Positions 1 through 64,000 of a stretch of 64,000 bases of DNA are shown here, piece by piece. Numbering within the stretch: position 1 is the stretch's first letter; each line of letters opens with the position of its first letter. The translations under genes were made by a program, and so were the position numbers. A model generated the notes under the pieces. The model did no database searches. It was not told where the DNA came from and saw only the letters and a list, made by a program, of their open reading frames with translations. Source of the DNA: Luteolibacter sp. LG18 (lineage in GTDB: Bacteria > Verrucomicrobiota > Verrucomicrobiia > Verrucomicrobiales > Akkermansiaceae); assembly GCF_036322585.1 (NCBI RefSeq), contig NZ_AP024600.1, forward strand, positions 372,001 to 436,000, written 5' to 3'.

Positions 1-577
1 GCAGGTAGGGGGCGACCTTCTCCTTGAGGTCGCCGGGCAGGAATCCGAGCGCCTCGCCGGCCTCCACCGCCGGGCGGGTGAGCACCACGCGGTTGATCAG
101 GCGCTTTTTCAGCATCGTCAGGGCCATCGCCATGGCGAGGTAGGTCTTGCCCGTGCCCGCCGGGCCGAGGCCGAAAACGATGTCGTTTTTCTCGATCGCC
201 TTCAGATATTCAAGCTGTTGCGGGGTCCGGGGCACCACCGGCTTGCGGCCCCGCAGGCCGAGCAGGCGGACTTCGGCGAGATCGGCAACCTTCACGTCCC
301 CGCCACCGGTGGCGACGTCCACGGAGAGATGGAAATCCCGCTGCGAAATGACCGAACCGTTGCGCCGGGCCTCCTCAAGATCGTGGAAAACCGACTTCGC
401 GCGCTCGACGGCGTCCTTCGTCCCTGAAAGCATCACCCAGCCATCCCGGGTCACCGCCCGCACACCGAGTTTTTCCTCCAGATAAGCCAGGTTCCGCGGA
501 TCATCGGCGAACAGCGAGTGCAGGAACTGGGGAGTATCGAACTCCAACCGGATCTCGGTTTGCTTCTCTTGGATCAT
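1..577 (-). CDS. phoH: PhoH family ATPase (5' part, runs off the window)
   Basis: About 192 N-terminal residues are visible on the minus strand; the rest lies beyond base 1. The start at 577 gives a protein beginning MIQEKQTEIRLEF. After an N-terminal RNA-binding-like region of about 120 residues comes the PhoH core: a PQQLEYLKAI segment, the Walker A motif GPAGTGKT and the family block TRPAVEAGEALGFLPGD. PhoH proteins are cytoplasmic nucleotide-binding proteins linked to RNA metabolism, often beside ybeY, but no such neighbour is visible here. The ABC gene at 735 diverges from it, leaving about 157 bp for promoters. The family is secure. The exact role is not shown by the sequence. Confidence 0.93.
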   Translation of the reverse strand, partial: MIQEKQTEIRLEFDTPQFLHSLFADDPRNLAYLEEKLGVRAVTRDGWVMLSGTKDAVERAKSVFHDLEEARRNGSVISQRDFHLSVDVATGGGDVKVADLAEVRLLGLRGRKPVVPRTPQQLEYLKAIEKNDIVFGLGPAGTGKTYLAMAMALTMLKKRLINRVVLTRPAVEAGEALGFLPGDLKEKVAPYL

Positions 578-734
578 TCGGGGGCATCTAACGGTAACCC
601 ATTCCGGCGGTCAGTGCAAAAAATCTGATGCGGAATTTCGCTTGAAATTCACGCCCGGCGGAAAAAATCCAAACGCGTCCCGTAACCGGTGGCGCTGAAC
701 CCACCGCCGGTCCGGCAACCCATTTTTCCTTCCC

Positions 735-1463
735 ATGATTGAAGTCGAAAACCTCAGCAAACACTTCGGCAGCAAGACCGCCGTCGACAACCTGTCCTTC
801 TCCGTGAAGAAGGGCGAAGTCCTGGGCTTCCTCGGGCCCAACGGCGCCGGCAAATCGACCACCATGCGCATGATCACCGGTTTCATCCCGCCGAGCGCGG
901 GGGACGCCAAGCTCTGCGGCATCTCGATCGTCGACCAGCCGTCCGAGGCGAAGAAGAAGGTCGGCTACCTGCCGGAGTCCGCCCCGCTCTACAATGACAT
1001 GACCGTGTCCGGCTTCCTGCGCTTCTGCGCGGACATCCGCGGGCTCGGCGGCGCGGCCAAGAAGGAGGCCGTGGAGCGCGCGATCGACACCTGCTTCCTC
1101 GGCTCCGTGGCCCACCAGGGCATCGAGACCCTTTCCAAGGGCTACCGCCACCGCACCTGCTTGGCGCAGTCCCTCCTCCACGATCCCGAGATCCTGATCC
1201 TGGACGAACCGACCGACGGCCTCGATCCGAACCAGAAGTACGAAATCCGCCAGCTCATCAAGCGCCTCGGCCAGACCAAGACAATCCTGTTCTCCACCCA
1301 CATCCTCGAGGAAGTGGAGGCCGCCTGCTCGCGGGCGGTGATCGTGGACCGCGGCCGCATCGTGGCGGACGGCACCCCGGCCGAGCTCGTCAAGCGGGGC
1401 GGAGGGTCGCTGCACGACCTGTTCCGCAAGGTCACCAGCCGCGACACGGAGGCGGCGGCCTGA
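735..1463 (+). CDS. ABC transporter ATP-binding protein, GldA-like
   Basis: This 242-residue protein is a complete ABC ATPase of the ABC-2 exporter class. Walker A is GPNGAGKST (residues 34-42), Walker B is LILDEPTDGLD, and the signature reads LSKGYRHR rather than LSGGQ, which is usual for GldA and related ATPases. It starts the cluster continued by the permease at 1571, the GldG-like protein at 2349 and the DUF4340 protein at 4281. Such four-gene sets are common in Verrucomicrobiota and Planctomycetota, where they are annotated as gliding-associated although motility is rarely shown. The cargo is unknown. Confidence 0.95.
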   Translation: MIEVENLSKHFGSKTAVDNLSFSVKKGEVLGFLGPNGAGKSTTMRMITGFIPPSAGDAKLCGISIVDQPSEAKKKVGYLPESAPLYNDMTVSGFLRFCADIRGLGGAAKKEAVERAIDTCFLGSVAHQGIETLSKGYRHRTCLAQSLLHDPEILILDEPTDGLDPNQKYEIRQLIKRLGQTKTILFSTHILEEVEAACSRAVIVDRGRIVADGTPAELVKRGGGSLHDLFRKVTSRDTEAAA

Positions 1464-1471
1464 TGGCCACT

Positions 1472-1555
1472 GGTTAAAGGTTAAAGGTTAAGGGTTAGAG
1501 GTTATTGGATAAGCCCAACCCACCCCCTTTAACCAATAACCCCTAACTTCTAACT
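1472..1555. repeat. Heptamer (GGTTAAA-type) repeat with inverted second cluster
   Basis: The gap between the ATPase and permease genes holds five consecutive 7-base units of the type GGTTAAA (1472-1506: GGTTAAA twice, GGTTAAG, GGTTAGA, GGTTATT). Four units follow in the opposite orientation (1528-1555). A perfect 9-bp stem forms between 1500-1508 and 1533-1541 with a 24-nt loop. It lies inside a predicted operon, so it could be transcribed as a hairpin that tunes the downstream genes. Function is unknown. Confidence 0.7.
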
Positions 1556-1570
1556 TTTCCCACCCACCCC

Positions 1571-2305
1571 ATGAAAAACATCTGGACCATCTTCAAGCGG
1601 GAGATCGTCAGCTACTTCACCCACCCCATCGCCTACGTGGTGATCGTGGTGTTCATCTTCCTCTCGATGCTGCTGGCGTTCACGTTCGGGAACTTCCTGG
1701 CGGCACGCGACGCCTCGCTGACCTACTCGTTCTTCCTCTACCTGCCGCTGCTGCTCATGATCCTCGTGCCCGCCGTGGGCATGCGCCTGTGGACGGACGA
1801 GCAGCGCAACGGGACCATCGAGCTGCTCGGCACCTTCCCGATCTCCACCTGGAACATCATCGTCGGCAAGTTCCTGGCCGCCTCCGTCGTGTGGCTGGTG
1901 GCGCTGGCGTTGACCTTCCCGATCTGGATCACGGTGAACTACCTGGGGAATCCGGACAACCTGATGATCTTCTCCGGCTACCTCGGGGCCTTCATGCTGT
2001 GCCTGACCTTTCTGGCGATCACGCTGCTGGTGTCCGCCTTCACGCGGGACCAGGTGATCTGCCTGGTGGTGTCCGCCGGCATCTGCATCGTGCTGGTGCT
2101 GACCACCTTTGAATCGGTGGTGCAGATCTACTCGCAGAGCCTGCCGCAGTGGCTGGTCTCCTCGCTGACCTCGGCGGGCGTGTGGGAGCACTTCATGTCG
2201 CTGGCCCGCGGCCTGTTCCGGATCCAGGACTTCGTCTGGTTCGGCTCCATCATCGTGACCTGCCTGCTGGGCACCAGCGCGGTCCTTTCCTCGAAGCGTG
2301 CCTGA
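1571..2305 (+). CDS. ABC-2 type permease, GldF-like
   Basis: A 244-residue integral membrane protein with about six hydrophobic segments. It begins MKNIWTIFKREIVSYFTHP, the usual start of ABC-2 permeases in which a cytoplasmic amphipathic helix precedes TM1. The motif MRLWTDEQRNGTIELL matches the conserved coupling region of this class (the E-x-x-x-G-T-x-E-L-L pattern). It should pair with the ATPase at 735 to form the export channel. The next gene starts 43 bp downstream. Confidence 0.93.
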   Translation: MKNIWTIFKREIVSYFTHPIAYVVIVVFIFLSMLLAFTFGNFLAARDASLTYSFFLYLPLLLMILVPAVGMRLWTDEQRNGTIELLGTFPISTWNIIVGKFLAASVVWLVALALTFPIWITVNYLGNPDNLMIFSGYLGAFMLCLTFLAITLLVSAFTRDQVICLVVSAGICIVLVLTTFESVVQIYSQSLPQWLVSSLTSAGVWEHFMSLARGLFRIQDFVWFGSIIVTCLLGTSAVLSSKRA

Positions 2306-2348
2306 TCCCTCCGGAAAGCAGAACCTGAACCACGCACCTTTCCCACCC

Positions 2349-4244
2349 ATGTCTGCCAAAACCACCCATCCGGTGCTCCGGACCGTTCTCGGCATCATCC
2401 CGCTGATCCTGATCGTCGTGCTCGGCAACGTGCTCGTCTCCTCGCTGGGGATCGGCCACCGCGGCGCGGACTTCACCGAGAACAAGATCCACACGCTCTC
2501 CGACGGCACCAAGGCGATCCTCAAGGAGCTCGATGCCCCCGTCGTGATCCGCTACTACGCGTCCCGGAAGACCGGCTACCTGCCCGAGGATCTGAAGCTC
2601 CACATGCGCCACGTGGACGACTTGCTGAAGGAATACTCGACCCTCGCCGGCGGCAAGCTGCGCGTCGAGAACCTCGATCCCCAGCCCGACACCGACGCCG
2701 AGGATTCCGCGAACCTCGACGGCATGAGCGGCCAGCGCATCAATGACGAGAACCTGTTCTTCGGCATGGCCATCTCCTGCCTGGAGAAAACCACCACCAT
2801 CCCCTTCCTCGATCCGAACGACGAGACGATGCTGGAATACCAGCTCTCCCGCGCGATCTCCGAGGTGAGCACGGCGAAGAAGCCGGTGGTGGGCGTGATC
2901 TCCGCGCTCGAACTGGACGGAGCCCCCGCCATGATGCCCGGCCAGCAGCCGACCCAGGGCTGGGTGATCTACCAGCAGCTCAAGCAATCCTACGACGTCA
3001 AGAACCTGGGCATGACCCCGGGCGTGATCGATCCGAAGGAGATCAAGGTGCTGCTGCTTTTCCATCCAGCGAACATCACCCCCGAGGCCGAGTTCGCCGT
3101 GGACCAGTATGTCCTCCAGGGCGGCACGGTGGTGGCCTGCCTCGACGCATTCTCGGTGGCGGCGCAGATGACCGGCGGCGGCAATCCGATGATGGGCGGC
3201 GGCGGTGCTCCCACCTCCTCCACCCTTCCGACCTTGCTCAAAGCCTGGGGCGTGAACTTCGAATCCAGCCAGGTGGTGGCCGATGGCACCTACGCCACCC
3301 AGATGGCCCAGAACCGCAAGAGCGCGGCGGTCCTCACCCTGCCGCAGGCCGCGATGCAGAAGGACAACGTCGTGACCCGCAACCTGGACAGCGTGACGCT
3401 GTTCCTGCCCGGCGGCTTCACCAAGACCGGTGGCAGCGGCGTCAGCATCAACAGCCTGATCCGCACCACCGACAAGGCCGGCCTGGTCGACGCCATGCGC
3501 GCAGCCCAGCTCGATCCGAAGCTGGACACCACCATGGAGCGCAAGGGCGTCGCCTACGACATCGCACTGACGCTCGATGGCAAGTTCAAGACCGCCTTCC
3601 CGAACGGCAACCCGGCCGACGCCGCCAAGCCTGCCGATGGCGAGAAGAAGGATGAGCCGAAGAAGCCGGACTCGCTCAAGGAAGCCACCGCGGAAGGCCA
3701 TGTCTTCCTGATCGGCGACGTGGACGCGTTCTACGACCGCTTCGCCTACTCGGTGCAGAACTTCGGCGGCATGCAGATGGTTTCGCCGATCAACGGCAAC
3801 TCCTCGCTGCTGATGAACATCATCGACCAAGCGGGCGGCTCGTCCCACCTGATCGGCGCCCGCAGCCGCTCGGCGACCCGCCGCCCGTTCGACGTCATCC
3901 AGAAGATGGAGGACGACTTCAACAAGACGATCGGCACCGAGATCTCGAAGTTCGAGAAGCAGAAGGAAGAGGCGCAGCAGAAGCTGTCCGCCCTCCAGAG
4001 CCAGAAGAGCCGCGGCAGCGATCTCTACCTCTCTCCGGAGCAGGAAGCCGAGATCAAGAAGCTGCGCGAGCAGCAGGTCACCGCGTCCGGCGAGGTCCGC
4101 AAGCTGGAGAAAGACCTGAAGCGCCAGAAGGACTCACTGTTCGGAAACATCTTCCGCCTCAACGTGCTCGCCATGCCGGCCCTGGTCGCCCTGTTCACCA
4201 TCGGCCTCTTCATCACCCACCGCAGCCGCACCCGCGCCCGCTGA
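2349..4244 (+). CDS. GldG-like ABC transporter auxiliary protein
   Basis: A 631-residue protein starting MSAKTTHPVLR, with one N-terminal membrane segment (about residues 12-34) and one near the C-terminus followed by a basic tail. The frame stays open further upstream, but the ATG at 2349 puts the membrane segment at the usual distance from the start. The large region between the segments resembles the ABC-type auxiliary (GldG) fold and contains a Gly/Met-rich loop near residue 280 and a K/E/Q-rich coiled coil at about 520-600 (EKQKEEAQQKLSALQ). Its role is probably as the extracytoplasmic partner of the ATPase and permease just upstream. The ligand is not known. Confidence 0.88.
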   Translation: MSAKTTHPVLRTVLGIIPLILIVVLGNVLVSSLGIGHRGADFTENKIHTLSDGTKAILKELDAPVVIRYYASRKTGYLPEDLKLHMRHVDDLLKEYSTLAGGKLRVENLDPQPDTDAEDSANLDGMSGQRINDENLFFGMAISCLEKTTTIPFLDPNDETMLEYQLSRAISEVSTAKKPVVGVISALELDGAPAMMPGQQPTQGWVIYQQLKQSYDVKNLGMTPGVIDPKEIKVLLLFHPANITPEAEFAVDQYVLQGGTVVACLDAFSVAAQMTGGGNPMMGGGGAPTSSTLPTLLKAWGVNFESSQVVADGTYATQMAQNRKSAAVLTLPQAAMQKDNVVTRNLDSVTLFLPGGFTKTGGSGVSINSLIRTTDKAGLVDAMRAAQLDPKLDTTMERKGVAYDIALTLDGKFKTAFPNGNPADAAKPADGEKKDEPKKPDSLKEATAEGHVFLIGDVDAFYDRFAYSVQNFGGMQMVSPINGNSSLLMNIIDQAGGSSHLIGARSRSATRRPFDVIQKMEDDFNKTIGTEISKFEKQKEEAQQKLSALQSQKSRGSDLYLSPEQEAEIKKLREQQVTASGEVRKLEKDLKRQKDSLFGNIFRLNVLAMPALVALFTIGLFITHRSRTRAR

Positions 4245-4280
4245 TCCATCCACCTCTTTTAGATCGAAACTCCCAAGACC

Positions 4281-5615
4281 ATGTCAAAACGCCTGGTTAT
4301 CCTGCTATGGGTCATCGCCGCCGCGCTCGGCGGACTCGTCTACGTCGTGAAGTCCGGCCAGAACGCGCCGGCCAAGGGCGCGGCCGCGCGCAAGTCCGGC
4401 CAGACCCTGTTCGAATCGTTCCCGGCCACCGACGTTTCCGCGATCACCATCAGCGGCACCGACGGCACCGCCCACCTCGTGAAGAAGGACGGCAAGTGGA
4501 CCATCACCGAGCGTGACGCCTACCCGGCGAACACGCAGGCGGTGAACGAGCTGATCCGCACCATCACTGACGTGAAGGTGGTGGGCGCGATCGAAGGTGC
4601 CACCTCCTTCGCCTCCCGCTTCGGCATCGATCCCTCCGCCGCCAAGTCCGAGGACCGCGGCCTTGAGGTGACCTTCGCTAACGCCGGTGGCACCGAGATC
4701 GCCAAGGTCTCGCTCGGCAAGAGCATCGGCGGCGGCCAAGCCAACCCGATGAATCCGATGGGCGGCGGCTCGACCGGCCGTTTCATCCTCAACGCCGCCG
4801 ACAAGTCCGCCGTTTACAAGACCAGCGAGATGTTCGGCGCGGTGTCGTCCGATGCTAAGACCTGGCTGTCCGATGAGTTCCTCAAGGTCGAGAAGCCGAA
4901 GAGCGTGGCCGTGACCGCCCCGGGCAAGGCCGACATCCTGTGGAAGGTCAGCCGCGACAACGAGGAGGCGAACTTCAACCTGGAGAACGCCAAGCCGGAG
5001 GACAACTTCGACCCGACCACCACCACCGGCCTGAAGACCCTGTTCTCGTTCGCAAAGTTCGACGACGTGGTGCCCGCCGCCGATGTCGAGAAGCGCGCGC
5101 AGTCGGACCAGAAGCGCGTGGCCACCGTAGAGACCTTCGAGGGCTCGACCTACACGCTGACGATCACCCCGGCCAAGGCCGCCGAGGCCAAGCCGGACGC
5201 ACCCGCCGCTTCCGCCGACAGCTACCTCCTGACCGTCGACGTGACCGCCACGCTGCCGACCGAGCGCAAGAAGGAAGCCGACGAGAAGCCGGAGGACGCC
5301 AAGGCCAAGGACGAGGCATTCGCCAAGCGCCTCACCGAGCTGAAGGAAAAGCTGGCCAAGGACCAGTCGTTCAAGGGCCGCACCTTCGAGGTGCGCGAGT
5401 ATGCCCTCGACTCGCTCATCAAGGGCCGCGACAGCTTCAAGAAACAGGCCGCTCCGGCCGGTGGTCCGCAGGGCATGCAGGGAATGCAACTGCCTCCAGG
5501 CATGCAGCTCCCGCCGGGCATGTCCATGCCGGGTGGTGCCGCTCCCCGCGGCGCTCCGGTCGAAGCGGTGACCCCGCCGATCGAAGTGCCCGCACAGGGC
5601 GGCGACGACAAGTGA
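4281..5615 (+). CDS. DUF4340 domain-containing protein
   Basis: A 444-residue protein with an N-terminal anchor (MSKRLVILLWVIAAALGGLVYVV in outline) and repeated DUF4340-type units, seen as short beta-rich stretches such as AHLVKKDGKWTIT. A region near residue 350 is Lys/Glu-rich. The C-terminus is an unusual Met/Pro/Gly tract with PPGM repeats (about residues 395-425). DUF4340 proteins normally end ABC-2/GldG clusters like this one and are thought to work at the outer face of the inner membrane. A strong hairpin 24 bp after the stop suggests the operon ends here. Confidence 0.88.
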   Translation: MSKRLVILLWVIAAALGGLVYVVKSGQNAPAKGAAARKSGQTLFESFPATDVSAITISGTDGTAHLVKKDGKWTITERDAYPANTQAVNELIRTITDVKVVGAIEGATSFASRFGIDPSAAKSEDRGLEVTFANAGGTEIAKVSLGKSIGGGQANPMNPMGGGSTGRFILNAADKSAVYKTSEMFGAVSSDAKTWLSDEFLKVEKPKSVAVTAPGKADILWKVSRDNEEANFNLENAKPEDNFDPTTTTGLKTLFSFAKFDDVVPAADVEKRAQSDQKRVATVETFEGSTYTLTITPAKAAEAKPDAPAASADSYLLTVDVTATLPTERKKEADEKPEDAKAKDEAFAKRLTELKEKLAKDQSFKGRTFEVREYALDSLIKGRDSFKKQAAPAGGPQGMQGMQLPPGMQLPPGMSMPGGAAPRGAPVEAVTPPIEVPAQGGDDK

Positions 5616-5638
5616 TCGGCCTCCATTTCTGATTTCCG

Positions 5639-5668
5639 AACGGCGGACCGCGAGGTCCGCCGTTTTGC
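5639..5668 (+). terminator. Rho-independent-like terminator after the ABC-2 cluster
   Basis: An 11-bp perfect stem (AACGGCGGACC against GGTCCGCCGTT, 5639-5649 and 5654-5664) with a GCGA loop is followed by a short T-rich stretch. It closes the export cluster and separates it from the sialidase gene. Confidence 0.85.
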
Positions 5669-5746
5669 GTTTCACGACCGGTCGGTTTTCCGGACCAGCA
5701 ACTTTCCGACAGGGCCTCCGGACCGCCGCGCGTATCCGCCCGCCGC

Positions 5747-6901
5747 ATGCGCGCCCTCGTTTTCATCACCATTCTCTCCTGCCACCTCGCCGCCGCCACC
5801 CCGCCGGTGGATCTCTTCAAGGGCAGCGGCCACGCCCCGGACCACACCTATCGGATTCCCTCGCTGGCGGTGACACGCAAGGGCACGCTGCTGGCCTTCG
5901 CCGAACTCCGGAAAAACAGCGCGGGCGACACCGGCGACATCGACACGGTGGTGAAACGCTCGACCGACGGCGGCAAGACGTGGTCCGCGGAAACCGTGGC
6001 GCTCGATCTCGACGGCAACACCATCGGCAACGCGTGCCCGGTGGTGGACCCGGCCACCGGCCGCATCACCGTGGTAGCGGTGTGGAACAAGGTGCCCGAG
6101 AACCAGATCAAAGCCGGATTCGGAGAGGACTCGCGGCGGGTCTATCTGGCCCAAAGCGACGACGACGGCGTGACGTGGTCGAAGCCCGAGGACATCAGCC
6201 CCCAGGTCAAACAACCCGGCTGGGGATGGTTCGCCTCCGGACCGGGCGCGGGCATCGTGCTCGCGCGCGGCAGCCACAAGGGCCGCATGGTGATCGGGGC
6301 CAACCACCGCGAGACCGAAGGCGATGCACCCGGCTATTACGCCCACACGATTTATTCGGACGACTCCGGGAAAACCTGGCAATCCTCCCGCACCTTCGCC
6401 GCCCGCCACACCAACGAGTGCGAGGTCGTGGAACTGGCGGACGGCAAGCTCCTGCTGAACATGCGGAACCACGGCTCGGGCCAACGCGACCGCGCGGTCG
6501 CCCTCTCCAAGGACGGCGGCGAAACGTGGGAGGAAACCCATTGGGACGCCCACCTGCCGGAGCCGCAATGCATGGGATCGATCCTGCGCCAATCGTGGCC
6601 CGGCGCTGGAACACCCGGCCTGATCCTGTTCTCCAACCCCGCCTCCCGCTCCGGTCGTCGCGATCTCGTCCTGCGGGGCTCGCGCGATGACGGCCAAACG
6701 TGGCCGCTGGCGAAGCTGATCCAACCGGGCGACGCGGCCTACAGCCATCTGGCGGTGTTGCCGGACGGAGCGATCGCCATTGCTTACGAAACCGACCGCT
6801 ACTCGCGCATCGCCTTCACCACCGTCCGGGCCGGGGAACTCCGCCCGGCGGAGGATGTGGTGAAACCCGACGGCACGCCGCGCGACACCCCGGCTCCGTA
6901 A
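5747..6901 (+). CDS. Secreted exo-alpha-sialidase (BNR repeat, GH33-like)
   Basis: A 384-residue protein with an N-terminal signal peptide (cleavage near residue 17). It carries the sialidase arginine motif YRIP (residues 35-38) and five Asp-box repeats of the S-x-D-x-G-x-T-W type (STDGGKTW at 72-79, SDDDGVTW, SDDSGKTW, SKDGGETW, SRDDGQTW). This is the six-bladed propeller layout of GH33 enzymes, which release terminal sialic acid from glycans. Its size is close to that of bacterial single-domain sialidases. No nan catabolic genes are adjacent, so another propeller glycosidase cannot be fully ruled out, though the FRIP-type motif argues for sialidase. Confidence 0.9.
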   Translation: MRALVFITILSCHLAAATPPVDLFKGSGHAPDHTYRIPSLAVTRKGTLLAFAELRKNSAGDTGDIDTVVKRSTDGGKTWSAETVALDLDGNTIGNACPVVDPATGRITVVAVWNKVPENQIKAGFGEDSRRVYLAQSDDDGVTWSKPEDISPQVKQPGWGWFASGPGAGIVLARGSHKGRMVIGANHRETEGDAPGYYAHTIYSDDSGKTWQSSRTFAARHTNECEVVELADGKLLLNMRNHGSGQRDRAVALSKDGGETWEETHWDAHLPEPQCMGSILRQSWPGAGTPGLILFSNPASRSGRRDLVLRGSRDDGQTWPLAKLIQPGDAAYSHLAVLPDGAIAIAYETDRYSRIAFTTVRAGELRPAEDVVKPDGTPRDTPAP

Positions 6902-6988
6902 ATCCTCTCAAGGCTCTAGCGGAACGGCGGAATCCGTGCCATCAGTCCCCCGCCCCACCGGAAAGCCTCCGCGGGCCGCCCCGTTTCC

Positions 6989-8419
6989 ATGTCCGATTCA
7001 CCCGCCCCGGAGGAAGCCTCCGCCCCCAAGACCTCCGGCACCTTCTGGCGGAGCGTCGGCCAATCGCTGAAAGGCGAGCACCACGACTACACCTCCGAGC
7101 CACTCGGCAAGGCGGTGCTGCTGCTCGCCGTGCCAATGGTGCTGGAGATGGTGATGGAGTCGCTGTTCGCGATCTCGGACGTGTTCTGGGTGTCCCACCT
7201 CGGCAAGGACGCGGTGGCGGTGGTGGGCCTCACCGAGTCGATCATGACGCTCATCTACGCGGTGGCGATCGGGATCTCGATCGCAGCCACCGCCATCGTC
7301 TCGCGCCGCATCGGCGAGAACGATCCGGACAAGGCCTCGCACTCCGCCGGGCAGATCGTGCTGGCGGGCCTCGGGATTTCCGCGGGCATCGGCATCGTGC
7401 TCGGCTGGTTCGCGCCACAGATCCTGCGGGGGATGGGTGCGGACGAGGGCATCGTGGCGATGGGCTCGGATTTCGCACGCGTGATGCTGGGCGGCAACAC
7501 CACGGTGTTCCTCATCTTCCTGATCAACGCCATCTTCCGCGGCGCGGGTGACGCGGTGATCGCGATGCGCACGCTGTGGCTGGCAAACGGACTGAACATC
7601 GTGCTCGGGCCGTGCTTCATCTTCGGCTGGGGACCGTTCCCGGAAATGGGTGTCACCGGCGCGGCGGTGGCGACGAACATCGGCCGCGGCATCGGCGTGA
7701 TCTACCAGCTCTGGCACCTCACCGGCCATCACAGCCGGATCCGCGTGCTACCGCGTCATTTCTTTCCGGACCGCGAGGTGCTGGCCACCTTGATGAGCAA
7801 GGCGGGCAGCGGCATCGCCCAGCTCCTGATCAGCACCACCAGCTGGGTGGGCCTGTTCAAGATCCTCGCCCTGTTCGGCAGCTCGGCGCTGGCGGGCTAC
7901 ACCATCGCGATCCGCATCGTGATATTCGCGCTGATGCCTGCGATGGGACTTTCCAACGCCGGAGCGACGCTCGTCGGCCAGAACCTCGGCGCGGAGAAAC
8001 CGGACCGGGCGGAAGCGGCCATCCGGATGGCGACGAAATACAATACGCTGTTCCTCGGCATCGTGGGGCTGTTGTTCATCGCGCTCTCCGGCCCCTTGGT
8101 CGGGCTCTTCACCCACGAGCCGGACGTCCACGCCTTCGGTACCCGCGCGCTGTGGGTGGTGAGCCTGGCGTTCCCGCTCTACGCGGCGGGAATGTGCCTG
8201 GAGGGCGCGTTCAACGGGGCGGGCGACACGTGGACGCCCACGCGGCTGAACTTGTTCTGCCTGTGGCTCGGACAGGTGCCGCTGGCATGGCTGCTGTCGA
8301 TGCCACTGGGCTTCGGCCCGACGGGGGTATTCATCGCCGTGCCGGTGTCGTTCTCGGCGCTGGCGGTGTGGAGCTGGGTGCTCTTCCGCAGGGGGAAGTG
8401 GAAATTGCAGAAAGTGTGA
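6989..8419 (+). CDS. MATE family efflux transporter
   Basis: A 476-residue polytopic protein with the two-fold MATE architecture of about 12 membrane segments after a 40-residue hydrophilic N-terminus. The region VLLLAVPMVLEMVMESLF is the conserved first helix. The Glu and Gln at that site and NAIFRGAGD / GAFNGAGDTWTPT later are hallmark MATE loops. It probably exchanges cationic drugs or metabolites for Na+ or H+. The start at 6989 follows a short gap after the sialidase gene, with which it may share no function. Confidence 0.95.
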   Translation: MSDSPAPEEASAPKTSGTFWRSVGQSLKGEHHDYTSEPLGKAVLLLAVPMVLEMVMESLFAISDVFWVSHLGKDAVAVVGLTESIMTLIYAVAIGISIAATAIVSRRIGENDPDKASHSAGQIVLAGLGISAGIGIVLGWFAPQILRGMGADEGIVAMGSDFARVMLGGNTTVFLIFLINAIFRGAGDAVIAMRTLWLANGLNIVLGPCFIFGWGPFPEMGVTGAAVATNIGRGIGVIYQLWHLTGHHSRIRVLPRHFFPDREVLATLMSKAGSGIAQLLISTTSWVGLFKILALFGSSALAGYTIAIRIVIFALMPAMGLSNAGATLVGQNLGAEKPDRAEAAIRMATKYNTLFLGIVGLLFIALSGPLVGLFTHEPDVHAFGTRALWVVSLAFPLYAAGMCLEGAFNGAGDTWTPTRLNLFCLWLGQVPLAWLLSMPLGFGPTGVFIAVPVSFSALAVWSWVLFRRGKWKLQKV

Positions 8420-8661
8420 GTGGGCGCCTAGCAGACGCCAGAGGCCTTCTGATTTTGGAGTACGGCGAGCAATCGCCGCTTTGGGCGCGGGAGAGAATCG
8501 ACGGATCACGAAGCCGCCCCATCGAGAGAATGCCAGAACCAGCGGTGAGGTGGTCTTGGAACGGGAGAGCGTTTGGTGAATGCAGGTTTTCCACCCGGCG
8601 ATGACTCGCCTCCGCTCATCGCGGCGATCGCTCGCCCCACTCCACATTCAAGACAACCGCG
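8420..8661. other. Intergenic region with two GGCGA/TCGCC hairpins
   Basis: No convincing gene lies between the convergent MATE and DUF5009 genes. Two small hairpins share the same stem, GGCGA with TCGCC, at 8464-8477 (loop GCAA) and 8623-8636 (loop TCGC). The stretch between has lower coding character than its surroundings. It looks like a remnant of dispersed repeats that could also end transcription from both sides. Confidence 0.5.
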
Positions 8662-9804
8662 TCACACCTTCAGGAAAATCTTCCCGCGGTACATCCACCA
8701 CAGGATCATCCAGAAGCAGGCGAAGATGAGAAAACCGCTCACCACCGGCGCGTAGGCGCCGCCGAAGACCTCGGCGTAACCCGGTCCGAAGTGGGTGGCG
8801 AAGCTGCCGCGCAGGAAGCCCTCCATCAGATGGGCCATCAGATAGGCGGCCATCGAGTTTGCACCGACCACCACCAGCGGATAGGCCCATTTCCGCCACC
8901 CGCGGACATCGATGAGCGCATAGAACACGGCCAGCATCAGGAAGCACGCGCCACCACTCGCCAGCGTCCAGGAGGGGGTCCACACGCGCTTCACGACCGG
9001 GCAGATCCCGACGACATGGAGCAGCCATCCCGCGCCGATGCCGATCACCCCCGCGACGGCCAACTTGCGGAGCAACTGCTTCGCCGGACAGCCTGCCCGC
9101 AGCCAACGCCCGGCGATCAGCCCCAGCAGCATGGTGCCGAGGGTGGGGATGAAATTGAGAGTGAGGTAGCCGCCGCCATTCGCGGTGAACGGTTCGGGGC
9201 GCGGGAAGAGATTGAGGAACCAACGATCGAAGGCCACGCCGGGGTTGGAGAGCTTGTTCCAGTGAACGGCAAATCCGTCGTTCGTCCCCGGCAAGGGATA
9301 AAGCGCCCACGCCGCCCAATAGCCCACGAGGATCACCGCCAGCGCGATGCCCTGGACCCGCGCGCTTCTCCGTCCCAGCCAGTAGAGCACGGGATAGCCG
9401 AGGCCGATCTGCGACAGGGTATCCTCGAAAGTCCAAACGGTGTGGTCACGGTCGATCGACCGAAGGAAGACTCCCAGCAGCACCAGCACCAAGGCCCTCC
9501 AACAGGCATGCAACGTCATTTTCCACTCCGGCTGGCCGTGGGACGCACGGCTGGCGAGGGAGAACGGCAGCGCTACTCCCACCAGGAACGAAAACGATGG
9601 CTGGATGAGGTCGTGCAGGCTGCCACCGGCCCAGGCCACGTGGTGCTGGTGCCAGGCGAGGAAGCGCCAGAAACCGCTTTCCGGCAGGGTCTCCGAAACG
9701 GCGGCGAAATTCAACACCTCGCCGAGCATCAGCACCATCACCAGGCCGCGGCAGGCATCGATCGAGCCCAGACGGGGCGGTTTGGCAGGCGCTGTCTCCA
9801 ACAT
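8662..9804 (-). CDS. DUF5009 / heparan-alpha-glucosaminide acetyltransferase-like membrane protein
   Basis: A 380-residue protein with about ten membrane segments, beginning after a short hydrophilic lead with the family start [16 protein letters not shown]. That motif is shared by DUF5009, DUF1624 and the NAG-acyltransferase (HGSNAT/YeiB-like) group, together with the [19 protein letters not shown] block near residue 65-85. Members may transfer acetyl groups across the membrane to sugars. It stands alone, convergent with the MATE gene. Membership of this superfamily is clear; the substrate is not. Confidence 0.85.
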
Positions 9805-9927
9805 GGCCGCGTGCTACGCGCGCCTCCTTCGGGTCTTTCGGAAAACGGAATGGTTTCGTGAGCCGACCGCCTGCGTAAATTTGCGTGTAACATTTAAACC
9901 GCCGCGGGGTATATAAGAGCGTTCCGT

Positions 9928-10932
9928 ATGTTCCGCTTGCATCATGTCCTGGGGACCCTCGTGTCCCTGTCCCCGCTGTCCTGTGCCCTGGCCGCACCGG
10001 ACGAGGCTCCCGCGCCGCTGCACCTCACCGCTCCGGATCTCGATCTGATCGGCGTGCCCGCGGGAACGTTCCAGATGGGTTCGGACGACAAGGACCCGCA
10101 GCGGTTTCCCTCCGAACTGAAGGTGACGACGGTGTCGCTCAGCCAGCCATTCTGGTTGGGGAAAACGGAGGTGACCCGTGGCCAGTGGGAAGCGGTGATG
10201 GGCCCGATCACGGAACCAACCTTCATCGGCAGCCCCAAAGATCTCGCAACCTTGGCATCCGATCTGCCGATGGCGGACGTGACCTGGGGCCAGGCCATCG
10301 CTTTCTGCGACAAGCTCACCGCGCGCGAACGCATCGCGGGCCGCTTGAAGCCGGGCTACGTCTTCAGCCTGCCATCCGAGGCGCAGTGGGAATACGCGTG
10401 CCGCGCGGGAACCACCGGGCTGATGCCCGCCTCCACCGCGGACCGGGACGCGACGATCTGGTACATGAAAACCGCCGGGCCGTGGACCTACTCGATGGGG
10501 GCCAAGCTCAATCCGGTGGCGGAGAAGAAGGCGAACGCGTGGGGATTCCACGACATGCTCGGCAACGTGCGCGAGTGGGTGCTCGATCCGGCCGCACCCT
10601 ATCCGGGCGGCAGCGTGACCGACCCGCTGCCACTCAAAGGGGTTTTCCCCGGCAAGCCGCAGAAGGAGGAGATCGAGCTGCGGATCATGCGCGGAGGCTG
10701 CTGGATCGATGGCGAGCGCGGCACCCGCGCGGCGGCCCGCGATTGGGCTGATCCCACGAAGTATGCCGCCGCCCCGGAAAAGAAGCCGGACGGCAAACCG
10801 GGCTCCGATTTCCGCGGTGGCACGGTCGGTTTCCGGCTCGCCCTGATTTCCGAGAAGATGCGCGCTGCGGTGGATCCGTTCGTGCGCACCCTTGCCACTC
10901 CTCCAGTCGCCGTTGCTCCCGCCAAACCCTGA
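9928..10932 (+). CDS. Formylglycine-generating enzyme (SUMF1) fold protein lacking the catalytic cysteines
   Basis: A 334-residue protein with a signal peptide and a full FGE-sulfatase domain. Recognisable blocks are PAGTFQMGS, GKTEVTRGQWEAVMG, LPSEAQWEYACRAGT, the LGNVREWVLD block and a closing GFRLAL. In true FGE two cysteines follow the RGGS motif. Here the segment reads RGGCWIDGERGTRAAARDW (C258), so both catalytic positions appear to be non-cysteine. It is therefore more likely a structural or ligand-binding FGE-fold protein than a sulfatase activator. A possible -10 box TATATA lies at 9910-9915. The next gene follows after 16 bp. Confidence 0.88.
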   Translation: MFRLHHVLGTLVSLSPLSCALAAPDEAPAPLHLTAPDLDLIGVPAGTFQMGSDDKDPQRFPSELKVTTVSLSQPFWLGKTEVTRGQWEAVMGPITEPTFIGSPKDLATLASDLPMADVTWGQAIAFCDKLTARERIAGRLKPGYVFSLPSEAQWEYACRAGTTGLMPASTADRDATIWYMKTAGPWTYSMGAKLNPVAEKKANAWGFHDMLGNVREWVLDPAAPYPGGSVTDPLPLKGVFPGKPQKEEIELRIMRGGCWIDGERGTRAAARDWADPTKYAAAPEKKPDGKPGSDFRGGTVGFRLALISEKMRAAVDPFVRTLATPPVAVAPAKP

Positions 10933-10948
10933 TCCCCCTTTTCCCGCG

Positions 10949-13192
10949 ATGAAAGCCCCTCTCCTGCATGCCCGGCTGCTGATGTTCGCGGCGGGAACGC
11001 TCGCCCCCCTGCCCGCGCTCCACGCGGCTCCCGAAGTAGCGGCCTCGACCGCGCCCGCCGACGCGGGACTGGCGGCGGCGATCCAAACCGGCGACTTCAA
11101 GGCCTGGCGCAAGACACTGGCGGCGCGGATCACCGCGGCCGCGGCGAAACCCACGCTCACGCCCGCGGAGGCGAAAGCGCAGGAACTCGATCTGGCCCGC
11201 CACGAGTTCCTGCTCCAGACGATGGCCTCCACCGGCCTGCCGCCCGCGACCCGTCCGGGACAGCCCGACAAGACCACGGCTGGCGACGCCCTGGCGGCGG
11301 TGGCGCAGGACCCCGGCGGCAAGGCATTCCTCACCTGGCTTCTCAACGACCCGGCGGCGCTCGGATACTATCTGGATAGTACTTTTTTCGCCTTCGCGGA
11401 GACCGACCGCACGTATGGCCTGCAGGTCTGGCGGAAGATCTGGGAGAAGGATCCGGAGAGCCATTCCGGCCTGTGGTGCCGGGTGGGCGCGGCGTTCGCG
11501 GTGGCCTATGGCAAGGAGCGGATCGTCACCGAAACCGCGTGGGACCAGAAGATCGAGCGCACGCTCGATCCGCTGGAGCGCTACGATTTCTACCGGGCGT
11601 CGTTCCAACAGGGGAAGCTGATGCCCTACTTCGCGGCCGCCCCCGCGTGGGAGCTGGTCTACACCGTGCACGCCTCCTACCGCTCGATCGAGGAGATGAA
11701 GTGGGCGCAGCAGATGCTGCCGCCGGAGCGCTTCAACCCGCGCGGCGCGGGCAACATGGAGTATCAGATCGTCAAATACCGGCTCTACAACTACCGGGAT
11801 TCGATCATCCACGGCACCGCCTATTTCGACGGCAAGCCGAACACGCTGATGACGATCGCCGACTACGGCTCGGTCTGCGGCGGCCTCTCGAACACCGGCA
11901 TCAGCGTGGCCAACGTGTTCGGTCTGCCCGCGTTCACCATCGGCCAGCCGGGACACTGCGCGTTCGTGCTGAAGGGATCGCCGAGTTCGTGGGACGGCGG
12001 CAATTTCGTCTCGGGCTGGAAGGACAGCTTCGACGCGCACCAGATCAAGTTCTTCGCCTGCGCCTACAGCGTGAACGTGAAGCTGCTGAGCCGAGCGTGG
12101 AACCACCCGCAGTTCGCGGAGGCCGAGCGGCTGCGCCGGCTGGGGAACGTGAAGCTTGGCGCGGGCGACAACTCGGCGGCGCTGGCGAACTTCGACAAGG
12201 CTTCGAAGCTTTGCCCGTTCCATTTCCTGGCACGGGCGGCGATGATCCGGCTGCTGATGGAGGACGACAAACCGGCGTTCATCGCGCGGCTGCGCCAGGA
12301 GTGCGTGGATCTCGCCCGCGAGCTCGCGGAGTTCCCGATGGCCACCGAGACGCTCCGCAAGGAAGCGGAAACCAAGCGGCTCAATCCCTCCTTCACCCCG
12401 GACCAGAAGGCGGCCTATCTCGGCCAGATCGCGGCAGGGCTTTCGTCCGCCACACCGACCCGCCAGGCCAACCTCGGCACCAAGGCCTTCGCCGACGCGC
12501 TCTCGCGCCAGCTCGCAACCTTCGGACTGAAAGACAAGGAGGTCGACAAGGTCATCGATCTCGCGGTGTTTCCGAAGAAGCTGAAGGCCGGTGAAACCGC
12601 GCCGGCGCCACCGGTCCTGAAAGCGCCCGCGAAGACGGAGGAGCTGGTGCGTTACCTCAACGCGCTGGAGTCTGCGGCGAATGCCCGCGAGGCCTTCGCC
12701 GCCTCGGTGAACGCGGTGGTGGCCGCCCTTCCTGAGAACGTCCGGCAATCGGTGCACCTGAAGACCGCGCCGAAGCCCGATCCGAAACCGGCGACCTACG
12801 ATGCGAAGACATTCGTGAAAGTCGGCTCGTGGACGCGCGACAGCATCGGCCACGCGCCGGTGGTGACGGACGGCTGGCATGAGATGGAAATCGCGCTGCC
12901 ACCGGCGGAGCGCCGTCCAGGCCAGTTGACGGTGGCGTTCGTGCAGACCAATGGCGAGACGCTGAACGTCGAAAACCTGCGCTTGTTCGCGGATGGCACG
13001 GAGGTGGACGCGGACGACCGCGCGCTGGTGCTGAAGGGCAAGAAGCCGGGCTTGTTCAGCATGGAACTGGAGCCCGCGATGCTAAAGGCGAAGCTGACCC
13101 TGAAGGCGGTCGTGTCCGACGTGCCGGATGGCAAGACCAGCGACGGCGAGGTGCGGATTCTGGAACCCGCTCCGCAGACCGCGCAGAGGTAA
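10949..13192 (+). CDS. Large secreted protein with transglutaminase-like segment
   Basis: A 747-residue protein with a signal peptide (MKAPLLHARLLMFAAGTLAP). The ATG at 10949 was preferred to an upstream in-frame start because it begins this peptide. Around residues 305-335 the sequence CGGLSNTGISVANVFGLPAF followed by GQPGHCAF resembles the Cys...His core of transglutaminase-like cysteine enzymes. The flanks are mostly helical with Lys/Ala-rich parts, and the last 120 residues look like a beta-sandwich carbohydrate-binding-type module. It is probably cotranscribed with the FGE-fold gene. Partner or substrate is unknown. Confidence 0.75.
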   Translation: MKAPLLHARLLMFAAGTLAPLPALHAAPEVAASTAPADAGLAAAIQTGDFKAWRKTLAARITAAAAKPTLTPAEAKAQELDLARHEFLLQTMASTGLPPATRPGQPDKTTAGDALAAVAQDPGGKAFLTWLLNDPAALGYYLDSTFFAFAETDRTYGLQVWRKIWEKDPESHSGLWCRVGAAFAVAYGKERIVTETAWDQKIERTLDPLERYDFYRASFQQGKLMPYFAAAPAWELVYTVHASYRSIEEMKWAQQMLPPERFNPRGAGNMEYQIVKYRLYNYRDSIIHGTAYFDGKPNTLMTIADYGSVCGGLSNTGISVANVFGLPAFTIGQPGHCAFVLKGSPSSWDGGNFVSGWKDSFDAHQIKFFACAYSVNVKLLSRAWNHPQFAEAERLRRLGNVKLGAGDNSAALANFDKASKLCPFHFLARAAMIRLLMEDDKPAFIARLRQECVDLARELAEFPMATETLRKEAETKRLNPSFTPDQKAAYLGQIAAGLSSATPTRQANLGTKAFADALSRQLATFGLKDKEVDKVIDLAVFPKKLKAGETAPAPPVLKAPAKTEELVRYLNALESAANAREAFAASVNAVVAALPENVRQSVHLKTAPKPDPKPATYDAKTFVKVGSWTRDSIGHAPVVTDGWHEMEIALPPAERRPGQLTVAFVQTNGETLNVENLRLFADGTEVDADDRALVLKGKKPGLFSMELEPAMLKAKLTLKAVVSDVPDGKTSDGEVRILEPAPQTAQR

Positions 13193-13312
13193 CGCGGAAA
13201 ACCGCAAGCGAATCGCGCGATCGCGCAAAGACTGCGCACGATTCCCGGGGCAGGATGCGTAAATGAACGGCGGTCCCTAAGACTTCGCCGTCTATTGTCA
13301 TTTGCTTCGATT

Positions 13313-15013
13313 ATGAAACGTTCCTGGTTGTTTTTCGCCGCCGTGCTTTTCGGCTCCGCACATGCGGAGGAGCCGAAACCGAACATCGTCCTCATCAACG
13401 CCGATGACCTCGGCTACGCCGAACTCGGTTGCTACGGCCAAGAGAAGATCCAGACGCCGAACCTGGACAAACTGGCGGCAGGCGGCCAGCGGTGGACGAA
13501 CTACTACTGTGGGGCACCGGTGTGCAGCCCTTCCCGGAACGTGCTGCTGACGGGCCGCCACGGCGGCGGCTGCGACGTGCAGGACCTGAAGCGGGTGGAC
13601 AAAAGCGAAGGCAGTAAGGACGCGGAGCTGAAGGGCGACTGGCCGATTTCCGAAGGGGCCTACACGCTTCACATGGCTCTGAAGAAGGCGGGCTACGACA
13701 CCGCGACTTTCGGCAAGTGGGGCTTGGGCGAGTTCGGCACCAGCGGCGCGCCGGACAAGCACGGCACCGATGTCTTCTACGGCTACACCGACCAGAGGGC
13801 CTGCCACAGCTTCTACCCGGCCTTCCTGTGGGACAACGGCCGCAAGGACCTGCTGAACGATCCGGAAATCCCGGGCCACGCGCGGCAGGCGGAGGGTCCC
13901 GTGGACGATGCGAAATACACCGGCACCAGGCACGCCTCGAAGGAGATCCTGGCGCACATGCTGAAATACGTCGAAGGCCGCAAGGCCACCGGCAGGCCGT
14001 TCTTCCTCTACTACGCCCCGACCGAGCCGCACGTGGCGCTCCAACCGCCGAAGGAGTGGGTCGACAAGTATCCGAAGGAGTGGGATGCCAAGCCCTACCT
14101 CGGCAACAACAGCTACCTCCCCCACTCGCGGCCGCGTGCCGCGTATGCCGCGATGATCTCGTTCCTCGACCACAACGTTGGGCAGCTCATGGACGCGCTC
14201 AAGACCCAGGGGCTCGACAAGAACACCATCGTGGTCTTCACCAGCGACAACGGCACGACGCACGATGTGGGCGGCGTGGATCACCGGTTTTTCAACTCGG
14301 TCTCGAACCTCCGTGGATTGAAGGGCCAAACCTATGAAGGCGGCATCCGAGTGCCGGGCATCGTGTATTGGCCGGGCAAGGTGCCGGCGGGCAAGGTGGT
14401 GGACCAACCGGGATACGACGCCGACATCATGCCGACCTTGTGCGCGCTGGCCGGAGCCGACGCGGGCCAGTCCTACGGCGACGTATTGCTGCCGGTGTGG
14501 CTGGGCCAGAAGGACAAGCTGGAATCGCGGAAGCCGATGGTGTGGTGCTCCGGCGGCTACGGCGGGCAGGTGGCGGTGCGCCTCGGCGACATGAAGGCGG
14601 TCCGCCGCGATTTGTTCCCGGCCGCCAAGGACGGCCCCTCGGACTGGGAGGTTTATGATCTCGCGAAAGACCGCGGGGAAACGACCGACCTCGCGTCCTC
14701 GCGCCGCGACGTGATCGAGCAGGCCCAAGCCGTGCTGAAGAAGGAATACCGGGTCGCCGCCGGGTTCAACGAGCTGCAGATTTTCGCACCGGAGAAGAAG
14801 GCGGGGGAATCCACCGGACCCAAGCGGGGCGAGGCGATCTTCAAGGGCCTGGACCAAGATGGCGATGGCAAGCTCACCTTCGACGAATGGAAGTCCAGCC
14901 CGCGCGGGAAAGCACTCAAGCCCGAGCACCGCGAGAAGGCCTTCGACGGCCTCGACAAGAACCACGACAAGGCGGTCAGCGAAGAGGAGTTCCTGGCGCA
15001 GTTCAAACAATAG
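13313..15013 (+). CDS. Secreted type I sulfatase with C-terminal EF-hand pair
   Basis: A 566-residue protein with a signal peptide ending near AHAEE. The alkaline-phosphatase-fold core starts PNIVLINADDLGY (metal-binding D31-D32). The modification motif is CSPSR (C71-R75) followed by the usual N-V-L-L-T-G-R-H block, so it is a Cys-type sulfatase needing formylglycine at C71. The metal motif TSDNGTTHDVGG is also present. At the C-terminus two EF-hand loops are visible, DQDGDGKLTFDE (from residue 514) and a weaker DKNHDKAVSEEE (from 548). Likely substrates are sulfated glycans. The FGE-like gene upstream probably cannot activate it. Confidence 0.93.
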   Translation: MKRSWLFFAAVLFGSAHAEEPKPNIVLINADDLGYAELGCYGQEKIQTPNLDKLAAGGQRWTNYYCGAPVCSPSRNVLLTGRHGGGCDVQDLKRVDKSEGSKDAELKGDWPISEGAYTLHMALKKAGYDTATFGKWGLGEFGTSGAPDKHGTDVFYGYTDQRACHSFYPAFLWDNGRKDLLNDPEIPGHARQAEGPVDDAKYTGTRHASKEILAHMLKYVEGRKATGRPFFLYYAPTEPHVALQPPKEWVDKYPKEWDAKPYLGNNSYLPHSRPRAAYAAMISFLDHNVGQLMDALKTQGLDKNTIVVFTSDNGTTHDVGGVDHRFFNSVSNLRGLKGQTYEGGIRVPGIVYWPGKVPAGKVVDQPGYDADIMPTLCALAGADAGQSYGDVLLPVWLGQKDKLESRKPMVWCSGGYGGQVAVRLGDMKAVRRDLFPAAKDGPSDWEVYDLAKDRGETTDLASSRRDVIEQAQAVLKKEYRVAAGFNELQIFAPEKKAGESTGPKRGEAIFKGLDQDGDGKLTFDEWKSSPRGKALKPEHREKAFDGLDKNHDKAVSEEEFLAQFKQ

Positions 15014-15094
15014 ACCGGGCCGCCTGATACATCCCGATACAATTTTCCCCGCGCTCCCTCGGCGGCGGCGTGGTATGTCCTGCCGAGCCGCCGC

Positions 15095-15814
15095 ATGAAT
15101 GCCTCGCCCCACATCGCCGTCGTGGATGACCACCGGGACATCCGCGAGCTGCTGGTCCGCTATCTCGGATCGCACGGCTACCGGGTGAGCGAGGCGGAGA
15201 GCGCGGCGGCGTTCCGCCACCTGCTGGAGCGCAGCGCACCGGACCTGGTGGTGCTGGACGTCATGATGCCCGGCGAGGACGGGCTTTCGCTGTGCCGCGA
15301 CCTGCGGGCGAACACGGACTTGCCGGTGATCTTCCTCACCGCCGTGAGCGAGGACACGGACCGCATCATCGGCTTGGAAATGGGAGCGGACGATTACCTG
15401 ACGAAGCCCTTCAACCCGCGCGAGCTGCTGGCCCGCATCAAGGCGGTGCTGCGGCGCACCAACAGCCTGCCACCGCAGCGCGATGCACCGCGCTCGGGCA
15501 ACCTCCGCATCGGCGACAAACTCCTGGACATGGAGCGCCGCGAGATCACGGGCTCCGATGGTGTGGCGGTGCCGCTGAGCACGGCGGAGTTCCGGTTGCT
15601 CTCCGTGTTCCTCGATCATCCCGGCATCGTCCTGAACCGCGAACAATTGCTCGATCTCACCACCGGTCGCACCGCGGACGTGTGGGACCGCAGCATCGAC
15701 AACCAGGTGAGCCGGCTGCGGCGTAAAATCGAAGCCGATCCGAAGACCCCGGTGCTGATCCAGACCCACTGGGGCGGCGGCTACAGTTTCACCGGAAAGG
15801 TGGAGGCGGCATGA
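15095..15814 (+). CDS. OmpR-family response regulator
   Basis: A 239-residue two-domain regulator. The receiver has the acidic pair D11-D12, the phospho-acceptor D55 in VVLDVMMPGEDG, a Thr at TAVSE and K104 in LTKPF. A winged-helix output domain follows (about residues 140-235), with LLDLTTGR and a DNQVSRLRRKIE recognition helix. It overlaps the kinase gene by four bases (ATGA), so the two are translationally coupled. Target genes are unknown; the nearest candidates are the sulfatase upstream and the small secreted protein at 17336. Confidence 0.96.
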   Translation: MNASPHIAVVDDHRDIRELLVRYLGSHGYRVSEAESAAAFRHLLERSAPDLVVLDVMMPGEDGLSLCRDLRANTDLPVIFLTAVSEDTDRIIGLEMGADDYLTKPFNPRELLARIKAVLRRTNSLPPQRDAPRSGNLRIGDKLLDMERREITGSDGVAVPLSTAEFRLLSVFLDHPGIVLNREQLLDLTTGRTADVWDRSIDNQVSRLRRKIEADPKTPVLIQTHWGGGYSFTGKVEAA

Positions 15815-17229
15815 GGCGGTTCTGGATGCGCAGCCTGACGGGGCAACTGATCGCGCTGATGCTGCTCACGCTCCTGCTTTCGCAGGTGGTGTTTTATTTC
15901 ATCAACAACAGCGAACGCGACCGCACGATGCGCAGCGTGCGCCAGGACGAGTTCCTGGCCCGTGCGATGGCCGTGGCGCGTCTGGTCGGCTCCACCGATG
16001 CCTCGGTGCATTCGGAGGTCATCGGCGCGGCGAACACAGCGCTTTCCCGCTACTGGATCTCGGACAAGCCACCGGGCGATCCGCGGGATTGGCAGCAGCG
16101 CGCACGGCGGCATCTGTTGCGCGCGGTGCCAACCGCCCTCGATCTGAAGGCGGGTGAACCCGAAGCGAATCTCCCACCCAATCCGCGCCTCGGCGAAAAC
16201 GACGTGCCGGTGCAGGAGGGACTGGCGTGGAAGCCGGTCGCTTACGGAACCGGGAGCCCATCGGCGGAACTGCTCGATCTCCGGGCATGGAATGGCTTTG
16301 GTCTGGCAACGGAAGTCCAGCCCGGCCAGTGGTTGAACGCGGTGTTCGCCAAGGCGGAACCAGCCACCTTGTCCTCCCGCTACTACGTGATGCTCGGGGT
16401 GGCGGCGCTGGTGCTCTCCGGCATCGCCATCCTCGCCGCGCGGCGGGTCGGGCGTCCGCTGCGCCATCTCACCGTGGCGGCGGAACGGCTGGGCCGCGGC
16501 GAGGAGGTTCCGCCAGTGCCGGAGGCCGGTGCCGACGACATCCGCCACACCGCCGAGGCCTTCAACCGGATGCAGTCCCGGTTGCGACGATTCGTGGAAG
16601 ACCGTACCCGGATGATCGCGGCGATCAGCCACGACCTGCGCACGCCGATCACCTCGCTGCGGCTGCGGGCCGAGTTCATCGCCGATGCGGAAACGCGCGA
16701 GCCGATGATCGCCACGCTGGACGAAATGCAGGCGATGACGGAAGCGACGCTCGCGTTCTCGAAAGGCGAGGCCACAACGGAAGCCGCGCGGGACATCGAT
16801 CTCTCCGCCCTGTTGGCAAGCCTCTGCGACGATCTCGCCGCCATGGGCCAGGACGTGGAATTCTCAGAGGAAGCACGGATGCCCTTCCGTTGCCGGCCGG
16901 ACTCGCTGCGGCGCGCGCTGCGCAATGTGATCGAGAATGCCGTGCGCTATGGCGAACGCGCGCGGGTGACGATGCAACGCACGTCCACCGGTCTCCAGAT
17001 GCTCGTGGAGGACGATGGGCCCGGCATTCCGGAAGCGGACATGGAGCGGGTGTTCGCTCCGTTCGTGCGCCTGGAAACCTCGCGCAGCCGCGACACCGGC
17101 GGCGTGGGACTCGGCCTCGCGATCGCGCGTTCAATCGTGCGCTCCCATGGTGGCGACATCACGCTGGCGAACCGGGAGGATGGCGGCCTGCAAGTGAGGC
17201 TGGTGCTGCCTTCGGACCACCGTGGTTAG
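15811..17229 (+). CDS. Sensor histidine kinase, EnvZ/RstB-like
   Basis: A 472-residue membrane kinase. TM1 lies near residues 11-31 and TM2 near 190-210, with a periplasmic sensor region of about 155 residues between them. A HAMP linker (RRVGRPLRHLTVAAERLGRG) leads to the HisKA box with H274 in AISHDLRTP. The ATPase domain has an N-box (NVIENAVRYGE), G1 DDGPGIPEADM and G2 GVGLGLAIARS. It is the partner of the regulator just upstream. The stimulus is not evident from the sensor region. Confidence 0.96.
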   Translation: MRRFWMRSLTGQLIALMLLTLLLSQVVFYFINNSERDRTMRSVRQDEFLARAMAVARLVGSTDASVHSEVIGAANTALSRYWISDKPPGDPRDWQQRARRHLLRAVPTALDLKAGEPEANLPPNPRLGENDVPVQEGLAWKPVAYGTGSPSAELLDLRAWNGFGLATEVQPGQWLNAVFAKAEPATLSSRYYVMLGVAALVLSGIAILAARRVGRPLRHLTVAAERLGRGEEVPPVPEAGADDIRHTAEAFNRMQSRLRRFVEDRTRMIAAISHDLRTPITSLRLRAEFIADAETREPMIATLDEMQAMTEATLAFSKGEATTEAARDIDLSALLASLCDDLAAMGQDVEFSEEARMPFRCRPDSLRRALRNVIENAVRYGERARVTMQRTSTGLQMLVEDDGPGIPEADMERVFAPFVRLETSRSRDTGGVGLGLAIARSIVRSHGGDITLANREDGGLQVRLVLPSDHRG

Positions 17230-17335
17230 GAGCTCTCGATGCGGCTTGAAGCGCACGCTCTCGTCCGTTAGCGTGGATCGCTTGGTTCCGTTTTCCAACG
17301 GCGGACCGGGCATGGAACACCTGCTCAACCCGCCC

Positions 17336-19275
<1,940 letters not shown>

Positions 19276-19288
19276 GCCTCCGATTCAA

Positions 19289-19315
19289 GGAAGCCCGGTC
19301 ACGTGCCGGGCTTCC
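19289..19315. terminator. Bidirectional hairpin between leuB and the lipoprotein gene
   Basis: A perfect 10-bp stem (19289-19298 with 19306-19315) and 7-nt loop lies in the 23-bp convergent gap and extends into the last codons of the minus-strand gene, including its stop. It has no T-tract. It probably limits read-through both ways. Confidence 0.7.
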
Positions 19316-20300
19316 ACTCCACCGTGGTGGAGAACGAGGCCGGCCCCTGCATGCGGGTGGACACGCCGCCGCTGTTCTGGGTCATGGTGAGGATGGCTTC
19401 CATTTCCCGCTTCATCACCACCGGATAGAGCAGGGAGAGCCAGATCTTCCCCGAATCGATGGTGTAATCAAAATTGCTCTTCTTCCCATCGCTGCCGATG
19501 ACGTTCTTCCGGCTGCAGGTGCCGCGAAACGAGAAGCGCCCGCAGGGATGCCCCCCGATGCCTTCGATCCCCTCGTAAACGAGGTCGATTTTCCCGGCGG
19601 GCGACTCGCCGAACAGGAGCCTCAACCCGTCCCCGGTCAGTGGAAATGCCGCGCCTTCCTTGAAGCGCGGCTTGCCGAACCAGAACCCGCACGGCAGGGC
19701 TCCGGCCGCCACGGCCATGTCACCGATACCGGGCTCGACATTCTCCACCCACACGATGCGGCGGAAGTCACCACCGCGGCCGTTCTCCGCCTTCCACTTG
19801 CCGCCGGTCTGGCGAAAGGTGGCGCTCAGGCCGGTCGCTTCGGACTCCACCGCCACCGGTTGAGGAGCTGGCTCCTTCCCCTGCTGAGGCAGCATCGCGG
19901 GCACGAAGGCATCGCGCTCGATGGTGAGGGAAAGACGATCGCCCTCCCGCTTCCAAAGATGGGTCGTTTCCGTTGAGCCGTTGAACGTGCCCGTCTCGTT
20001 GCCGAGCTCCGAATGCTTGGTCAGGCGCAAGGACTTCCCATCCATCTTCGTGACCTCGCGCGCGGTGAGTTTCGCGGGAAACGGAAGATCCTTGCGGAAG
20101 CGGACGCCTTCCTCGGTCTTGTCGATCTGCGCTTCGAGCGCGGGATCGATCGCGGCAGCGGCCGCCTTCTCCTCCGTCGCTTTTTTGTCCGGCGAGGAGG
20201 CGGATGTGGCCTTCGCCTTCGCGTCGGCGACCGCCTGCTTCACCTTGTCACAGGAAACGAGGCAGGAACAGCACAGGAGCGTGAGCCAAGGCAGGCGCAT
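19299..20300 (-). CDS. Putative lipoprotein of unknown function
   Basis: A 333-residue protein starting MRLPWLTLLCCSCLVSCDK, a lipoprotein signal with a clear lipobox (LVSC). An upstream in-frame start at 20345 would displace the signal, so 20300 is preferred. An Ala/Lys-rich linker follows, then a beta-rich region with a repeated FPAKLTAREVTKMDGKSLRL-type segment. No family was recognised. It lies 51 bp downstream of cysE on the same strand and could be cotranscribed. Confidence 0.72.
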   Translation of the reverse strand: MRLPWLTLLCCSCLVSCDKVKQAVADAKAKATSASSPDKKATEEKAAAAAIDPALEAQIDKTEEGVRFRKDLPFPAKLTAREVTKMDGKSLRLTKHSELGNETGTFNGSTETTHLWKREGDRLSLTIERDAFVPAMLPQQGKEPAPQPVAVESEATGLSATFRQTGGKWKAENGRGGDFRRIVWVENVEPGIGDMAVAAGALPCGFWFGKPRFKEGAAFPLTGDGLRLLFGESPAGKIDLVYEGIEGIGGHPCGRFSFRGTCSRKNVIGSDGKKSNFDYTIDSGKIWLSLLYPVVMKREMEAILTMTQNSGGVSTRMQGPASFSTTVEWKPGT

Positions 20301-20351
20301 GAAATGATTCGATAGGGCAAACCATCTCCCAATACCAGCTTTCAATCTTCG

Positions 20352-21215
20352 CTAAATGAACCCGCGGCATTCCAACGACTGATCCATCGCATCCGCCGGA
20401 TTTTCCTCCCGGGCCACGCCCACGATCACCGCGGGAACTCCGGCGACGGTAGTGTGGGGCGGCACGTCGGCGAGTACCACACTGCCCGCGCCGACCTTCG
20501 CTCCGGTGCCGATCTCGACCCGGCCGAGAACCTTGGCACCCGCCCCAAGCAGCACGCCGGAGCGCACGATGGGATGGCGGTCGCCGGTCTCCTTGCCGGT
20601 GCCGCCGAGCGTCACCTCGTGGAGGATCGACACATTGTCCTCGATGATGGCCGTTTCACCGACCACGAACGAGGTGGCATGATCGAGCAGGATGCCGCAG
20701 CCGATCCGCGCGGCAGGATGGATGTCCACCGCGAAGGCCTCGCTCATCACGCTCTGAAGATAAAGCGCGAGCCACCGGCGGCCATCGAGCCAGAGCTGGT
20801 GGGCCACCCGGTAGGTGGCGAGGGCGAGGAAGCCCTTGAAAAACAACAGCGGCTCGAGCGGCGAGAAGCACGCGGGATCCCGCTGATAGATGGCCATCAT
20901 GTCCCGCGCCGCGTGGCGGACGAGCTCGGGATGCTGCCCGAAGATCTGGTTGAAAAGCGGCTCCAGCTCGGCGCGGGTCATGTCCTCGCGGGCCAGGCGG
21001 CGGGCCAGCCTGGCGGACAGGGATTCACCGAGATCGTTCCGCAGGAACACGACGTCCCGCAGCAGGTGGGCGAGCGTGGGCTCCTGTTCCACCACTTTGG
21101 CCCCATCGTCCCGGATGAGCGCCCAAACGGCCGCGGTGTCCATTTCGTTGCAGGATTTCGCTTCCGCGTCCTTCGTGCTCGCCGCGGCGGCGTGAATGTG
21201 TACCGAATCGGTCAT
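20352..21215 (-). CDS. cysE: Serine O-acetyltransferase
   Basis: A 287-residue enzyme converting serine and acetyl-CoA to O-acetylserine for cysteine synthesis. The C-terminal left-handed beta helix shows VDIHPAARIGCGILLDHA, VGETAIIEDNVSILHEVTLGGTGKETGDRHP and GAGAKVLG with hexapeptide periodicity. The start at 21215 has a good ribosome site (GGGAG six bases upstream). A later start at 21143 would match the E. coli length better but has no such site. Its start codon overlaps the divergent Rrf2 gene start within one CATG. Confidence 0.95.
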   Translation of the reverse strand: MTDSVHIHAAAASTKDAEAKSCNEMDTAAVWALIRDDGAKVVEQEPTLAHLLRDVVFLRNDLGESLSARLARRLAREDMTRAELEPLFNQIFGQHPELVRHAARDMMAIYQRDPACFSPLEPLLFFKGFLALATYRVAHQLWLDGRRWLALYLQSVMSEAFAVDIHPAARIGCGILLDHATSFVVGETAIIEDNVSILHEVTLGGTGKETGDRHPIVRSGVLLGAGAKVLGRVEIGTGAKVGAGSVVLADVPPHTTVAGVPAVIVGVAREENPADAMDQSLECRGFI

Positions 21216-21226
21216 GAAGATCTCCC
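21213..21226 (-). promoter_or_regulatory. cysE ribosome binding site and shared CATG start region
   Basis: GGGAG for cysE (complement of 21222-21226) lies six bases before its ATG (21213-21215). It sits inside codons 3-5 of the divergent Rrf2 gene, whose ATG is 21214-21216. Both genes thus need promoters inside each other's coding sequence. Confidence 0.75.
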
Positions 21227-21627
21227 AGAAGCTCGAATATGCCTGTCGTGCCCTCGCCCAACTGGCGCGGCGCAGCGACGGGCGGACGTTAACACGCCTG
21301 GAGGAGCTCGCGCAACGCGAAGCGATTTCAGCCAACTTCCTGGTGCAGATCCTCAATGACTTGCGTCGCGCCGGATTGATCGACAGCCGCCGTGGAAAGG
21401 CCGGCGGCTACCTGCTGGCGCGCGCGGCGAAGGAAATCACGCTGCGCCAAATCGTGGTGGCGGTGGATCCCGCGCTGCTCCAGTTCTCCGTCTCCAACGA
21501 GGGCGAGTCCGGCCCGGGCGTACGCGGCGCGTGGGAGCGGGTGTCCAAGGCGCTGGGCGAATCGCTCGACGGTGTGACGCTGGAAACACTGTCCCAACAG
21601 GCAGTGGACCAGATGTTCTACATCTAA
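21214..21627 (+). CDS. Rrf2 family transcriptional regulator, CymR-like
   Basis: A 137-residue protein starting MKISQKLEYACRALAQLARR, the classic Rrf2 opening, with winged-helix elements LEELAQREAISANFLVQILN and RRAGLIDSRRGKAGGYLLAR. The three clustered cysteines that bind Fe-S in IscR and NsrR are absent (the only Cys is C11), so an iron-sulfur sensor is unlikely. In Firmicutes the cluster-less Rrf2 protein CymR controls cysteine genes with O-acetylserine as signal. Its head-to-head position with cysE suggests a similar role, which is inference. Confidence 0.92.
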   Translation: MKISQKLEYACRALAQLARRSDGRTLTRLEELAQREAISANFLVQILNDLRRAGLIDSRRGKAGGYLLARAAKEITLRQIVVAVDPALLQFSVSNEGESGPGVRGAWERVSKALGESLDGVTLETLSQQAVDQMFYI

Positions 21628-21750
21628 CCGAGGAACAACCGGCGGCATGGGTCAGTGGCCCAATTAGTCAAGAAATCCGAATGATTTCACTGGCGAAGGG
21701 CATGGGAGCGGGGTAAAAACACGGACGTCCCGCCTACCTTTTCGCCCGCC

Positions 21751-22374
21751 ATGCCCGGCAACGCTGAACACACCCACCACATCCGTCTCCGCACCCAACA
21801 ACTGGAGATGGACACGGCTCCCGCTGCCTCCGACGACTACGAGGGCAAGCTCCAGGCGGCCCAGGTCCAACTCGAACAGCTCCAGAAGCAGCGCGAGGAA
21901 CTGGAACGGAAGAAGCAGGAACTCGAGGCCCTCAACGGCCGCAAGAGCCAGTTCCTCACCGCCCAGGTCGAGCTGACCGAGAAACTTTCCGGCGCGGTGA
22001 CACGGATCGACCGCGAGCTGTATGAGATGCGCCAGGAAATGGAGGATCTCGAGCAGTGCCGCGTGTGCTTCGCCTCCCACCTCGACAAACTCCAGAAATA
22101 CAATCCCGAGGCTTGGTCCAAGGAGCAGCTCGCCGCGCACCTCGACCGCGCGACGACCTCCGCCGACCTCGCCGCGGACGAGTATGAGCAGGCCGCGGCC
22201 CATTTCAGCAACATGCGCAGCGGCGAGATCTTCGGCCGTGGCAAGGCCCGCCGTTCCGGTCCGGCCACCGCGGGCGTTTCCGATTTCAAGGCCCAGTTCC
22301 GCAGCGGACTGGCCTTCAACCTGCCGGTCATCGTGCTCGGCGGGATCGCCCTGATCGCTTACCTCCTCAAGTAA
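21751..22374 (+). CDS. Coiled-coil protein with C-terminal membrane anchor
   Basis: A 207-residue protein, mainly a long coiled coil (about residues 25-150) rich in Gln, Glu, Leu and Lys, ending in one hydrophobic helix (residues 185-204, LPVIVLGGIALIAYLL) and a terminal Lys. It is thus a tail-anchored cytoplasmic coiled coil. No family was recognised. It opens a run of three small genes with short spacings (7 and 18 bp). Confidence 0.72.
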   Translation: MPGNAEHTHHIRLRTQQLEMDTAPAASDDYEGKLQAAQVQLEQLQKQREELERKKQELEALNGRKSQFLTAQVELTEKLSGAVTRIDRELYEMRQEMEDLEQCRVCFASHLDKLQKYNPEAWSKEQLAAHLDRATTSADLAADEYEQAAAHFSNMRSGEIFGRGKARRSGPATAGVSDFKAQFRSGLAFNLPVIVLGGIALIAYLLK

Positions 22375-22381
22375 CAAGGCC

Positions 22382-22708
22382 ATGGCCGCCCGGAAGAAGA
22401 AGCCGCAGAACCTGGATCCCGAGCTGCAATTGCTCGTGGACCAGGAAGCGGTGCTCCGCGCCCAGATCGCGGCGACGGCGGCCGAGCCGGAACGCTTGCG
22501 CCGCCAATACGAGGAGGACCGAGCGACCCTGCCTCCGACCGAGGATTTCCGCGACCGCGAACGCCGCCGCGCCTTCGAGGAACTGGCCACCCGCGGCAAG
22601 GTCCGCAACGAGCACAAGAGCCAGCGCCGCAGCCTCCTGCTGCTGGTCCTGCTGCTCGCCGCCACCACCAGTCTGGTGATGTGGGGGCTGCAATTGATGC
22701 GCGGGTGA
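22382..22708 (+). CDS. Small tail-anchored protein of unknown function
   Basis: A 108-residue protein with a basic start (MAARKKKPQNLDP), a charged helical middle (Arg/Glu-rich) and a single C-terminal membrane helix (about residues 83-103). It has the same overall plan as the preceding gene, seven bases upstream, and may form a complex with it. No family was recognised. Confidence 0.7.
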   Translation: MAARKKKPQNLDPELQLLVDQEAVLRAQIAATAAEPERLRRQYEEDRATLPPTEDFRDRERRRAFEELATRGKVRNEHKSQRRSLLLLVLLLAATTSLVMWGLQLMRG

Positions 22709-22726
22709 CCCCAATCGCCGCCGGTC

Positions 22727-23113
22727 ATGTCGAAGCGAGTCCTCTTCGTTTGCCTGACCCTGCTGCTGGCCGGACTTCTCTGGGGATGGCTGCTCCTTCC
22801 TGCCACCGGTTCCGTGCCTTGGCTTGCCTACCTTGGCCTCCTTCCCGTCCCTGTCTCCATCGGCCTGCTCTTGGGACAATCGTGGGCCCGTCCCGCCGCG
22901 GCGGCGATCTTCTGCCTGATCTACCTGCTATTGGCCGCGGGCATGGTGCTGTCCTTTTTCCCCGGCAGCCAAGCGGTGGTGGCGATGGGCTGGCTGCAAT
23001 TCGCCCTGTCCGCTCCCGCCACCATGTTCATCTTCTCCGCCATGGTGGGATGCGGCACCGGGTTCCTGCACTGGCTGCTGTATTCACCGCCATTCGAGGA
23101 GCACCTCGCCTGA
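22727..23113 (+). CDS. Small integral membrane protein of unknown function
   Basis: A 128-residue protein with four predicted membrane segments and very few charged residues. It is the third gene in the run beginning at 21751, and it ends seven bases before the convergent MGMT-like gene. Function is unknown. Confidence 0.7.
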   Translation: MSKRVLFVCLTLLLAGLLWGWLLLPATGSVPWLAYLGLLPVPVSIGLLLGQSWARPAAAAIFCLIYLLLAAGMVLSFFPGSQAVVAMGWLQFALSAPATMFIFSAMVGCGTGFLHWLLYSPPFEEHLA

Positions 23114-23120
23114 CGGAGGA

Positions 23121-23453
23121 TCATTCGAGGCCAGCCCCGAAGCGCGTCATATCGACGGCTCCATCCCTGACCTCCACGCCCTCCTCCCGCAGCATGCGGG
23201 TCTTCCGGTCCATCTCCGGGCCCTCGGTGTGGCCGCTGAATCCACCCAAGGCACCATCCGCCCGCACCACGCGGTGACATGGCACCTCGGGGGCGAAAGG
23301 ATTCCTCGCCAAGGCCGAGCCGACCGAGCGGGCGCTCCCCCGCCCTGCCGCGCGGGCGACCGCACCGTAGGTGGAGACCTTCCCCTTCGGAATGCGCCGG
23401 ACGACGTCGTACACCGCCATCTCGAAACCGGTCGGCTCGCGATCCTCCTTCAT
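23121..23453 (-). CDS. MGMT/Ogt-type methylated-DNA-protein cysteine methyltransferase (short form)
   Basis: A 110-residue protein consisting only of the MGMT C-terminal DNA-binding domain. It has IPKGKVSTYGAVARAAG, the helix-turn-helix SARSVGSALARNP and the active site PCHRV with C59, so it can in principle accept an alkyl group; the alkyltransferase-like proteins have Trp there. The N-terminal domain of full Ogt is absent, as in many short family members. The gene starts four bases after the SET-domain gene, suggesting cotranscription. Confidence 0.9.
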   Translation of the reverse strand: MKEDREPTGFEMAVYDVVRRIPKGKVSTYGAVARAAGRGSARSVGSALARNPFAPEVPCHRVVRADGALGGFSGHTEGPEMDRKTRMLREEGVEVRDGAVDMTRFGAGLE

Positions 23454-23457
23454 GTCC

Positions 23458-24018
23458 TCACTCCTCCGCGCCCGCGAGGCGTTGGCGCAGCTCGGGCCAT
23501 TGGTCACGGCTCACAATGTAGCCCACGCAGTTCTCCGAGCCGCAGAGGCAGGGATGATCGACGTAACATTCCACATCGAAACCGTAGTCGAAGGTCAGCT
23601 CCTCGCCCTCCTGGATGTCCCGCAGCGAGTGGATGAAAATCTTGCGGCCTTCGATCCACGCCTCGCAGTTCGGATTGCAGGAATGGTTGATGAGGCGCGC
23701 GGTGTTCCACGGCACGTTGCCGTCGATGTCCCAGCGCTTCGAAAGCGTGAAAATATAGACCGCGGCATCGCCGGTCTCGATCGACTTCGCGTGCTGGGCA
23801 TGCGCCCGCTTGTCACTCTCCTCCTTGTCCACCAGCTCACCAACGTACTCGATGATCTTGGTTTCGTTCGGAATGAACTGGGTGGCATACACGCCGCGGC
23901 CGTGGATCACGGAACCGCGCACCTCGCAATACTCGCTCTGCCCGCGGTTCCACAGCTCGGTGAGCTTCTTCCGCAGCCACGCTTCCTCCGCCCTCTTGTC
24001 CTTCACAGCCTTTGCCAT
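23458..24018 (-). CDS. SET domain protein-lysine methyltransferase
   Basis: A 186-residue protein with a full SET fold. RGSVIHGRGVYA is the SET-N block, NHSCNPNC (111-118) the cofactor pseudoknot motif, and GEELTFDYGF (138-147) the catalytic Tyr block. A post-SET cysteine cluster follows (C157, C159, C164, with C118 as probable fourth zinc ligand). This is the zinc-bearing arrangement of eukaryotic Trithorax/SUV39-type enzymes, also found in scattered bacteria including Chlamydiae. The substrate may be a histone-like or ribosomal protein. Its pairing with an MGMT-type gene is notable. Confidence 0.95.
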   Translation of the reverse strand: MAKAVKDKRAEEAWLRKKLTELWNRGQSEYCEVRGSVIHGRGVYATQFIPNETKIIEYVGELVDKEESDKRAHAQHAKSIETGDAAVYIFTLSKRWDIDGNVPWNTARLINHSCNPNCEAWIEGRKIFIHSLRDIQEGEELTFDYGFDVECYVDHPCLCGSENCVGYIVSRDQWPELRQRLAGAEE

Positions 24019-24048
24019 GGTTCTGAAATACCGGATTCCGTGACGGGA

Positions 24049-24774
24049 TCAACGCTTCGGTTCGTCCTTCACCGGGGTGTAAGTGGTCTCCGGCAGTTTG
24101 AGGTCGGCCGGCAGGGTGCCGAACAGACTCCGGAAGTCGGTGAACTTCGCCGTGGAGCCATCGATGAAGGTCCAGTCGTTCTTGCCCTTGTCGGTGATCG
24201 CTGCCTGGAACGAGATCTTGTCGACCAGATGGGTCTGACCGCTTTCAAACACCTTCAGGCGGGTGACGGTGGGCACGAGCACGAGCCACTTCGTGTAGCC
24301 GGGCGAAACCACATCACGCCCGCCGATTTTCTCAACCCGCTTGCCGGGCTCCACCTCGAACACCTGGGCCTCTCCGACCGCCTTCGAGGACAGGAGGCTG
24401 ACACCACTGCGCTGGAACTCCTTCATGGCTCTCAGGAGCCCGGCGTCCACCTCGGCCATACTGCCCTCACGCTTGGCCATGCGTTCCTTCCACCGGGGAT
24501 AGATGCGGTCGATCGCGAACTGGTAACGCCCGGCGACGACCTCGATGCCGAGTTGATCGACAGCGGCGCGGGCGGACTGGATCAGAGTGGCGGGTGGCAC
24601 CTCGGATTTGATCACGTTTTCGCCAGGACCACCTTGGCCAGGGTTCGCGGGCGCGGCCGGCGCGGGTTTGGGGGGCGGCAGCGGGGCCAGCGGCGGAGGA
24701 TTTTGCGCAGCCAGCGGACCGGCGGCGGCGAGGAGAATCCAAGGACTGGCAAGCAGGAAACGGGGCACCATCAC
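24049..24774 (-). CDS. Secreted protein of unknown function with Pro/Ala-rich linker
   Basis: A 241-residue protein with a signal peptide ending near LAAQ, then a Pro/Ala tract (residues 24-50) that reads as a flexible linker, then a mixed helix/strand domain of about 180 residues (such as VAGRYQFAIDRIYPRWKERMAKR). Plausible starts at 24774 and 24771 differ by one Met. No family was recognised. It lies divergent to parB with about 90 bp between. Confidence 0.7.
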   Translation of the reverse strand: MMVPRFLLASPWILLAAAGPLAAQNPPPLAPLPPPKPAPAAPANPGQGGPGENVIKSEVPPATLIQSARAAVDQLGIEVVAGRYQFAIDRIYPRWKERMAKREGSMAEVDAGLLRAMKEFQRSGVSLLSSKAVGEAQVFEVEPGKRVEKIGGRDVVSPGYTKWLVLVPTVTRLKVFESGQTHLVDKISFQAAITDKGKNDWTFIDGSTAKFTDFRSLFGTLPADLKLPETTYTPVKDEPKR

Positions 24775-24865
24775 GGTTCAATCGATGGCCCCTGCCGCCC
24801 GTTCCGTCAAGCGCGCCGGAATCCGCTTGGAATTCGCGGCCGGTCAGGGTAATCCTCACCGCCCC

Positions 24866-25780
24866 ATGGCGAAGCAGGCACTCGGAAAGGGACTAGGAGC
24901 CCTCATCAAGAAACAACCCGGAACCGTTCCGACGGCGCAGGGAGTTTCCGCCGATGAATCGAAGCGCGTGCGCGATGTTCCTCTCGATCAGGTCGTCCCT
25001 TCGCCTCTCCAGCCGCGCACCACCTTCATCGAGTCGCCCTTGGACGACCTGATGGAATCGATCCGCCAGCACGGCATCATCCAGCCGCTGATCGTCCGCC
25101 CGGTGGACGGCAAGCTGGAGCTCATCGCCGGTGAGCGCCGCTGGCGCGCCTCGCAGAAACTCGGGCTGGCCACCGTGCCGGTGATCGAGCGCGAGGCCTC
25201 CGACCGCGACGTGTTGGAAATGGCCCTCATCGAGAACCTCCAGCGCGAGGATCTCAATCCGATGGAAGAGGCCGCCGGCTACGTCCGCCTCGCCCGCGAG
25301 TTCACGATGAAGCAGGAGGAGATCGCCGCCCGAGTCGGCAAGTCCCGCGCCAGCGTCGCCAATGCGATGCGCCTGCTCGATCTCCATGGCGACGTCCAAT
25401 TGCTCGTCGCCCAGGCCCGCCTCTCCGTCGGCCACGCCAAGGCCATCCTCTCGATCAAGGACCGCGACGCCCAGTTGCTCGCGTCCGATCAGGTGATCCG
25501 CCGCCAGCTCACGGTGCGGGCCACCGAGAAGCTGGCCCAGACCTTCCAGAACGATCTCGCCACGCCCGCCACCGAAGGCGGCTCGGCCAAGGCCGCCGCC
25601 TCCACCCCGGCCCGCGAGACCGACGCCCACATCCGCGCGATCGAAAACCGCCTGCGCGATCTTTTCGCCACCCACGTGGCGATCACCCACAGCACGAAGA
25701 AGGGCAAGATCGAGCTGGAATACTACGGCAACGACGACCTCCAGCGCATCTTGGAGCTCCTCGGCGCCGACGAGGTTTAA
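24866..25780 (+). CDS. parB: Chromosome-partitioning protein ParB
   Basis: A 304-residue protein starting MAKQALGKGLGALI, the basic lead that stimulates ParA in ParB/Spo0J. The ParB/Srx-like CTPase region has QHGIIQPLIVRP and GERRWRA. The helix-turn-helix AARVGKSRASVANAMRLLDL should bind parS, and the C-terminal dimerisation domain is at about residues 245-300. parA is not adjacent, unlike the usual parAB arrangement. No consensus parS was seen by eye in this window. Confidence 0.96.
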   Translation: MAKQALGKGLGALIKKQPGTVPTAQGVSADESKRVRDVPLDQVVPSPLQPRTTFIESPLDDLMESIRQHGIIQPLIVRPVDGKLELIAGERRWRASQKLGLATVPVIEREASDRDVLEMALIENLQREDLNPMEEAAGYVRLAREFTMKQEEIAARVGKSRASVANAMRLLDLHGDVQLLVAQARLSVGHAKAILSIKDRDAQLLASDQVIRRQLTVRATEKLAQTFQNDLATPATEGGSAKAAASTPARETDAHIRAIENRLRDLFATHVAITHSTKKGKIELEYYGNDDLQRILELLGADEV

Positions 25781-25782
25781 CC

Positions 25783-25862
25783 AAGGAGCAGGGACATTCT
25801 TGTCCCGTTCTGAACGTATACGCTGATAGGAGAAGAACGGGACAGGCATGTCCCTGCTCCTT
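25783..25862. repeat. Long imperfect inverted repeat, REP-like
   Basis: Two 29-nt arms (25783-25811 and 25834-25862) match in inverted orientation at 27 of 29 positions, around a 22-nt spacer. Each arm contains its own small palindrome (GGGACA...TGTCCC). It lies directly after parB and may act as its terminator. The nested-palindrome form resembles a dispersed REP/MITE element. A shorter palindrome of similar style is at 55045-55064. Confidence 0.75.
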
Positions 25863-25896
25863 GTGCTGACGCTGCCATCCGCCTACTCTCCGCGGA

Positions 25897-26184
25897 ATGG
25901 AAATGGCCCGACCGCGTGCACAGTCATCCAGCAACCTGATCCGTTTCACACTGACGGCGTCGATCCTGATCGGCTCTTTCCTGATGATGGGCATGACCAC
26001 GTGTGGATGCCATTTCCGGGCTGCCGCCCTGGCACCCACCTTCTTGCCCCTCGCGTGGAGCCTTTACCTCCTTCATTCCGCGACTGACCGAAACTCGAAA
26101 GCCTTTGCCTGGCTGGTGTTCCTTCTCGCGGTGTCGTGGGTCTACGTCGGGTTTTATTCGAACCTCGTGTTCCTGTTCCGATGA
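25897..26184 (+). CDS. Small membrane protein of unknown function
   Basis: A 95-residue protein with two to three membrane segments after a short basic N-terminus. Its stop overlaps the start of the VOC gene (ATGA), which is the best evidence that it is translated. No family was recognised. Confidence 0.6.
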   Translation: MEMARPRAQSSSNLIRFTLTASILIGSFLMMGMTTCGCHFRAAALAPTFLPLAWSLYLLHSATDRNSKAFAWLVFLLAVSWVYVGFYSNLVFLFR

Positions 26185-26543
26185 ACCCGCCCATCTCCCG
26201 GATCGCGCTCTATGTCCACGACATGGAGAAAGTCGCCACGTTCTACGAGCAGCACTTTGGCTTCACCCGCACCAACACAGGTCTGGCGGACAAGTTCATT
26301 CTCGCCCCACCCTCCGGCGGTTGCGCGCTGGTGATCCTTCAGGCGAGCAAGGGTCACAAGTCCGGACAATCGTGCGTGAAAATCGTGTTCGACGTCGCGG
26401 ACGTGGCGGCGTTCAAAGCCGAACGGGCGAAGGAAGGCTTGGCATTCGGTGCCATCCACCAAGGCCCCGGCTACGAGTTCGCAAACGCCCGTGATCCCGC
26501 GAAAAATCTCATCCAGATTTCCAGCGGCCACTTGAGGGATTGA
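26181..26543 (+). CDS. VOC superfamily (glyoxalase/bleomycin-resistance) protein
   Basis: A 120-residue single-domain protein starting MNPPISRIALYVHDMEKVATFYEQ, the standard VOC opening. It contains GCALVILQ, VKIVFDVADVAAF and a C-terminal DPAKNLIQISSGH, where the terminal metal-ligand Glu seems replaced by Gln. The function could be a small-molecule lyase, isomerase or binding protein. It is coupled to the membrane protein gene upstream. Confidence 0.9.
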   Translation: MNPPISRIALYVHDMEKVATFYEQHFGFTRTNTGLADKFILAPPSGGCALVILQASKGHKSGQSCVKIVFDVADVAAFKAERAKEGLAFGAIHQGPGYEFANARDPAKNLIQISSGHLRD

Positions 26544-26570
26544 TTCCCCCGACACCCGGAACCACCTACA

Positions 26571-27095
26571 CTACTTCCCGCCCTTGGGCTTTTCCGGCGG
26601 CTTTGCGGGAGGATTCTCCGGGCCACAGGGCTCCCCGAGCACCACCTTGCCTTTGACCACCGGGGAACCCGGAACGACGGGAGAATCCTGCTTCGCGGGT
26701 TGCTGCGGTTCCTTTTCGCCGCCGTCCCGGACCGGAGGGTTTTTCGGAGGCAGGGGTTTGCCCGTGGTGCGCTCGACTCCCGCGGCCAGCGCCGCCGGAA
26801 GAAGCAACGCGAGCACGGCAGCCATCCGCGGGACGCGCCGGACCAGCCACAACAGCCCTCGCTCGAAGCGGTTCGGCGTGTGGATACGACCATCCTCCGC
26901 AGGCACATAGGCGATGCACTCGCGACCCTGGGTTTCCTCCGCGAACTTCCGCGCCTCGGGCCCGGTCATGGCGGAGAGATTGAAGACATGCTTGCCACAG
27001 CCGGCACAGAAGCGCTTGCGCTCGTCACCGGTCATGTTCCGCCAATCCATCGAACAGGGCTTGGCGATCTCAAGGGGCGGGATGGTCTTTTTCAT
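26571..27095 (-). CDS. Small protein with conserved C-x(n)-W-M / C-x2-C N-terminal motif and membrane segment
   Basis: A 174-residue protein. The N-terminal domain reads IAKPCSMDWRNMTGDERKRF then C30-AG-C33-GKHVFNLSAMT, with C14 and C60 as further cysteines. I recall this C-W-M-R-x-C-x-x-C-V-x-N-L-S pattern in uncharacterised proteins of several phyla; a small zinc-binding or redox module is plausible. A membrane helix (about 85-105) and a Pro/Lys/Gly-rich C-terminal tail follow. The start at 27095 was chosen because the domain begins there. The region upstream has been interrupted by a MITE. Confidence 0.75.
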   Translation of the reverse strand: MKKTIPPLEIAKPCSMDWRNMTGDERKRFCAGCGKHVFNLSAMTGPEARKFAEETQGRECIAYVPAEDGRIHTPNRFERGLLWLVRRVPRMAAVLALLLPAALAAGVERTTGKPLPPKNPPVRDGGEKEPQQPAKQDSPVVPGSPVVKGKVVLGEPCGPENPPAKPPEKPKGGK

Positions 27096-27188
27096 GAGAG
27101 CATGTGGTTCGGATATCCGGGACCGGAAACGGTCCTCTTCCAGCATGACACCGGAAGACCACTGTTCTTGGAAATTTTCCAATCCCCC

Positions 27189-27600
27189 GGCTGGAACCCT
27201 GCTCCTTATACACATCTTGAACTCTGTATCCCGAATGGGATGACAACCCAAGTAGCCGGAGGTTGAGGAGCCTTGGCGACGACACCTCCGGTTGGCGCGG
27301 AAAGGTCATTCGATCCCGAAGGGCATCGCAGCCGGGTTCACAGGCCTGCGAAATTCCATGTTCCATTCCAGCCACGGAGCCGGGGTGCGAGGCTGGCACC
27401 CACTTCGGGGTGCGGTTCACTCATCCGAGCTGTCCGGTGGTGTCGTCGCCAAGGCTCCTCAACCACCGGCTACTGACGCTGCGATCCCTTCGGGATCCAG
27501 AATCTCTCCGGATAGCTCCAGTGCCACAAAGTCGGAAGGTGAGGGAGAGATTGCCCAAGCGGACGCGCGCGAGATGTGTATAAAGATCAGGGCTGGAACC
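27189..27600. mobile_element. MITE with Tn5-like terminal inverted repeats and 10-bp target duplication
   Basis: A 392-bp non-coding element (27199-27590) is bounded by 19-bp inverted repeats, 27199-27217 and 27572-27590, that match at 17 of 19 positions. Both end CTG outermost and share TTATACACATCT innermost, as in the Tn5 mosaic end. A 10-bp direct repeat, GGCTGGAACC, flanks it on both sides (27189-27198, 27591-27600), as expected of IS4-family insertion. It carries no transposase, so it would need one in trans. Internally it holds two inverted copies of a two-hairpin module. Confidence 0.85.
27252..27473. repeat. Inverted pair of 40-nt structured modules inside the MITE
   Basis: 27252-27291 and 27434-27473 are inverted copies, 38 of 40 identical. 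Each can fold a stem CCGG-N-GGT/ACC-N-CCGG. The two differences are a paired A-T to T-A swap within that stem, which is compensatory. A second hairpin (ATCCC-GAA-type loop-GGGAT) lies next to each (27228-27241; 27482-27496). A further hairpin, GGCACCC...GGGTGC, lies near 27390. Confidence 0.7.
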
Positions 27601-27633
27601 CGCGCTCCCCGCCCCTACGATCCGGTCAATCCC

Positions 27634-28290
27634 ATGACGCTCGCCGCCTCTGGATACGAACTCCGGCCCACCGGAATCCCTTCCGCCACACGCGCGCTTC
27701 TCCGTGAAACGCTGTTTCAGGAAGAACGTGCCGGAACCCGCTGCCTGCTCGACCATCCCCTCGTGCGGGAAACCGCGGTTGCCTTGCGGAAGGAACTCGC
27801 CGCCAGCGGCCACCTGCCGGAAAATGCCATCGCCATCCAGGCGATCGCCTTCGACAAGACCGCGGAGACGAATTGGAAAGTCACCTGGCACCAGGATCTG
27901 ATGTTTCCCTTCGCCCAACCGGTGACCTCGGACGGCTACCTCCTGCCGCGGCACAAGGACGGCGTCGACTACGCCCGACCACCGGAGGAAATCCTCGGGC
28001 GGTTGCTGGCGGTGCGGCTGCACCTCGACGACTGCGATGAATCGAACGGGCCTCTCCGTGTCCTGCCCGGCAGCCACCTCCACGGCATCATTCCCTCCGA
28101 GGAGATCGCCGGCCATCTGGAGCGGCATGAAGCGGCGATCTGTCTCGCGACCGAAGGAGAAGCCCTACTGATGAGGCCCTTGCTTCTGCACGCCTCCTCT
28201 CAAGCGACGGCCCCGAAACACCGCCGGGTGCTGCACTTCGTCTATGACACGGGCGGCCCCCTTTCGCAAAAGTGGCATCGGGAGGTCTGA
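27634..28290 (+). CDS. Phytanoyl-CoA dioxygenase (PhyH) family protein
   Basis: A 218-residue Fe(II)/2-oxoglutarate oxygenase-like protein. The iron-binding HxD is in WHQDLMF, and the distal His and 2-oxoglutarate Arg are in RPLLLHASSQATAPKHRRVLHF. The block SNGPLRVLPGSH is the family hallmark. The start at 27634 lies 33 bp after the MITE duplication, so the element sits in its promoter region. Its substrate is unknown. PhyH-type enzymes include proline hydroxylases, but nothing here ties it to the hydroxyproline genes 30 kb away. Confidence 0.88.
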   Translation: MTLAASGYELRPTGIPSATRALLRETLFQEERAGTRCLLDHPLVRETAVALRKELAASGHLPENAIAIQAIAFDKTAETNWKVTWHQDLMFPFAQPVTSDGYLLPRHKDGVDYARPPEEILGRLLAVRLHLDDCDESNGPLRVLPGSHLHGIIPSEEIAGHLERHEAAICLATEGEALLMRPLLLHASSQATAPKHRRVLHFVYDTGGPLSQKWHREV

Positions 28291-28384
28291 CTCCTTCTGG
28301 GAAAATGCCATCCGCCCCCGGTCGATCAGCCGTCGCTGCGGTTGACCTTGCCGACCGCACGCCGGGCCGCCATGTTCCGCGTCC

Positions 28385-29323
28385 ATGAAGCAGCGTCTGG
28401 TGCTTGTGTTGATCGCCGCGGTCGTGCTCGCGGTGGCCGGTGTGGTCGGGTGGCGCCTCCGCAACGATCCATCCGGAAACAGCCTGGGGCAGAACGCCTA
28501 CCAGCACACCGCCGCAATCCTCGCCATCGGCCCACGCCCGGCCGGCTCGCAGGGCTTGGCCAAAGTGCGCGGCTACGTGAAGCAGGAGCTGGAGAAGTCC
28601 GGCTGGTCCGTGAAGGAGCAGGCGTTCAAGCGCAATACCCTCAAGGGCGAGGTGGAGTTCGTGAACGTCCGCGCGCGCTTCGCGCCGAAGGGCACCGACG
28701 CCTGGGCCGCCGTGCCGGAGGGCATCCTGTGCGCCCATATCGACTCGAAGGACATCCCGGGCATGGAATTCCTCGGCGCGGACGACGCCGCCTCGGCCTG
28801 CGCGGCCATCGTCGAGATCGGTCGCCACCTCGCGTCCCAGAAGCCGGAACAAGCCGGGAAGCTGGAACTGGTCTTCTTCGATGGCGAGGAAGGCTTCAGC
28901 GATTCCATCACCACCATCGATGGCCTTTTCGGCAGCCGGGAGTACGCCGGCGTGTGGCGGAGCCAGCCGAAGAAACCGCGCTTCGGCATCCTGCTCGACA
29001 TGATCGGCCACACCAACCTGCGGATCTCGCTGCCTGTCGATTCGCCGGAGTTCCTGAAGAACCACGTGCTGGCCGCGGCCACGCAGGAGGATGTGAAAAA
29101 GCACTTCTCGGTGTCCGACTTCACGATCACCGACGACCACGTGCCGCTCAATCAGGTCGGCATCCCGACCATCGATGTGATCGGTGATTTCTCGAACTTC
29201 AACTGGTGGCACAACCAGAAGGGCGGCAAGGACGACCTGTCCGTGATCTCCGCCGAGTCGCTGGACAAATCGATGCGCGTGACCATCCGAACGCTCGACC
29301 GGTTGTTCGACAAGGACCAGTGA
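28385..29323 (+). CDS. Membrane-anchored M28 family zinc peptidase / glutaminyl-cyclase-like
   Basis: A 312-residue protein with an N-terminal membrane anchor (residues 4-23). The co-catalytic zinc enzyme core shows CAHIDSK, FLGADDAASACAA, VFFDGEEGF (catalytic Glu pair) and DDHVPLNQVGIPTIDVIG. The FFDGEE-x-F and D-D-H-x-P-L-N blocks are shared with glutaminyl-peptide cyclotransferases of this fold, so it may form pyroglutamate or act as an aminopeptidase outside the cytoplasm. Confidence 0.88.
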   Translation: MKQRLVLVLIAAVVLAVAGVVGWRLRNDPSGNSLGQNAYQHTAAILAIGPRPAGSQGLAKVRGYVKQELEKSGWSVKEQAFKRNTLKGEVEFVNVRARFAPKGTDAWAAVPEGILCAHIDSKDIPGMEFLGADDAASACAAIVEIGRHLASQKPEQAGKLELVFFDGEEGFSDSITTIDGLFGSREYAGVWRSQPKKPRFGILLDMIGHTNLRISLPVDSPEFLKNHVLAAATQEDVKKHFSVSDFTITDDHVPLNQVGIPTIDVIGDFSNFNWWHNQKGGKDDLSVISAESLDKSMRVTIRTLDRLFDKDQ

Positions 29324-29344
29324 CCAGAAGGCCGCGGACCCGCC

Positions 29345-30358
29345 TCAGGGTGCGAGGACGTGTTTCACCGCTTCCCGCTTGAGCCGCAGCTCGCGCCATT
29401 CATTGACCAGACGGCTCACCTCGATCACTCCGCAACCGGCGGGCAGCTTCACGCGGTTCCCATCCCACCAGACCCCACGGATTGCGACAATCGCATCAAA
29501 TCGACCGCAATCCCAAACGCCAAAGGGCGCTCCAAATTCATAGGGGCAGCCGAGCCGGCGCCTCCAGCCGATGAGCTGTGAGAGAGTCCCCGGCGTGCGC
29601 GGATGCGGTCCGAGCGCGGGCGTGGGATGCAGACGGCGAATCAAATCGGAAGGCTTCTGCGGTTCGTCCAGCTCCACCTCGATCGGGGAAAGGAAATGCA
29701 CCAGCGAGCCGAGATCGAGGATGGTGCGTTCGCCGCGGTGCACCGTGCCGATGTCGCCGAGTTTCGCGACCAGAGACTGGGCCACGTATTCGTGCTCGCG
29801 GATTTCCTTCTCATCCACCGCGAACACCACCCGCTCCTCGCGCTTCGCGGTGCCCGCCAACGCCATGGTGGTGAGCTTCCGGCCACTCAGTGAAAACAAC
29901 ACCTCCGGAGTCGCGCCGGAGAACCCGCGATCCCCCTCTGACCACGCGTAGGACAGGCGGGGCGCGGCCTGGCGCGTCATCGCGGCCGCCACATCGAAAG
30001 GCGATCCGGACACCAGCCGCCCCTCCTCCACCACCACCGGCACCGTTTTCTCGAACGTGCCGCGGCGGATCTCGTCCATCACCTCTTGGAACACCCCGGC
30101 GAAGGGACCGGCATCGATCTCCGCCCATTCGCAAACGGGCAGCGGACGATCACTGAAACGGGCTTCCAGCGCCGCGGAGTCGAGATGCTCCACCGCCGCG
30201 GGAATCCGCCACGGCTCCGGCTCATCCAAGCCGTATCGCTGGACGTAAAACGCCACGCCATCCGCGGGCGGAACCGCGGCCGCGGTGAACGGGCCGTGCC
30301 CGAGCACCACCGAGCCATCGGGGCGGGCCAGCCAAGCGAGCGGTGCGGATTCGTTCAT
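29345..30358 (-). CDS. Isochorismate synthase / chorismate-binding enzyme
   Basis: A 337-residue chorismate-utilising enzyme. The C-terminal core has GATPEVLFS, MALAGTAKR, DEKEIREHEYVAQSL, LHPTPALGPHPR and the closing GCGVIEVSRLVNEWRE region, as in MenF/EntC and PabB/TrpE relatives. HPTPALG and the missing glutamine amidotransferase context favour isochorismate synthase (menaquinone route). It overlaps the acyltransferase gene by four bases (ATGA). No other men genes are in the window. Confidence 0.85.
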   Translation of the reverse strand: MNESAPLAWLARPDGSVVLGHGPFTAAAVPPADGVAFYVQRYGLDEPEPWRIPAAVEHLDSAALEARFSDRPLPVCEWAEIDAGPFAGVFQEVMDEIRRGTFEKTVPVVVEEGRLVSGSPFDVAAAMTRQAAPRLSYAWSEGDRGFSGATPEVLFSLSGRKLTTMALAGTAKREERVVFAVDEKEIREHEYVAQSLVAKLGDIGTVHRGERTILDLGSLVHFLSPIEVELDEPQKPSDLIRRLHPTPALGPHPRTPGTLSQLIGWRRRLGCPYEFGAPFGVWDCGRFDAIVAIRGVWWDGNRVKLPAGCGVIEVSRLVNEWRELRLKREAVKHVLAP

Positions 30359-31608
30359 GCGTCGCCGCGGACGATGGAGGGTGAATCCGCGCCCGACAAG
30401 CCCGTCGGGTCTCCCTGCCGCACCATCGCCCCGAGTTTCTCCTCCAGCACGGCGGTGAGTTCCGGTGCCCCGCCCTTCGCGGGCAGTTCCCCGGCTCCCA
30501 GCATTCGGGTGACATCAATGGGCTCCCCGAACACGATCGTTGCCTTCCGCGCCACCGGGTAGGTCGCTTTGCCCAGCAGATCCTCTTCCAGCTTCATCAG
30601 CGTCTCCGCGATCCGGTGGTCGTCCGGATCCTCCGCCAGATAAACACCGGGATAGCTATAGACCTGATAGGCCACATGGATCCGCTTGATGTCATCGAGC
30701 AACCGGTGGCGGGTCGCGGGATCGGGCCGATTCTCCGGATCGAGCAGGGCCTTGCGGATACGGAACCGCTGGGCGCGGACCCGTTCCGGCACGGTGGTCG
30801 AGCGCACGTCCTTGCCATGGCGGCCCTCGACATCCGCAAGCAGCCGTTCGCGCAGGCGCTCCAGGCGCTCCGCCAGATCCCCGGTGCCGGTCTCGCCGAA
30901 ATACTCCATCTCCTTCACCGCCAGCAGAGCCGGGCCGAAACGATACAAACGCTCCACCACCGGCAAATCCTCCTTCGGCGTCCAGCCGATGGTCTTCTCC
31001 AGCGCCGCCACCCGCTCCGGGAAGGTCTCGCGCACCGAGCCATCATATTCGAAGCGGAAGGCGATCGGGAAAATCCACGCACGCCGGTTGTCCGGCAGCT
31101 TCCGTGCGACCTTCAGCAGGATCGAGGCAAGGCCATCGTGGAGCGGGTCCAGCCACTCATGGTGATGGTAGATCTCCCCTTCCGGATAAATCACCAGCGG
31201 ATAATCGCCCGCCTCCAAGATCGAGAGCGCCATCTTGATCGCCGCGATGTCCGCCCCATCCCGGTCCACCGAGAACACTCCGCCGCTCTGGAGGGCGAAG
31301 GCATTGATCGCACCGGCCTCGAAAATCTCCCGCGCACCCATGAACCGCGGCCGGATGCCCACCCGCGCGGTCACCTCACTGAGGACATGCACGTCCGCGT
31401 GGTCGGCGTGGTTTGGAGCGAGCACCACCGCGTCCTTCGACCGCATGGCCTCCTCCAACCGCTCGATGCCGTGGCATTCGACCGAGGAGACATGATAGAA
31501 GCGCTTCAAGAACACACTCCGGTTCACCCACCGTAGCAGCGGGTTCAGCCACGGCCGGTCGACCGGTGGCCGGAAACGGTAGGGGCGGTCCTGGGGCAGT
31601 TCTCTCAT
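30355..31608 (-). CDS. PlsC-type lysophospholipid acyltransferase family protein
   Basis: A 417-residue protein with the acyltransferase motifs NHADHADVHV (the H-x4-D catalytic block), FMGAREIF and YPEGEIYHH. The C-terminal half (about residues 220-400) is longer than in typical PlsC proteins, helical and charged, and includes the RIHVAYQVYSYPGVYL region. It probably acylates a lipid intermediate at the membrane. The gene is upstream of, and coupled to, the isochorismate synthase-like gene. Confidence 0.88.
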   Translation of the reverse strand: MRELPQDRPYRFRPPVDRPWLNPLLRWVNRSVFLKRFYHVSSVECHGIERLEEAMRSKDAVVLAPNHADHADVHVLSEVTARVGIRPRFMGAREIFEAGAINAFALQSGGVFSVDRDGADIAAIKMALSILEAGDYPLVIYPEGEIYHHHEWLDPLHDGLASILLKVARKLPDNRRAWIFPIAFRFEYDGSVRETFPERVAALEKTIGWTPKEDLPVVERLYRFGPALLAVKEMEYFGETGTGDLAERLERLRERLLADVEGRHGKDVRSTTVPERVRAQRFRIRKALLDPENRPDPATRHRLLDDIKRIHVAYQVYSYPGVYLAEDPDDHRIAETLMKLEEDLLGKATYPVARKATIVFGEPIDVTRMLGAGELPAKGGAPELTAVLEEKLGAMVRQGDPTGLSGADSPSIVRGDA

Positions 31609-31643
31609 CCGCCCGCCAGCCTAACAATCCCCTGGCGCGGAGG

Positions 31644-32789
31644 TCAACGGGAGGCCGCCTGTTTCACCCATCCGTTGAGGCGCTGCTGGAGAGGCACGAG
31701 TCCCGCCTGATACCGCTCCGCCAGTGTCGGATCGGCCAGCCAGAGGTTCACTTGATCCAGCGCCGCGCGGTCTCCGGCAACGATGCCTTCCTTTGTATAC
31801 GGGGCCGGATTGTCCCCATACAGCCGGTAGCCGGTAGTGGCGCTGCGGAGCGGAAACACTTTCAGAAACATTTCCGCCTCCCCGGCGGTGAGGGCGGGAT
31901 CACGGAGATAGCGGTCCGCCGCGGACAATTGCCCGGGATCGGCGGGATCGATGCGGGCCATCAGGCTCGCGCGCTCGGCCGGAGCCAGCGCCGCGGCCTC
32001 CGGAGACGTCACCAGTTCGGTCACCGCCGCGGGATGATCGGCCGCGAATTCATCGAGCGCCATCGCGCGCAGGGTCCGGCTGCCCTGCCACGCCGCGACC
32101 GTCCTCGCCGCGGCAGGTGTGCCAATGACCCGGGCGAGATCGAAGGCCGCGGCGAACCCCGGCTCATTCCCCCAACCGACATGCCCCAACATCGAACCCA
32201 AGCGCGAAACCAGTTCGTCGCTCCCCGCCCGCGCCGGACCATCCCGCGTGAGCGATCGCATCGCCATCGCGAATTCATTGGCAGAGGCGGTGGAATCGAG
32301 CACCTGACGGGCGACTGGCACCGCGGCCTCCATGTCCGAACCGGCCAGCACATCGAGCAGGAACACCCGCAAGGTCGGCCAGCCCTTCAGGAAACCGTGC
32401 GGACCGACCTCGAACTTGAGCCCGGTCGGGAGGTCTCCCCCGGATTCCAAGAGCTCCGCGATCACCGCCGCCAGCACCGTCGGGTCCATGGCGATCCACT
32501 CGGTGCGGAGCTCATTCAGACGCGCGGCGATCTCCTCCGGAGTGGGCCGGGGATTACCATTCAGCCAGCGGATCAAAGCGGCCCATTGACCGCGAATCAC
32601 CCGCCGCTGGTTCGCATCACGGGTCGAAAAATCCGCATCCCCCTCGTCCTCTGAAGCCGCCTTCTTCCCCTCGGATGCCGGAGCCAACGCCACCGTCGGC
32701 GGGCTGGCACGATGGCCCCGGAGGGCCACCACCGCGAGGATCGCCACGGCGATTCCTGCGACGATCCACCACCGGCGCGGCATGCTCAC
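31644..32789 (-). CDS. Membrane-anchored helical protein of unknown function
   Basis: A 381-residue protein with one N-terminal membrane helix (about residues 6-23) and an all-helical remainder rich in Ala and Leu that looks like a helical-repeat scaffold. The start could be GTG at 32789, overlapping the protease stop as GTGA, or ATG at 32783. No family was recognised. Its coupling to the protease gene suggests a shared role at the cell envelope. Confidence 0.65.
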   Translation of the reverse strand: MSMPRRWWIVAGIAVAILAVVALRGHRASPPTVALAPASEGKKAASEDEGDADFSTRDANQRRVIRGQWAALIRWLNGNPRPTPEEIAARLNELRTEWIAMDPTVLAAVIAELLESGGDLPTGLKFEVGPHGFLKGWPTLRVFLLDVLAGSDMEAAVPVARQVLDSTASANEFAMAMRSLTRDGPARAGSDELVSRLGSMLGHVGWGNEPGFAAAFDLARVIGTPAAARTVAAWQGSRTLRAMALDEFAADHPAAVTELVTSPEAAALAPAERASLMARIDPADPGQLSAADRYLRDPALTAGEAEMFLKVFPLRSATTGYRLYGDNPAPYTKEGIVAGDRAALDQVNLWLADPTLAERYQAGLVPLQQRLNGWVKQAASR

Positions 32790-34021
32790 GGAGTCGGAGT
32801 GGTGGTACCGGACGCTTTGTCCACGCCGATCTCCAGCGCGATCTTGTTCACCGTGGCGATGTCACCCTTCAGGCGGTCCTGCACGCGCACGGTCCATGGG
32901 CCGTTCGCGTAGATGCCGGAGAAAGCCTCGCTGAAATCCTTGTCATCGATCACGAGGTCGTCCTCGTCCCCGCCTTCTTCCTTGTGGACGATGGTGGCCA
33001 CTCCACCCGGCCCCTGGAGGACGACCAAAAGATCGCCCTGGTGGGGAGTCGAGATGTCGAGGTTGAGGTGCACCTTGGTGACCGCCGCCCCTTCCTCGAA
33101 GCGGGAAACGTTGAAACGGAAATCGGTGTAGCGGGCGACACCGTCGGGAATCTTCTTCGCCTTGGTCATCGGGAAGAAGAACGAGGTCGCGCCCACTCCC
33201 CCCACCGACACCGGGGTGGCCGGGGTCGGTTTCACGATCGGGGCGACCGATTTCGTCAAGGCGTTCACATCGGGCGAAAAGGCATACACGATGGTCTCGG
33301 ACGGCAAGCCACCGACCAACACCCCGGACGCGACCCACGAGGCCCCTTTCTGGACCCACAGCGGACCACCGCTGTTGCCGCTGCCGGTGGTCACGAGCGA
33401 AGTCCGCATCGCCCGGCCGAAGTCCACGGCATAAGGCGTGATGCCCGGTCCGGTCTGGTGCAGGAAATAGCCCGGAATGTCCTCGCCGGTGTAGAAATTC
33501 ACGGCCGGATAGCCCGTGATCATCGTGGTCACATTGCCGCGGATGTCCTTGTAGCCATTGGTGTTCAGCACCGCCGGGGTGCCGGGAATCAGGTCCTCGA
33601 AGGCGAAGCCCAGCACCACGTCACGGCTGAACGCGCTGCCATTGACGGCCTTCTGCGCCTCCGCGAGGGCTTCATACGATTTGAAGCGGTAATAGCCGCG
33701 GGATGGGATCGTCGCCTCGGTATCCGCGGTATCCGAATTGTTCATCGGAACCCAATCCGGCGGCAGCCCCCAATCCAAAGTCGCCTCTGTATCGTCGCCC
33801 CCCAACGAGGAAACCACATGAGCGGCTGTGAAAAAGGCCCGCTGGTTCCACGCCACGAACCCGCTGCCGCGGACCTCGTCCGTGAGCACCACCCCGTTGA
33901 AACGGTAGGGTTCCGTATCGATCAACAGGGGGTCGATCTTCACGGGATTGAGAGTCTTGTCCGCATGCGCCATTCCGGCGAGCGAGACCAACCCGAGGGC
34001 GGAGAGGGCGATGGTTTTCAC
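32786..34021 (-). CDS. Secreted trypsin-like serine protease with C-terminal P-domain
   Basis: A 411-residue protein with a signal peptide ending near AHA (residue 20). The catalytic triad candidates are H68 (TAAHVV), D134 (SRDVVLGF) and S217 (GSGNSGGP). From about residue 285 it carries a proprotein-convertase-like P-domain (TKVHLNLDISTPHQGDLLVV, then a GPWTVRVQD core). Such P-domains usually cap subtilisin-like proteases; a chymotrypsin-fold partner is less usual. The protein ends in a short Thr/Pro tail. It probably acts outside the cell. Confidence 0.88.
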   Translation of the reverse strand: MKTIALSALGLVSLAGMAHADKTLNPVKIDPLLIDTEPYRFNGVVLTDEVRGSGFVAWNQRAFFTAAHVVSSLGGDDTEATLDWGLPPDWVPMNNSDTADTEATIPSRGYYRFKSYEALAEAQKAVNGSAFSRDVVLGFAFEDLIPGTPAVLNTNGYKDIRGNVTTMITGYPAVNFYTGEDIPGYFLHQTGPGITPYAVDFGRAMRTSLVTTGSGNSGGPLWVQKGASWVASGVLVGGLPSETIVYAFSPDVNALTKSVAPIVKPTPATPVSVGGVGATSFFFPMTKAKKIPDGVARYTDFRFNVSRFEEGAAVTKVHLNLDISTPHQGDLLVVLQGPGGVATIVHKEEGGDEDDLVIDDKDFSEAFSGIYANGPWTVRVQDRLKGDIATVNKIALEIGVDKASGTTTPTP

Positions 34022-34177
34022 GGAACAGCAGGGATGAAAATTCCTTGGATTCCTTAAAGATCAACGCGCCGGGTGTCAAGCCAGCCCGAGCCCGCCAAAC
34101 CCTCCCCTGCCGCAACGTGGGGCGTATTCCCGATTGCTTATGCGGGATTCTGTTGGGAAACATTGGGAATCATCCCC

Positions 34178-35653
34178 ATGCCGAAGCAAGTTTTCATCGC
34201 CGTTGACCTCGGGGCCGGAAGCGGCCGCGTGATCGCCGCCAAGACCGACCTCACCAAACTCTATCTGGAAGAGGTCCACCGCTTCGACAATCCCGGCACC
34301 GACCTTCCCGACGGCTCCTACTGGAACCTGATCGGCCTCTATCGTGAAATTCTCACCGGTCTGCGCACCGCCGTGGAGCGCTACGGTGACAAGATCGTCT
34401 CGATCGGCATCGACACCTGGGGCTGCGACCACGCCCTGCTCGACGGCCACGGCCAGCTTCTCGGAATGCCGCACCAGTACCGCGATCCGCGCCACGAGGG
34501 CATGGCGGAAGCGATGCACGCGATCCTGCCGGAGGTGGAGATTTTCGCCCAAACCGGCGTGGCCACCAATTTCTACAACACCTCGCTGCACCTGCTGGCG
34601 GAGGTGAAAAAGCAGAGCCCCGGCCTGCTGCATGCCAGCCGCCTGCTGTTCACCCCGGACGTGCTGGCCTACTGGCTCACCGGCGTGCAGGCGGTGGAGC
34701 GCACCGTGGCCTCCACCTCGCAGCTCCTCGACCCGCGCAGCGGCGATTGGGCTTGGGGAGTGATCGAGTCGCTGGGGCTGCCGTCCGGCATCTTCGGCGA
34801 GATCGTGGCTCCCGGCACCGTGCTCGGCCCGATCCGCGCGGAAGTCGCTCGCCAGATCGGCCGCGCGGACATCCCGGTGGTCGCATCCGCCTGCCATGAC
34901 ACCGCCGCGGCGGTGGCCGGCATCCCGATGACCGAGGGCGACAACCTGTGGCTGTCCTCCGGCACCTGGTCGATCATGGGCATCGAGACCCGCGAGCCGA
35001 TCACCGGACCGGACGCGTTCAAGGCGGGCTTTTGCAACGAGCTGGGGGTCGATGGCACCGTCCGCTTCCTGAAGAATATCGCGGGCCTGTGGCTGATCCA
35101 GGAGTGCAAGCGCCAGTGGGCGCTCGATGGCGAGGACATCACCTACGCCGGACTGGCCGAGCTGGCGAAGGAAGCGGAGCCGTTCAGCGCCTTCATCGAT
35201 CCGGACGATCCGGTGTTCGCCAGCCCGGGCGACATGCCTGCGAAGATCGCCGCGTGGTGCGAGCGCACCGGCCAGACGGTTCCGAGGAAAAAGGGCTGTA
35301 TCCTGCGCATCGCCACCGAATCGCTGGCGCTGAAATACCGCATGACGCTCGACAAACTGCGCCAGCTCACCGGTCGCGATTTCGCCCGCCTCCACGCGGG
35401 TGGTGGCGGCATCCAGAATGCCCTGCTCAGCCAGGCCACCGCCAATGCCATGGGCATCGAGGTGGTCGCCGGACCAATCGAGGCCACCTCCTGCGGCAAC
35501 CTGATCACCCAGATGGTCGCCACCGGCCACCTGCCGGACTTCGCCGCGGGCCGCCAGTTGATCCGGGATTCCTTCGAGTTCGTGACCTACACGCCGCAGG
35601 ACACGGAGGCATGGAACGAGGCCTACGCCCGCTTCCAGGCCCTCTGCCGCTGA
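34178..35653 (+). CDS. rhaB: Rhamnulokinase (FGGY family)
   Basis: A 491-residue sugar kinase that phosphorylates L-rhamnulose. N-terminal VDLGAGSGRVIAA is the ATPase phosphate-1 motif; the block GIDTWGCDHALLD and the C-terminal HAGGGGIQNALLSQATAN with VVAGPIEATSCGN are characteristic of RhaB. The ATG at 34178 fits family length (E. coli RhaB 489 residues). Other rha genes are not adjacent, so the pathway would be completed elsewhere. Confidence 0.93.
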   Translation: MPKQVFIAVDLGAGSGRVIAAKTDLTKLYLEEVHRFDNPGTDLPDGSYWNLIGLYREILTGLRTAVERYGDKIVSIGIDTWGCDHALLDGHGQLLGMPHQYRDPRHEGMAEAMHAILPEVEIFAQTGVATNFYNTSLHLLAEVKKQSPGLLHASRLLFTPDVLAYWLTGVQAVERTVASTSQLLDPRSGDWAWGVIESLGLPSGIFGEIVAPGTVLGPIRAEVARQIGRADIPVVASACHDTAAAVAGIPMTEGDNLWLSSGTWSIMGIETREPITGPDAFKAGFCNELGVDGTVRFLKNIAGLWLIQECKRQWALDGEDITYAGLAELAKEAEPFSAFIDPDDPVFASPGDMPAKIAAWCERTGQTVPRKKGCILRIATESLALKYRMTLDKLRQLTGRDFARLHAGGGGIQNALLSQATANAMGIEVVAGPIEATSCGNLITQMVATGHLPDFAAGRQLIRDSFEFVTYTPQDTEAWNEAYARFQALCR

Positions 35654-35765
35654 TGCCAACAAGCTCTCCTTGTGGCCGCCATGAGGAACTCTCAGACCGT
35701 CAACCAGTCCCCTGTAGCCATCTGGCCCGGGATCTGATTAAAGTCGCTCTCTCATCGCTATCAAC

Positions 35766-36815
35766 ATGATCGACCCGGAACGTATTTTCGAATCCGACTT
35801 CCTCCGCGCCACCGAGGCCGCGGCACTCTTCGCCCATCGCTGGATGGGCCGGGGTGACAAGGAAGCCGCCGATGAAGCCGCCTGCGACGCCATTCGCGGC
35901 ATGTTCGACCTGATGGACATGCGCGGCGAGGTGGTGATCGGCGAAGGCATCAAGGACGACGCCCCCGGCCTCTTCAAGGGCGAGAAGGTCGGCACCTGGC
36001 TGGAAGGCGCCCCGCAGTTCCACATCGCGCTCGATCCGGTGGACGGCACCACCAACGTCTCCAAGGGCATGGCGAACTCGGTGGCCTGCATCGCCGCCGC
36101 GATCCCTCGCAACGGCGAGGAGAACGCGCTGGAGGACATCCCGGCCTTCTACATGGAGAAGCTCTCCTACCCGCAGAAGGTCCGGAAGGCCTTCATCGAA
36201 GACCCCTCTTTGCCGATCAGCGTGGAAGCCCCCACCGAGGAGGTCATCAAGATCACCGCGAAGATCCTGGAAAAGGACATCCGTGACATCGTGGTCATGG
36301 TCCTCGACCGCCCCCGCAACGAGCCCTACATCGACGCCGTGCGCCGCACCGGCGCGAAGCTGCGCATGCTGGCGGACGGCGACATCGCCGCCGCCATCGC
36401 CCCGGGCTTCCCGGACAGCGGCATCGACCTCTACGTCGGCATCGGTGGCTCGCCGGAAGGCGTGCTCTCCGCCGCCGGCCTGCGCTGCCTCGGTGGCGGC
36501 CTGCAGGCCAAGGTCTGGCCGCGCGATCCCATGGAGCGCCGCCTGCTCATCGCCGAGGGCCACGAGAAGATCCTGGACCGCGTCTACCTCTCCAAGGACC
36601 TGGCCAAGGGCGACAGCATCATCTTCAGCGCCACCGGCATCTCCGACACCCCGCTGCTGCGCGGCGTGGAGGTCCGGGGCAATGTGGCCCGCACCCACTC
36701 GGTGCTGATGCGCGTGAAGAGCCGCACCATGCGCTCGATCAAGGCCCACCACGACCTCGCCACCAAGACCTTCCACCTCCGCTCGAAGAAGGCCGAGGTG
36801 CTGCTCTTGGATTGA
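35766..36815 (+). CDS. glpX: Class II fructose-1,6-bisphosphatase (GlpX)
   Basis: A 349-residue enzyme of gluconeogenesis that removes the 1-phosphate of fructose-1,6-bisphosphate. Metal and substrate motifs include VVIGEGIKDDAP, the DPVDGTTNVSKG block, GIGGSPEGVLSAAGL and a C-terminal STHSVLM-type segment (ARTHSVLMRVKSRT). The length matches the family (E. coli 336). The gene stands alone between rhaB and the glycosyltransferase gene. Confidence 0.96.
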   Translation: MIDPERIFESDFLRATEAAALFAHRWMGRGDKEAADEAACDAIRGMFDLMDMRGEVVIGEGIKDDAPGLFKGEKVGTWLEGAPQFHIALDPVDGTTNVSKGMANSVACIAAAIPRNGEENALEDIPAFYMEKLSYPQKVRKAFIEDPSLPISVEAPTEEVIKITAKILEKDIRDIVVMVLDRPRNEPYIDAVRRTGAKLRMLADGDIAAAIAPGFPDSGIDLYVGIGGSPEGVLSAAGLRCLGGGLQAKVWPRDPMERRLLIAEGHEKILDRVYLSKDLAKGDSIIFSATGISDTPLLRGVEVRGNVARTHSVLMRVKSRTMRSIKAHHDLATKTFHLRSKKAEVLLLD

Positions 36816-36825
36816 GGCTTGGGAA

Positions 36826-36851
36826 CAAAGCCATTGGATTCATTGGCTTTG
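36826..36851 (+). terminator. Hairpin after glpX
   Basis: An 8-bp stem (CAAAGCCA with TGGCTTTG, 36826-36833 and 36844-36851) lies ten bases after the stop. It has no T-tract, so termination is likely but weak or Rho-assisted. Confidence 0.6.
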
Positions 36852-36933
36852 CAGCTCCCCCCGGGCCCGGAAAGGAAACCTCATGTTGCTATTGTGACGC
36901 TCAGGGCGTCTGGTGTGGCATGAGGTTGTTCCA

Positions 36934-39219
36934 GTGAGTTCCCCGGGCAGTGCCTTGCCGCCCGCACGCATCGCGTTTGTGGGCGGTTTCGAACCGCGAC
37001 GGTGCGGGATCGCGACATTCACCCACGACATCTGCGAAGCGGTCGCCGCGGCCGCCCCGGCATCCGAATGCTATGCTGGAGCGATGAACGACCGGGTGGA
37101 AGGTTACAAGTATCCGCCCCGGGTCCGTTTCGAACTGCTGGAAAAGGATCTCGATTCCTACCGGCGGGCAGCCGATTTCCTGAACTTCAACAATGCATCC
37201 GTGCTATGCGTCCAGCACGAGTTCGGCATCTACGGCGGCCCCGCTGGCAGCCACTTGCTGGCCCTGCTGAAGGAAGTCCGGATGCCGGTCGTGACGACCC
37301 TTCACACCGTCCTCCAAACGCCCAACCCCGCCCAACGGAAGGTGATGGAGGAATTGATTCTCCGCAGTGACCGGCTGGTGGTGATGGCCCGGAAGGGCGC
37401 GGAGATCCTGCAGGACACCTACGGGGTACCCGGCTCGAAGATTGACGTGATCGTCCACGGCATCCCGGACATTCCCTTTTCCAACCCGGAGTTCTACAAG
37501 GCGCAGTTCGGCGTGGAGGGCCGCGTGGTCCTGCTTACCTTCGGTCTGTTAGGTCCGGGCAAAGGCATCGAGCACGCGATCGAAGCCCTGCCGGAGATCG
37601 TGAAGCGGCATCCCAACGTGGTGTATCTCATCCTCGGTGCCACCCACCCCCATCTCGTCGCCCGCGAAGGCGAAAGCTACCGCCTGGGACTGGAACGGCT
37701 GGCGGAAGACCGCGGGGTCAAGGAGCACGTGATCTTCTACAACCGCTTCGTCTCCCTCGAAGACCTCACCGAATTCATCGGCGCGACGGACATCTACCTG
37801 ACGCCCTATCTCAACGAGGCCCAGATCACCTCGGGCACGCTCGCCTACGTCTTCGGCGCAGGCAAGGCCGTGGTCTCAACCCCCTATTGGCACGCCCGGG
37901 AACTGCTGGCGGACGACCGGGGCATTCTCGTTCCGTTCCGCGATCCCCAGGGCATCGTCGAGGGCGTTTGCGCCTTCCTCGACGACCCGGAGCGGATGGA
38001 GCGGACCCGGCATGAAGCCTACAAGCAGGGCCGCGGGATGATCTGGCCATCCGTGGCGAAGCAGTACCTGGAATCCTTCCAGCATGCCTGCGCCGATCGC
38101 CAGGCAGCCCCCCGCAAGGCGTTCGCGGGGTGGACGCTCGCAAGCCGCCCCTACGATCTGCCTCCCACCCGGCTGGACCACATCGTGCGGATGAGCGACG
38201 GCACCGGCATCTTCCAGCACGCCATCTTCAGTGTTCCGAATTTCCATGAAGGCTACTGCACCGATGACAACGCGCGCGCCTTCATCCTCTACAATCTGCT
38301 CGATGAGCTGGGCGGCGAACCGAATCCCGACCATCTCGTCACCGGATACCTGGCCTTCCTTGCCGCAGCCCTCGACTATAACACCGGCCGCTTCCGCAAT
38401 TTCATGAGCCATGGCCGCCAATGGCTGGAAGACGCCGGCAGCGAGGATAGCCACGCCCGGGCCCTGTGGGCGCTCGGGGTCGGCGCGGGCCGCTCGCGCA
38501 ACGAAGGCCGCCGACGGTTGTGCATCCAGCTTTTCGAACGCGGCCTGCCAGTGGTCGAAAACTTCACCTCACCCCGTGCATGGGCCTTCACCTTGATCGG
38601 CATCCATGAGTATCTGCGGGAATTTCCCGACAAGGAAAAGATCCTCACCGCACGGAATGTCCTGACCGCGAAGCTGGTGGCGCTCTGGAAAAACTGCGCC
38701 ACGGAGAACTGGCCGTGGTTCGAAACCAGCGCCACCTATGACAACGCCCGCCTCAGCCAGGCCCTGATCCTCAGCGGCTGCGGCATACCGGATGGCGAGG
38801 CGCTGGAAATCGGGCTCGAATCGCTGCGCTGGCTCGCCTCGATCCAGAAAACCCAGGCCGGCCATTTCCGGCCGATCGGCAGCAACGGGTTTTACATCAA
38901 GGACGGAGCGCGCGCCGACTTCGACCAACAGCCGGTGGAAGCACAAGCCATGGTTTCGGCATCGCTCGAAGCCTTCCGCATCACGGGCGACCCGGCTTGG
39001 CGGGGAGAAGCCAAACGAGCCTTCGAATGGTTCCTCGGCCGCAACGACCTCGGCTTGCCTCTCTACGATTCCAGTTCCGGCGGCTGCAGCGACGGGTTGC
39101 ACGAGGCCAGGATCAGCGAGAACCAAGGGGCCGAGTCCACCCTGGCCTTCCACCTGGCTCTCGCGGAAATGAACCAGGCGGAACATCCGATTGCTCACCC
39201 CCACGGCTCCATCCCATGA
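36934..39219 (+). CDS. Family 4 glycosyltransferase fused to an alpha/alpha-toroid domain
   Basis: A 761-residue two-part protein. Residues 1-385 are a GT4 (GT-B fold) enzyme with RIAFVGGFEPRRCGIATF at the start, TFGLLGPGKG and the sugar-nucleotide region around YLNEAQITSGTLAYVFGAGK. Residues 400-760 are helical with YCTDDNARAF, an (alpha/alpha)6-like hydrolase/epimerase-type domain. The GTG at 36934 is preferred because GAGG lies eight bases upstream; a GTG at 36913 is also open. It overlaps the GH130 gene by four bases (ATGA), so the two act together. Confidence 0.88.
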   Translation: MSSPGSALPPARIAFVGGFEPRRCGIATFTHDICEAVAAAAPASECYAGAMNDRVEGYKYPPRVRFELLEKDLDSYRRAADFLNFNNASVLCVQHEFGIYGGPAGSHLLALLKEVRMPVVTTLHTVLQTPNPAQRKVMEELILRSDRLVVMARKGAEILQDTYGVPGSKIDVIVHGIPDIPFSNPEFYKAQFGVEGRVVLLTFGLLGPGKGIEHAIEALPEIVKRHPNVVYLILGATHPHLVAREGESYRLGLERLAEDRGVKEHVIFYNRFVSLEDLTEFIGATDIYLTPYLNEAQITSGTLAYVFGAGKAVVSTPYWHARELLADDRGILVPFRDPQGIVEGVCAFLDDPERMERTRHEAYKQGRGMIWPSVAKQYLESFQHACADRQAAPRKAFAGWTLASRPYDLPPTRLDHIVRMSDGTGIFQHAIFSVPNFHEGYCTDDNARAFILYNLLDELGGEPNPDHLVTGYLAFLAAALDYNTGRFRNFMSHGRQWLEDAGSEDSHARALWALGVGAGRSRNEGRRRLCIQLFERGLPVVENFTSPRAWAFTLIGIHEYLREFPDKEKILTARNVLTAKLVALWKNCATENWPWFETSATYDNARLSQALILSGCGIPDGEALEIGLESLRWLASIQKTQAGHFRPIGSNGFYIKDGARADFDQQPVEAQAMVSASLEAFRITGDPAWRGEAKRAFEWFLGRNDLGLPLYDSSSGGCSDGLHEARISENQGAESTLAFHLALAEMNQAEHPIAHPHGSIP

Positions 39220-40673
39220 CCCGCATTCCAGTCTTCCGACATCCGATCACGCTCTTGCCGGAAAGCGGTCGCGTCATCATCCGCCCCTTCATCCCCGCCA
39301 ATCCGCAGCGGCTCACCTCGATCATCGGCCGCGCCCTGGCGCTGACCGAGGACGAGGCGGAGCGTGAGCTGGAAACCCTGCGTTTGGAATTCACCTCGCG
39401 GCATTTCGATATCGAGGGCTTGCTGTTGGAACACTTCGCCAAAATACGCTCCCACCTCTTTACCCAGCGCCCGCTCTCGCGGACGCGGGAGATCCTCATC
39501 GGAGCCCTTTTTTCCGGAGAGTATGCGTTGGAATCCGCCGCGCTCTTCAACCCCTCCATCGTGCCTCATCCCTCGCAGCAGGGCGTGCCGGAAGGCGGGC
39601 TCCGCTTCGTGATGAGCCTGCGGGCCACGGGTGAAGGGCACATTTCCTCCATCGAATTCCGGGTCGGCCTGATCCATCCGGACGGCCACATCAGCCTCGA
39701 CGACGTCTCCCGCTTCGTGACGGTGCCGGAAATCGAACCCAATCCAAACTACCGGAAGCGCAGCTTCATCCTGAAGTTCCACGAAATGGGCTTCGACAAC
39801 GACTATGCCAACGCCGTGATGGCTCCGCTGGCGAACGAATTCACCCGCAGCGATCTGAACAAGAGCGTGGGCACCGTACGCCACGAGAACCAACCCGGAT
39901 CCCACGAACTCAAGCGAACGCTGGAGTGCATCCAGTGGCTCGCGGATTCCAATTACGAGCTGCGGTTCCCGGCCAAGCTCGGCATGAGTGAACGGATCAT
40001 CTTCCCGGTTTCAACCAATGAGAGCAACGGCATCGAGGACGCCCGCTTCGTGCGCTTCACCGATGACGACGGCTCGATCACCTACTACGCGACCTATACC
40101 GCTTACAATGGCCGGGCGATCCTACCCCAGCTCATCGAGACCCACGATTTCCTGCACTTCCGGGTGCTCACCCTCAACGGCAGCGCGGTCCAGAACAAAG
40201 GCATGTCCCTTTTTCCCCGCCGCATCAACGGCCGCTATGCCATGTTGTCCCGCCAGGATGACGAGAACCTCTTCATCATGTTCTCGGACAATCCCCACTA
40301 CTGGAACGATCCCGAGATCCTGATGCGCCCCGCGGAAGTCTGGGAGTCGGTGAAGATCGGCAACTGCGGTTCCCCCATCGAAACGCCCGAGGGGTGGCTG
40401 GTGATCACCCACGGGGTCGGACCGATGCGGAAATATTGCATCGGAGCCGCCCTTCTCGATCTGGAGGATCCCACCAAAGTCATCGGAAGACTGAAAGAAC
40501 CCCTGCTGTCCCCGGAAGGACTCGAACGCGAAGGCTATGTTCCCAATGTCGTCTACAGTTGCGGGTCCCTGCTCCACGGCGACACGCTTATCCTGCCCTA
40601 CGCGATGAGCGACAAGGCCACCGCCATCGCCAGCGTGGCGCTCGCCGACCTCCTCTCTGCGCTCAGAAATTAA
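39216..40673 (+). CDS. GH130 family glycoside phosphorylase-like protein
   Basis: A 485-residue protein with a five-bladed propeller pattern. The block IEDARFVRF carries the likely proton-donor Asp, and further family blocks are GNCGSPIETPEGWLVITHGVG and YVPNVVYSCG. GH130 enzymes phosphorolyse or hydrolyse beta-mannosides such as mannosyl-glucose or beta-1,2-mannan. Translational coupling to a GT4 enzyme suggests joint synthesis and turnover of one mannoside. There is no signal peptide, so it should be cytoplasmic. Confidence 0.9.
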   Translation: MTRIPVFRHPITLLPESGRVIIRPFIPANPQRLTSIIGRALALTEDEAERELETLRLEFTSRHFDIEGLLLEHFAKIRSHLFTQRPLSRTREILIGALFSGEYALESAALFNPSIVPHPSQQGVPEGGLRFVMSLRATGEGHISSIEFRVGLIHPDGHISLDDVSRFVTVPEIEPNPNYRKRSFILKFHEMGFDNDYANAVMAPLANEFTRSDLNKSVGTVRHENQPGSHELKRTLECIQWLADSNYELRFPAKLGMSERIIFPVSTNESNGIEDARFVRFTDDDGSITYYATYTAYNGRAILPQLIETHDFLHFRVLTLNGSAVQNKGMSLFPRRINGRYAMLSRQDDENLFIMFSDNPHYWNDPEILMRPAEVWESVKIGNCGSPIETPEGWLVITHGVGPMRKYCIGAALLDLEDPTKVIGRLKEPLLSPEGLEREGYVPNVVYSCGSLLHGDTLILPYAMSDKATAIASVALADLLSALRN

Positions 40674-40865
40674 TCCACGTGACCCGCCCCTCCGGCATCG
40701 GCGTCACGCCCACAGCCTCCGGCGCTTTCCCAGGAGCCGGGGCAGGAACCTTGATCTCCACGATCTCCATCGGCACCGGGGTGAAACCCCAGCAGTGCCC
40801 AAGGTGATCGCTTTCATTCCGGAAGCTCAGCCTCGGGTGCGGAATCCTCAACCGGTTCCCGGCAT

Positions 40866-40906
40866 GCAAAAAGCCCCGCCATCCTTGCGGGTGACGGGGC
40901 TTTCGA
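40866..40906. terminator. Bidirectional terminator between GH130 and fusA
   Basis: A 9-bp stem (AAAGCCCCG at 40870-40878 with CGGGGCTTT at 40895-40903) has A-rich and T-rich flanks. It suits both the plus-strand GH130 gene and the minus-strand fusA gene. The 190 bases between it and the GH130 stop hold no convincing gene. Confidence 0.85.
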
Positions 40907-40926
40907 TTGAACGGATCGTAAGAAGC

Positions 40927-43017
40927 TTACTTCTTCTTCGCTTCCTCGCGGGCCTTGGCCTTGGCGATGACGTCGTCGGAGACGTTCTTCGGGCAAGCCG
41001 CGTAGTGGCTGAACTCCATCGAGAACTGGCCACGACCGGAGGTCATGGTGCGCAGGTCACCGATGTAGCCGAACATGGCGCTCAGCGGAGCCTCGGCCTT
41101 GATGCGGACACCACCCGGGGTCGGCTCCTGGCCTTGGATCATGCCGCGGCGGCGGTTGAGGTCGCCGATGACGTCGCCGACCTTTTCTTCGGGAGCGAAG
41201 ACGTCGAGCTTCATCATCGGCTCGAGGATCTGCGGACCCGCCTTCGGCATGGTCTGGCGATACGCGGCTTTCGCGGCGATTTCGAACGCGATGTTGCTGG
41301 AGTCCACCGCGTGGAAACCACCTTCGGTGAGCTTGACCTTGAAGTCCAAGCAAGGATAGCCGGCAAGCGGTCCCTTATCGATGGAGGTCTTGAAGCCTTT
41401 TTCGACGGCGGGGATGAATTCCTTCGGAATGCTGCCACCGACGACGGCCGATTCGAAGACGAAGCCGGTGCCCGGTTCGCCCGGCTCGATGGTGTAATCG
41501 ATCTTGGCATACTGACCGGAACCACCGGACTGCTTCTTGTGGGTGTAGCTGTCGGTGACCGGCTTGGTGATGGTTTCGCGGTAGGCGACCTGCGGTGCGC
41601 CGACCGTGACCTCCACCTTGTGGGTGCGCTTGAGGATGTCGATCTTGATGTCGAGGTGAAGCTCGCCCATGCCCTTGAGAATCATCTCATTGGTTTCCTC
41701 GTCGGTTTCGACGCGGAACGACGGGTCTTCCTGGATCATCTTGCCGATGGCGGTGGCCAGCTTTTCAGCGTTGGCCTTGTCCTTCGGCGCGACAGCGATG
41801 GAAATAACGGGATCCGGGAACACCATCGGCTCGAGGGTCGCCGGGTTCTTCTCGTCGCAAAGCGTATGACCGGTTTGCACGTTCTTCATGCCCACGATGG
41901 CGACGATGTCACCTGCCTGGGCGGAGTCGATTTCCTTGCGGTCGTCGGCGTGCATTTCAACCATGCGGCTGATACGCTCGGTCTTGCCGGTGAAGGAGTT
42001 GAGCACGACGTCGCCCTTCTTGATGGTGCCCGAGTAGATGCGGGTGAAGGTCAGCGCGCCGAACTTGTCGTCCATGATCTTGAACGCCAGGCCGCGGAAG
42101 GGGGCGGTCGGGTCGATGATGGCGAACTTGCCGGTCTCGTTGCCTTCTTCGTCCACTTCGGGAAGCGGCTTCACGTCGGTCGGGCTCGGGAGGTAATCCA
42201 CCACGGCGTCGAGCACGAGTTGCAGGCCCTTGTTCTTGAAGGAGGAACCGCAGTAGGTCGGGAAGAACGCGAGATCGATCGTGCCCTTGCGGATGCACTT
42301 CTTGATCTGCTCGATCGAGGGCTCCTCGCCTTCGAGATACTTCTCCATGAGCTCGTCGTCCTGCTCGACGGCGGTCTCAATGAGGGCGGCGCGGTATTCC
42401 TTCGCCTTGTCCACCAGGTCGGCGGGGATCTCCTCGATCTTGAAGTTTTCCGGCTGGCCGGATTCGTCCCAGATGTGGGCCTTCATGCTGAGAAGGTCGA
42501 CCACGCCGACGAAGTCGGACTCGGTGCCGATCGGCAGCACCATCACCAGCGGGTGGGCACCCAGGATCTTTTTGACCTGGCCGACGACGCGGTAGAAGTC
42601 AGCGCCGATACGGTCGAGCTTGTTGACGTAGATGACGCGGGCGACTTCGGAGTCGTTGGCGTAGCGCCAGTTGGTTTCGGACTGGGGCTCCACGCCGCCG
42701 GAACCGCAGAACACGCCGACGCCGCCGTCGAGCACCTTCAGCGAGCGGTACACTTCGATGGTGAAGTCGACGTGGCCGGGGGTGTCGATCACGTTGAACT
42801 GGTGGTCCTTCCAGAAACAGGTGGTGGCCGCCGATTGAATGGTGATACCGCGCTCGGCTTCCTGCTCCATGAAGTCCATGGTGGAAGCGCCGTCATGAAC
42901 CTCACCGATTTTGTGAATCTTGCCGGTGAGCTTCAGAATACGCTCGGTGGTCGTCGTCTTGCCGGCGTCCACGTGGGCGAAAATGCCGATGTTGCGGTAT
43001 TTGGAGAGGTCTTTCAT
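40927..43017 (-). CDS. fusA: Elongation factor G
   Basis: A 696-residue translocase GTPase. P-loop [10 protein letters not shown], switch [18 protein letters not shown], and NKLD are all present, followed by domains II-V ([47 protein letters not shown]). The start at 43017 (MKDLSKYRN) was chosen over upstream in-frame codons because it gives the normal EF-G length. It is not flanked by rpsL/rpsG/tuf, so this may be a stand-alone or second copy. Confidence 0.97.
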
Positions 43018-43135
43018 GCCGTTGAGTGTAAGTGGGGTTCGGGGGCCGGCTGGCCACGCCGCGCGAATTGCTAGTCGGCTCACGGCATTTGGCAATGCCG
43101 GAGTCGGATTTTCCGCATGGGAGGGCGAAGATGTA

Positions 43136-43160
43136 CCCGGTTTGCGGCTACGCAACCGGG
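43136..43160. other. Hairpin between fusA and the peptide-import operon
   Basis: CCCGGTTTGCG (43136-43146) pairs with CGCAACCGGG (43151-43160) with one bulged T and a GCTA loop. It lies 23 bp beyond the stop of the last transporter gene (minus strand) and could end that operon. No T-tract is seen. Confidence 0.55.
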
Positions 43161-43183
43161 AAATCCACGCCGGCCCCGCGCCG

Positions 43184-44205
<1,022 letters not shown>

Positions 44206-44209
<4 letters not shown>

Positions 44210-45195
44210 TTTGGCTCTTCGAAACAATTCGGGCACATTTCCGCCCAATGGCCGGGGGAAACCTCCTCAAAGGGCGGGCGCTCCCGCAGGACGATGCCCT
44301 CGCGGCCCATCCGCTGGCAAAAGCGGCATCCAGGCACCAGGTCGAACAACCCGGCGACCATGCCGGGAATGGTCGGCAGGATCGACTTCCGCGGCGTCGC
44401 CAGCGTGGGAATCGAGGCCAGCAGGCCGCGGGTGTAGGCGTGGAGCGGACGCTCGAACAACTCGCGCACAGGGGCCTTCTCCACCACCCGGCCGCCATAC
44501 ATGACCACCACCTCGTCGCAAGTCTCGGCGATCACCCCCAGATCGTGGGTGATGAGGATCACGGACATGCCCATTTCCGCCTGGAGCTGTTTCATCAGGT
44601 CCAGGATCTGGGCCTGAACGGTCACGTCCAAAGCGGTGGTCGGCTCATCCGCGATCACCAGATCGGGACGGCAGGCGAGCGCCATGGCGATGACGATGCG
44701 CTGGCGCATGCCGCCGGAAAGCTGGTGCGGGTAATCGCCGATGCGCTGCTCCGGCGCGGGAATACGCACCAGCTTGAGCATTTCGATGGACGCGTCCCAA
44801 GCATCCTTCTTGCTCATCTTCTTGTGGAGGATGAAACACTCGGAAAGCTGTTTGCCGATGCGGTGGACCGGATTGAGGGCGGTCATCGGTTCCTGGAAGA
44901 TCACGCCGATCTCGCCGCCGCGGATCTTCCGCATCTCGGCATCGGTGGCCTTGAGCAAATCGCGGCCTTTGAAATTCACCTGACCGTGCAGGATCTTCCC
45001 CATCGGCTGGGGCAGCAGGCGGATGATCGACATCGCCGTGACGCTCTTGCCACAGCCGGACTCGCCGACGATGCCGATGGTCTTGCCGCGCGGCACCTCG
45101 AAGGACACGTGGTCGACGGCGCGCACCAGCCCGCCATCGGTATCGAAGGCGGTGATGAGGTCGTGGACCTGGAGCAAAGGATCGGACATGGTCAT
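44206..45195 (-). CDS. Peptide ABC transporter ATP-binding protein (OppD/DppD-like)
   Basis: A 329-residue ATPase with [28 protein letters not shown] and [18 protein letters not shown]. The C-terminal oligopeptide region holds a four-cysteine pattern (PGCRFCQRM then MCPNCF), the cysteine arrangement that in some Dpp/Opp ATPases binds an iron-sulfur cluster. It overlaps both neighbours by four bases. Confidence 0.95.
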
Positions 45196-47252
45196 TTATC
45201 GGCGGTCTTCTTCCGGTACTGGTCGAAGATCAAATTCTGCTCGGGGAAGGTGCGGCCGTGCTTCATGGCATCCTCGGTCTCCTTCTTGATATCCTCGTCG
45301 ATCCAGTGAACGTGGCTGGTGTCCGCCTCGTTGGTGAGCCGGACGTTGAAATTGTCCGGCCAGCGCACCCAGCGCCAGTAGCCGACCCGGAAGAACGGAC
45401 GCTCGAAGGACGGCACCCAGACGGCGCGCTCGTGGAAGATCTCCTCCAGCTTCCAGCTGGTCTCCTTCACGCTCTCGATGCTACTGGCGTTCCGGTTTTC
45501 GATGAGGATGGGGTCGACGGTCTTGTCCGCGAACACCGAGATGTTGTTGGTCATCGGGCGTGGTTTGTCCGAACCGGGCTCGTAGGCCTCCTCCGAGTAG
45601 AACTGCTGGTAGTAGTCCGGGAATGGCAGGTTGAGCTGCCAGCCGGTGAGGGCGATCTCGTGTTCCTTCCGTGAAACCTTTTGGAAGGACGCCGTGTTGT
45701 CCATGGCCTCCAATTTGTATTCCACCCCACAGCGCAATGCCTCCTCCTTGATGCGGAGCAGGATGGGATCCCAAATGGGATGCTTCCCATAGTTGATCGT
45801 GAAGGACAGCCGCTGGCCCTGGGCGTTTTCCAACACTCCATCCGCACCGATTTTCGTGAACCCGGCGCGGGCAAAAGCCTCTCGGGCGAGGCTCACCGAG
45901 AACGGGCGGGTCCGGACATTCGGGTTCGAAAACTCGCCGTATCCCGCGCACAGCAGGTTCAGGCGCTCCGCGTCGCCCCGCAGATCGAGTTCAATCACCT
46001 TCTCGAAATTGCTGGCGTGCTGGAGCCCGATGCGGATGTCCTGGTTCGAGAGCAGCGGGCGGCTCAGGTTGAAGTAGAGACCGCGGGAAATCGCCGGGTA
46101 TTCGTTGTAGAAGGTCGCCTTTTCAATGTAGCCGTTGAAGATCTGCGGCACCTCGGTCTTCTCATACCATTTTTTGGCATCGTTGAGGAGATTGCAGTCG
46201 ACCTCACCGCGCAGGAAGAGCTGGAACACCTTCTCTTCGTCCCGCACCAGCATGTACTCGATGCGGTCCGGGTTGAAGCGGTTGCGATAGAATTTCTTGT
46301 CCTTCGCCCACCAGTCTTTCACCCGGGTGAGTGCAATCGAGCGGCCCTTGTCGATGTCCTCCGGGCGGATGATGTAGGCTCCGGTGGTGGGACGGGGACG
46401 CCAGTTGTAGCGCTTCTCGAAGTCCGGCCCGAATTCCTTGTAGAAGTCCTCCTGGAAAGGGATCACCCCGGCGAAGCCCGCGGCGATGGGCTTCGGAAAG
46501 GCCAGGCGAACGCAGACGTAATCGTCGCCATAGGTCGCCATTCCCCAGTATTGATCCCCGTAGTAGGCCCGATAGTAGGACTCCGTGAGGTAGGGGGAAA
46601 GGTAAACGTAGAACGACATCAGGAAGTCCGAGGACTTCACCTTCTTCCCGTCCGACCAACGGGCGTCCTTGTCGATGTGGAAATACACCGTCTGGCCGTC
46701 GGCATCGACCGCCCACCGGTCGGCAAGCCCCGGCATCACCTTGCCCGTGTCCGGATGGAACGAGGTCAGGGAGAGTTCGATGTCATCCCAATGGCAATTG
46801 CGGAACGAATTGTTCGCCTCCGCGCCAACGCAGCGGATGGTGGGCGGATAGGCATTGCCCTGGATAATGCTGTGGTAGGTACCGCCTTTCTTCGCCTTGG
46901 GCGAGCCGATGTCCGGCTCCTCTTGGCCATCCTCCCACTTCATCTCCTTCGGCAGGTCCGCCTCGGTGAGCATCTCGAAATACCGTGGTCGTTCCAGGCG
47001 ATGGTTCAGAGCCAGCGATTCCTTCTGCTTCTCCGTCCGCTGGGCATCCGTGAGATCCCCGGCCAGAGACTTGTCCAGCTCGGCGCGGCGGTCCTGGAGC
47101 TTTTTCAACACCTCGCCGTTGTAGCGCTCGTAGAACGCGGTCCGCTCGGCGGTGTTGTCATAGGTGGCTTCACCGGAGCCGGATTGGCGTCGGCACGATG
47201 GCAGGACGGCCAGACACACGGCCGCGGCGAAAACGAAAAGCGGACGCATCAT
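45192..47252 (-). CDS. YejA-like extracellular solute-binding lipoprotein (family 5)
   Basis: A 686-residue lipoprotein (signal MMRPLFVFAAAVCLAVLPSC with lipobox LPSC). After a charged coiled region of about 90 residues comes a family-5 peptide-binding fold, including LPGLAD-like PGLADRWAVDADGQTVYFHI and RGLYFNLSRPLLSNQDIRIGL. The last block resembles YejA (microcin C / peptide import). The start at 47252 overlaps the permease stop. The ligand is probably a peptide. Confidence 0.9.
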   Translation of the reverse strand: MMRPLFVFAAAVCLAVLPSCRRQSGSGEATYDNTAERTAFYERYNGEVLKKLQDRRAELDKSLAGDLTDAQRTEKQKESLALNHRLERPRYFEMLTEADLPKEMKWEDGQEEPDIGSPKAKKGGTYHSIIQGNAYPPTIRCVGAEANNSFRNCHWDDIELSLTSFHPDTGKVMPGLADRWAVDADGQTVYFHIDKDARWSDGKKVKSSDFLMSFYVYLSPYLTESYYRAYYGDQYWGMATYGDDYVCVRLAFPKPIAAGFAGVIPFQEDFYKEFGPDFEKRYNWRPRPTTGAYIIRPEDIDKGRSIALTRVKDWWAKDKKFYRNRFNPDRIEYMLVRDEEKVFQLFLRGEVDCNLLNDAKKWYEKTEVPQIFNGYIEKATFYNEYPAISRGLYFNLSRPLLSNQDIRIGLQHASNFEKVIELDLRGDAERLNLLCAGYGEFSNPNVRTRPFSVSLAREAFARAGFTKIGADGVLENAQGQRLSFTINYGKHPIWDPILLRIKEEALRCGVEYKLEAMDNTASFQKVSRKEHEIALTGWQLNLPFPDYYQQFYSEEAYEPGSDKPRPMTNNISVFADKTVDPILIENRNASSIESVKETSWKLEEIFHERAVWVPSFERPFFRVGYWRWVRWPDNFNVRLTNEADTSHVHWIDEDIKKETEDAMKHGRTFPEQNLIFDQYRKKTADK

Positions 47253-48802
47253 CGGTAGGTGGTGAATTTCTTCGGATCGAAGGCCTCGCGGATCGCCTCG
47301 CCGACGAACGTGACCAGGATGAGCAAGCCAACCATGACCACGAACACCGAGCTCACGATCCACGGCGAGGTGAGATTCGAGGTGCCATCGTCGAGCACCC
47401 GGCCCCAGCTCGGGTAACGGTCCGGCAGGCCGAAACCCAAGAAGTCCATCGCGGTGAGGGAGGTGGTGAGACCCGCCACGCTGAAGGGCAGCAGCGTCAC
47501 AATCGGGGAAAGCGCGTTCGGCAGGATGTGGCGGAAAATCACCCGGACGGTGCCCGCCCCCTGCACCCGTGCGGCCGCGACGTAGTCACGTGCCTTTTCC
47601 TTGAAAGTGGAGGTGCGGAGGTAGGTGGCGACATACATCCATGAGAAGATGCAGTAGATGAGCAGGATATTGGTCAGCTCGATGTTATCCCGGCCGAGGT
47701 TCGCCGTGATGATCATCACCACGAGGAGGAACGGCACATTGGACAGGATCTCGATCAAGCGCTGGAGCACGAGGTCGAACCAACCGCCGAAGTAGCCGGA
47801 GAGACCGCCGAGGACGATCCCGATGCCATAAGTCAGCACGAGGTAGAAGGCGGAGGCCTTCAAAATGACCTGGAGGCCGCCGAACATCTGGGCGGCGATG
47901 TCCCACCCCTTCGAATCGGTGCCAAGATAATGGCGGTCCTTCATCGTCGGCGGGGCCGGCGGGAAGATTTCCTCGATCCACTGGCCGGTGGGAGGCTCCA
48001 CGGTTCCTTCCGGAGCGGTGGTGCTTACCCGCACCCCTTCCTTCCAGATCTCGCGGCCGAGAAACTCCTGGCCATCGCCGTAGAGAGATGCGTTTCCGTC
48101 CTTCACTCCCTTGCGGAAACGGGACGCCACGACTTTCGCCGTGGGGGCATCCGCCCGGAACTTCACCGCCTGCCCATTGTAAGGCTCGGCCTCGCCCTCG
48201 CGGTGCAGCTTGCCATCGATCTCCATCAACGGCCGCTGGACCACGTCGTCCGAATCGATGGTCGGATCCCACGGGATAGGCGCGAGGAACACACGGTTGC
48301 CCTTGCCCTCCTTCGCGAACCGTTCGTGAAGCTCCCGATAATTAGTCTCCTGGTCGTCGTTGCCCCCGAACTCCCGCTCGCCGTAGATTTTCTGCACGAA
48401 GGCCGGGAAGAACCACTTGCCTTCGTATTTCACCGCCAGCGCCCGCTTGCCCACCAGCACCTGGTCCAGCAGCGCGAGGACCAGCAGCAGGATGAGGATG
48501 CGGAAAGAGAGCCATCCCCGCCCGATCGACCGGAAGCGGCTGAATTTCCGGAGCGTGAGGGGGTTCCACTGGAAGCCACCTCCCAGCACGATCATCAATA
48601 CCCCCGTGAGGGCGAGCCCCAGGCACATGGCATGTCCTGCCCAGTTCTTGATCGGCCGGGCTTCCCCGAACCAGGTGACGGGCTCGACGGAGAAAGAGAA
48701 AAACCAACGCAGCGAGGGCAGGGCTAGGCCAGCTTCAAAGGCGGTGGCAGCCCCAATCGCCGTGAGAAGCAAAAGAAGCCCGAGTTTGCGGGGAAAGGTC
48801 AT
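47249..48802 (-). CDS. YejE-like peptide ABC transporter permease
   Basis: A 517-residue permease, far longer than OppC (about 300). The N-terminus adds two or three membrane helices and a long periplasmic insert in which ALAVKYEGKWFFPAF and REFGGNDDQETNY parallel the insert of E. coli YejE (341 residues). The core has GTDSKGWDIAAQMFGG, the coupling loop AARVQGAGTVRVIFRHILPN and SLTAMDFLGFGLPDRYPSWG. Those features make it YejE-type rather than DppC-type. Overlaps are ATGA at both ends. Confidence 0.92.
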   Translation of the reverse strand: MTFPRKLGLLLLLTAIGAATAFEAGLALPSLRWFFSFSVEPVTWFGEARPIKNWAGHAMCLGLALTGVLMIVLGGGFQWNPLTLRKFSRFRSIGRGWLSFRILILLLVLALLDQVLVGKRALAVKYEGKWFFPAFVQKIYGEREFGGNDDQETNYRELHERFAKEGKGNRVFLAPIPWDPTIDSDDVVQRPLMEIDGKLHREGEAEPYNGQAVKFRADAPTAKVVASRFRKGVKDGNASLYGDGQEFLGREIWKEGVRVSTTAPEGTVEPPTGQWIEEIFPPAPPTMKDRHYLGTDSKGWDIAAQMFGGLQVILKASAFYLVLTYGIGIVLGGLSGYFGGWFDLVLQRLIEILSNVPFLLVVMIITANLGRDNIELTNILLIYCIFSWMYVATYLRTSTFKEKARDYVAAARVQGAGTVRVIFRHILPNALSPIVTLLPFSVAGLTTSLTAMDFLGFGLPDRYPSWGRVLDDGTSNLTSPWIVSSVFVVMVGLLILVTFVGEAIREAFDPKKFTTYR

Positions 48803-50088
48803 TTGAAAGTCACTCGGGGATCAACAAGGGCCACGCACAGGTCGGACAGGATGTTTCCGACGAGGAGCAAAACGGCGGAGATGAACAGCACACCCATCAT
48901 GAGTGGGATATCCCGTTCCAAAATCGCACTGAACTGGAGAAGTCCGAATCCATTGATGTCGAAAACACGCTCGATCAGCATCGATCCAGCCACCAGAAGC
49001 GACACGTTGTTGCCGAAAGTGGTCGCGATCGGGATCAGGGAGTTGCGGAACGCGTGCCGGAATACCGCGGTCGGAAACGAAACCCCTTTGGCCGTCGCGG
49101 TGCGGACGTAATCGGCGGCCAAATTGTCCATCAACGAATTTTTCATCAGCATCGTGGTGAAGGCGAAACTGCCGATCAAATAACAGACAACCGGCATGGC
49201 CGTGTGCTGGCAGAGATCCTTGATTTTACCTGCAAGGCTGAGGCTTTCGAAATTGTCGCCGGTAAACCCGCGGATGGGGAACCATCCCAGCTTCGCGCCG
49301 AGGAAAACCACCATCAATGAGCCGAGCGCGTAGCCGGGGACGGCATAGCCGGCAAACACCGCCGCGGACGTCGCGTTGTCCAGGAACGTGCGATGCTTGA
49401 TCGCCTTGACGATACCCAGCGGAACACAAATTCCATAGGTGGCGATCAAACTGATGATTCCGAAGTAGATGGATACCGGCATGCGGTCCACGATCATCTC
49501 CCAGACGGGATCTTGGTATTTGGACGACCTTCCCAGGCTACCCTGGAGCAAACCATCGTAACCATCCCGGTAGAGAACCGCTCGATAGCCGACCGCGTTG
49601 CGAAGGGGAACCCCCTTCAGCCACTTCGCCCAGCGTTCGGCCTGTTCCTGCGGAGTTCGGATCCGCACCTTCCAGCCGGTTAGATCGGCACCTTCCACAG
49701 GCGCCAAGTCGGCTCCGCCATCGTCCCGGAGCGTGACCTTGGCCTCATACACGGTTCCAGGGACACCTATGACCACCTCCTTCGCTCCAATGGGAATTTC
49801 GGACCCGATCTTTTCAAGATCCCTGGGCAACAGGCCCAGCCACTCGAAATAAGCAATCAGAGGGGCTTTATCCTGCTCCCGCTTCTCTTCCGCTTCCAAT
49901 ACCTGAGCGGGCTTGAGCGAAAATCCAGCCTCAGCCCGAGTCCTCTTCCCCTCCCCGCCAAGCAACCGGGCCATGTCCTGCTCCATGGGGCCGCCGGGAG
50001 CCAAGCGCATCGTGAAGAAAACCAACATGGTGATCCCCACCAAGGTCGGCGGGATCAGCAGGAGGCGGCGTAGGAAGTAAGAGGTCAA
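48799..50088 (-). CDS. YejB-like peptide ABC transporter permease
   Basis: A 429-residue OppB-type permease beginning MTSYFLRRLLLIPPTLVGITMLVFF. A periplasmic insert of about 160 residues between TM1 and TM2 is longer than in E. coli YejB (364 residues) and includes an EAEEKREQDKAPLIAYFEWL segment also typical of YejB. The coupling loop is RTATAKGVSFPTAVFRHAFRNSLIP. It is the first gene of the five-gene operon. Confidence 0.92.
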   Translation of the reverse strand: MTSYFLRRLLLIPPTLVGITMLVFFTMRLAPGGPMEQDMARLLGGEGKRTRAEAGFSLKPAQVLEAEEKREQDKAPLIAYFEWLGLLPRDLEKIGSEIPIGAKEVVIGVPGTVYEAKVTLRDDGGADLAPVEGADLTGWKVRIRTPQEQAERWAKWLKGVPLRNAVGYRAVLYRDGYDGLLQGSLGRSSKYQDPVWEMIVDRMPVSIYFGIISLIATYGICVPLGIVKAIKHRTFLDNATSAAVFAGYAVPGYALGSLMVVFLGAKLGWFPIRGFTGDNFESLSLAGKIKDLCQHTAMPVVCYLIGSFAFTTMLMKNSLMDNLAADYVRTATAKGVSFPTAVFRHAFRNSLIPIATTFGNNVSLLVAGSMLIERVFDINGFGLLQFSAILERDIPLMMGVLFISAVLLLVGNILSDLCVALVDPRVTFK

Positions 50089-50271
50089 AGGAAGAGTGGA
50101 AAAGGCTTTGGCGGTTCTACCCGCCCGACCGGACCATGCAAGTACTGAACCAATCCAAGCAACTGGATCGGAAAACTCACAAAAAGCGGCACGCGATCCG
50201 CTCCATTTTCAGGAGATTTCGCGAAAAATCCTATTCCATCCCGCGCTCACCCCGGCAGACTCCCGCCCGAC
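50089..50271. promoter_or_regulatory. Divergent promoter region of two peptide-import systems
   Basis: The 183 bp between the Yej-like operon (minus) and the Opp-like genes (plus) contain no gene. AT-richer stretches (near 50185-50235) are the only compositional sign of promoters. No clear operator could be identified. Confidence 0.5.
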
Positions 50272-51873
50272 ATGTTCCGACCCATCGCCGTTCTCACCCT
50301 CTCCAGCCTGCTGCTCGCATCCTGCCAGCGGGAAACCCAGGTCGAGCGCGCGAATCGCGAAAAAATTCTCCTGGTTGGCAACGGCGACGACCCCAAGGCC
50401 CTCGACCCGCACCTGGTGACCGGGGTGATCGAGCACAACGTGATCCGCGCGGTGCTGGAAGGCCTCGTCGCGGACGATCCGGAGAAGGACACCGGCTATC
50501 CGCCGGGAGCCGCCACCTCATGGGAACACAACGCGGACTTCACCGAGTGGACCTTCCATCTGCGGCCGGGTGCGACGTGGTCCGATGGAGCCCCGCTCAC
50601 GGCACACGATTTCGAATTTTCCTACCACCGGAACCTCCACCCGGACCTCGCCGCGCCCTACGCGGAGATGCTGTATTTCATCAAGAACGCCGAGGCCTTC
50701 AACAAGGGCGAGATCAAGGACTTCAAGGAAGTCGGCGTGGCGGTCCCGGACGACTATACGCTCAAGCTGACGTTGCGCGAGCCGGTGTCCTATCTGCCGG
50801 GCGTGACCCGCCATTACAGTTGGTTCCCGGTGCCGAAGCACGTGGTGCTCCAGTTCGGCAAGATGACGGACCGTTTCACGAAGTGGACCGAGCCGGGCAA
50901 CATGGTGTCGAACGGTCCCTTCGTGCTGAAGGAGTGGAAGCTCAACAACCGCCTCGAGGTGACCCGCAACCCACGCTACTGGGACGCGGCGAACGTGAAG
51001 CTCAACGGCATCCGTTTCATCCCGATCGAGAACTTCTATTCCGAAACCCGCGCCTATCTCGCGGGCCAGATCCACACCGGCTACCAAGTACCGCCGGATC
51101 TGGTGGACAAGTTGAAGGCCGAGCGCCCGGCGGAGTTGCACCAGGAGCCCTACGTCGGCAGCCAGTTCGTCCGCCTGAACACCACCAAGCCCGGCCTGGA
51201 CAACCCGAAGGTGCGCATGGCCCTTTCCCTAGCCCTGGACCGGAAGGCGCTCTGCGACGCGATCCTCAAGGGCTACCAGCCCGCCGACTCGCTCACCCCG
51301 CAGATGGGCGACTACAAGCCCGATCCCGTGGTGGGCTTCGACCCCGAACGCGCCCGCAAGCTGCTGGCGGAGGCCGGCTTCCCGGAAGGCCGCGGCTTCC
51401 CGCGCTACTCGCTGCTGATCCGCAGTTCCGGCGCGCGCACCACCGCTGAAGCGCTGCAGGCGATGTGGAAACAGCACCTCGGCGTCCTCATCGACATCCA
51501 AGCGAAGGATTTCGGCTCCTACATCAGCGCCCAGCAATCGCTCAACTTCGACATGGCCGCCGCCGGATGGGTGGGTGATTACCTCGACCCGAGCACCTTC
51601 CTGTTGATGTGGACGGAGGGCAACGGCAACAACAACACCGGCTGGTCCAGCAAGACCTTCGAGGGCCTGCTCAACGACGCCGCCCACCAGGCCGATCCGG
51701 CCCAGCGCCTCGACAAATTCAAGCAGGCCGAACTGCTGCTCATGAATGAGCAGCCGATCATCCCCTTCGCCTGGCAGGCGCGGAACTATCTCCAGCGCCC
51801 CGAGGTGGGCGGCTGGCACCCGCTGCTGCTGGACAACCACCCGTGGAAGGCCGTTTCCATCGACACCCCCTGA
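50272..51873 (+). CDS. Oligopeptide-binding lipoprotein (OppA-like)
   Basis: A 533-residue lipoprotein with signal MFRPIAVLTLSSLLLASC (lipobox LLASC). Family-5 motifs are GDDPKALDPHLVTG, PGAATSWEHN, WSDGAPLTAHDFEFSYHRNL, VRMALSLALDRKALCDAIL and FDMAAAGWVGDYLDPSTFL. It resembles OppA/MppA of proteobacteria. It begins a plus-strand set with two permeases and no ATPase gene, which suggests use of the ATPases encoded on the other side. Confidence 0.94.
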   Translation: MFRPIAVLTLSSLLLASCQRETQVERANREKILLVGNGDDPKALDPHLVTGVIEHNVIRAVLEGLVADDPEKDTGYPPGAATSWEHNADFTEWTFHLRPGATWSDGAPLTAHDFEFSYHRNLHPDLAAPYAEMLYFIKNAEAFNKGEIKDFKEVGVAVPDDYTLKLTLREPVSYLPGVTRHYSWFPVPKHVVLQFGKMTDRFTKWTEPGNMVSNGPFVLKEWKLNNRLEVTRNPRYWDAANVKLNGIRFIPIENFYSETRAYLAGQIHTGYQVPPDLVDKLKAERPAELHQEPYVGSQFVRLNTTKPGLDNPKVRMALSLALDRKALCDAILKGYQPADSLTPQMGDYKPDPVVGFDPERARKLLAEAGFPEGRGFPRYSLLIRSSGARTTAEALQAMWKQHLGVLIDIQAKDFGSYISAQQSLNFDMAAAGWVGDYLDPSTFLLMWTEGNGNNNTGWSSKTFEGLLNDAAHQADPAQRLDKFKQAELLLMNEQPIIPFAWQARNYLQRPEVGGWHPLLLDNHPWKAVSIDTP

Positions 51874-51884
51874 TTTCGACGCCG

Positions 51885-52811
51885 ATGTTCAAGAATCTTC
51901 TCAACCGGTTCCTGCAGGCCGTCCTGGTCCTATTCGTCCTGTTCACGGCCACGTTCTTCCTCGTGAAGGCGCTGCCGGGCGGACCGTTCCAATCGGAGAA
52001 AGCCATCCCCCAGCACATCCGCGCGCGCATGGAGGAGCAATATGGCCTGAAAAAAAGCCTGCCGGAGCAGTACGTGATCATGTTGAAGAACTTCATCACG
52101 GGCAACCCTGGCGTCTCGACCCGTCTGGAAGGCCGTGAGGTCACCGAGGTGGTGGCGCAAGCATTCCCCGTTTCACTTCAACTCGGCCTCGTCGCCATGT
52201 TCGTCGCCGTGACCATTGGCATCCCCGCCGGGTGTCTCGCCGCGGCGAAGAAGAACAGCCTGATCGACACCGGCTCGATGACCGTGGCCATGATCGGCAT
52301 CTGCCTGCCCTCCTTCGTGACCGGCCCGCTCCTCGCGGAGTATTTTGGCCGCAACCTCCATTGGTTCCCCGCCATGGGATGGAGCACCGTCAACCCGTCC
52401 ACCTGGATCCTACCCGCCATCACGCTGGGACTGGCCTATGCCGCGTATATCTCGCGTCTCACCCGTGCCGGGATGCTGGACACACTCTCGCAGGACTTCG
52501 TCCGCACGGCGCGGGCCAAGGGCGTGCCGGGACTCCAGATTGTCTTTCGTCACTGCCTGAGGGGCGGACTGATCCCGGCCGTGGCCTACCTCGGTCCGGC
52601 CTTCGCGGGCATCATTTCCGGATCCGTGGTGATCGAAACCGTGTTCCAGATCCCCGGCCTCGGCCGCCATTTCATCAAGGCCATCGAATCGCGCGACGCC
52701 GGGATGATCATGGCTCCGGTGCTGCTGTTCGGCTCACTCGTGATCGCGGCGAACTTCGTCACCGATCTCCTCACCCTGTGGCTGAATCCACGCCTGCGGA
52801 AGTCGTCCTGA
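51885..52811 (+). CDS. Oligopeptide ABC transporter permease (OppB-like)
   Basis: A 308-residue permease with the OppB N-terminus (NLLNRFLQAVLVLFVLFTATFFLVKALPGGPF in part) and coupling loop RTARAKGVPGLQIVFRHCLRGGLIP. Its size matches E. coli OppB (306). The start at 51885 lies 11 bp after the binding-protein stop. Confidence 0.95.
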   Translation: MFKNLLNRFLQAVLVLFVLFTATFFLVKALPGGPFQSEKAIPQHIRARMEEQYGLKKSLPEQYVIMLKNFITGNPGVSTRLEGREVTEVVAQAFPVSLQLGLVAMFVAVTIGIPAGCLAAAKKNSLIDTGSMTVAMIGICLPSFVTGPLLAEYFGRNLHWFPAMGWSTVNPSTWILPAITLGLAYAAYISRLTRAGMLDTLSQDFVRTARAKGVPGLQIVFRHCLRGGLIPAVAYLGPAFAGIISGSVVIETVFQIPGLGRHFIKAIESRDAGMIMAPVLLFGSLVIAANFVTDLLTLWLNPRLRKSS

Positions 52812-52845
52812 TCTTCCCACACCCGAAGCACACCTTTCCCTCTCC

Positions 52846-53826
52846 ATGTCCACCGCCGCTTCCACCGCCTCCAAAGGCACCTCGCTCTGGCGCGATGCCT
52901 GGCTGCGCCTCAGCCACAACCGCGCCGCGGTCGCCGGGCTGTTCGTGCTGGTCATCATCGGCCTGACCTGCCTGATCCTGCCCTTCATCCCAGGCTTTCT
53001 CCAGGATCCCAACGCGCAAAACCTCGCGAACAAGAATCTCCCACCGATGGGCGGCCATTGGTTCGGCACCGATCAACTCGGCCGCGATATCTTCGCACGC
53101 GCCATTTTCGGAGGACGCATCTCCATCTTGGTCGGCCTCATCACCACCTTCGTTTCCGTCTCCATCGGCATCGTGTGGGGTGCCACCGCGGGCTACACGG
53201 GTGGCAAGGTCGACGCCGTCCTCATGCGCATCGTGGACGTCCTGTTCGCGCTGCCGTTCCTGGTGATCGTGATCCTGCTTTCCGTGGTGCTGACCCCAAT
53301 GACCGGCAAGCTCTCCGAAAGCATCGTCAGCCTCATCGCCGGTAGCCACGCCACGATGACGGAGATCGATCACGTCCGCACCTGGGTGGAGCCGATCGCT
53401 TCGCTGGTGCCGCTGTTCATCGCCATCGGCGCGCTGTCCTGGCTGACCGTCTCCCGCATCGTCCGGGCGCAGGTCCAGAGCGTGGCGAAGCTGGACTTCG
53501 TGGAAGCCTGCCGCTCTCTGGGCCTCGGCCACCTGCGGATCCTCTTCCGCCACATCCTGCCGAACACGCTCGGCCCGATCATCGTCTACACCACGCTGAC
53601 CATCCCGGGCATCATGCTGTTCGAGGCCACGCTCTCGTTCCTCGGACTCGGCGTGAAGGCGCCGAACAGCTCGTGGGGCGTGTTGATTCAGGAAGGTGCG
53701 AACGTGATGTTCTCCAATCCCTGGCCACTGTTCTTCCCGTCCGTGCTATTCTCGCTGACGCTGTTCTCGCTGAACTTCCTCGGCGACGGCCTGCGCGACG
53801 CCCTCGACCCGAAGTCGGCGAAGTAA
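52846..53826 (+). CDS. Oligopeptide ABC transporter permease (OppC-like)
   Basis: A 326-residue permease with GTDQLGRDIFARAIFGGRISI, the coupling loop EACRSLGLGHLRILFRHILPN, and FLGLGVKAPNSSWG, all typical of OppC. It ends the Opp-like set. A hairpin follows six bases after the stop, so no ATPase gene is cotranscribed downstream. Confidence 0.95.
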   Translation: MSTAASTASKGTSLWRDAWLRLSHNRAAVAGLFVLVIIGLTCLILPFIPGFLQDPNAQNLANKNLPPMGGHWFGTDQLGRDIFARAIFGGRISILVGLITTFVSVSIGIVWGATAGYTGGKVDAVLMRIVDVLFALPFLVIVILLSVVLTPMTGKLSESIVSLIAGSHATMTEIDHVRTWVEPIASLVPLFIAIGALSWLTVSRIVRAQVQSVAKLDFVEACRSLGLGHLRILFRHILPNTLGPIIVYTTLTIPGIMLFEATLSFLGLGVKAPNSSWGVLIQEGANVMFSNPWPLFFPSVLFSLTLFSLNFLGDGLRDALDPKSAK

Positions 53827-53831
53827 CTCCC

Positions 53832-53858
53832 GTGGCGGCGTCACCCAAGCGCCGCCAC
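53832..53858. terminator. Bidirectional hairpin between oppC-like and DCC genes
   Basis: A perfect 9-bp GC-rich stem (GTGGCGGCG 53832-53840 with CGCCGCCAC 53850-53858) fills the convergent gap. It has no long T-tract. Confidence 0.75.
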
Positions 53859-53860
53859 CT

Positions 53861-54256
53861 TCACAACAAGCGCCGCACCACCGCTTCCTCCGGGAGGCTG
53901 CAATGGTCGGCCTTGCCGAACCAGCGGTAGCGGTTGCGGGCGATCCAGCGGTAGAGGGCATCGAGCCACGGCCGCGGCACGACCTTCAGCACCAGCGCCA
54001 GGTTGAAGGGAAACCCGAGCACGCGCATCAGCTCCAGCCAACCGGAGCTGTGGTAGAACGCCTGCCCGTCGCTCTCGCGGAACACCACCATGGTATCGTC
54101 CGCCGGGTCTTCGTGCATCGCCAGCCCCTTCGACTTCGCCAGCTCGCCCTGGAGCGGTGACAGGCGGACGCGGTCATGCCAATCCAGCCGCGCGAGCAAG
54201 CGGGTGCTGCTGGAGCAGAAGGCGCAGTCGCCATCGAAGAACACGATCCATCTCAC
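53861..54256 (-). CDS. DCC family (DUF393) thiol-oxidoreductase-like protein
   Basis: A protein of about 131 residues with the family signature FFDGDCAFC at the N-terminus, containing the D-x-x-C and C-x-x-C arrangement. The GTG at 54256 places the motif at the usual distance from the start; an ATG at 54313 would add 19 residues and overlap the radC start. C-terminal residues YRWIARNRYRWFGK are typical of the family. Substrate is unknown. Confidence 0.85.
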   Translation of the reverse strand: MRWIVFFDGDCAFCSSSTRLLARLDWHDRVRLSPLQGELAKSKGLAMHEDPADDTMVVFRESDGQAFYHSSGWLELMRVLGFPFNLALVLKVVPRPWLDALYRWIARNRYRWFGKADHCSLPEEAVVRRLL

Positions 54257-54305
54257 GCCGCTAACTTTTCCGCTTTCCGGCGGCGGTGCAACTTCCGATG
54301 TTTGG

Positions 54306-55010
54306 ATGAACATGGAAACCGCCCGCATCCAGGATCTGCCGACGGCCGAACGCCCGCGCGAAAAGCTCGCCCATTTCGGCCCGACGGCGCTCGACAATGC
54401 CGAGCTGCTGGCGCTTTTCATCCGCACCGGCACCAAGGGCCGCAGCGCGATCCAGATCGGGCGGGAGCTGCTTCAAAAATACGGTTCGATCGGAGCCCTC
54501 GGACGGATGCCGGTCACCGCGCTGGCGAAGGAAAAGGGGCTCGGCCTGGCCAAAGCCTCGCAGCTCGCTGCCGCCTTCGAGCTGGGCGCGCGGGTGGCCC
54601 GCGAGCAGGTCCACCAGACCGCGCTGGATTCCCCCGACCGGATCTACGATTTCCTCGGCCCACAGCTCGGGCACCAGACTCAGGAACACCTCGTGGTGTT
54701 GCTGGTGGACACGCGGCTGCACCACGCCGGCACGGTTTCCATCTCGATGGGCACGGTGAATGAAACCATCGCGCACCCGCGGGACATCCTGCGACCGGTG
54801 CTCACGCACGGGGCCTATGGCTTCATCCTAGCTCACAACCACCCCTCGGGTGATCCGCGGCCCAGCAGGGCGGATGAAACGATGACACGGCGGATCCAGG
54901 AAGCCGCGGAGCTGATGCAGCTCCGCTTCCTCGATCATGTGATCATTGGCCGTCCTTCCCCCGTGCGGCAGGCGTGGTTTTCGTTCCGCGAGGCGGGGGT
55001 GATCCGGTAG
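54306..55010 (+). CDS. radC: RadC/JAB domain protein
   Basis: A 234-residue protein with N-terminal helix-hairpin-helix-like region (LPTAERPREKLAHFGPTALDNAELLALF) and C-terminal JAB metalloprotease-like domain whose zinc motif is HNHPSGDP followed by S and D (PSRADE). Its size fits RadC (E. coli 222). A role in DNA repair was proposed but is unproven. Start 54306 or 54312 differ by two residues. Confidence 0.95.
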   Translation: MNMETARIQDLPTAERPREKLAHFGPTALDNAELLALFIRTGTKGRSAIQIGRELLQKYGSIGALGRMPVTALAKEKGLGLAKASQLAAAFELGARVAREQVHQTALDSPDRIYDFLGPQLGHQTQEHLVVLLVDTRLHHAGTVSISMGTVNETIAHPRDILRPVLTHGAYGFILAHNHPSGDPRPSRADETMTRRIQEAAELMQLRFLDHVIIGRPSPVRQAWFSFREAGVIR

Positions 55011-55044
55011 TTCGCGAAGGCACCGGAAATCCGCCGCCCCCGCT

Positions 55045-55064
55045 CACAAGCAGGAATGCTTGTG
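55045..55064. repeat. Short perfect palindrome between radC and lipA
   Basis: An 8-bp stem (CACAAGCA/TGCTTGTG) with a GGAA loop lies in the convergent gap. It may terminate both genes. Its form is like the smaller palindromes inside the repeat at 25783-25862. Confidence 0.6.
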
Positions 55065-55071
55065 CTACTTA

Positions 55072-56079
55072 TCAGATCGGCTTCACCAGATCCGGATTGG
55101 CGGCCGGGATCGGGAGATGCTCGGGGCCAAGTTCGAGGCCCTGGGCGGCACGGACATCGCTGTCCACGGCGTCCATGACGTCGAGTTCCGGACGGAAGTC
55201 GGCGGCGTGGTAGGAACTGCGGACCAGCGGACCGCTGGCGACGTGCTTGAAGCCCTTTTCCAGCGCGATGACCTTGAGTTCATCGAACACGGCGGGCTCG
55301 ATGTATTCGACCACCGGCAGGTGCTTCGGCGTCGGGCGGAGGTACTGGCCGAGCGTGAGCACGGTGACGTCATGGGCGAGCAGGTCGTCCATGGCCTGGA
55401 GGATCTCGTCGCGGCGCTCGCCGAGGCCGAGCATGATGCCGCTCTTGGTGGCCACGCGGCCGTTCACCATCGACTTGGCCTTCTTCAGGACAGCCAGCGA
55501 GCGGTGGTATTTCGCGCGGGAACGCACCAGCGGGGTGAGCCGCTCGACGGTTTCCAGGTTGTGGTTGAAGATGTGCGGGCGGGCATCCATCACCATCTGG
55601 AGGGCCCAGTCGCGGTCGTTGAAATCGGGCACCAGCACCTCGATGACGATGCCGGGATTGACCTCGCGGACGGTCTCGATGGTGCGCTGGAAATGTTCCG
55701 CGCCGCCGTCCTTGAGATCGTCACGCGCCACCGCGGTGATGACGACGTGCTTCAGGCTCATGCGGCGGGTGGCCTCGGCCACGCGGGCCGGTTCATCCGA
55801 TTCGAGGGCGTCCGGGCGGGCGGTCTTCACCGCGCAGAACCCGCAGGCACGGGTGCACTTGTCGCCCGCGATCATGAAGGTCGCGGTACCCTGGCCCCAG
55901 CATTCCCAGCGGTTCGGGCACTGGGCCTCCTCGCAGACGGTCACCAGCTTCAGGTCCTGCACCATGGATTTGGTGGACCAGAAAACCGGGTTGTTCGGCA
56001 GCCGCACTTTGATCCAGGAGGGCTTCTTCTCCCGGTGCAACGCCGGATCCATCTTCATTTTGGGACCGCAGGCACTCAT
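55072..56079 (-). CDS. lipA: Lipoyl synthase
   Basis: A 335-residue radical-SAM enzyme that inserts sulfur into octanoyl groups on carrier proteins. The auxiliary cluster cysteines are C49, C54 and C60 in VCEEAQCPNRWECWG, and the radical-SAM cluster is C75, C79 and C82 in CTRACGFC. Other blocks, such as SGIMLGLGE-like KSGIMLGLGERRDEI and SSYHA near the C-terminus, match LipA. Neither lipB nor a 2-oxoacid dehydrogenase operon is adjacent. Confidence 0.97.
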   Translation of the reverse strand: MSACGPKMKMDPALHREKKPSWIKVRLPNNPVFWSTKSMVQDLKLVTVCEEAQCPNRWECWGQGTATFMIAGDKCTRACGFCAVKTARPDALESDEPARVAEATRRMSLKHVVITAVARDDLKDGGAEHFQRTIETVREVNPGIVIEVLVPDFNDRDWALQMVMDARPHIFNHNLETVERLTPLVRSRAKYHRSLAVLKKAKSMVNGRVATKSGIMLGLGERRDEILQAMDDLLAHDVTVLTLGQYLRPTPKHLPVVEYIEPAVFDELKVIALEKGFKHVASGPLVRSSYHAADFRPELDVMDAVDSDVRAAQGLELGPEHLPIPAANPDLVKPI

Positions 56080-56094
56080 ATCGACGCGCGGAAC

Positions 56095-56295
56095 CTAGTC
56101 CCCCCTCCCCCCCGGGGAAAGCGCAAATATCCAACAAAAAATGGCCGGGTTCAGGCGCCGGAAACCAGTCGAATGGGCAAAATCCGGACCCTCGCCCGCG
56201 GACTTCCCCCCTGACCAGAGCCAAGCCTCAAACCCGTGGGATTCCAAAAAAGGAACCCACTCAGGGGACAAATTCATGCCCAAGACGATCTTCAC
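56095..56295 (-). pseudogene. Truncated DUF5615 (PIN-like toxin) remnant
   Basis: The first 28 codons (MKIVLGMNLSPEWVPFLESH and onward) match the start of DUF5615 PIN-like toxins, but the first acidic residue of the usual L-x-D-M-N-L-S-P motif is Gly. After about residue 28 the protein no longer resembles the family and ends at 66 residues instead of about 115. It overlaps the DUF433 gene by four bases (ATGA), as in intact modules. It is best read as a decayed toxin gene. Confidence 0.75.
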
Positions 56296-56522
56296 GCCAC
56301 GGCCAGAGGAACTTCAACTTCCTCCACGCGCCATGCGGCATAGCGGAGCGCCTCCTTGATATCCTCGGACTCCAAGTAGGGATACAACCGCAGGATTTCC
56401 TCCCACGGGAGCCCCGAGGCCACCAGTTCCACCACGGTCCCCACCGTCACCCGCATTCCGCGGATGCAGGGCTTTCCCCCCATCACAAGGGGGTCGTGCG
56501 TGATTCGAGAGCCTTCGCCCAT
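56292..56522 (-). CDS. DUF433 antitoxin-like protein
   Basis: A 76-residue protein with the DUF433 helix-turn-helix: RITHDPLVMGGKPCIRGMRVTV, then VVELVASGLPWEEILRLYPYLESEDIKEALRYA. DUF433 genes are usually followed by a DUF5615 toxin, and here the remnant of one follows with an ATGA overlap. It may persist as a transcriptional regulator without its toxin. Confidence 0.88.
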   Translation of the reverse strand: MGEGSRITHDPLVMGGKPCIRGMRVTVGTVVELVASGLPWEEILRLYPYLESEDIKEALRYAAWRVEEVEVPLAVA

Positions 56523-56585
56523 GACGCCATCCTAGCTGAAGGCCCGGGCAGGAGCAACCCGCGCCCTATCAGGGGAGCCGAAGCA

Positions 56586-56618
56586 AAAAAGCGGACACCG
56601 CTTCCGGCGTCCGCCTTT
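56586..56618 (-). terminator. Terminator after the helix-hairpin-helix gene
   Basis: On the minus strand GCGGAC and GTCCGC (56591-56596, 56609-56614) form a stem with a following T-run (complement of the A-run 56585-56590), 25 bp after the stop at 56643. Confidence 0.8.
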
Positions 56619-56642
56619 CGGGAAATCAGGAATTGGAGCCGA

Positions 56643-57170
56643 TCAGGCGGCCTTTTTGCCGGTCTTCGGAGCTTCCGGCTTGGCGGCGGGCTTCTTCTCT
56701 TCCTTGGCGGGCTTTTCCTCGGCTTTGAAGTCACCGGCGGCCCACTTGACGATGCCGTCGAAGGTCTTCTCACCGATGCCCTTGACCAGGATCAGGTCGT
56801 CCACGGACTTGAGCGGGCGGGCGGCCTTGATGGCACCGGCCTTGACCGCGCCGACGCCCGGGATGGCTTCGAGCGCCTTGTCGTCGCCGGAGTTGGCGAT
56901 ATCGAGCAGCTTGGCCTTCTGCGGCTCCGTGAGGGTCGCGGAAGACTTGGCGGCGTGGGCGAGGAGCGCCTTGTCCGCGGCGGATTCGCCGGGTTTCTCC
57001 TCGGCCTTCTTGTCCTTGGCCTTGTCAGCCGCGGGTTCGGCCTTCTTCTCCTTCTTGGAGGTCTCGGCGGCCTTGTCCTTGGCATCCGCTGCCTTGGGGG
57101 CCGGATCGGCCGCCAGGAGGGAGAACATGGAGAGACCCAGGACCGACATGGTGGCAATCACGCGTTTCAT
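56643..57170 (-). CDS. Secreted helix-hairpin-helix (ComEA-like) protein
   Basis: A 175-residue protein with a signal peptide (MKRVIATMSVLGLSMFSLLA), a Lys/Ala/Glu-rich segment (about 22-75), and a domain with two helix-hairpin-helix motifs (LEAIPGVGAVKAGAI and LILVKGIGEKTFDGI), followed by a Lys/Pro/Ala tail. ComEA binds DNA during uptake, but the low-complexity flanks are unusual for it. A DNA-binding role at the envelope is plausible. Confidence 0.8.
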   Translation of the reverse strand: MKRVIATMSVLGLSMFSLLAADPAPKAADAKDKAAETSKKEKKAEPAADKAKDKKAEEKPGESAADKALLAHAAKSSATLTEPQKAKLLDIANSGDDKALEAIPGVGAVKAGAIKAARPLKSVDDLILVKGIGEKTFDGIVKWAAGDFKAEEKPAKEEKKPAAKPEAPKTGKKAA

Positions 57171-57470
57171 GGTGATATGGTGGTTAGTTGACTGTGGACC
57201 AAAAAACAGGCTTCCACGGTTGTTAGAATGAAAGCCCGGCGTGCGGAAAATTCAAGGTGTTTCCACACGCCATCTGGGACGCGGGAGGATGGATTTCTAT
57301 TCAACGGCCTTTGAAATCCATCGGCACGAATGGAGCGGACGCGGTGTCCACCGGGCCCGGCGGCCTCATGCAGATGAGGAAAGCCATCCCGAACCGTCGG
57401 AAACGGACATGCCGCCCGGACAAGATAACCAATTTGTAATCCCGGCAAAATGGATCTCCCGGATTCCCGC
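57171..57470. other. 300-bp intergenic region with a 10-bp hairpin
   Basis: No gene was found between the hydroxyproline operon end and the helix-hairpin-helix gene start. A perfect 10-bp stem (GATGGATTTC 57288-57297 with GAAATCCATC 57313-57322) may end the operon upstream. The part near 57175-57235 is AT-richer and probably contains the promoter of the minus-strand gene. Confidence 0.55.
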
Positions 57471-58721
57471 TCAGGCGAAGCGGTCCGGCGAAAGCAGCGC
57501 CAGGTCATGCTCCGGCCGCTCCCGGTCCACCAGCACGGCGGCCAAGCGGCCGGACTCCGGACCGAGGCTCAGGCCCATCATCGAGTGGCCGGTGGCGACG
57601 GTCAGGTTGGACGCCGCCTGGGTCCGGCCGAGATAGGGCATGCCGTCCGGCGAGCACGGGCGGAACCCCTGCCACGGCTGGATGCCGTCGAAATCGGACG
57701 GCTTGAACTTCGGGAAGTAGGCCGGCAGGGCCTTGAGAATCCCAGCCACACGGCGCGGCTCGATCTTCTCCTGCTTGCCGCTGATCTCCATGGTGCCGCC
57801 GACACGCAGCGAATCCCCCATCGGGGTGACGGCCACGCGGGCCTCGGTGAGCACCGAGCAGACCGTGGGAAGCTCGACCGGAGCCGGGTGGGTCAGGCTG
57901 TAACCCTTGCCCGCCTGCATCGGAATCTTCAGCCCGAGATCGCGGACGAGGTCGTCCGACCACGCACCGCCGCAGAGCACGAATTCATCGGCCTCCAGGT
58001 CACCGGCGGGCGTCTGGATGGCGACGAGTTTGCCACCCTCCTTCTTCCAGCCGGTCACCTCGGTGCTCCAGCGGAAGGTGCCGCCTGCCGCGAGAATGCG
58101 GCGCTCGAGGACGGCGATGAATTTCTCCGGGGACATGTGGCAATCCTTCGGAAACCACACCGAGCCGGCCACATCCATGGTGATCGTCGGATCGACCTTG
58201 GCGGTGCCCGCGGCATCGAGCACCTCGGCAGGCACGCCGAGCGCATTCGCCTTGGCGGCGACGGCGGCTTCCTCGTCGAGGCCGTGCTGGGTCTTGCACA
58301 GCATCAGTAGGCCCTTGGTCACGAGCCCGAAGTCCTCGCCCTCGGCGGCGTATTGGAGATACAACTCGCGGCTCGCGAGATTGAGATCGCGCAGCACCGG
58401 CGAGGCCGCCTCCACATGGGCGCGGGTCGCGGCCTGCATGAACTTGATGCCCCACGACACCAGATCGAGGTCGAGGCGCGGCTTGATGTAGAACGGCGAC
58501 TCGGGATTCCACATCCACTTGAACCCAAGCGCGACCATGCCCGGCGCGGCGAGCGGAATGAAATGGCTCGGCACGACCATGCCCGCGTTGCCGAACGAGC
58601 AGCCGCTGCGCTGCTGTGGCTGGCGGTCGACCACGGTGACGCGGTGGCCGCGCTTGAGACAGGCTTCCGCCGCGGAGAGGCCGATGACGCCTCCGCCGAT
58701 GATGATGACGTGCTTGGACAT
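57471..58721 (-). CDS. FAD-dependent D-amino-acid / D-hydroxyproline oxidase or dehydrogenase
   Basis: A 416-residue DadA-like flavoprotein. The dinucleotide-binding motif is IIGGGVIGLSAAEACLKRGHRVTVVD, and SGCSFGNAGMVVPSHFIPLAAPGM and QPWQGFRPCSPDGMPYLG are family blocks. In the hydroxyproline pathway such an enzyme oxidises cis-4-hydroxy-D-proline to 1-pyrroline-4-hydroxy-2-carboxylate. It lies 16 bp downstream of the epimerase gene on the same strand, so this role is well supported by context. The ATG at 58721 was chosen because it starts the FAD motif. Confidence 0.92.
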   Translation of the reverse strand: MSKHVIIIGGGVIGLSAAEACLKRGHRVTVVDRQPQQRSGCSFGNAGMVVPSHFIPLAAPGMVALGFKWMWNPESPFYIKPRLDLDLVSWGIKFMQAATRAHVEAASPVLRDLNLASRELYLQYAAEGEDFGLVTKGLLMLCKTQHGLDEEAAVAAKANALGVPAEVLDAAGTAKVDPTITMDVAGSVWFPKDCHMSPEKFIAVLERRILAAGGTFRWSTEVTGWKKEGGKLVAIQTPAGDLEADEFVLCGGAWSDDLVRDLGLKIPMQAGKGYSLTHPAPVELPTVCSVLTEARVAVTPMGDSLRVGGTMEISGKQEKIEPRRVAGILKALPAYFPKFKPSDFDGIQPWQGFRPCSPDGMPYLGRTQAASNLTVATGHSMMGLSLGPESGRLAAVLVDRERPEHDLALLSPDRFA

Positions 58722-58737
58722 GTAACGATGAAAGGGG

Positions 58738-59664
58738 TCAGACGATGCCCGAGCGGAACGGGTCCGCGGGATCGAAACAAAGGCGCGCATCCGCGGTGAT
58801 GTAAGCGGTGCCGCGGATGGTCGGGATGATCTCGCCGCTGGCGCGGTCCAGCCATTGGTATGATCCGGTGAACGAACTTCCGACCACGCTCTCCTGGATC
58901 CACTCCTCGCCCTCGGCGAGTTTTCCATCCGCCGCAAGGCAGGCGAGCTTCGCACTGGTGCCGGTGCCACACGGCGAGCGGTCGTAAGCCTTGCCCGGGC
59001 AGAGGACGAAATTGCGGGAGTGCCCGCCGTTTTGCCCGGGGCCGAACAATTCGATGTGATCGATCTCCGGGTGGCCTTGCGCGTTCGAGGCCACCCGGAT
59101 TTGCCATGTCAGCGCCGTGAGTTCTTCGGCGCGGGAAACCGTGAGTTCCTCCTGGAGCGAGGTGACGAGATAGAACCAATTGCCGCTCCACGCGAGATCA
59201 CCGCGGACCTCGCCGATGCCCGGCACTTGGAAGGCGAGATCCTTGATGGTGCGGCGACTGGGCACATTGGTGATCGCGACCGTGCCATCCTCGGCCAGCG
59301 TGGCGGTGACCACGCCCACCGGCGTGTCGATGCGGTGCGAACCCGGGCCGATCTTTCCGAGATAAGCCAGCGTCGCGACAAGGCCGATGGTGCCGTGGCC
59401 GCACATGCCGAGGTAACCGACATTGTTGAAAAAGATCACTCCCGCGGCGCAATCCGGCTCGTGGGGTTCGACAAGCATCGCCCCCACCAGCACGTCCGAT
59501 CCGCGCGGTTCCAAGGCGGTGGCGCGGCGGAATTCATCGTACTGCTCGCGGAAGCGCACGACGCGGTCGGCCAGCGGGCCGGTGCCCAGATCGGGACCGC
59601 CTTCGATGACGGTGCGGGTCGGCTCACCGCCGGTGTGGGAGTCGATGACTCGGACGAATTTCAT
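58738..59664 (-). CDS. 4-hydroxyproline 2-epimerase (proline racemase family)
   Basis: A 308-residue enzyme that epimerises trans-4-hydroxy-L-proline to cis-4-hydroxy-D-proline. The two catalytic cysteines are C88 in GMCGHGTIG and C232 in SPCGTGTSAK, matching active members (in dehydratase relatives the first is Thr). RVIDSHTGGEPTRTVI is the conserved N-terminus. Its neighbours (oxidase, deaminase, semialdehyde dehydrogenase) favour epimerase over proline racemase. Confidence 0.94.
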   Translation of the reverse strand: MKFVRVIDSHTGGEPTRTVIEGGPDLGTGPLADRVVRFREQYDEFRRATALEPRGSDVLVGAMLVEPHEPDCAAGVIFFNNVGYLGMCGHGTIGLVATLAYLGKIGPGSHRIDTPVGVVTATLAEDGTVAITNVPSRRTIKDLAFQVPGIGEVRGDLAWSGNWFYLVTSLQEELTVSRAEELTALTWQIRVASNAQGHPEIDHIELFGPGQNGGHSRNFVLCPGKAYDRSPCGTGTSAKLACLAADGKLAEGEEWIQESVVGSSFTGSYQWLDRASGEIIPTIRGTAYITADARLCFDPADPFRSGIV

Positions 59665-59677
59665 GAACAGGGAAATC

Positions 59678-60544
59678 TCATTTCTTGGGCTGCTCCTTCG
59701 GCTCCGCTGCTTTCGCGGGCCAATGGAACTCCCGGACGTGTCCTTCCGGCACGCCTTTCAAATGGGCGCGGTCCTCGGGAGCGCGCTTGGACGGTCGCAG
59801 GTAACGCCATGGCTTGTCGCCATAGACCTCGGCGCAGAGCGCGGCCACCTTCGGATCGAATTCCTTCAGCTCGACGCGCGTGTTGACGTGGTTGTGCTCG
59901 TTGTCGTTCTCGCGGTTGTCGTCGAACCAGCTCTGGGTCGCCTCGGCCCAATACTCGTGGTAATTGCTACCGGCGTATTTGCCCTTCCACAGCCCGGCGG
60001 CGACGGCGGAGTCGTAGGCCGCCTTGAGCCGTTTGTCGAAGGTCGGATCCACCGACTTCAGGCCGGTGTCGTGGATCGCATGGGCGAACTCATGGATCAT
60101 GATGTTCTCGGTCGAATACGGATCGCCCTTGAACTCGAGCAGATTCTCCTCCGCGCAGCTCACGCAGGGATTTTCAATGGAAGCCCCCAGACCGCGGGCG
60201 CGGCGATCCCAGTATTCCTTCGGCTTGAGGTCCGCGTGCTCCGGCACATCGGTGGTGAACTCGGTGGCGGCCATCACCGTGAGATGGACCTTTGCCTTCG
60301 TCATCGCCTGGAGGATGTCCTTCCTGCCATCGAGCACGTGGCGGATGATCCAGGCGGCCTCGCGCAGCGCGTCGTCCGCCACCTTCGGCGAACTCACGAT
60401 GGGGAAGCCATCCACCAGGATCTGGCGCTGGTAAAACGGCGCGAGTCCCAGACGCTCCCGCATGGCCGGATCGACCGCGGTCACATCCTCCGGAACGGCG
60501 AAAGCAAACGTGGCGGTGGCCAGCAGGAACGTCGGGATTCTCAT
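59678..60544 (-). CDS. Secreted HExxH putative metallopeptidase within the hydroxyproline operon
   Basis: A 288-residue protein with a signal peptide (about residues 1-16). The zinc motif HEFAH (151-155) is followed by an EYWAEATQSWFDDNREN block whose E201 is a likely third ligand, the layout of a gluzincin-type enzyme. C127 and C130 form a C-V-S-C pair. I recall similar uncharacterised proteins from Planctomycetota and Verrucomicrobiota, but no named family. It sits between the deaminase and epimerase genes with gaps of 14 and 13 bp, so it is cotranscribed. Cleaving a hydroxyproline-rich substrate outside the cell is a reasonable guess. Confidence 0.8.
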   Translation of the reverse strand: MRIPTFLLATATFAFAVPEDVTAVDPAMRERLGLAPFYQRQILVDGFPIVSSPKVADDALREAAWIIRHVLDGRKDILQAMTKAKVHLTVMAATEFTTDVPEHADLKPKEYWDRRARGLGASIENPCVSCAEENLLEFKGDPYSTENIMIHEFAHAIHDTGLKSVDPTFDKRLKAAYDSAVAAGLWKGKYAGSNYHEYWAEATQSWFDDNRENDNEHNHVNTRVELKEFDPKVAALCAEVYGDKPWRYLRPSKRAPEDRAHLKGVPEGHVREFHWPAKAAEPKEQPKK

Positions 60545-60558
60545 CGCAATAAAAAGGG

Positions 60559-61506
60559 TTACTTTCGCTTCGGGACCTTCGGCGCGTTGGCGATGCCGTC
60601 GTGGATCACCTTCAGCACGGCCTTGCGCTCGGCCCCCTTGAGGATGGTGCGTGGGGCGCGGACCCACTCGGTGCCGAGACCGCACTCCTGGACGCACAGC
60701 TTGATGTACTGCACGAACTTCACGTGCACATCGAGGTGCAGCAGCGGGGTGAACCAGCGGTAGATCTCGACCGCCTTCTGCCACTCGCCCGCCTGCATGA
60801 GTTCCCAGAGATACTGGTTCTGTTCCGGGAAGGCGATGCCGGTGCCGGCCACCCAGCCATCGATGCCGAGCACGGCGCTTTCCAGCGCGAGGTCGTCGAC
60901 GCCGGTGAAGATCGCGTAGCGGCCACCGATGGTGTTGTGGAGGTCGGTGATGCGGCGGGTGTTGCCCGAGCTCTCCTTGAGGGCGACGAAGTTCTTCACG
61001 TCCGCCAGCTTCGCGAACATCTCCGGCGTGATGTCGTTCCCGTAGCTGATCGGGTTGTTGTAGATCATGATCGGCAGACCGGTGGACTTCGCGACGGTAC
61101 GGAAGTGCAGCAGGGTCTCGTCCGGATCCGGCGTCTTGTAGTTCATCGCCGGCATCAGCATGAAGCCATCGGTGCCAGCCTTCTCGCAATCCTTGGCGAA
61201 ACGGACGGCTTCGGCGGTGGAGGTTTCGGCGACACCGGCGACCACCGGGATGCGGCCGTTCACCGCCTTCACCATCTCCGCCATCACGAGGCGCTTTTCA
61301 TCCGCGGTCATGGCCTGGTTCTCACCGAGGGACCCGAGGAACACGAGGCCGCTGATGCCGGACTTGATCAGGACTTCAGCGTGGCGGGCGGTTCCCTCGA
61401 TATCGAGCGAACCATCCTTGTGCATCTGGGTGGTGATGGCCGGGAAGACCCCTGTCCAGGGGCCGGGAGCTTTACGGGAACGGGCGGATGTTGCCATGCC
61501 AGCCAC
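60559..61506 (-). CDS. DapA-family deaminase (probable 1-pyrroline-4-hydroxy-2-carboxylate deaminase)
   Basis: A 315-residue TIM-barrel Schiff-base enzyme with FLGSLGENQAMTADE, Tyr in IMIYNNP and the Schiff-base Lys K177 in FVALKESSGN. In this cluster it most likely deaminates 1-pyrroline-4-hydroxy-2-carboxylate to 2,5-dioxopentanoate. The start may be 61506 or 61497. A dihydrodipicolinate synthase role is less likely, as lysine genes are absent. It is the first gene of the minus-strand operon. Confidence 0.88.
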   Translation of the reverse strand: MAGMATSARSRKAPGPWTGVFPAITTQMHKDGSLDIEGTARHAEVLIKSGISGLVFLGSLGENQAMTADEKRLVMAEMVKAVNGRIPVVAGVAETSTAEAVRFAKDCEKAGTDGFMLMPAMNYKTPDPDETLLHFRTVAKSTGLPIMIYNNPISYGNDITPEMFAKLADVKNFVALKESSGNTRRITDLHNTIGGRYAIFTGVDDLALESAVLGIDGWVAGTGIAFPEQNQYLWELMQAGEWQKAVEIYRWFTPLLHLDVHVKFVQYIKLCVQECGLGTEWVRAPRTILKGAERKAVLKVIHDGIANAPKVPKRK

Positions 61507-61603
61507 CCTAGCGCAGGACCTTCAACCGGTATTGTCTGAAATCCCATGCGCGGGCTGGAAAATGAGACAAGCCATCCCGCCGTGCAGCGTTTAGGAATAT
61601 CGC
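61507..61603. promoter_or_regulatory. Divergent promoter region of the hydroxyproline genes
   Basis: The 97 bp between the minus-strand operon and the plus-strand dehydrogenase must hold both promoters. A compact shared control region is suggested. No regulator gene (GntR, LysR or AraC type) is visible in the window. Confidence 0.55.
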
Positions 61604-63199
61604 ATGTCATTTCACGGACACTCGCTCATCGCCGGCCGCCGCAGCGCGCAGGGCACGCCCCTTTTCCAAGCGGTCTCGCCGCTCGACAGCACCACGCTGG
61701 AAGGAAACTTCGCCACCGCCACCGAGGCCGAAGTCGACGAAGCGCTCGCCGCCGCGAAGGCCGCCTTCCCGGCCTTCCGCGATACCGATGGCGAAACCCG
61801 CGCCCTGTTTCTCGAAGCAATCGCCGATGGGATCATGGAACTCGGTGCCACGCTGATCGACCGCGCCGGTCTCGAAAGCGGCCTGCCGGTCCCGCGCCTC
61901 GAAGGCGAGCGCGGCCGCACCGTGAACCAGCTCCGGATGTTCGCGAAGATCGCCCGCGAGAACTCGTGGTATGACGCCCGCATCGAAACCGCCCTGCCGG
62001 ACCGCCAGCCGATTCCGAAGCCGGACCTGCGCCGCGCGATGCAGCCGATCGGCCCGGTGGTGGTCTTCGGCGCGAGCAATTTCCCCCTCGCCTTCTCCGT
62101 GGCCGGTGGCGACACCGCCTCCGCGCTCGTCACCGGCAATCCAGTCGTCGTGAAAGCGCATGAAGCCCATCCCGGCACGTCCGAATTGGTCGGCGGCGTG
62201 ATTGCCGCGGCCGCGGAAAAGACCGGCCTGCCCGCGGGCGTGTTCTCACTGGTCCATGGCAATGGCCGCACCGTCGGCCCATGGCTGGCGAAACACCCGG
62301 CCACCAAGGCGATCGGCTTCACCGGTTCGCTCGCCGCGGGCCGCGCGCTCTTCGATGCCGCGGCCTCCCGCCCGGATCCGATCCCGGTGTTCGCGGAAAT
62401 GGGCAGCCTCAATCCGATCGTGCTGCTGCCAAGCACCGTGAAGAACCGCCCCGCGGAAACCGCCGCGCTGCTGGCCACCTCCGCCACCGCGGGTGCCGGA
62501 CAGTTCTGCACCAAGCCGGGCATCATCGTCGCCACCGAGGGCGACGGGCTCGACGCCTTCCGCACCGCGCTCTCCTCCGCCTTCGCCGCCGTGCCGCCGA
62601 CCACCATGCTCCACGCGGGCATCGCGGACACCTACGGCAAATCCAGTAGCAAACTCGCGGATCACCCGGCGCTGGCGATCATCGGCCAGGGCTCCGCCGA
62701 AGCCGATGCCACCGCGACCCAGGGACGCGCGCTGATGGTCGAGACCACGGCGGAGAAATTCCTCGCCCACCCGGAACTCGCGCACGAGGTCTTCGGTCCG
62801 TTCTCGACGCTGGTGGTGGCGAAGTCCGCGGACGAAGTGGGCAGCGTCCTCGACACCCTCGGCGGCCAGCTCACTGCCTCCGTGTTCGGTGATGACGCCG
62901 AACTCTCCGCCTCGGCGGCACTCGTTTCGAAGCTCTCGGAACTCGCCGGCCGCGTGATCATCAACGGTGTGCCGACCGGCGTGGAGGTGAACACCTCGAT
63001 GCAGCATGGCGGCCCGTGGCCGGCCTCGAGCGACGCGCGTTTCACCTCGGTGGGCACTGCGGCGCTCGAACGGTTCGTGCGCCCCGTTTCCTACCAAGGA
63101 GCGCCGCAGAGCCTGCTGCCTGCCGCGCTGCGCGACAGCAACCCGCTGCAGATCGACCGCCTCGTCAACGGCATCCACACCCGCGATTCCATCCAATGA
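61604..63199 (+). CDS. 2-oxoglutarate semialdehyde (2,5-dioxovalerate) dehydrogenase
   Basis: A 531-residue NADP-type aldehyde dehydrogenase. Catalytic Glu E265 is in AEMGSLNPIVLLP and Cys C302 in GAGQFCTKPG, in the longer class III form typical of 2-oxoglutarate-semialdehyde dehydrogenases of hydroxyproline and sugar-acid pathways. It finishes the route to 2-oxoglutarate. Its stop overlaps the peptidase start (ATGA), which ties that peptidase to the pathway. Confidence 0.94.
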   Translation: MSFHGHSLIAGRRSAQGTPLFQAVSPLDSTTLEGNFATATEAEVDEALAAAKAAFPAFRDTDGETRALFLEAIADGIMELGATLIDRAGLESGLPVPRLEGERGRTVNQLRMFAKIARENSWYDARIETALPDRQPIPKPDLRRAMQPIGPVVVFGASNFPLAFSVAGGDTASALVTGNPVVVKAHEAHPGTSELVGGVIAAAAEKTGLPAGVFSLVHGNGRTVGPWLAKHPATKAIGFTGSLAAGRALFDAAASRPDPIPVFAEMGSLNPIVLLPSTVKNRPAETAALLATSATAGAGQFCTKPGIIVATEGDGLDAFRTALSSAFAAVPPTTMLHAGIADTYGKSSSKLADHPALAIIGQGSAEADATATQGRALMVETTAEKFLAHPELAHEVFGPFSTLVVAKSADEVGSVLDTLGGQLTASVFGDDAELSASAALVSKLSELAGRVIINGVPTGVEVNTSMQHGGPWPASSDARFTSVGTAALERFVRPVSYQGAPQSLLPAALRDSNPLQIDRLVNGIHTRDSIQ

Positions 63200-64000
63200 A
63201 AGCCCCCGCCGCCCTCTTCCTGTTCTCCGCGTTGATCACCGGCCTGCACGCGCAGGGCACCAAGGCCGACTACGACCGCGCCAGGGAATTGGGCGGCAAG
63301 GCCCGATCGCTGGTCAACAACGGCACCCCGCAGGTCACCTGGACCGAAACCGGCACCGCGTTCGCCCGCACCCGTGACAAGGTGCTGGCGGTCGACCTCG
63401 CGACCGGCAAGACCCGCGAGGCCACCAAGCAGGAGATCGACCAGGCGAAGTCCGTTTCCAAGGACGCGCAGGTGATACCCTTCGGTCGTGCGCGCTCGCG
63501 TGACGGCGGCGAACCGCAGTCGCTTGAGATCCGCAACGAAACCCAGGACACGATCGGCATCAACTGGATCGACTCCCGCGGCGACAGCAAGCCCTACGGC
63601 ACCATCGATCCCGGCAAGAGCGCGACCCAATCGACCTACGCCGGACACGTCTGGAGCATCACCGACCGCGATGGCAAACCCTTCGCCATGGTCCGCACGC
63701 CGGAATACACCAGCGTGGCGCACATCACCGGCAAGCCGACCGAAGCCGCGCCATCGCGCAGACCGGAACGCCGCTCGACCAGCGGCCGGGTGTCCCCGGA
63801 CGGCAAGACCGAGACCTACGTCCAGCGCGGCACCGCGCTGGTGATCCGCCCGCTGCCGGATGGCACCGCCAGCACGGTCACCGAGTTGCCCGGAGGCGAG
63901 CGTTTCGACAACGACCCTCAGTGGTCGCCGGATTCCAGCCACTTCGTCATCTCCAGCGCGAAGGAGGTCACGGTGCGTCAGGTCACCCTGGTGCAATCCT
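63196..64000 (+). CDS. Secreted S9-type peptidase N-terminus with VHL beta-like domain (cut by window edge)
   Basis: The first 268 residues are visible; the catalytic domain lies beyond base 64000. A signal peptide (MKAPAALFLFSALITGLHAQ) precedes DYDRARELGGKARSLVNN and WTETGTAFARTRD, an opening I recall from S9 prolyl-oligopeptidase/DPP-IV-type N-termini. Residues about 110-170 resemble the von Hippel-Lindau beta domain. Spacing matches human pVHL exactly: W124 (W88), Y134 (Y98), T147 (S111), Y148 (Y112), H151 (H115) and W153 (W117). Propeller blades then resume (VSPDGKTE, DPQWSPDSSHFV). VHL-like inserts are, as far as I recall, known in some bacterial S9 peptidases. Here the gene is coupled to hydroxyproline degradation. 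Confidence 0.85.
   Translation, partial: MKAPAALFLFSALITGLHAQGTKADYDRARELGGKARSLVNNGTPQVTWTETGTAFARTRDKVLAVDLATGKTREATKQEIDQAKSVSKDAQVIPFGRARSRDGGEPQSLEIRNETQDTIGINWIDSRGDSKPYGTIDPGKSATQSTYAGHVWSITDRDGKPFAMVRTPEYTSVAHITGKPTEAAPSRRPERRSTSGRVSPDGKTETYVQRGTALVIRPLPDGTASTVTELPGGERFDNDPQWSPDSSHFVISSAKEVTVRQVTLVQS

Follow-up and report, generated by a model that had tools for sequence, protein, structure and literature searches.

We found that a secreted-type S9 peptidase gene at the end of the window (the whole 64,000-nucleotide stretch of DNA analysed here, C1:372001-436000 of a one-contig, 5.8 Mb genome) carries a VHL beta domain, as judged from sequence profiles and a structure model, and that this gene, here called VHL-S9, stands beside genes of the superfamilies used in 4-hydroxyproline breakdown. 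Human pVHL is the textbook hydroxyproline reader and the target of many degrader drugs. We consider it probable that the VHL domain makes this secreted-type S9 peptidase an extracellular hydroxyproline reader, which would bind hydroxyproline and feed a hydroxyproline-peptide locus.

The VHL-S9 gene and the predicted fold of its VHL domain

The VHL-S9 gene occupies 63196..64000 on the + strand, where the window holds the first 268 of its 776 codons, and continues to 65526; the complete open reading frame (L002:8197-10527; 776 residues) was read from the whole genome. Its ATG at 63196 shares 4 bases with the end of the aldehyde dehydrogenase gene (61604-63199), so the overlap of start and stop codons reported in the initial annotation is real. 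Residues 1-20 (63196..63255, + strand) resemble a signal peptide by eye, and a signal-like start was found in 76 of 98 VHL-S9 proteins by a regular-expression test that is itself unreliable. Pfam places VHL at residues 106-159, DPPIV_N at 242-489 and Peptidase_S9 at 576-766. Among named relatives in a tree of the S9 part, those closest to the gene belong to Verrucomicrobiota.

By alignment, profile and structure model, residues 102-185 (63499..63750, + strand; with W124, Y134, T147, H151 and W153) are a genuine VHL beta domain. The only PF01847 match in the 5.8 Mb genome lies at the VHL-S9 locus (E 8.2e-6, 28.3 bits, cut-off 21), and none was found in the 14 control genomes; within the protein itself the score is 24.4 bits, above the curated cut-off of 21. 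A profile built from 19 relatives matched pVHL chains in the PDB at E about 3e-12, with the first non-pVHL chain at E 0.87, and aligned to human pVHL without a gap across the pocket-bearing stretch. The domain alone, modelled with AlphaFold2 (mean pLDDT 91.6), is predicted to form the VHL sandwich and superposes on pVHL with Z 12.3 and rmsd 2.2 over 83 aligned residues, at 22% identity in the structure alignment. The VHL-like segment that the initial annotation had placed at about residues 110-170 is thus upheld both by PF01847 and by the predicted pVHL fold, and a chance motif is ruled out by the PF01847 match, the pVHL profile match and the predicted fold together. A Pfam scan of the whole protein (E 0.001) found VHL, DPPIV_N, Peptidase_S9 and other hydrolase models and no VHL alpha-domain model. 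As that scan held no elongin C-binding alpha domain, a substrate receptor or adaptor of a pVHL-type E3 ligase was ruled out as an identity for the protein.

The remainder of the protein is DPP4-like (S9B), with a DPPIV_N propeller and an S9 hydrolase. The catalytic Ser-Asp-His that had been expected beyond position 64000 is present as Ser643, Asp716 and His748. In the alignment the triad is found in 90 of the 98 VHL-S9 proteins, and the other 8 have only gaps at those sites; regular-expression patterns, which are unreliable, gave all three residues in 45 of 98. The model of the whole protein (pLDDT 81.4) has prolyl tripeptidyl aminopeptidase (PTP-A) as its top fold match in the PDB. Lys676 aligns with PTP-A Glu636, the residue mutated in 2z3w (numbering set by hand from the S603A and E636A structure titles), and cleavage specificity may therefore differ from that of PTP-A; conservation of Glu636 is not claimed. 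The VHL domain lies within the N-terminal part of the propeller, at a place that by eye is filled by ordinary strands in relatives lacking it, and it is absent from some S9 relatives.

The hydroxyproline pocket across VHL-like domains

According to a review (PMC9528729), the hydroxyproline site of pVHL consists of Trp88, Tyr98, His110, Ser111, His115 and Trp117, with the hydroxyl hydrogen-bonded to Ser111 and His115 and the carbonyl to Tyr98. The pocket equivalents in VHL-S9 are W124, Y134, T147 (Thr for Ser111), H151 and W153; these and Y148 stand at the positions first read from the sequence, in an alignment to pVHL that is gapless there. Where the domain rides on S9 peptidases, the pocket residues are retained as a set: the five positions Trp88, Tyr98, Ser/Thr111, His115 and Trp117 are complete in 95 of 98 VHL-S9 domains, or 20 of 21 from loci linked to hydroxyproline genes and 75 of 77 others. 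No domain departs from Trp88 or His115, 97 have Trp117 and 95 have Tyr98; at position 111, 93 carry Thr and 5 Ser, so that the two positions that bind the hydroxyl in pVHL, 111 (Thr/Ser) and 115 (His), are kept in all 98. The three exceptions have Phe for Tyr98, and one of them is L098, which of the linked relatives stands nearest to the window's gene. Leaving aside a column made up of gaps, conservation is highest in seven columns, those of the five pocket positions together with Asn78 and Gly114.

On other proteins the complete set was found in 4 of 18 VHL-like domains (5 of 19 before L211, a VHL-S9 fragment with VHL and DPPIV_N, was left out), which argues that the pocket Tyr, Thr/Ser and His are not required by the fold. 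The profile behind these counts was built from VHL-S9 members, and strongly diverged domains may escape it. The four keepers are the 117-residue stand-alone VHL proteins L062 and L066 and two M90-like peptidases with the whole pocket in a C-terminal VHL domain, L214 and L216, whose M90 matches fall below the Pfam cut-off. In L200-L203, M90-like peptidases whose VHL-like domain is N-terminal, Asn takes the place of Tyr98; sulfatases L199, L204 and L234 bear a C-terminal VHL-like copy that has lost His115, and a 1637-residue protein, L075, joins VHL and MAC/perforin domains. Of the 387 genomes drawn from the window's phylum, 30 have VHL-like domains that match the family profile.

An AraC-type regulator also has a VHL-like C-terminus, which matched the VHL-S9 profile at 96.9% probability and has changed pocket residues; HTH domains were found in all three AraC-type members scanned. 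A profile of this C-terminal domain searched against the PDB gave no VHL chain and only 3odt at E 1.6. The AraC-VHL protein occurs in 16 of 145 genomes of the window's family, all of one genus and all with an epimerase-family gene, which lies within 10 kb in 8, at 26 kb in one, at 200 kb in one and on other contigs in six (family-level 2x2 counts and contig positions were taken from tables by eye). These other VHL-like proteins fit an extracellular reader module for hydroxyproline-rich material, and the changed pockets suggest that the ligands of the diverged domains may differ.

Hydroxyproline genes beside and apart from VHL-S9

As described in PMC4113996, the 4-hydroxyproline route draws on the proline racemase, DAAO, DHDPS and aldehyde dehydrogenase superfamilies, and all four superfamilies of the trans-4-hydroxy-L-proline route lie side by side in the window's cluster. 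The aldehyde dehydrogenase family gene (61604..63199, + strand; Pfam Aldedh) probably encodes 2-oxoglutarate-semialdehyde dehydrogenase, judging from context; its top NCBIfam model is alpha-ketoglutaric semialdehyde dehydrogenase at 114 bits, far below the cut-off of 770. The other three families are represented upstream of VHL-S9 on the opposite strand: a DHDPS-family gene (60559..61506, - strand; Pfam DHDPS), probably for pyrroline-4-hydroxy-2-carboxylate deaminase, a proline racemase family gene of the 4-hydroxyproline epimerase type (58738..59664, - strand; Pfam 310 bits) and a DAO-family FAD oxidoreductase gene (57471..58721, - strand; Pfam DAO), probably for D-hydroxyproline oxidase or dehydrogenase, the first and last of these roles again being assigned by context. 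The epimerase-type product matched NF052296 at 416.3 bits (cut-off 450), by far its best model, with the proline racemase model at 191.6 bits. The initial annotation had called these neighbours a hydroxyproline degradation cluster; the grouping of the four superfamilies and the best-scoring epimerase model favour this, with an epimerase score that falls short of the curated cut-off. Among these - strand genes there is also one for an M90-like metallopeptidase (59678..60544, - strand; HEFAH motif, secretion-type start, start codon chosen by eye; 23.1 bits against a Pfam cut-off of 26.2), a relative of the M90-like peptidases above that lacks a VHL domain. Further away, 50272..53826 on the + strand encodes a solute-binding protein of family 5 together with two ABC permeases of peptide type, for which peptide uptake is a possible role.

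For a wider view, patterns from the S9 part were scanned over genome contigs and the best 80 of 585 loci were taken, 70 with a VHL domain and 10 without a detectable one. Together with other genomes, these loci gave 91 VHL-S9 genes with surroundings, covering up to about 10 kb per side and often less. At least one hydroxyproline pathway gene was found nearby in 21 of the 91, the window's own included, and the remaining 70, many of them on short stretches, have no adjoining pathway genes. The epimerase gene itself is present in 16 of the 21 linked loci, while L102, L121, L130 and L168 have only other pathway genes. Gene order varies among the linked loci. L171 has DHDPS, epimerase, VHL-S9 and FAD oxidase genes on one strand with 4-base overlaps; L142 (Chthoniobacter flavus Ellin428) has DHDPS, an M24 peptidase with an aminopeptidase P domain, epimerase, VHL-S9 and FAD oxidase in one direction, with 4-base overlaps in part of the operon; and L129 has an added M90-like gene. 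An M24/AMP_N Xaa-Pro-type peptidase is present in some linked operons, and 4 of 84 other loci have M24 nearby. A comparison at E 1e-10 with the remaining 20 linked loci gave no homologue of the L142 ABC permease. Linked loci bear Verrucomicrobiota titles, apart from L130 (Armatimonadetes) and L168 (Proteobacteria, a probable mislabelling), and linked members are scattered over the S9-part tree (a quick method with SH-aLRT support only), with 12 label changes, at least 10 of them by well-supported branches.

No pathway gene was found beside S9 genes without VHL in 10 loci among the best 80 of 585, at least two of which are cut off before the VHL region, and the resulting comparison among these 80 loci (17 of 70 linked with VHL versus 0 of 10 without) is not significant (p 0.11). 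Dependence of linkage on the VHL domain is accordingly not claimed. Epimerase loci of genomes lacking VHL-S9 held no S9 gene of the VHL-S9 type in the 13 loci fetched, from 13 of 33 such genomes. Among the 48 genomes from the best 80 of 585 loci that have both genes, the epimerase gene lies within the flank in 13, compared with about 0.2 expected at random by our own arithmetic (some 20 kb of 5 Mb per genome).

Co-occurrence of VHL-S9 and the epimerase family at the genome level is enriched but partial. Presence of the family was taken as a PF05544 match above 180 bits in the phylum and Planctomycetota draws or above 200 bits in the scan genomes; genomes with weaker matches only (11 in the window's phylum, 22 in Planctomycetota) were scored as lacking it, and outside linked loci these counts pool epimerase, racemase and dehydratase. 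The Fisher tests are uncorrected for kinship, genome size and completeness. Even sampling of the window's phylum gave 387 genomes, of which 21 have a Pfam VHL match, all with a VHL-S9 gene, and a full-length epimerase-family gene was present in 7 of these 21 versus 33 of the 366 others (Fisher p 0.003, kinship uncorrected), or 6 of 20 when the window's genome is left out (p 0.01, likewise uncorrected). Of the six other co-occurring genomes, G243, G217 and G339 have the genes within about 4 kb and three have them on different contigs. Counting any VHL architecture with profile A3, the ratios in this phylum are 15 of 30 versus 25 of 357 (Fisher p 6e-9, kinship uncorrected). In a draw of 199 Planctomycetota, the phylum of a genome titled Pirellulaceae, the same profile found 31 VHL genomes of any architecture, with the epimerase family in 11 of 31 versus 22 of 168 (Fisher p 0.006), or 9 of 29 without two previously known genomes (p 0.02); none of the 11 co-occurring Planctomycetota genomes shows linkage, as nine have the genes on separate contigs and two have them far from each other on a shared contig. 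For the scan genomes (from the best 80 of 585 loci), an epimerase-family gene was found in 48 of 69 with VHL-S9 and 4 of 10 whose S9 gene lacks VHL, and the first ratio is biased upward because the loci were chosen as most like an alignment with 4 of 18 members linked.

A full-length epimerase-family gene is lacking in 14 of the 21 VHL-S9 genomes of the window's phylum and in 20 of the 31 VHL-bearing Planctomycetota genomes of any architecture, so many genomes have the VHL domain but lack the pathway. The independent occurrence of VHL-S9 and hydroxyproline genes that would have refuted the proposal made at the outset is thus half borne out: the association holds as enrichment and above-chance linkage in the window's phylum, and it fails for the 14 of 21 genomes without the epimerase family and as linkage in Planctomycetota.

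A proposed role and its relation to known systems

That a VHL-like domain occurs in a gene often found inside a hydroxyproline degradation set suggests a bacterial use for finding hydroxyproline-rich food proteins. The VHL pocket would accommodate a hydroxyproline within a protein or peptide chain, in the way that pVHL binds hydroxylated HIF, and may thereby deliver substrates rich in hydroxyproline (collagen-like proteins, hydroxyproline-rich glycoproteins of plants or algae) to the active site. Released peptides would be taken up and cut further, for example by the M24 Xaa-Pro-type peptidase of some operons. The neighbouring genes would then supply the epimerase, FAD oxidase, deaminase and semialdehyde dehydrogenase that convert hydroxyproline to 2-oxoglutarate, following the pathway outlined in PMC4113996. 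The predicted fold, the conserved pocket, the triad, the repeated linkage and the lack of such an S9 gene in the 13 epimerase loci of genomes without VHL-S9 speak for this reader explanation. Against it, most VHL-S9 genes are unlinked, two thirds of the VHL-S9 genomes drawn from the window's phylum lack a full-length epimerase-family gene, Planctomycetota show no linkage, linkage does not differ significantly between S9 genes with and without VHL, Lys676 replaces Glu636, and L098 has Phe for Tyr98.

The scarcity of hydroxyproline genes near most VHL-S9 genes, the prevalence of Thr rather than Ser at position 111 (93 of 98) and the M24/AMP_N Xaa-Pro-type peptidase in some operons would also suit a domain that binds proline-type extended peptides or their glycans without needing the 4-hydroxyl, at a locus serving proline-rich peptides generally. 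We regard this as unlikely, given that both positions that bind the hydroxyl in pVHL are kept in every VHL-S9 domain and that the neighbours belong to the 4-hydroxyproline pathway. Somewhat less likely again is that the domain is a structural piece of the propeller, with its aromatic core kept for stability and nothing specific bound. The near-invariance of Asn78 and Gly114, outside the named pocket, is in keeping with such a role, as is the aromatic tetrahedron of the pVHL core that the abstract of PMC3688787 describes as needed for stability; yet Tyr98, Ser/Thr111 or His115 has been lost from the domains of sulfatases, the AraC regulator and the MACPF protein, which give the same fold signal, and some S9 relatives manage without the domain. 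The near-exclusive Verrucomicrobiota titles of the linked loci (L130 and L168 excepted) could mean that linkage is a chance gene order passed down within a single group. To this, already disfavoured by the repeated label changes on the tree, the differing gene orders and the 13 of 48 genomes with the epimerase within the flank, we give very little credence.

A bacterial family in which conservation of the domain peaks at the pocket and whose genes sit in hydroxyproline operons opens the origin of the pVHL pocket to a binding assay. If the hydroxyproline-reader explanation is true, VHL-S9 would represent a novel type of secreted enzyme acting on proteins rich in hydroxyproline, and a source of small soluble hydroxyproline-binding domains. 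More tentatively, and on balance doubtfully, the bacterial VHL fold may be a feeding module for hydroxyproline recognition, carried by secreted S9 and M90-like peptidases and by sulfatases, with a diverged version in an AraC regulator controlling the operon; animal pVHL, which senses oxygen by reading hydroxylated HIF, would then be a late re-use of this nutrient-scavenging module.

Among known systems, the best sequence and fold match is with the S9B peptidases, P. gingivalis prolyl tripeptidyl aminopeptidase (2d5l) and bacterial DPP4, which share the propeller, hydrolase and triad; VHL-S9 differs from PTP-A and DPP4 by the VHL domain in the N-terminal propeller part (by eye) and by Lys676 at the Glu636 site. 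The 4-hydroxyproline clusters described in PMC4113996 likewise bring epimerase, DAAO-, DHDPS- and aldehyde-dehydrogenase-family genes together, to which the window's cluster adds the VHL-S9 peptidase gene; the terms VHL, Verrucomicrob and Planctomycet are absent from the main text of that paper. Pfam can detect bacterial VHL domains, and a bacterial VHL beta domain has been published for Litorilituus sediminis EMK97_00595 (PMC9002001), where it is read as a possible tumour suppressor; the word peptidase is absent there, and hydroxyproline is named once, for HIF. A published tie of a bacterial VHL domain to hydroxyproline use was not found in the open-licence literature. With the human pVHL beta domain (1lm8, 1lqb, 4awj) the likeness extends to the fold, the gapless pocket alignment and the five site positions (Ser111 as Thr), and the differences are the fusion to a secreted-type peptidase, the lack of an alpha domain in the Pfam scan and an identity of 22%. 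The components are of known kinds, and the combination of a peptidase with a VHL domain of kept pocket is new as far as the literature was searched.

Surroundings and relatives of the VHL-S9 gene

Directly downstream of the VHL-S9 gene, which encodes a secreted-type S9 peptidase with a VHL beta domain, lies a subtilase (S8) gene on the same strand (L002:10586-12181, or 65585-67180 in window numbering, beyond the window). The S9 genes of L113 and L168, metagenome bins with the record titles Klebsiella pneumoniae and Proteobacteria, cluster closely with the Verrucomicrobiales gene of L114; both titles look wrong.

AraC-type regulators with a VHL-like C-terminus

A diverged VHL-like domain forms the C-terminal part of an AraC-type regulator (L085:4555-5760, L088:1223-2485, L090:14012-15259, L093:4978-6231; further loci L219, L226, L229 and L231). 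The hydroxyproline cluster was found within 10 kb of the regulator gene in 8 of 16 genomes of one related genus, and VHL-S9 was absent from the examined genomes of this genus.

VHL-like domains in other proteins

Sulfatases carry a C-terminal VHL-like domain with His115 of the pVHL hydroxyproline site replaced (L076:8876-10717, L199, L204, L234, L237). M90-like metallopeptidases carry the domain either N-terminally with the pocket partly lost (L200-L203) or C-terminally with the pocket whole (L214, L216); the window's own cluster includes an M90-like peptidase of the same type without VHL (59678-60544). Several VHL-like stretches occur in a 1637-residue MAC/perforin-domain protein (L075:5291-10201). 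Two stand-alone VHL proteins of 117 residues (L062:9816-10166, L066:7952-8302) have a signal-like start and retain all pVHL pocket positions (Trp88, Tyr98, Ser/Thr111, His115, Trp117), yet Thr-His replaces Gly-His.
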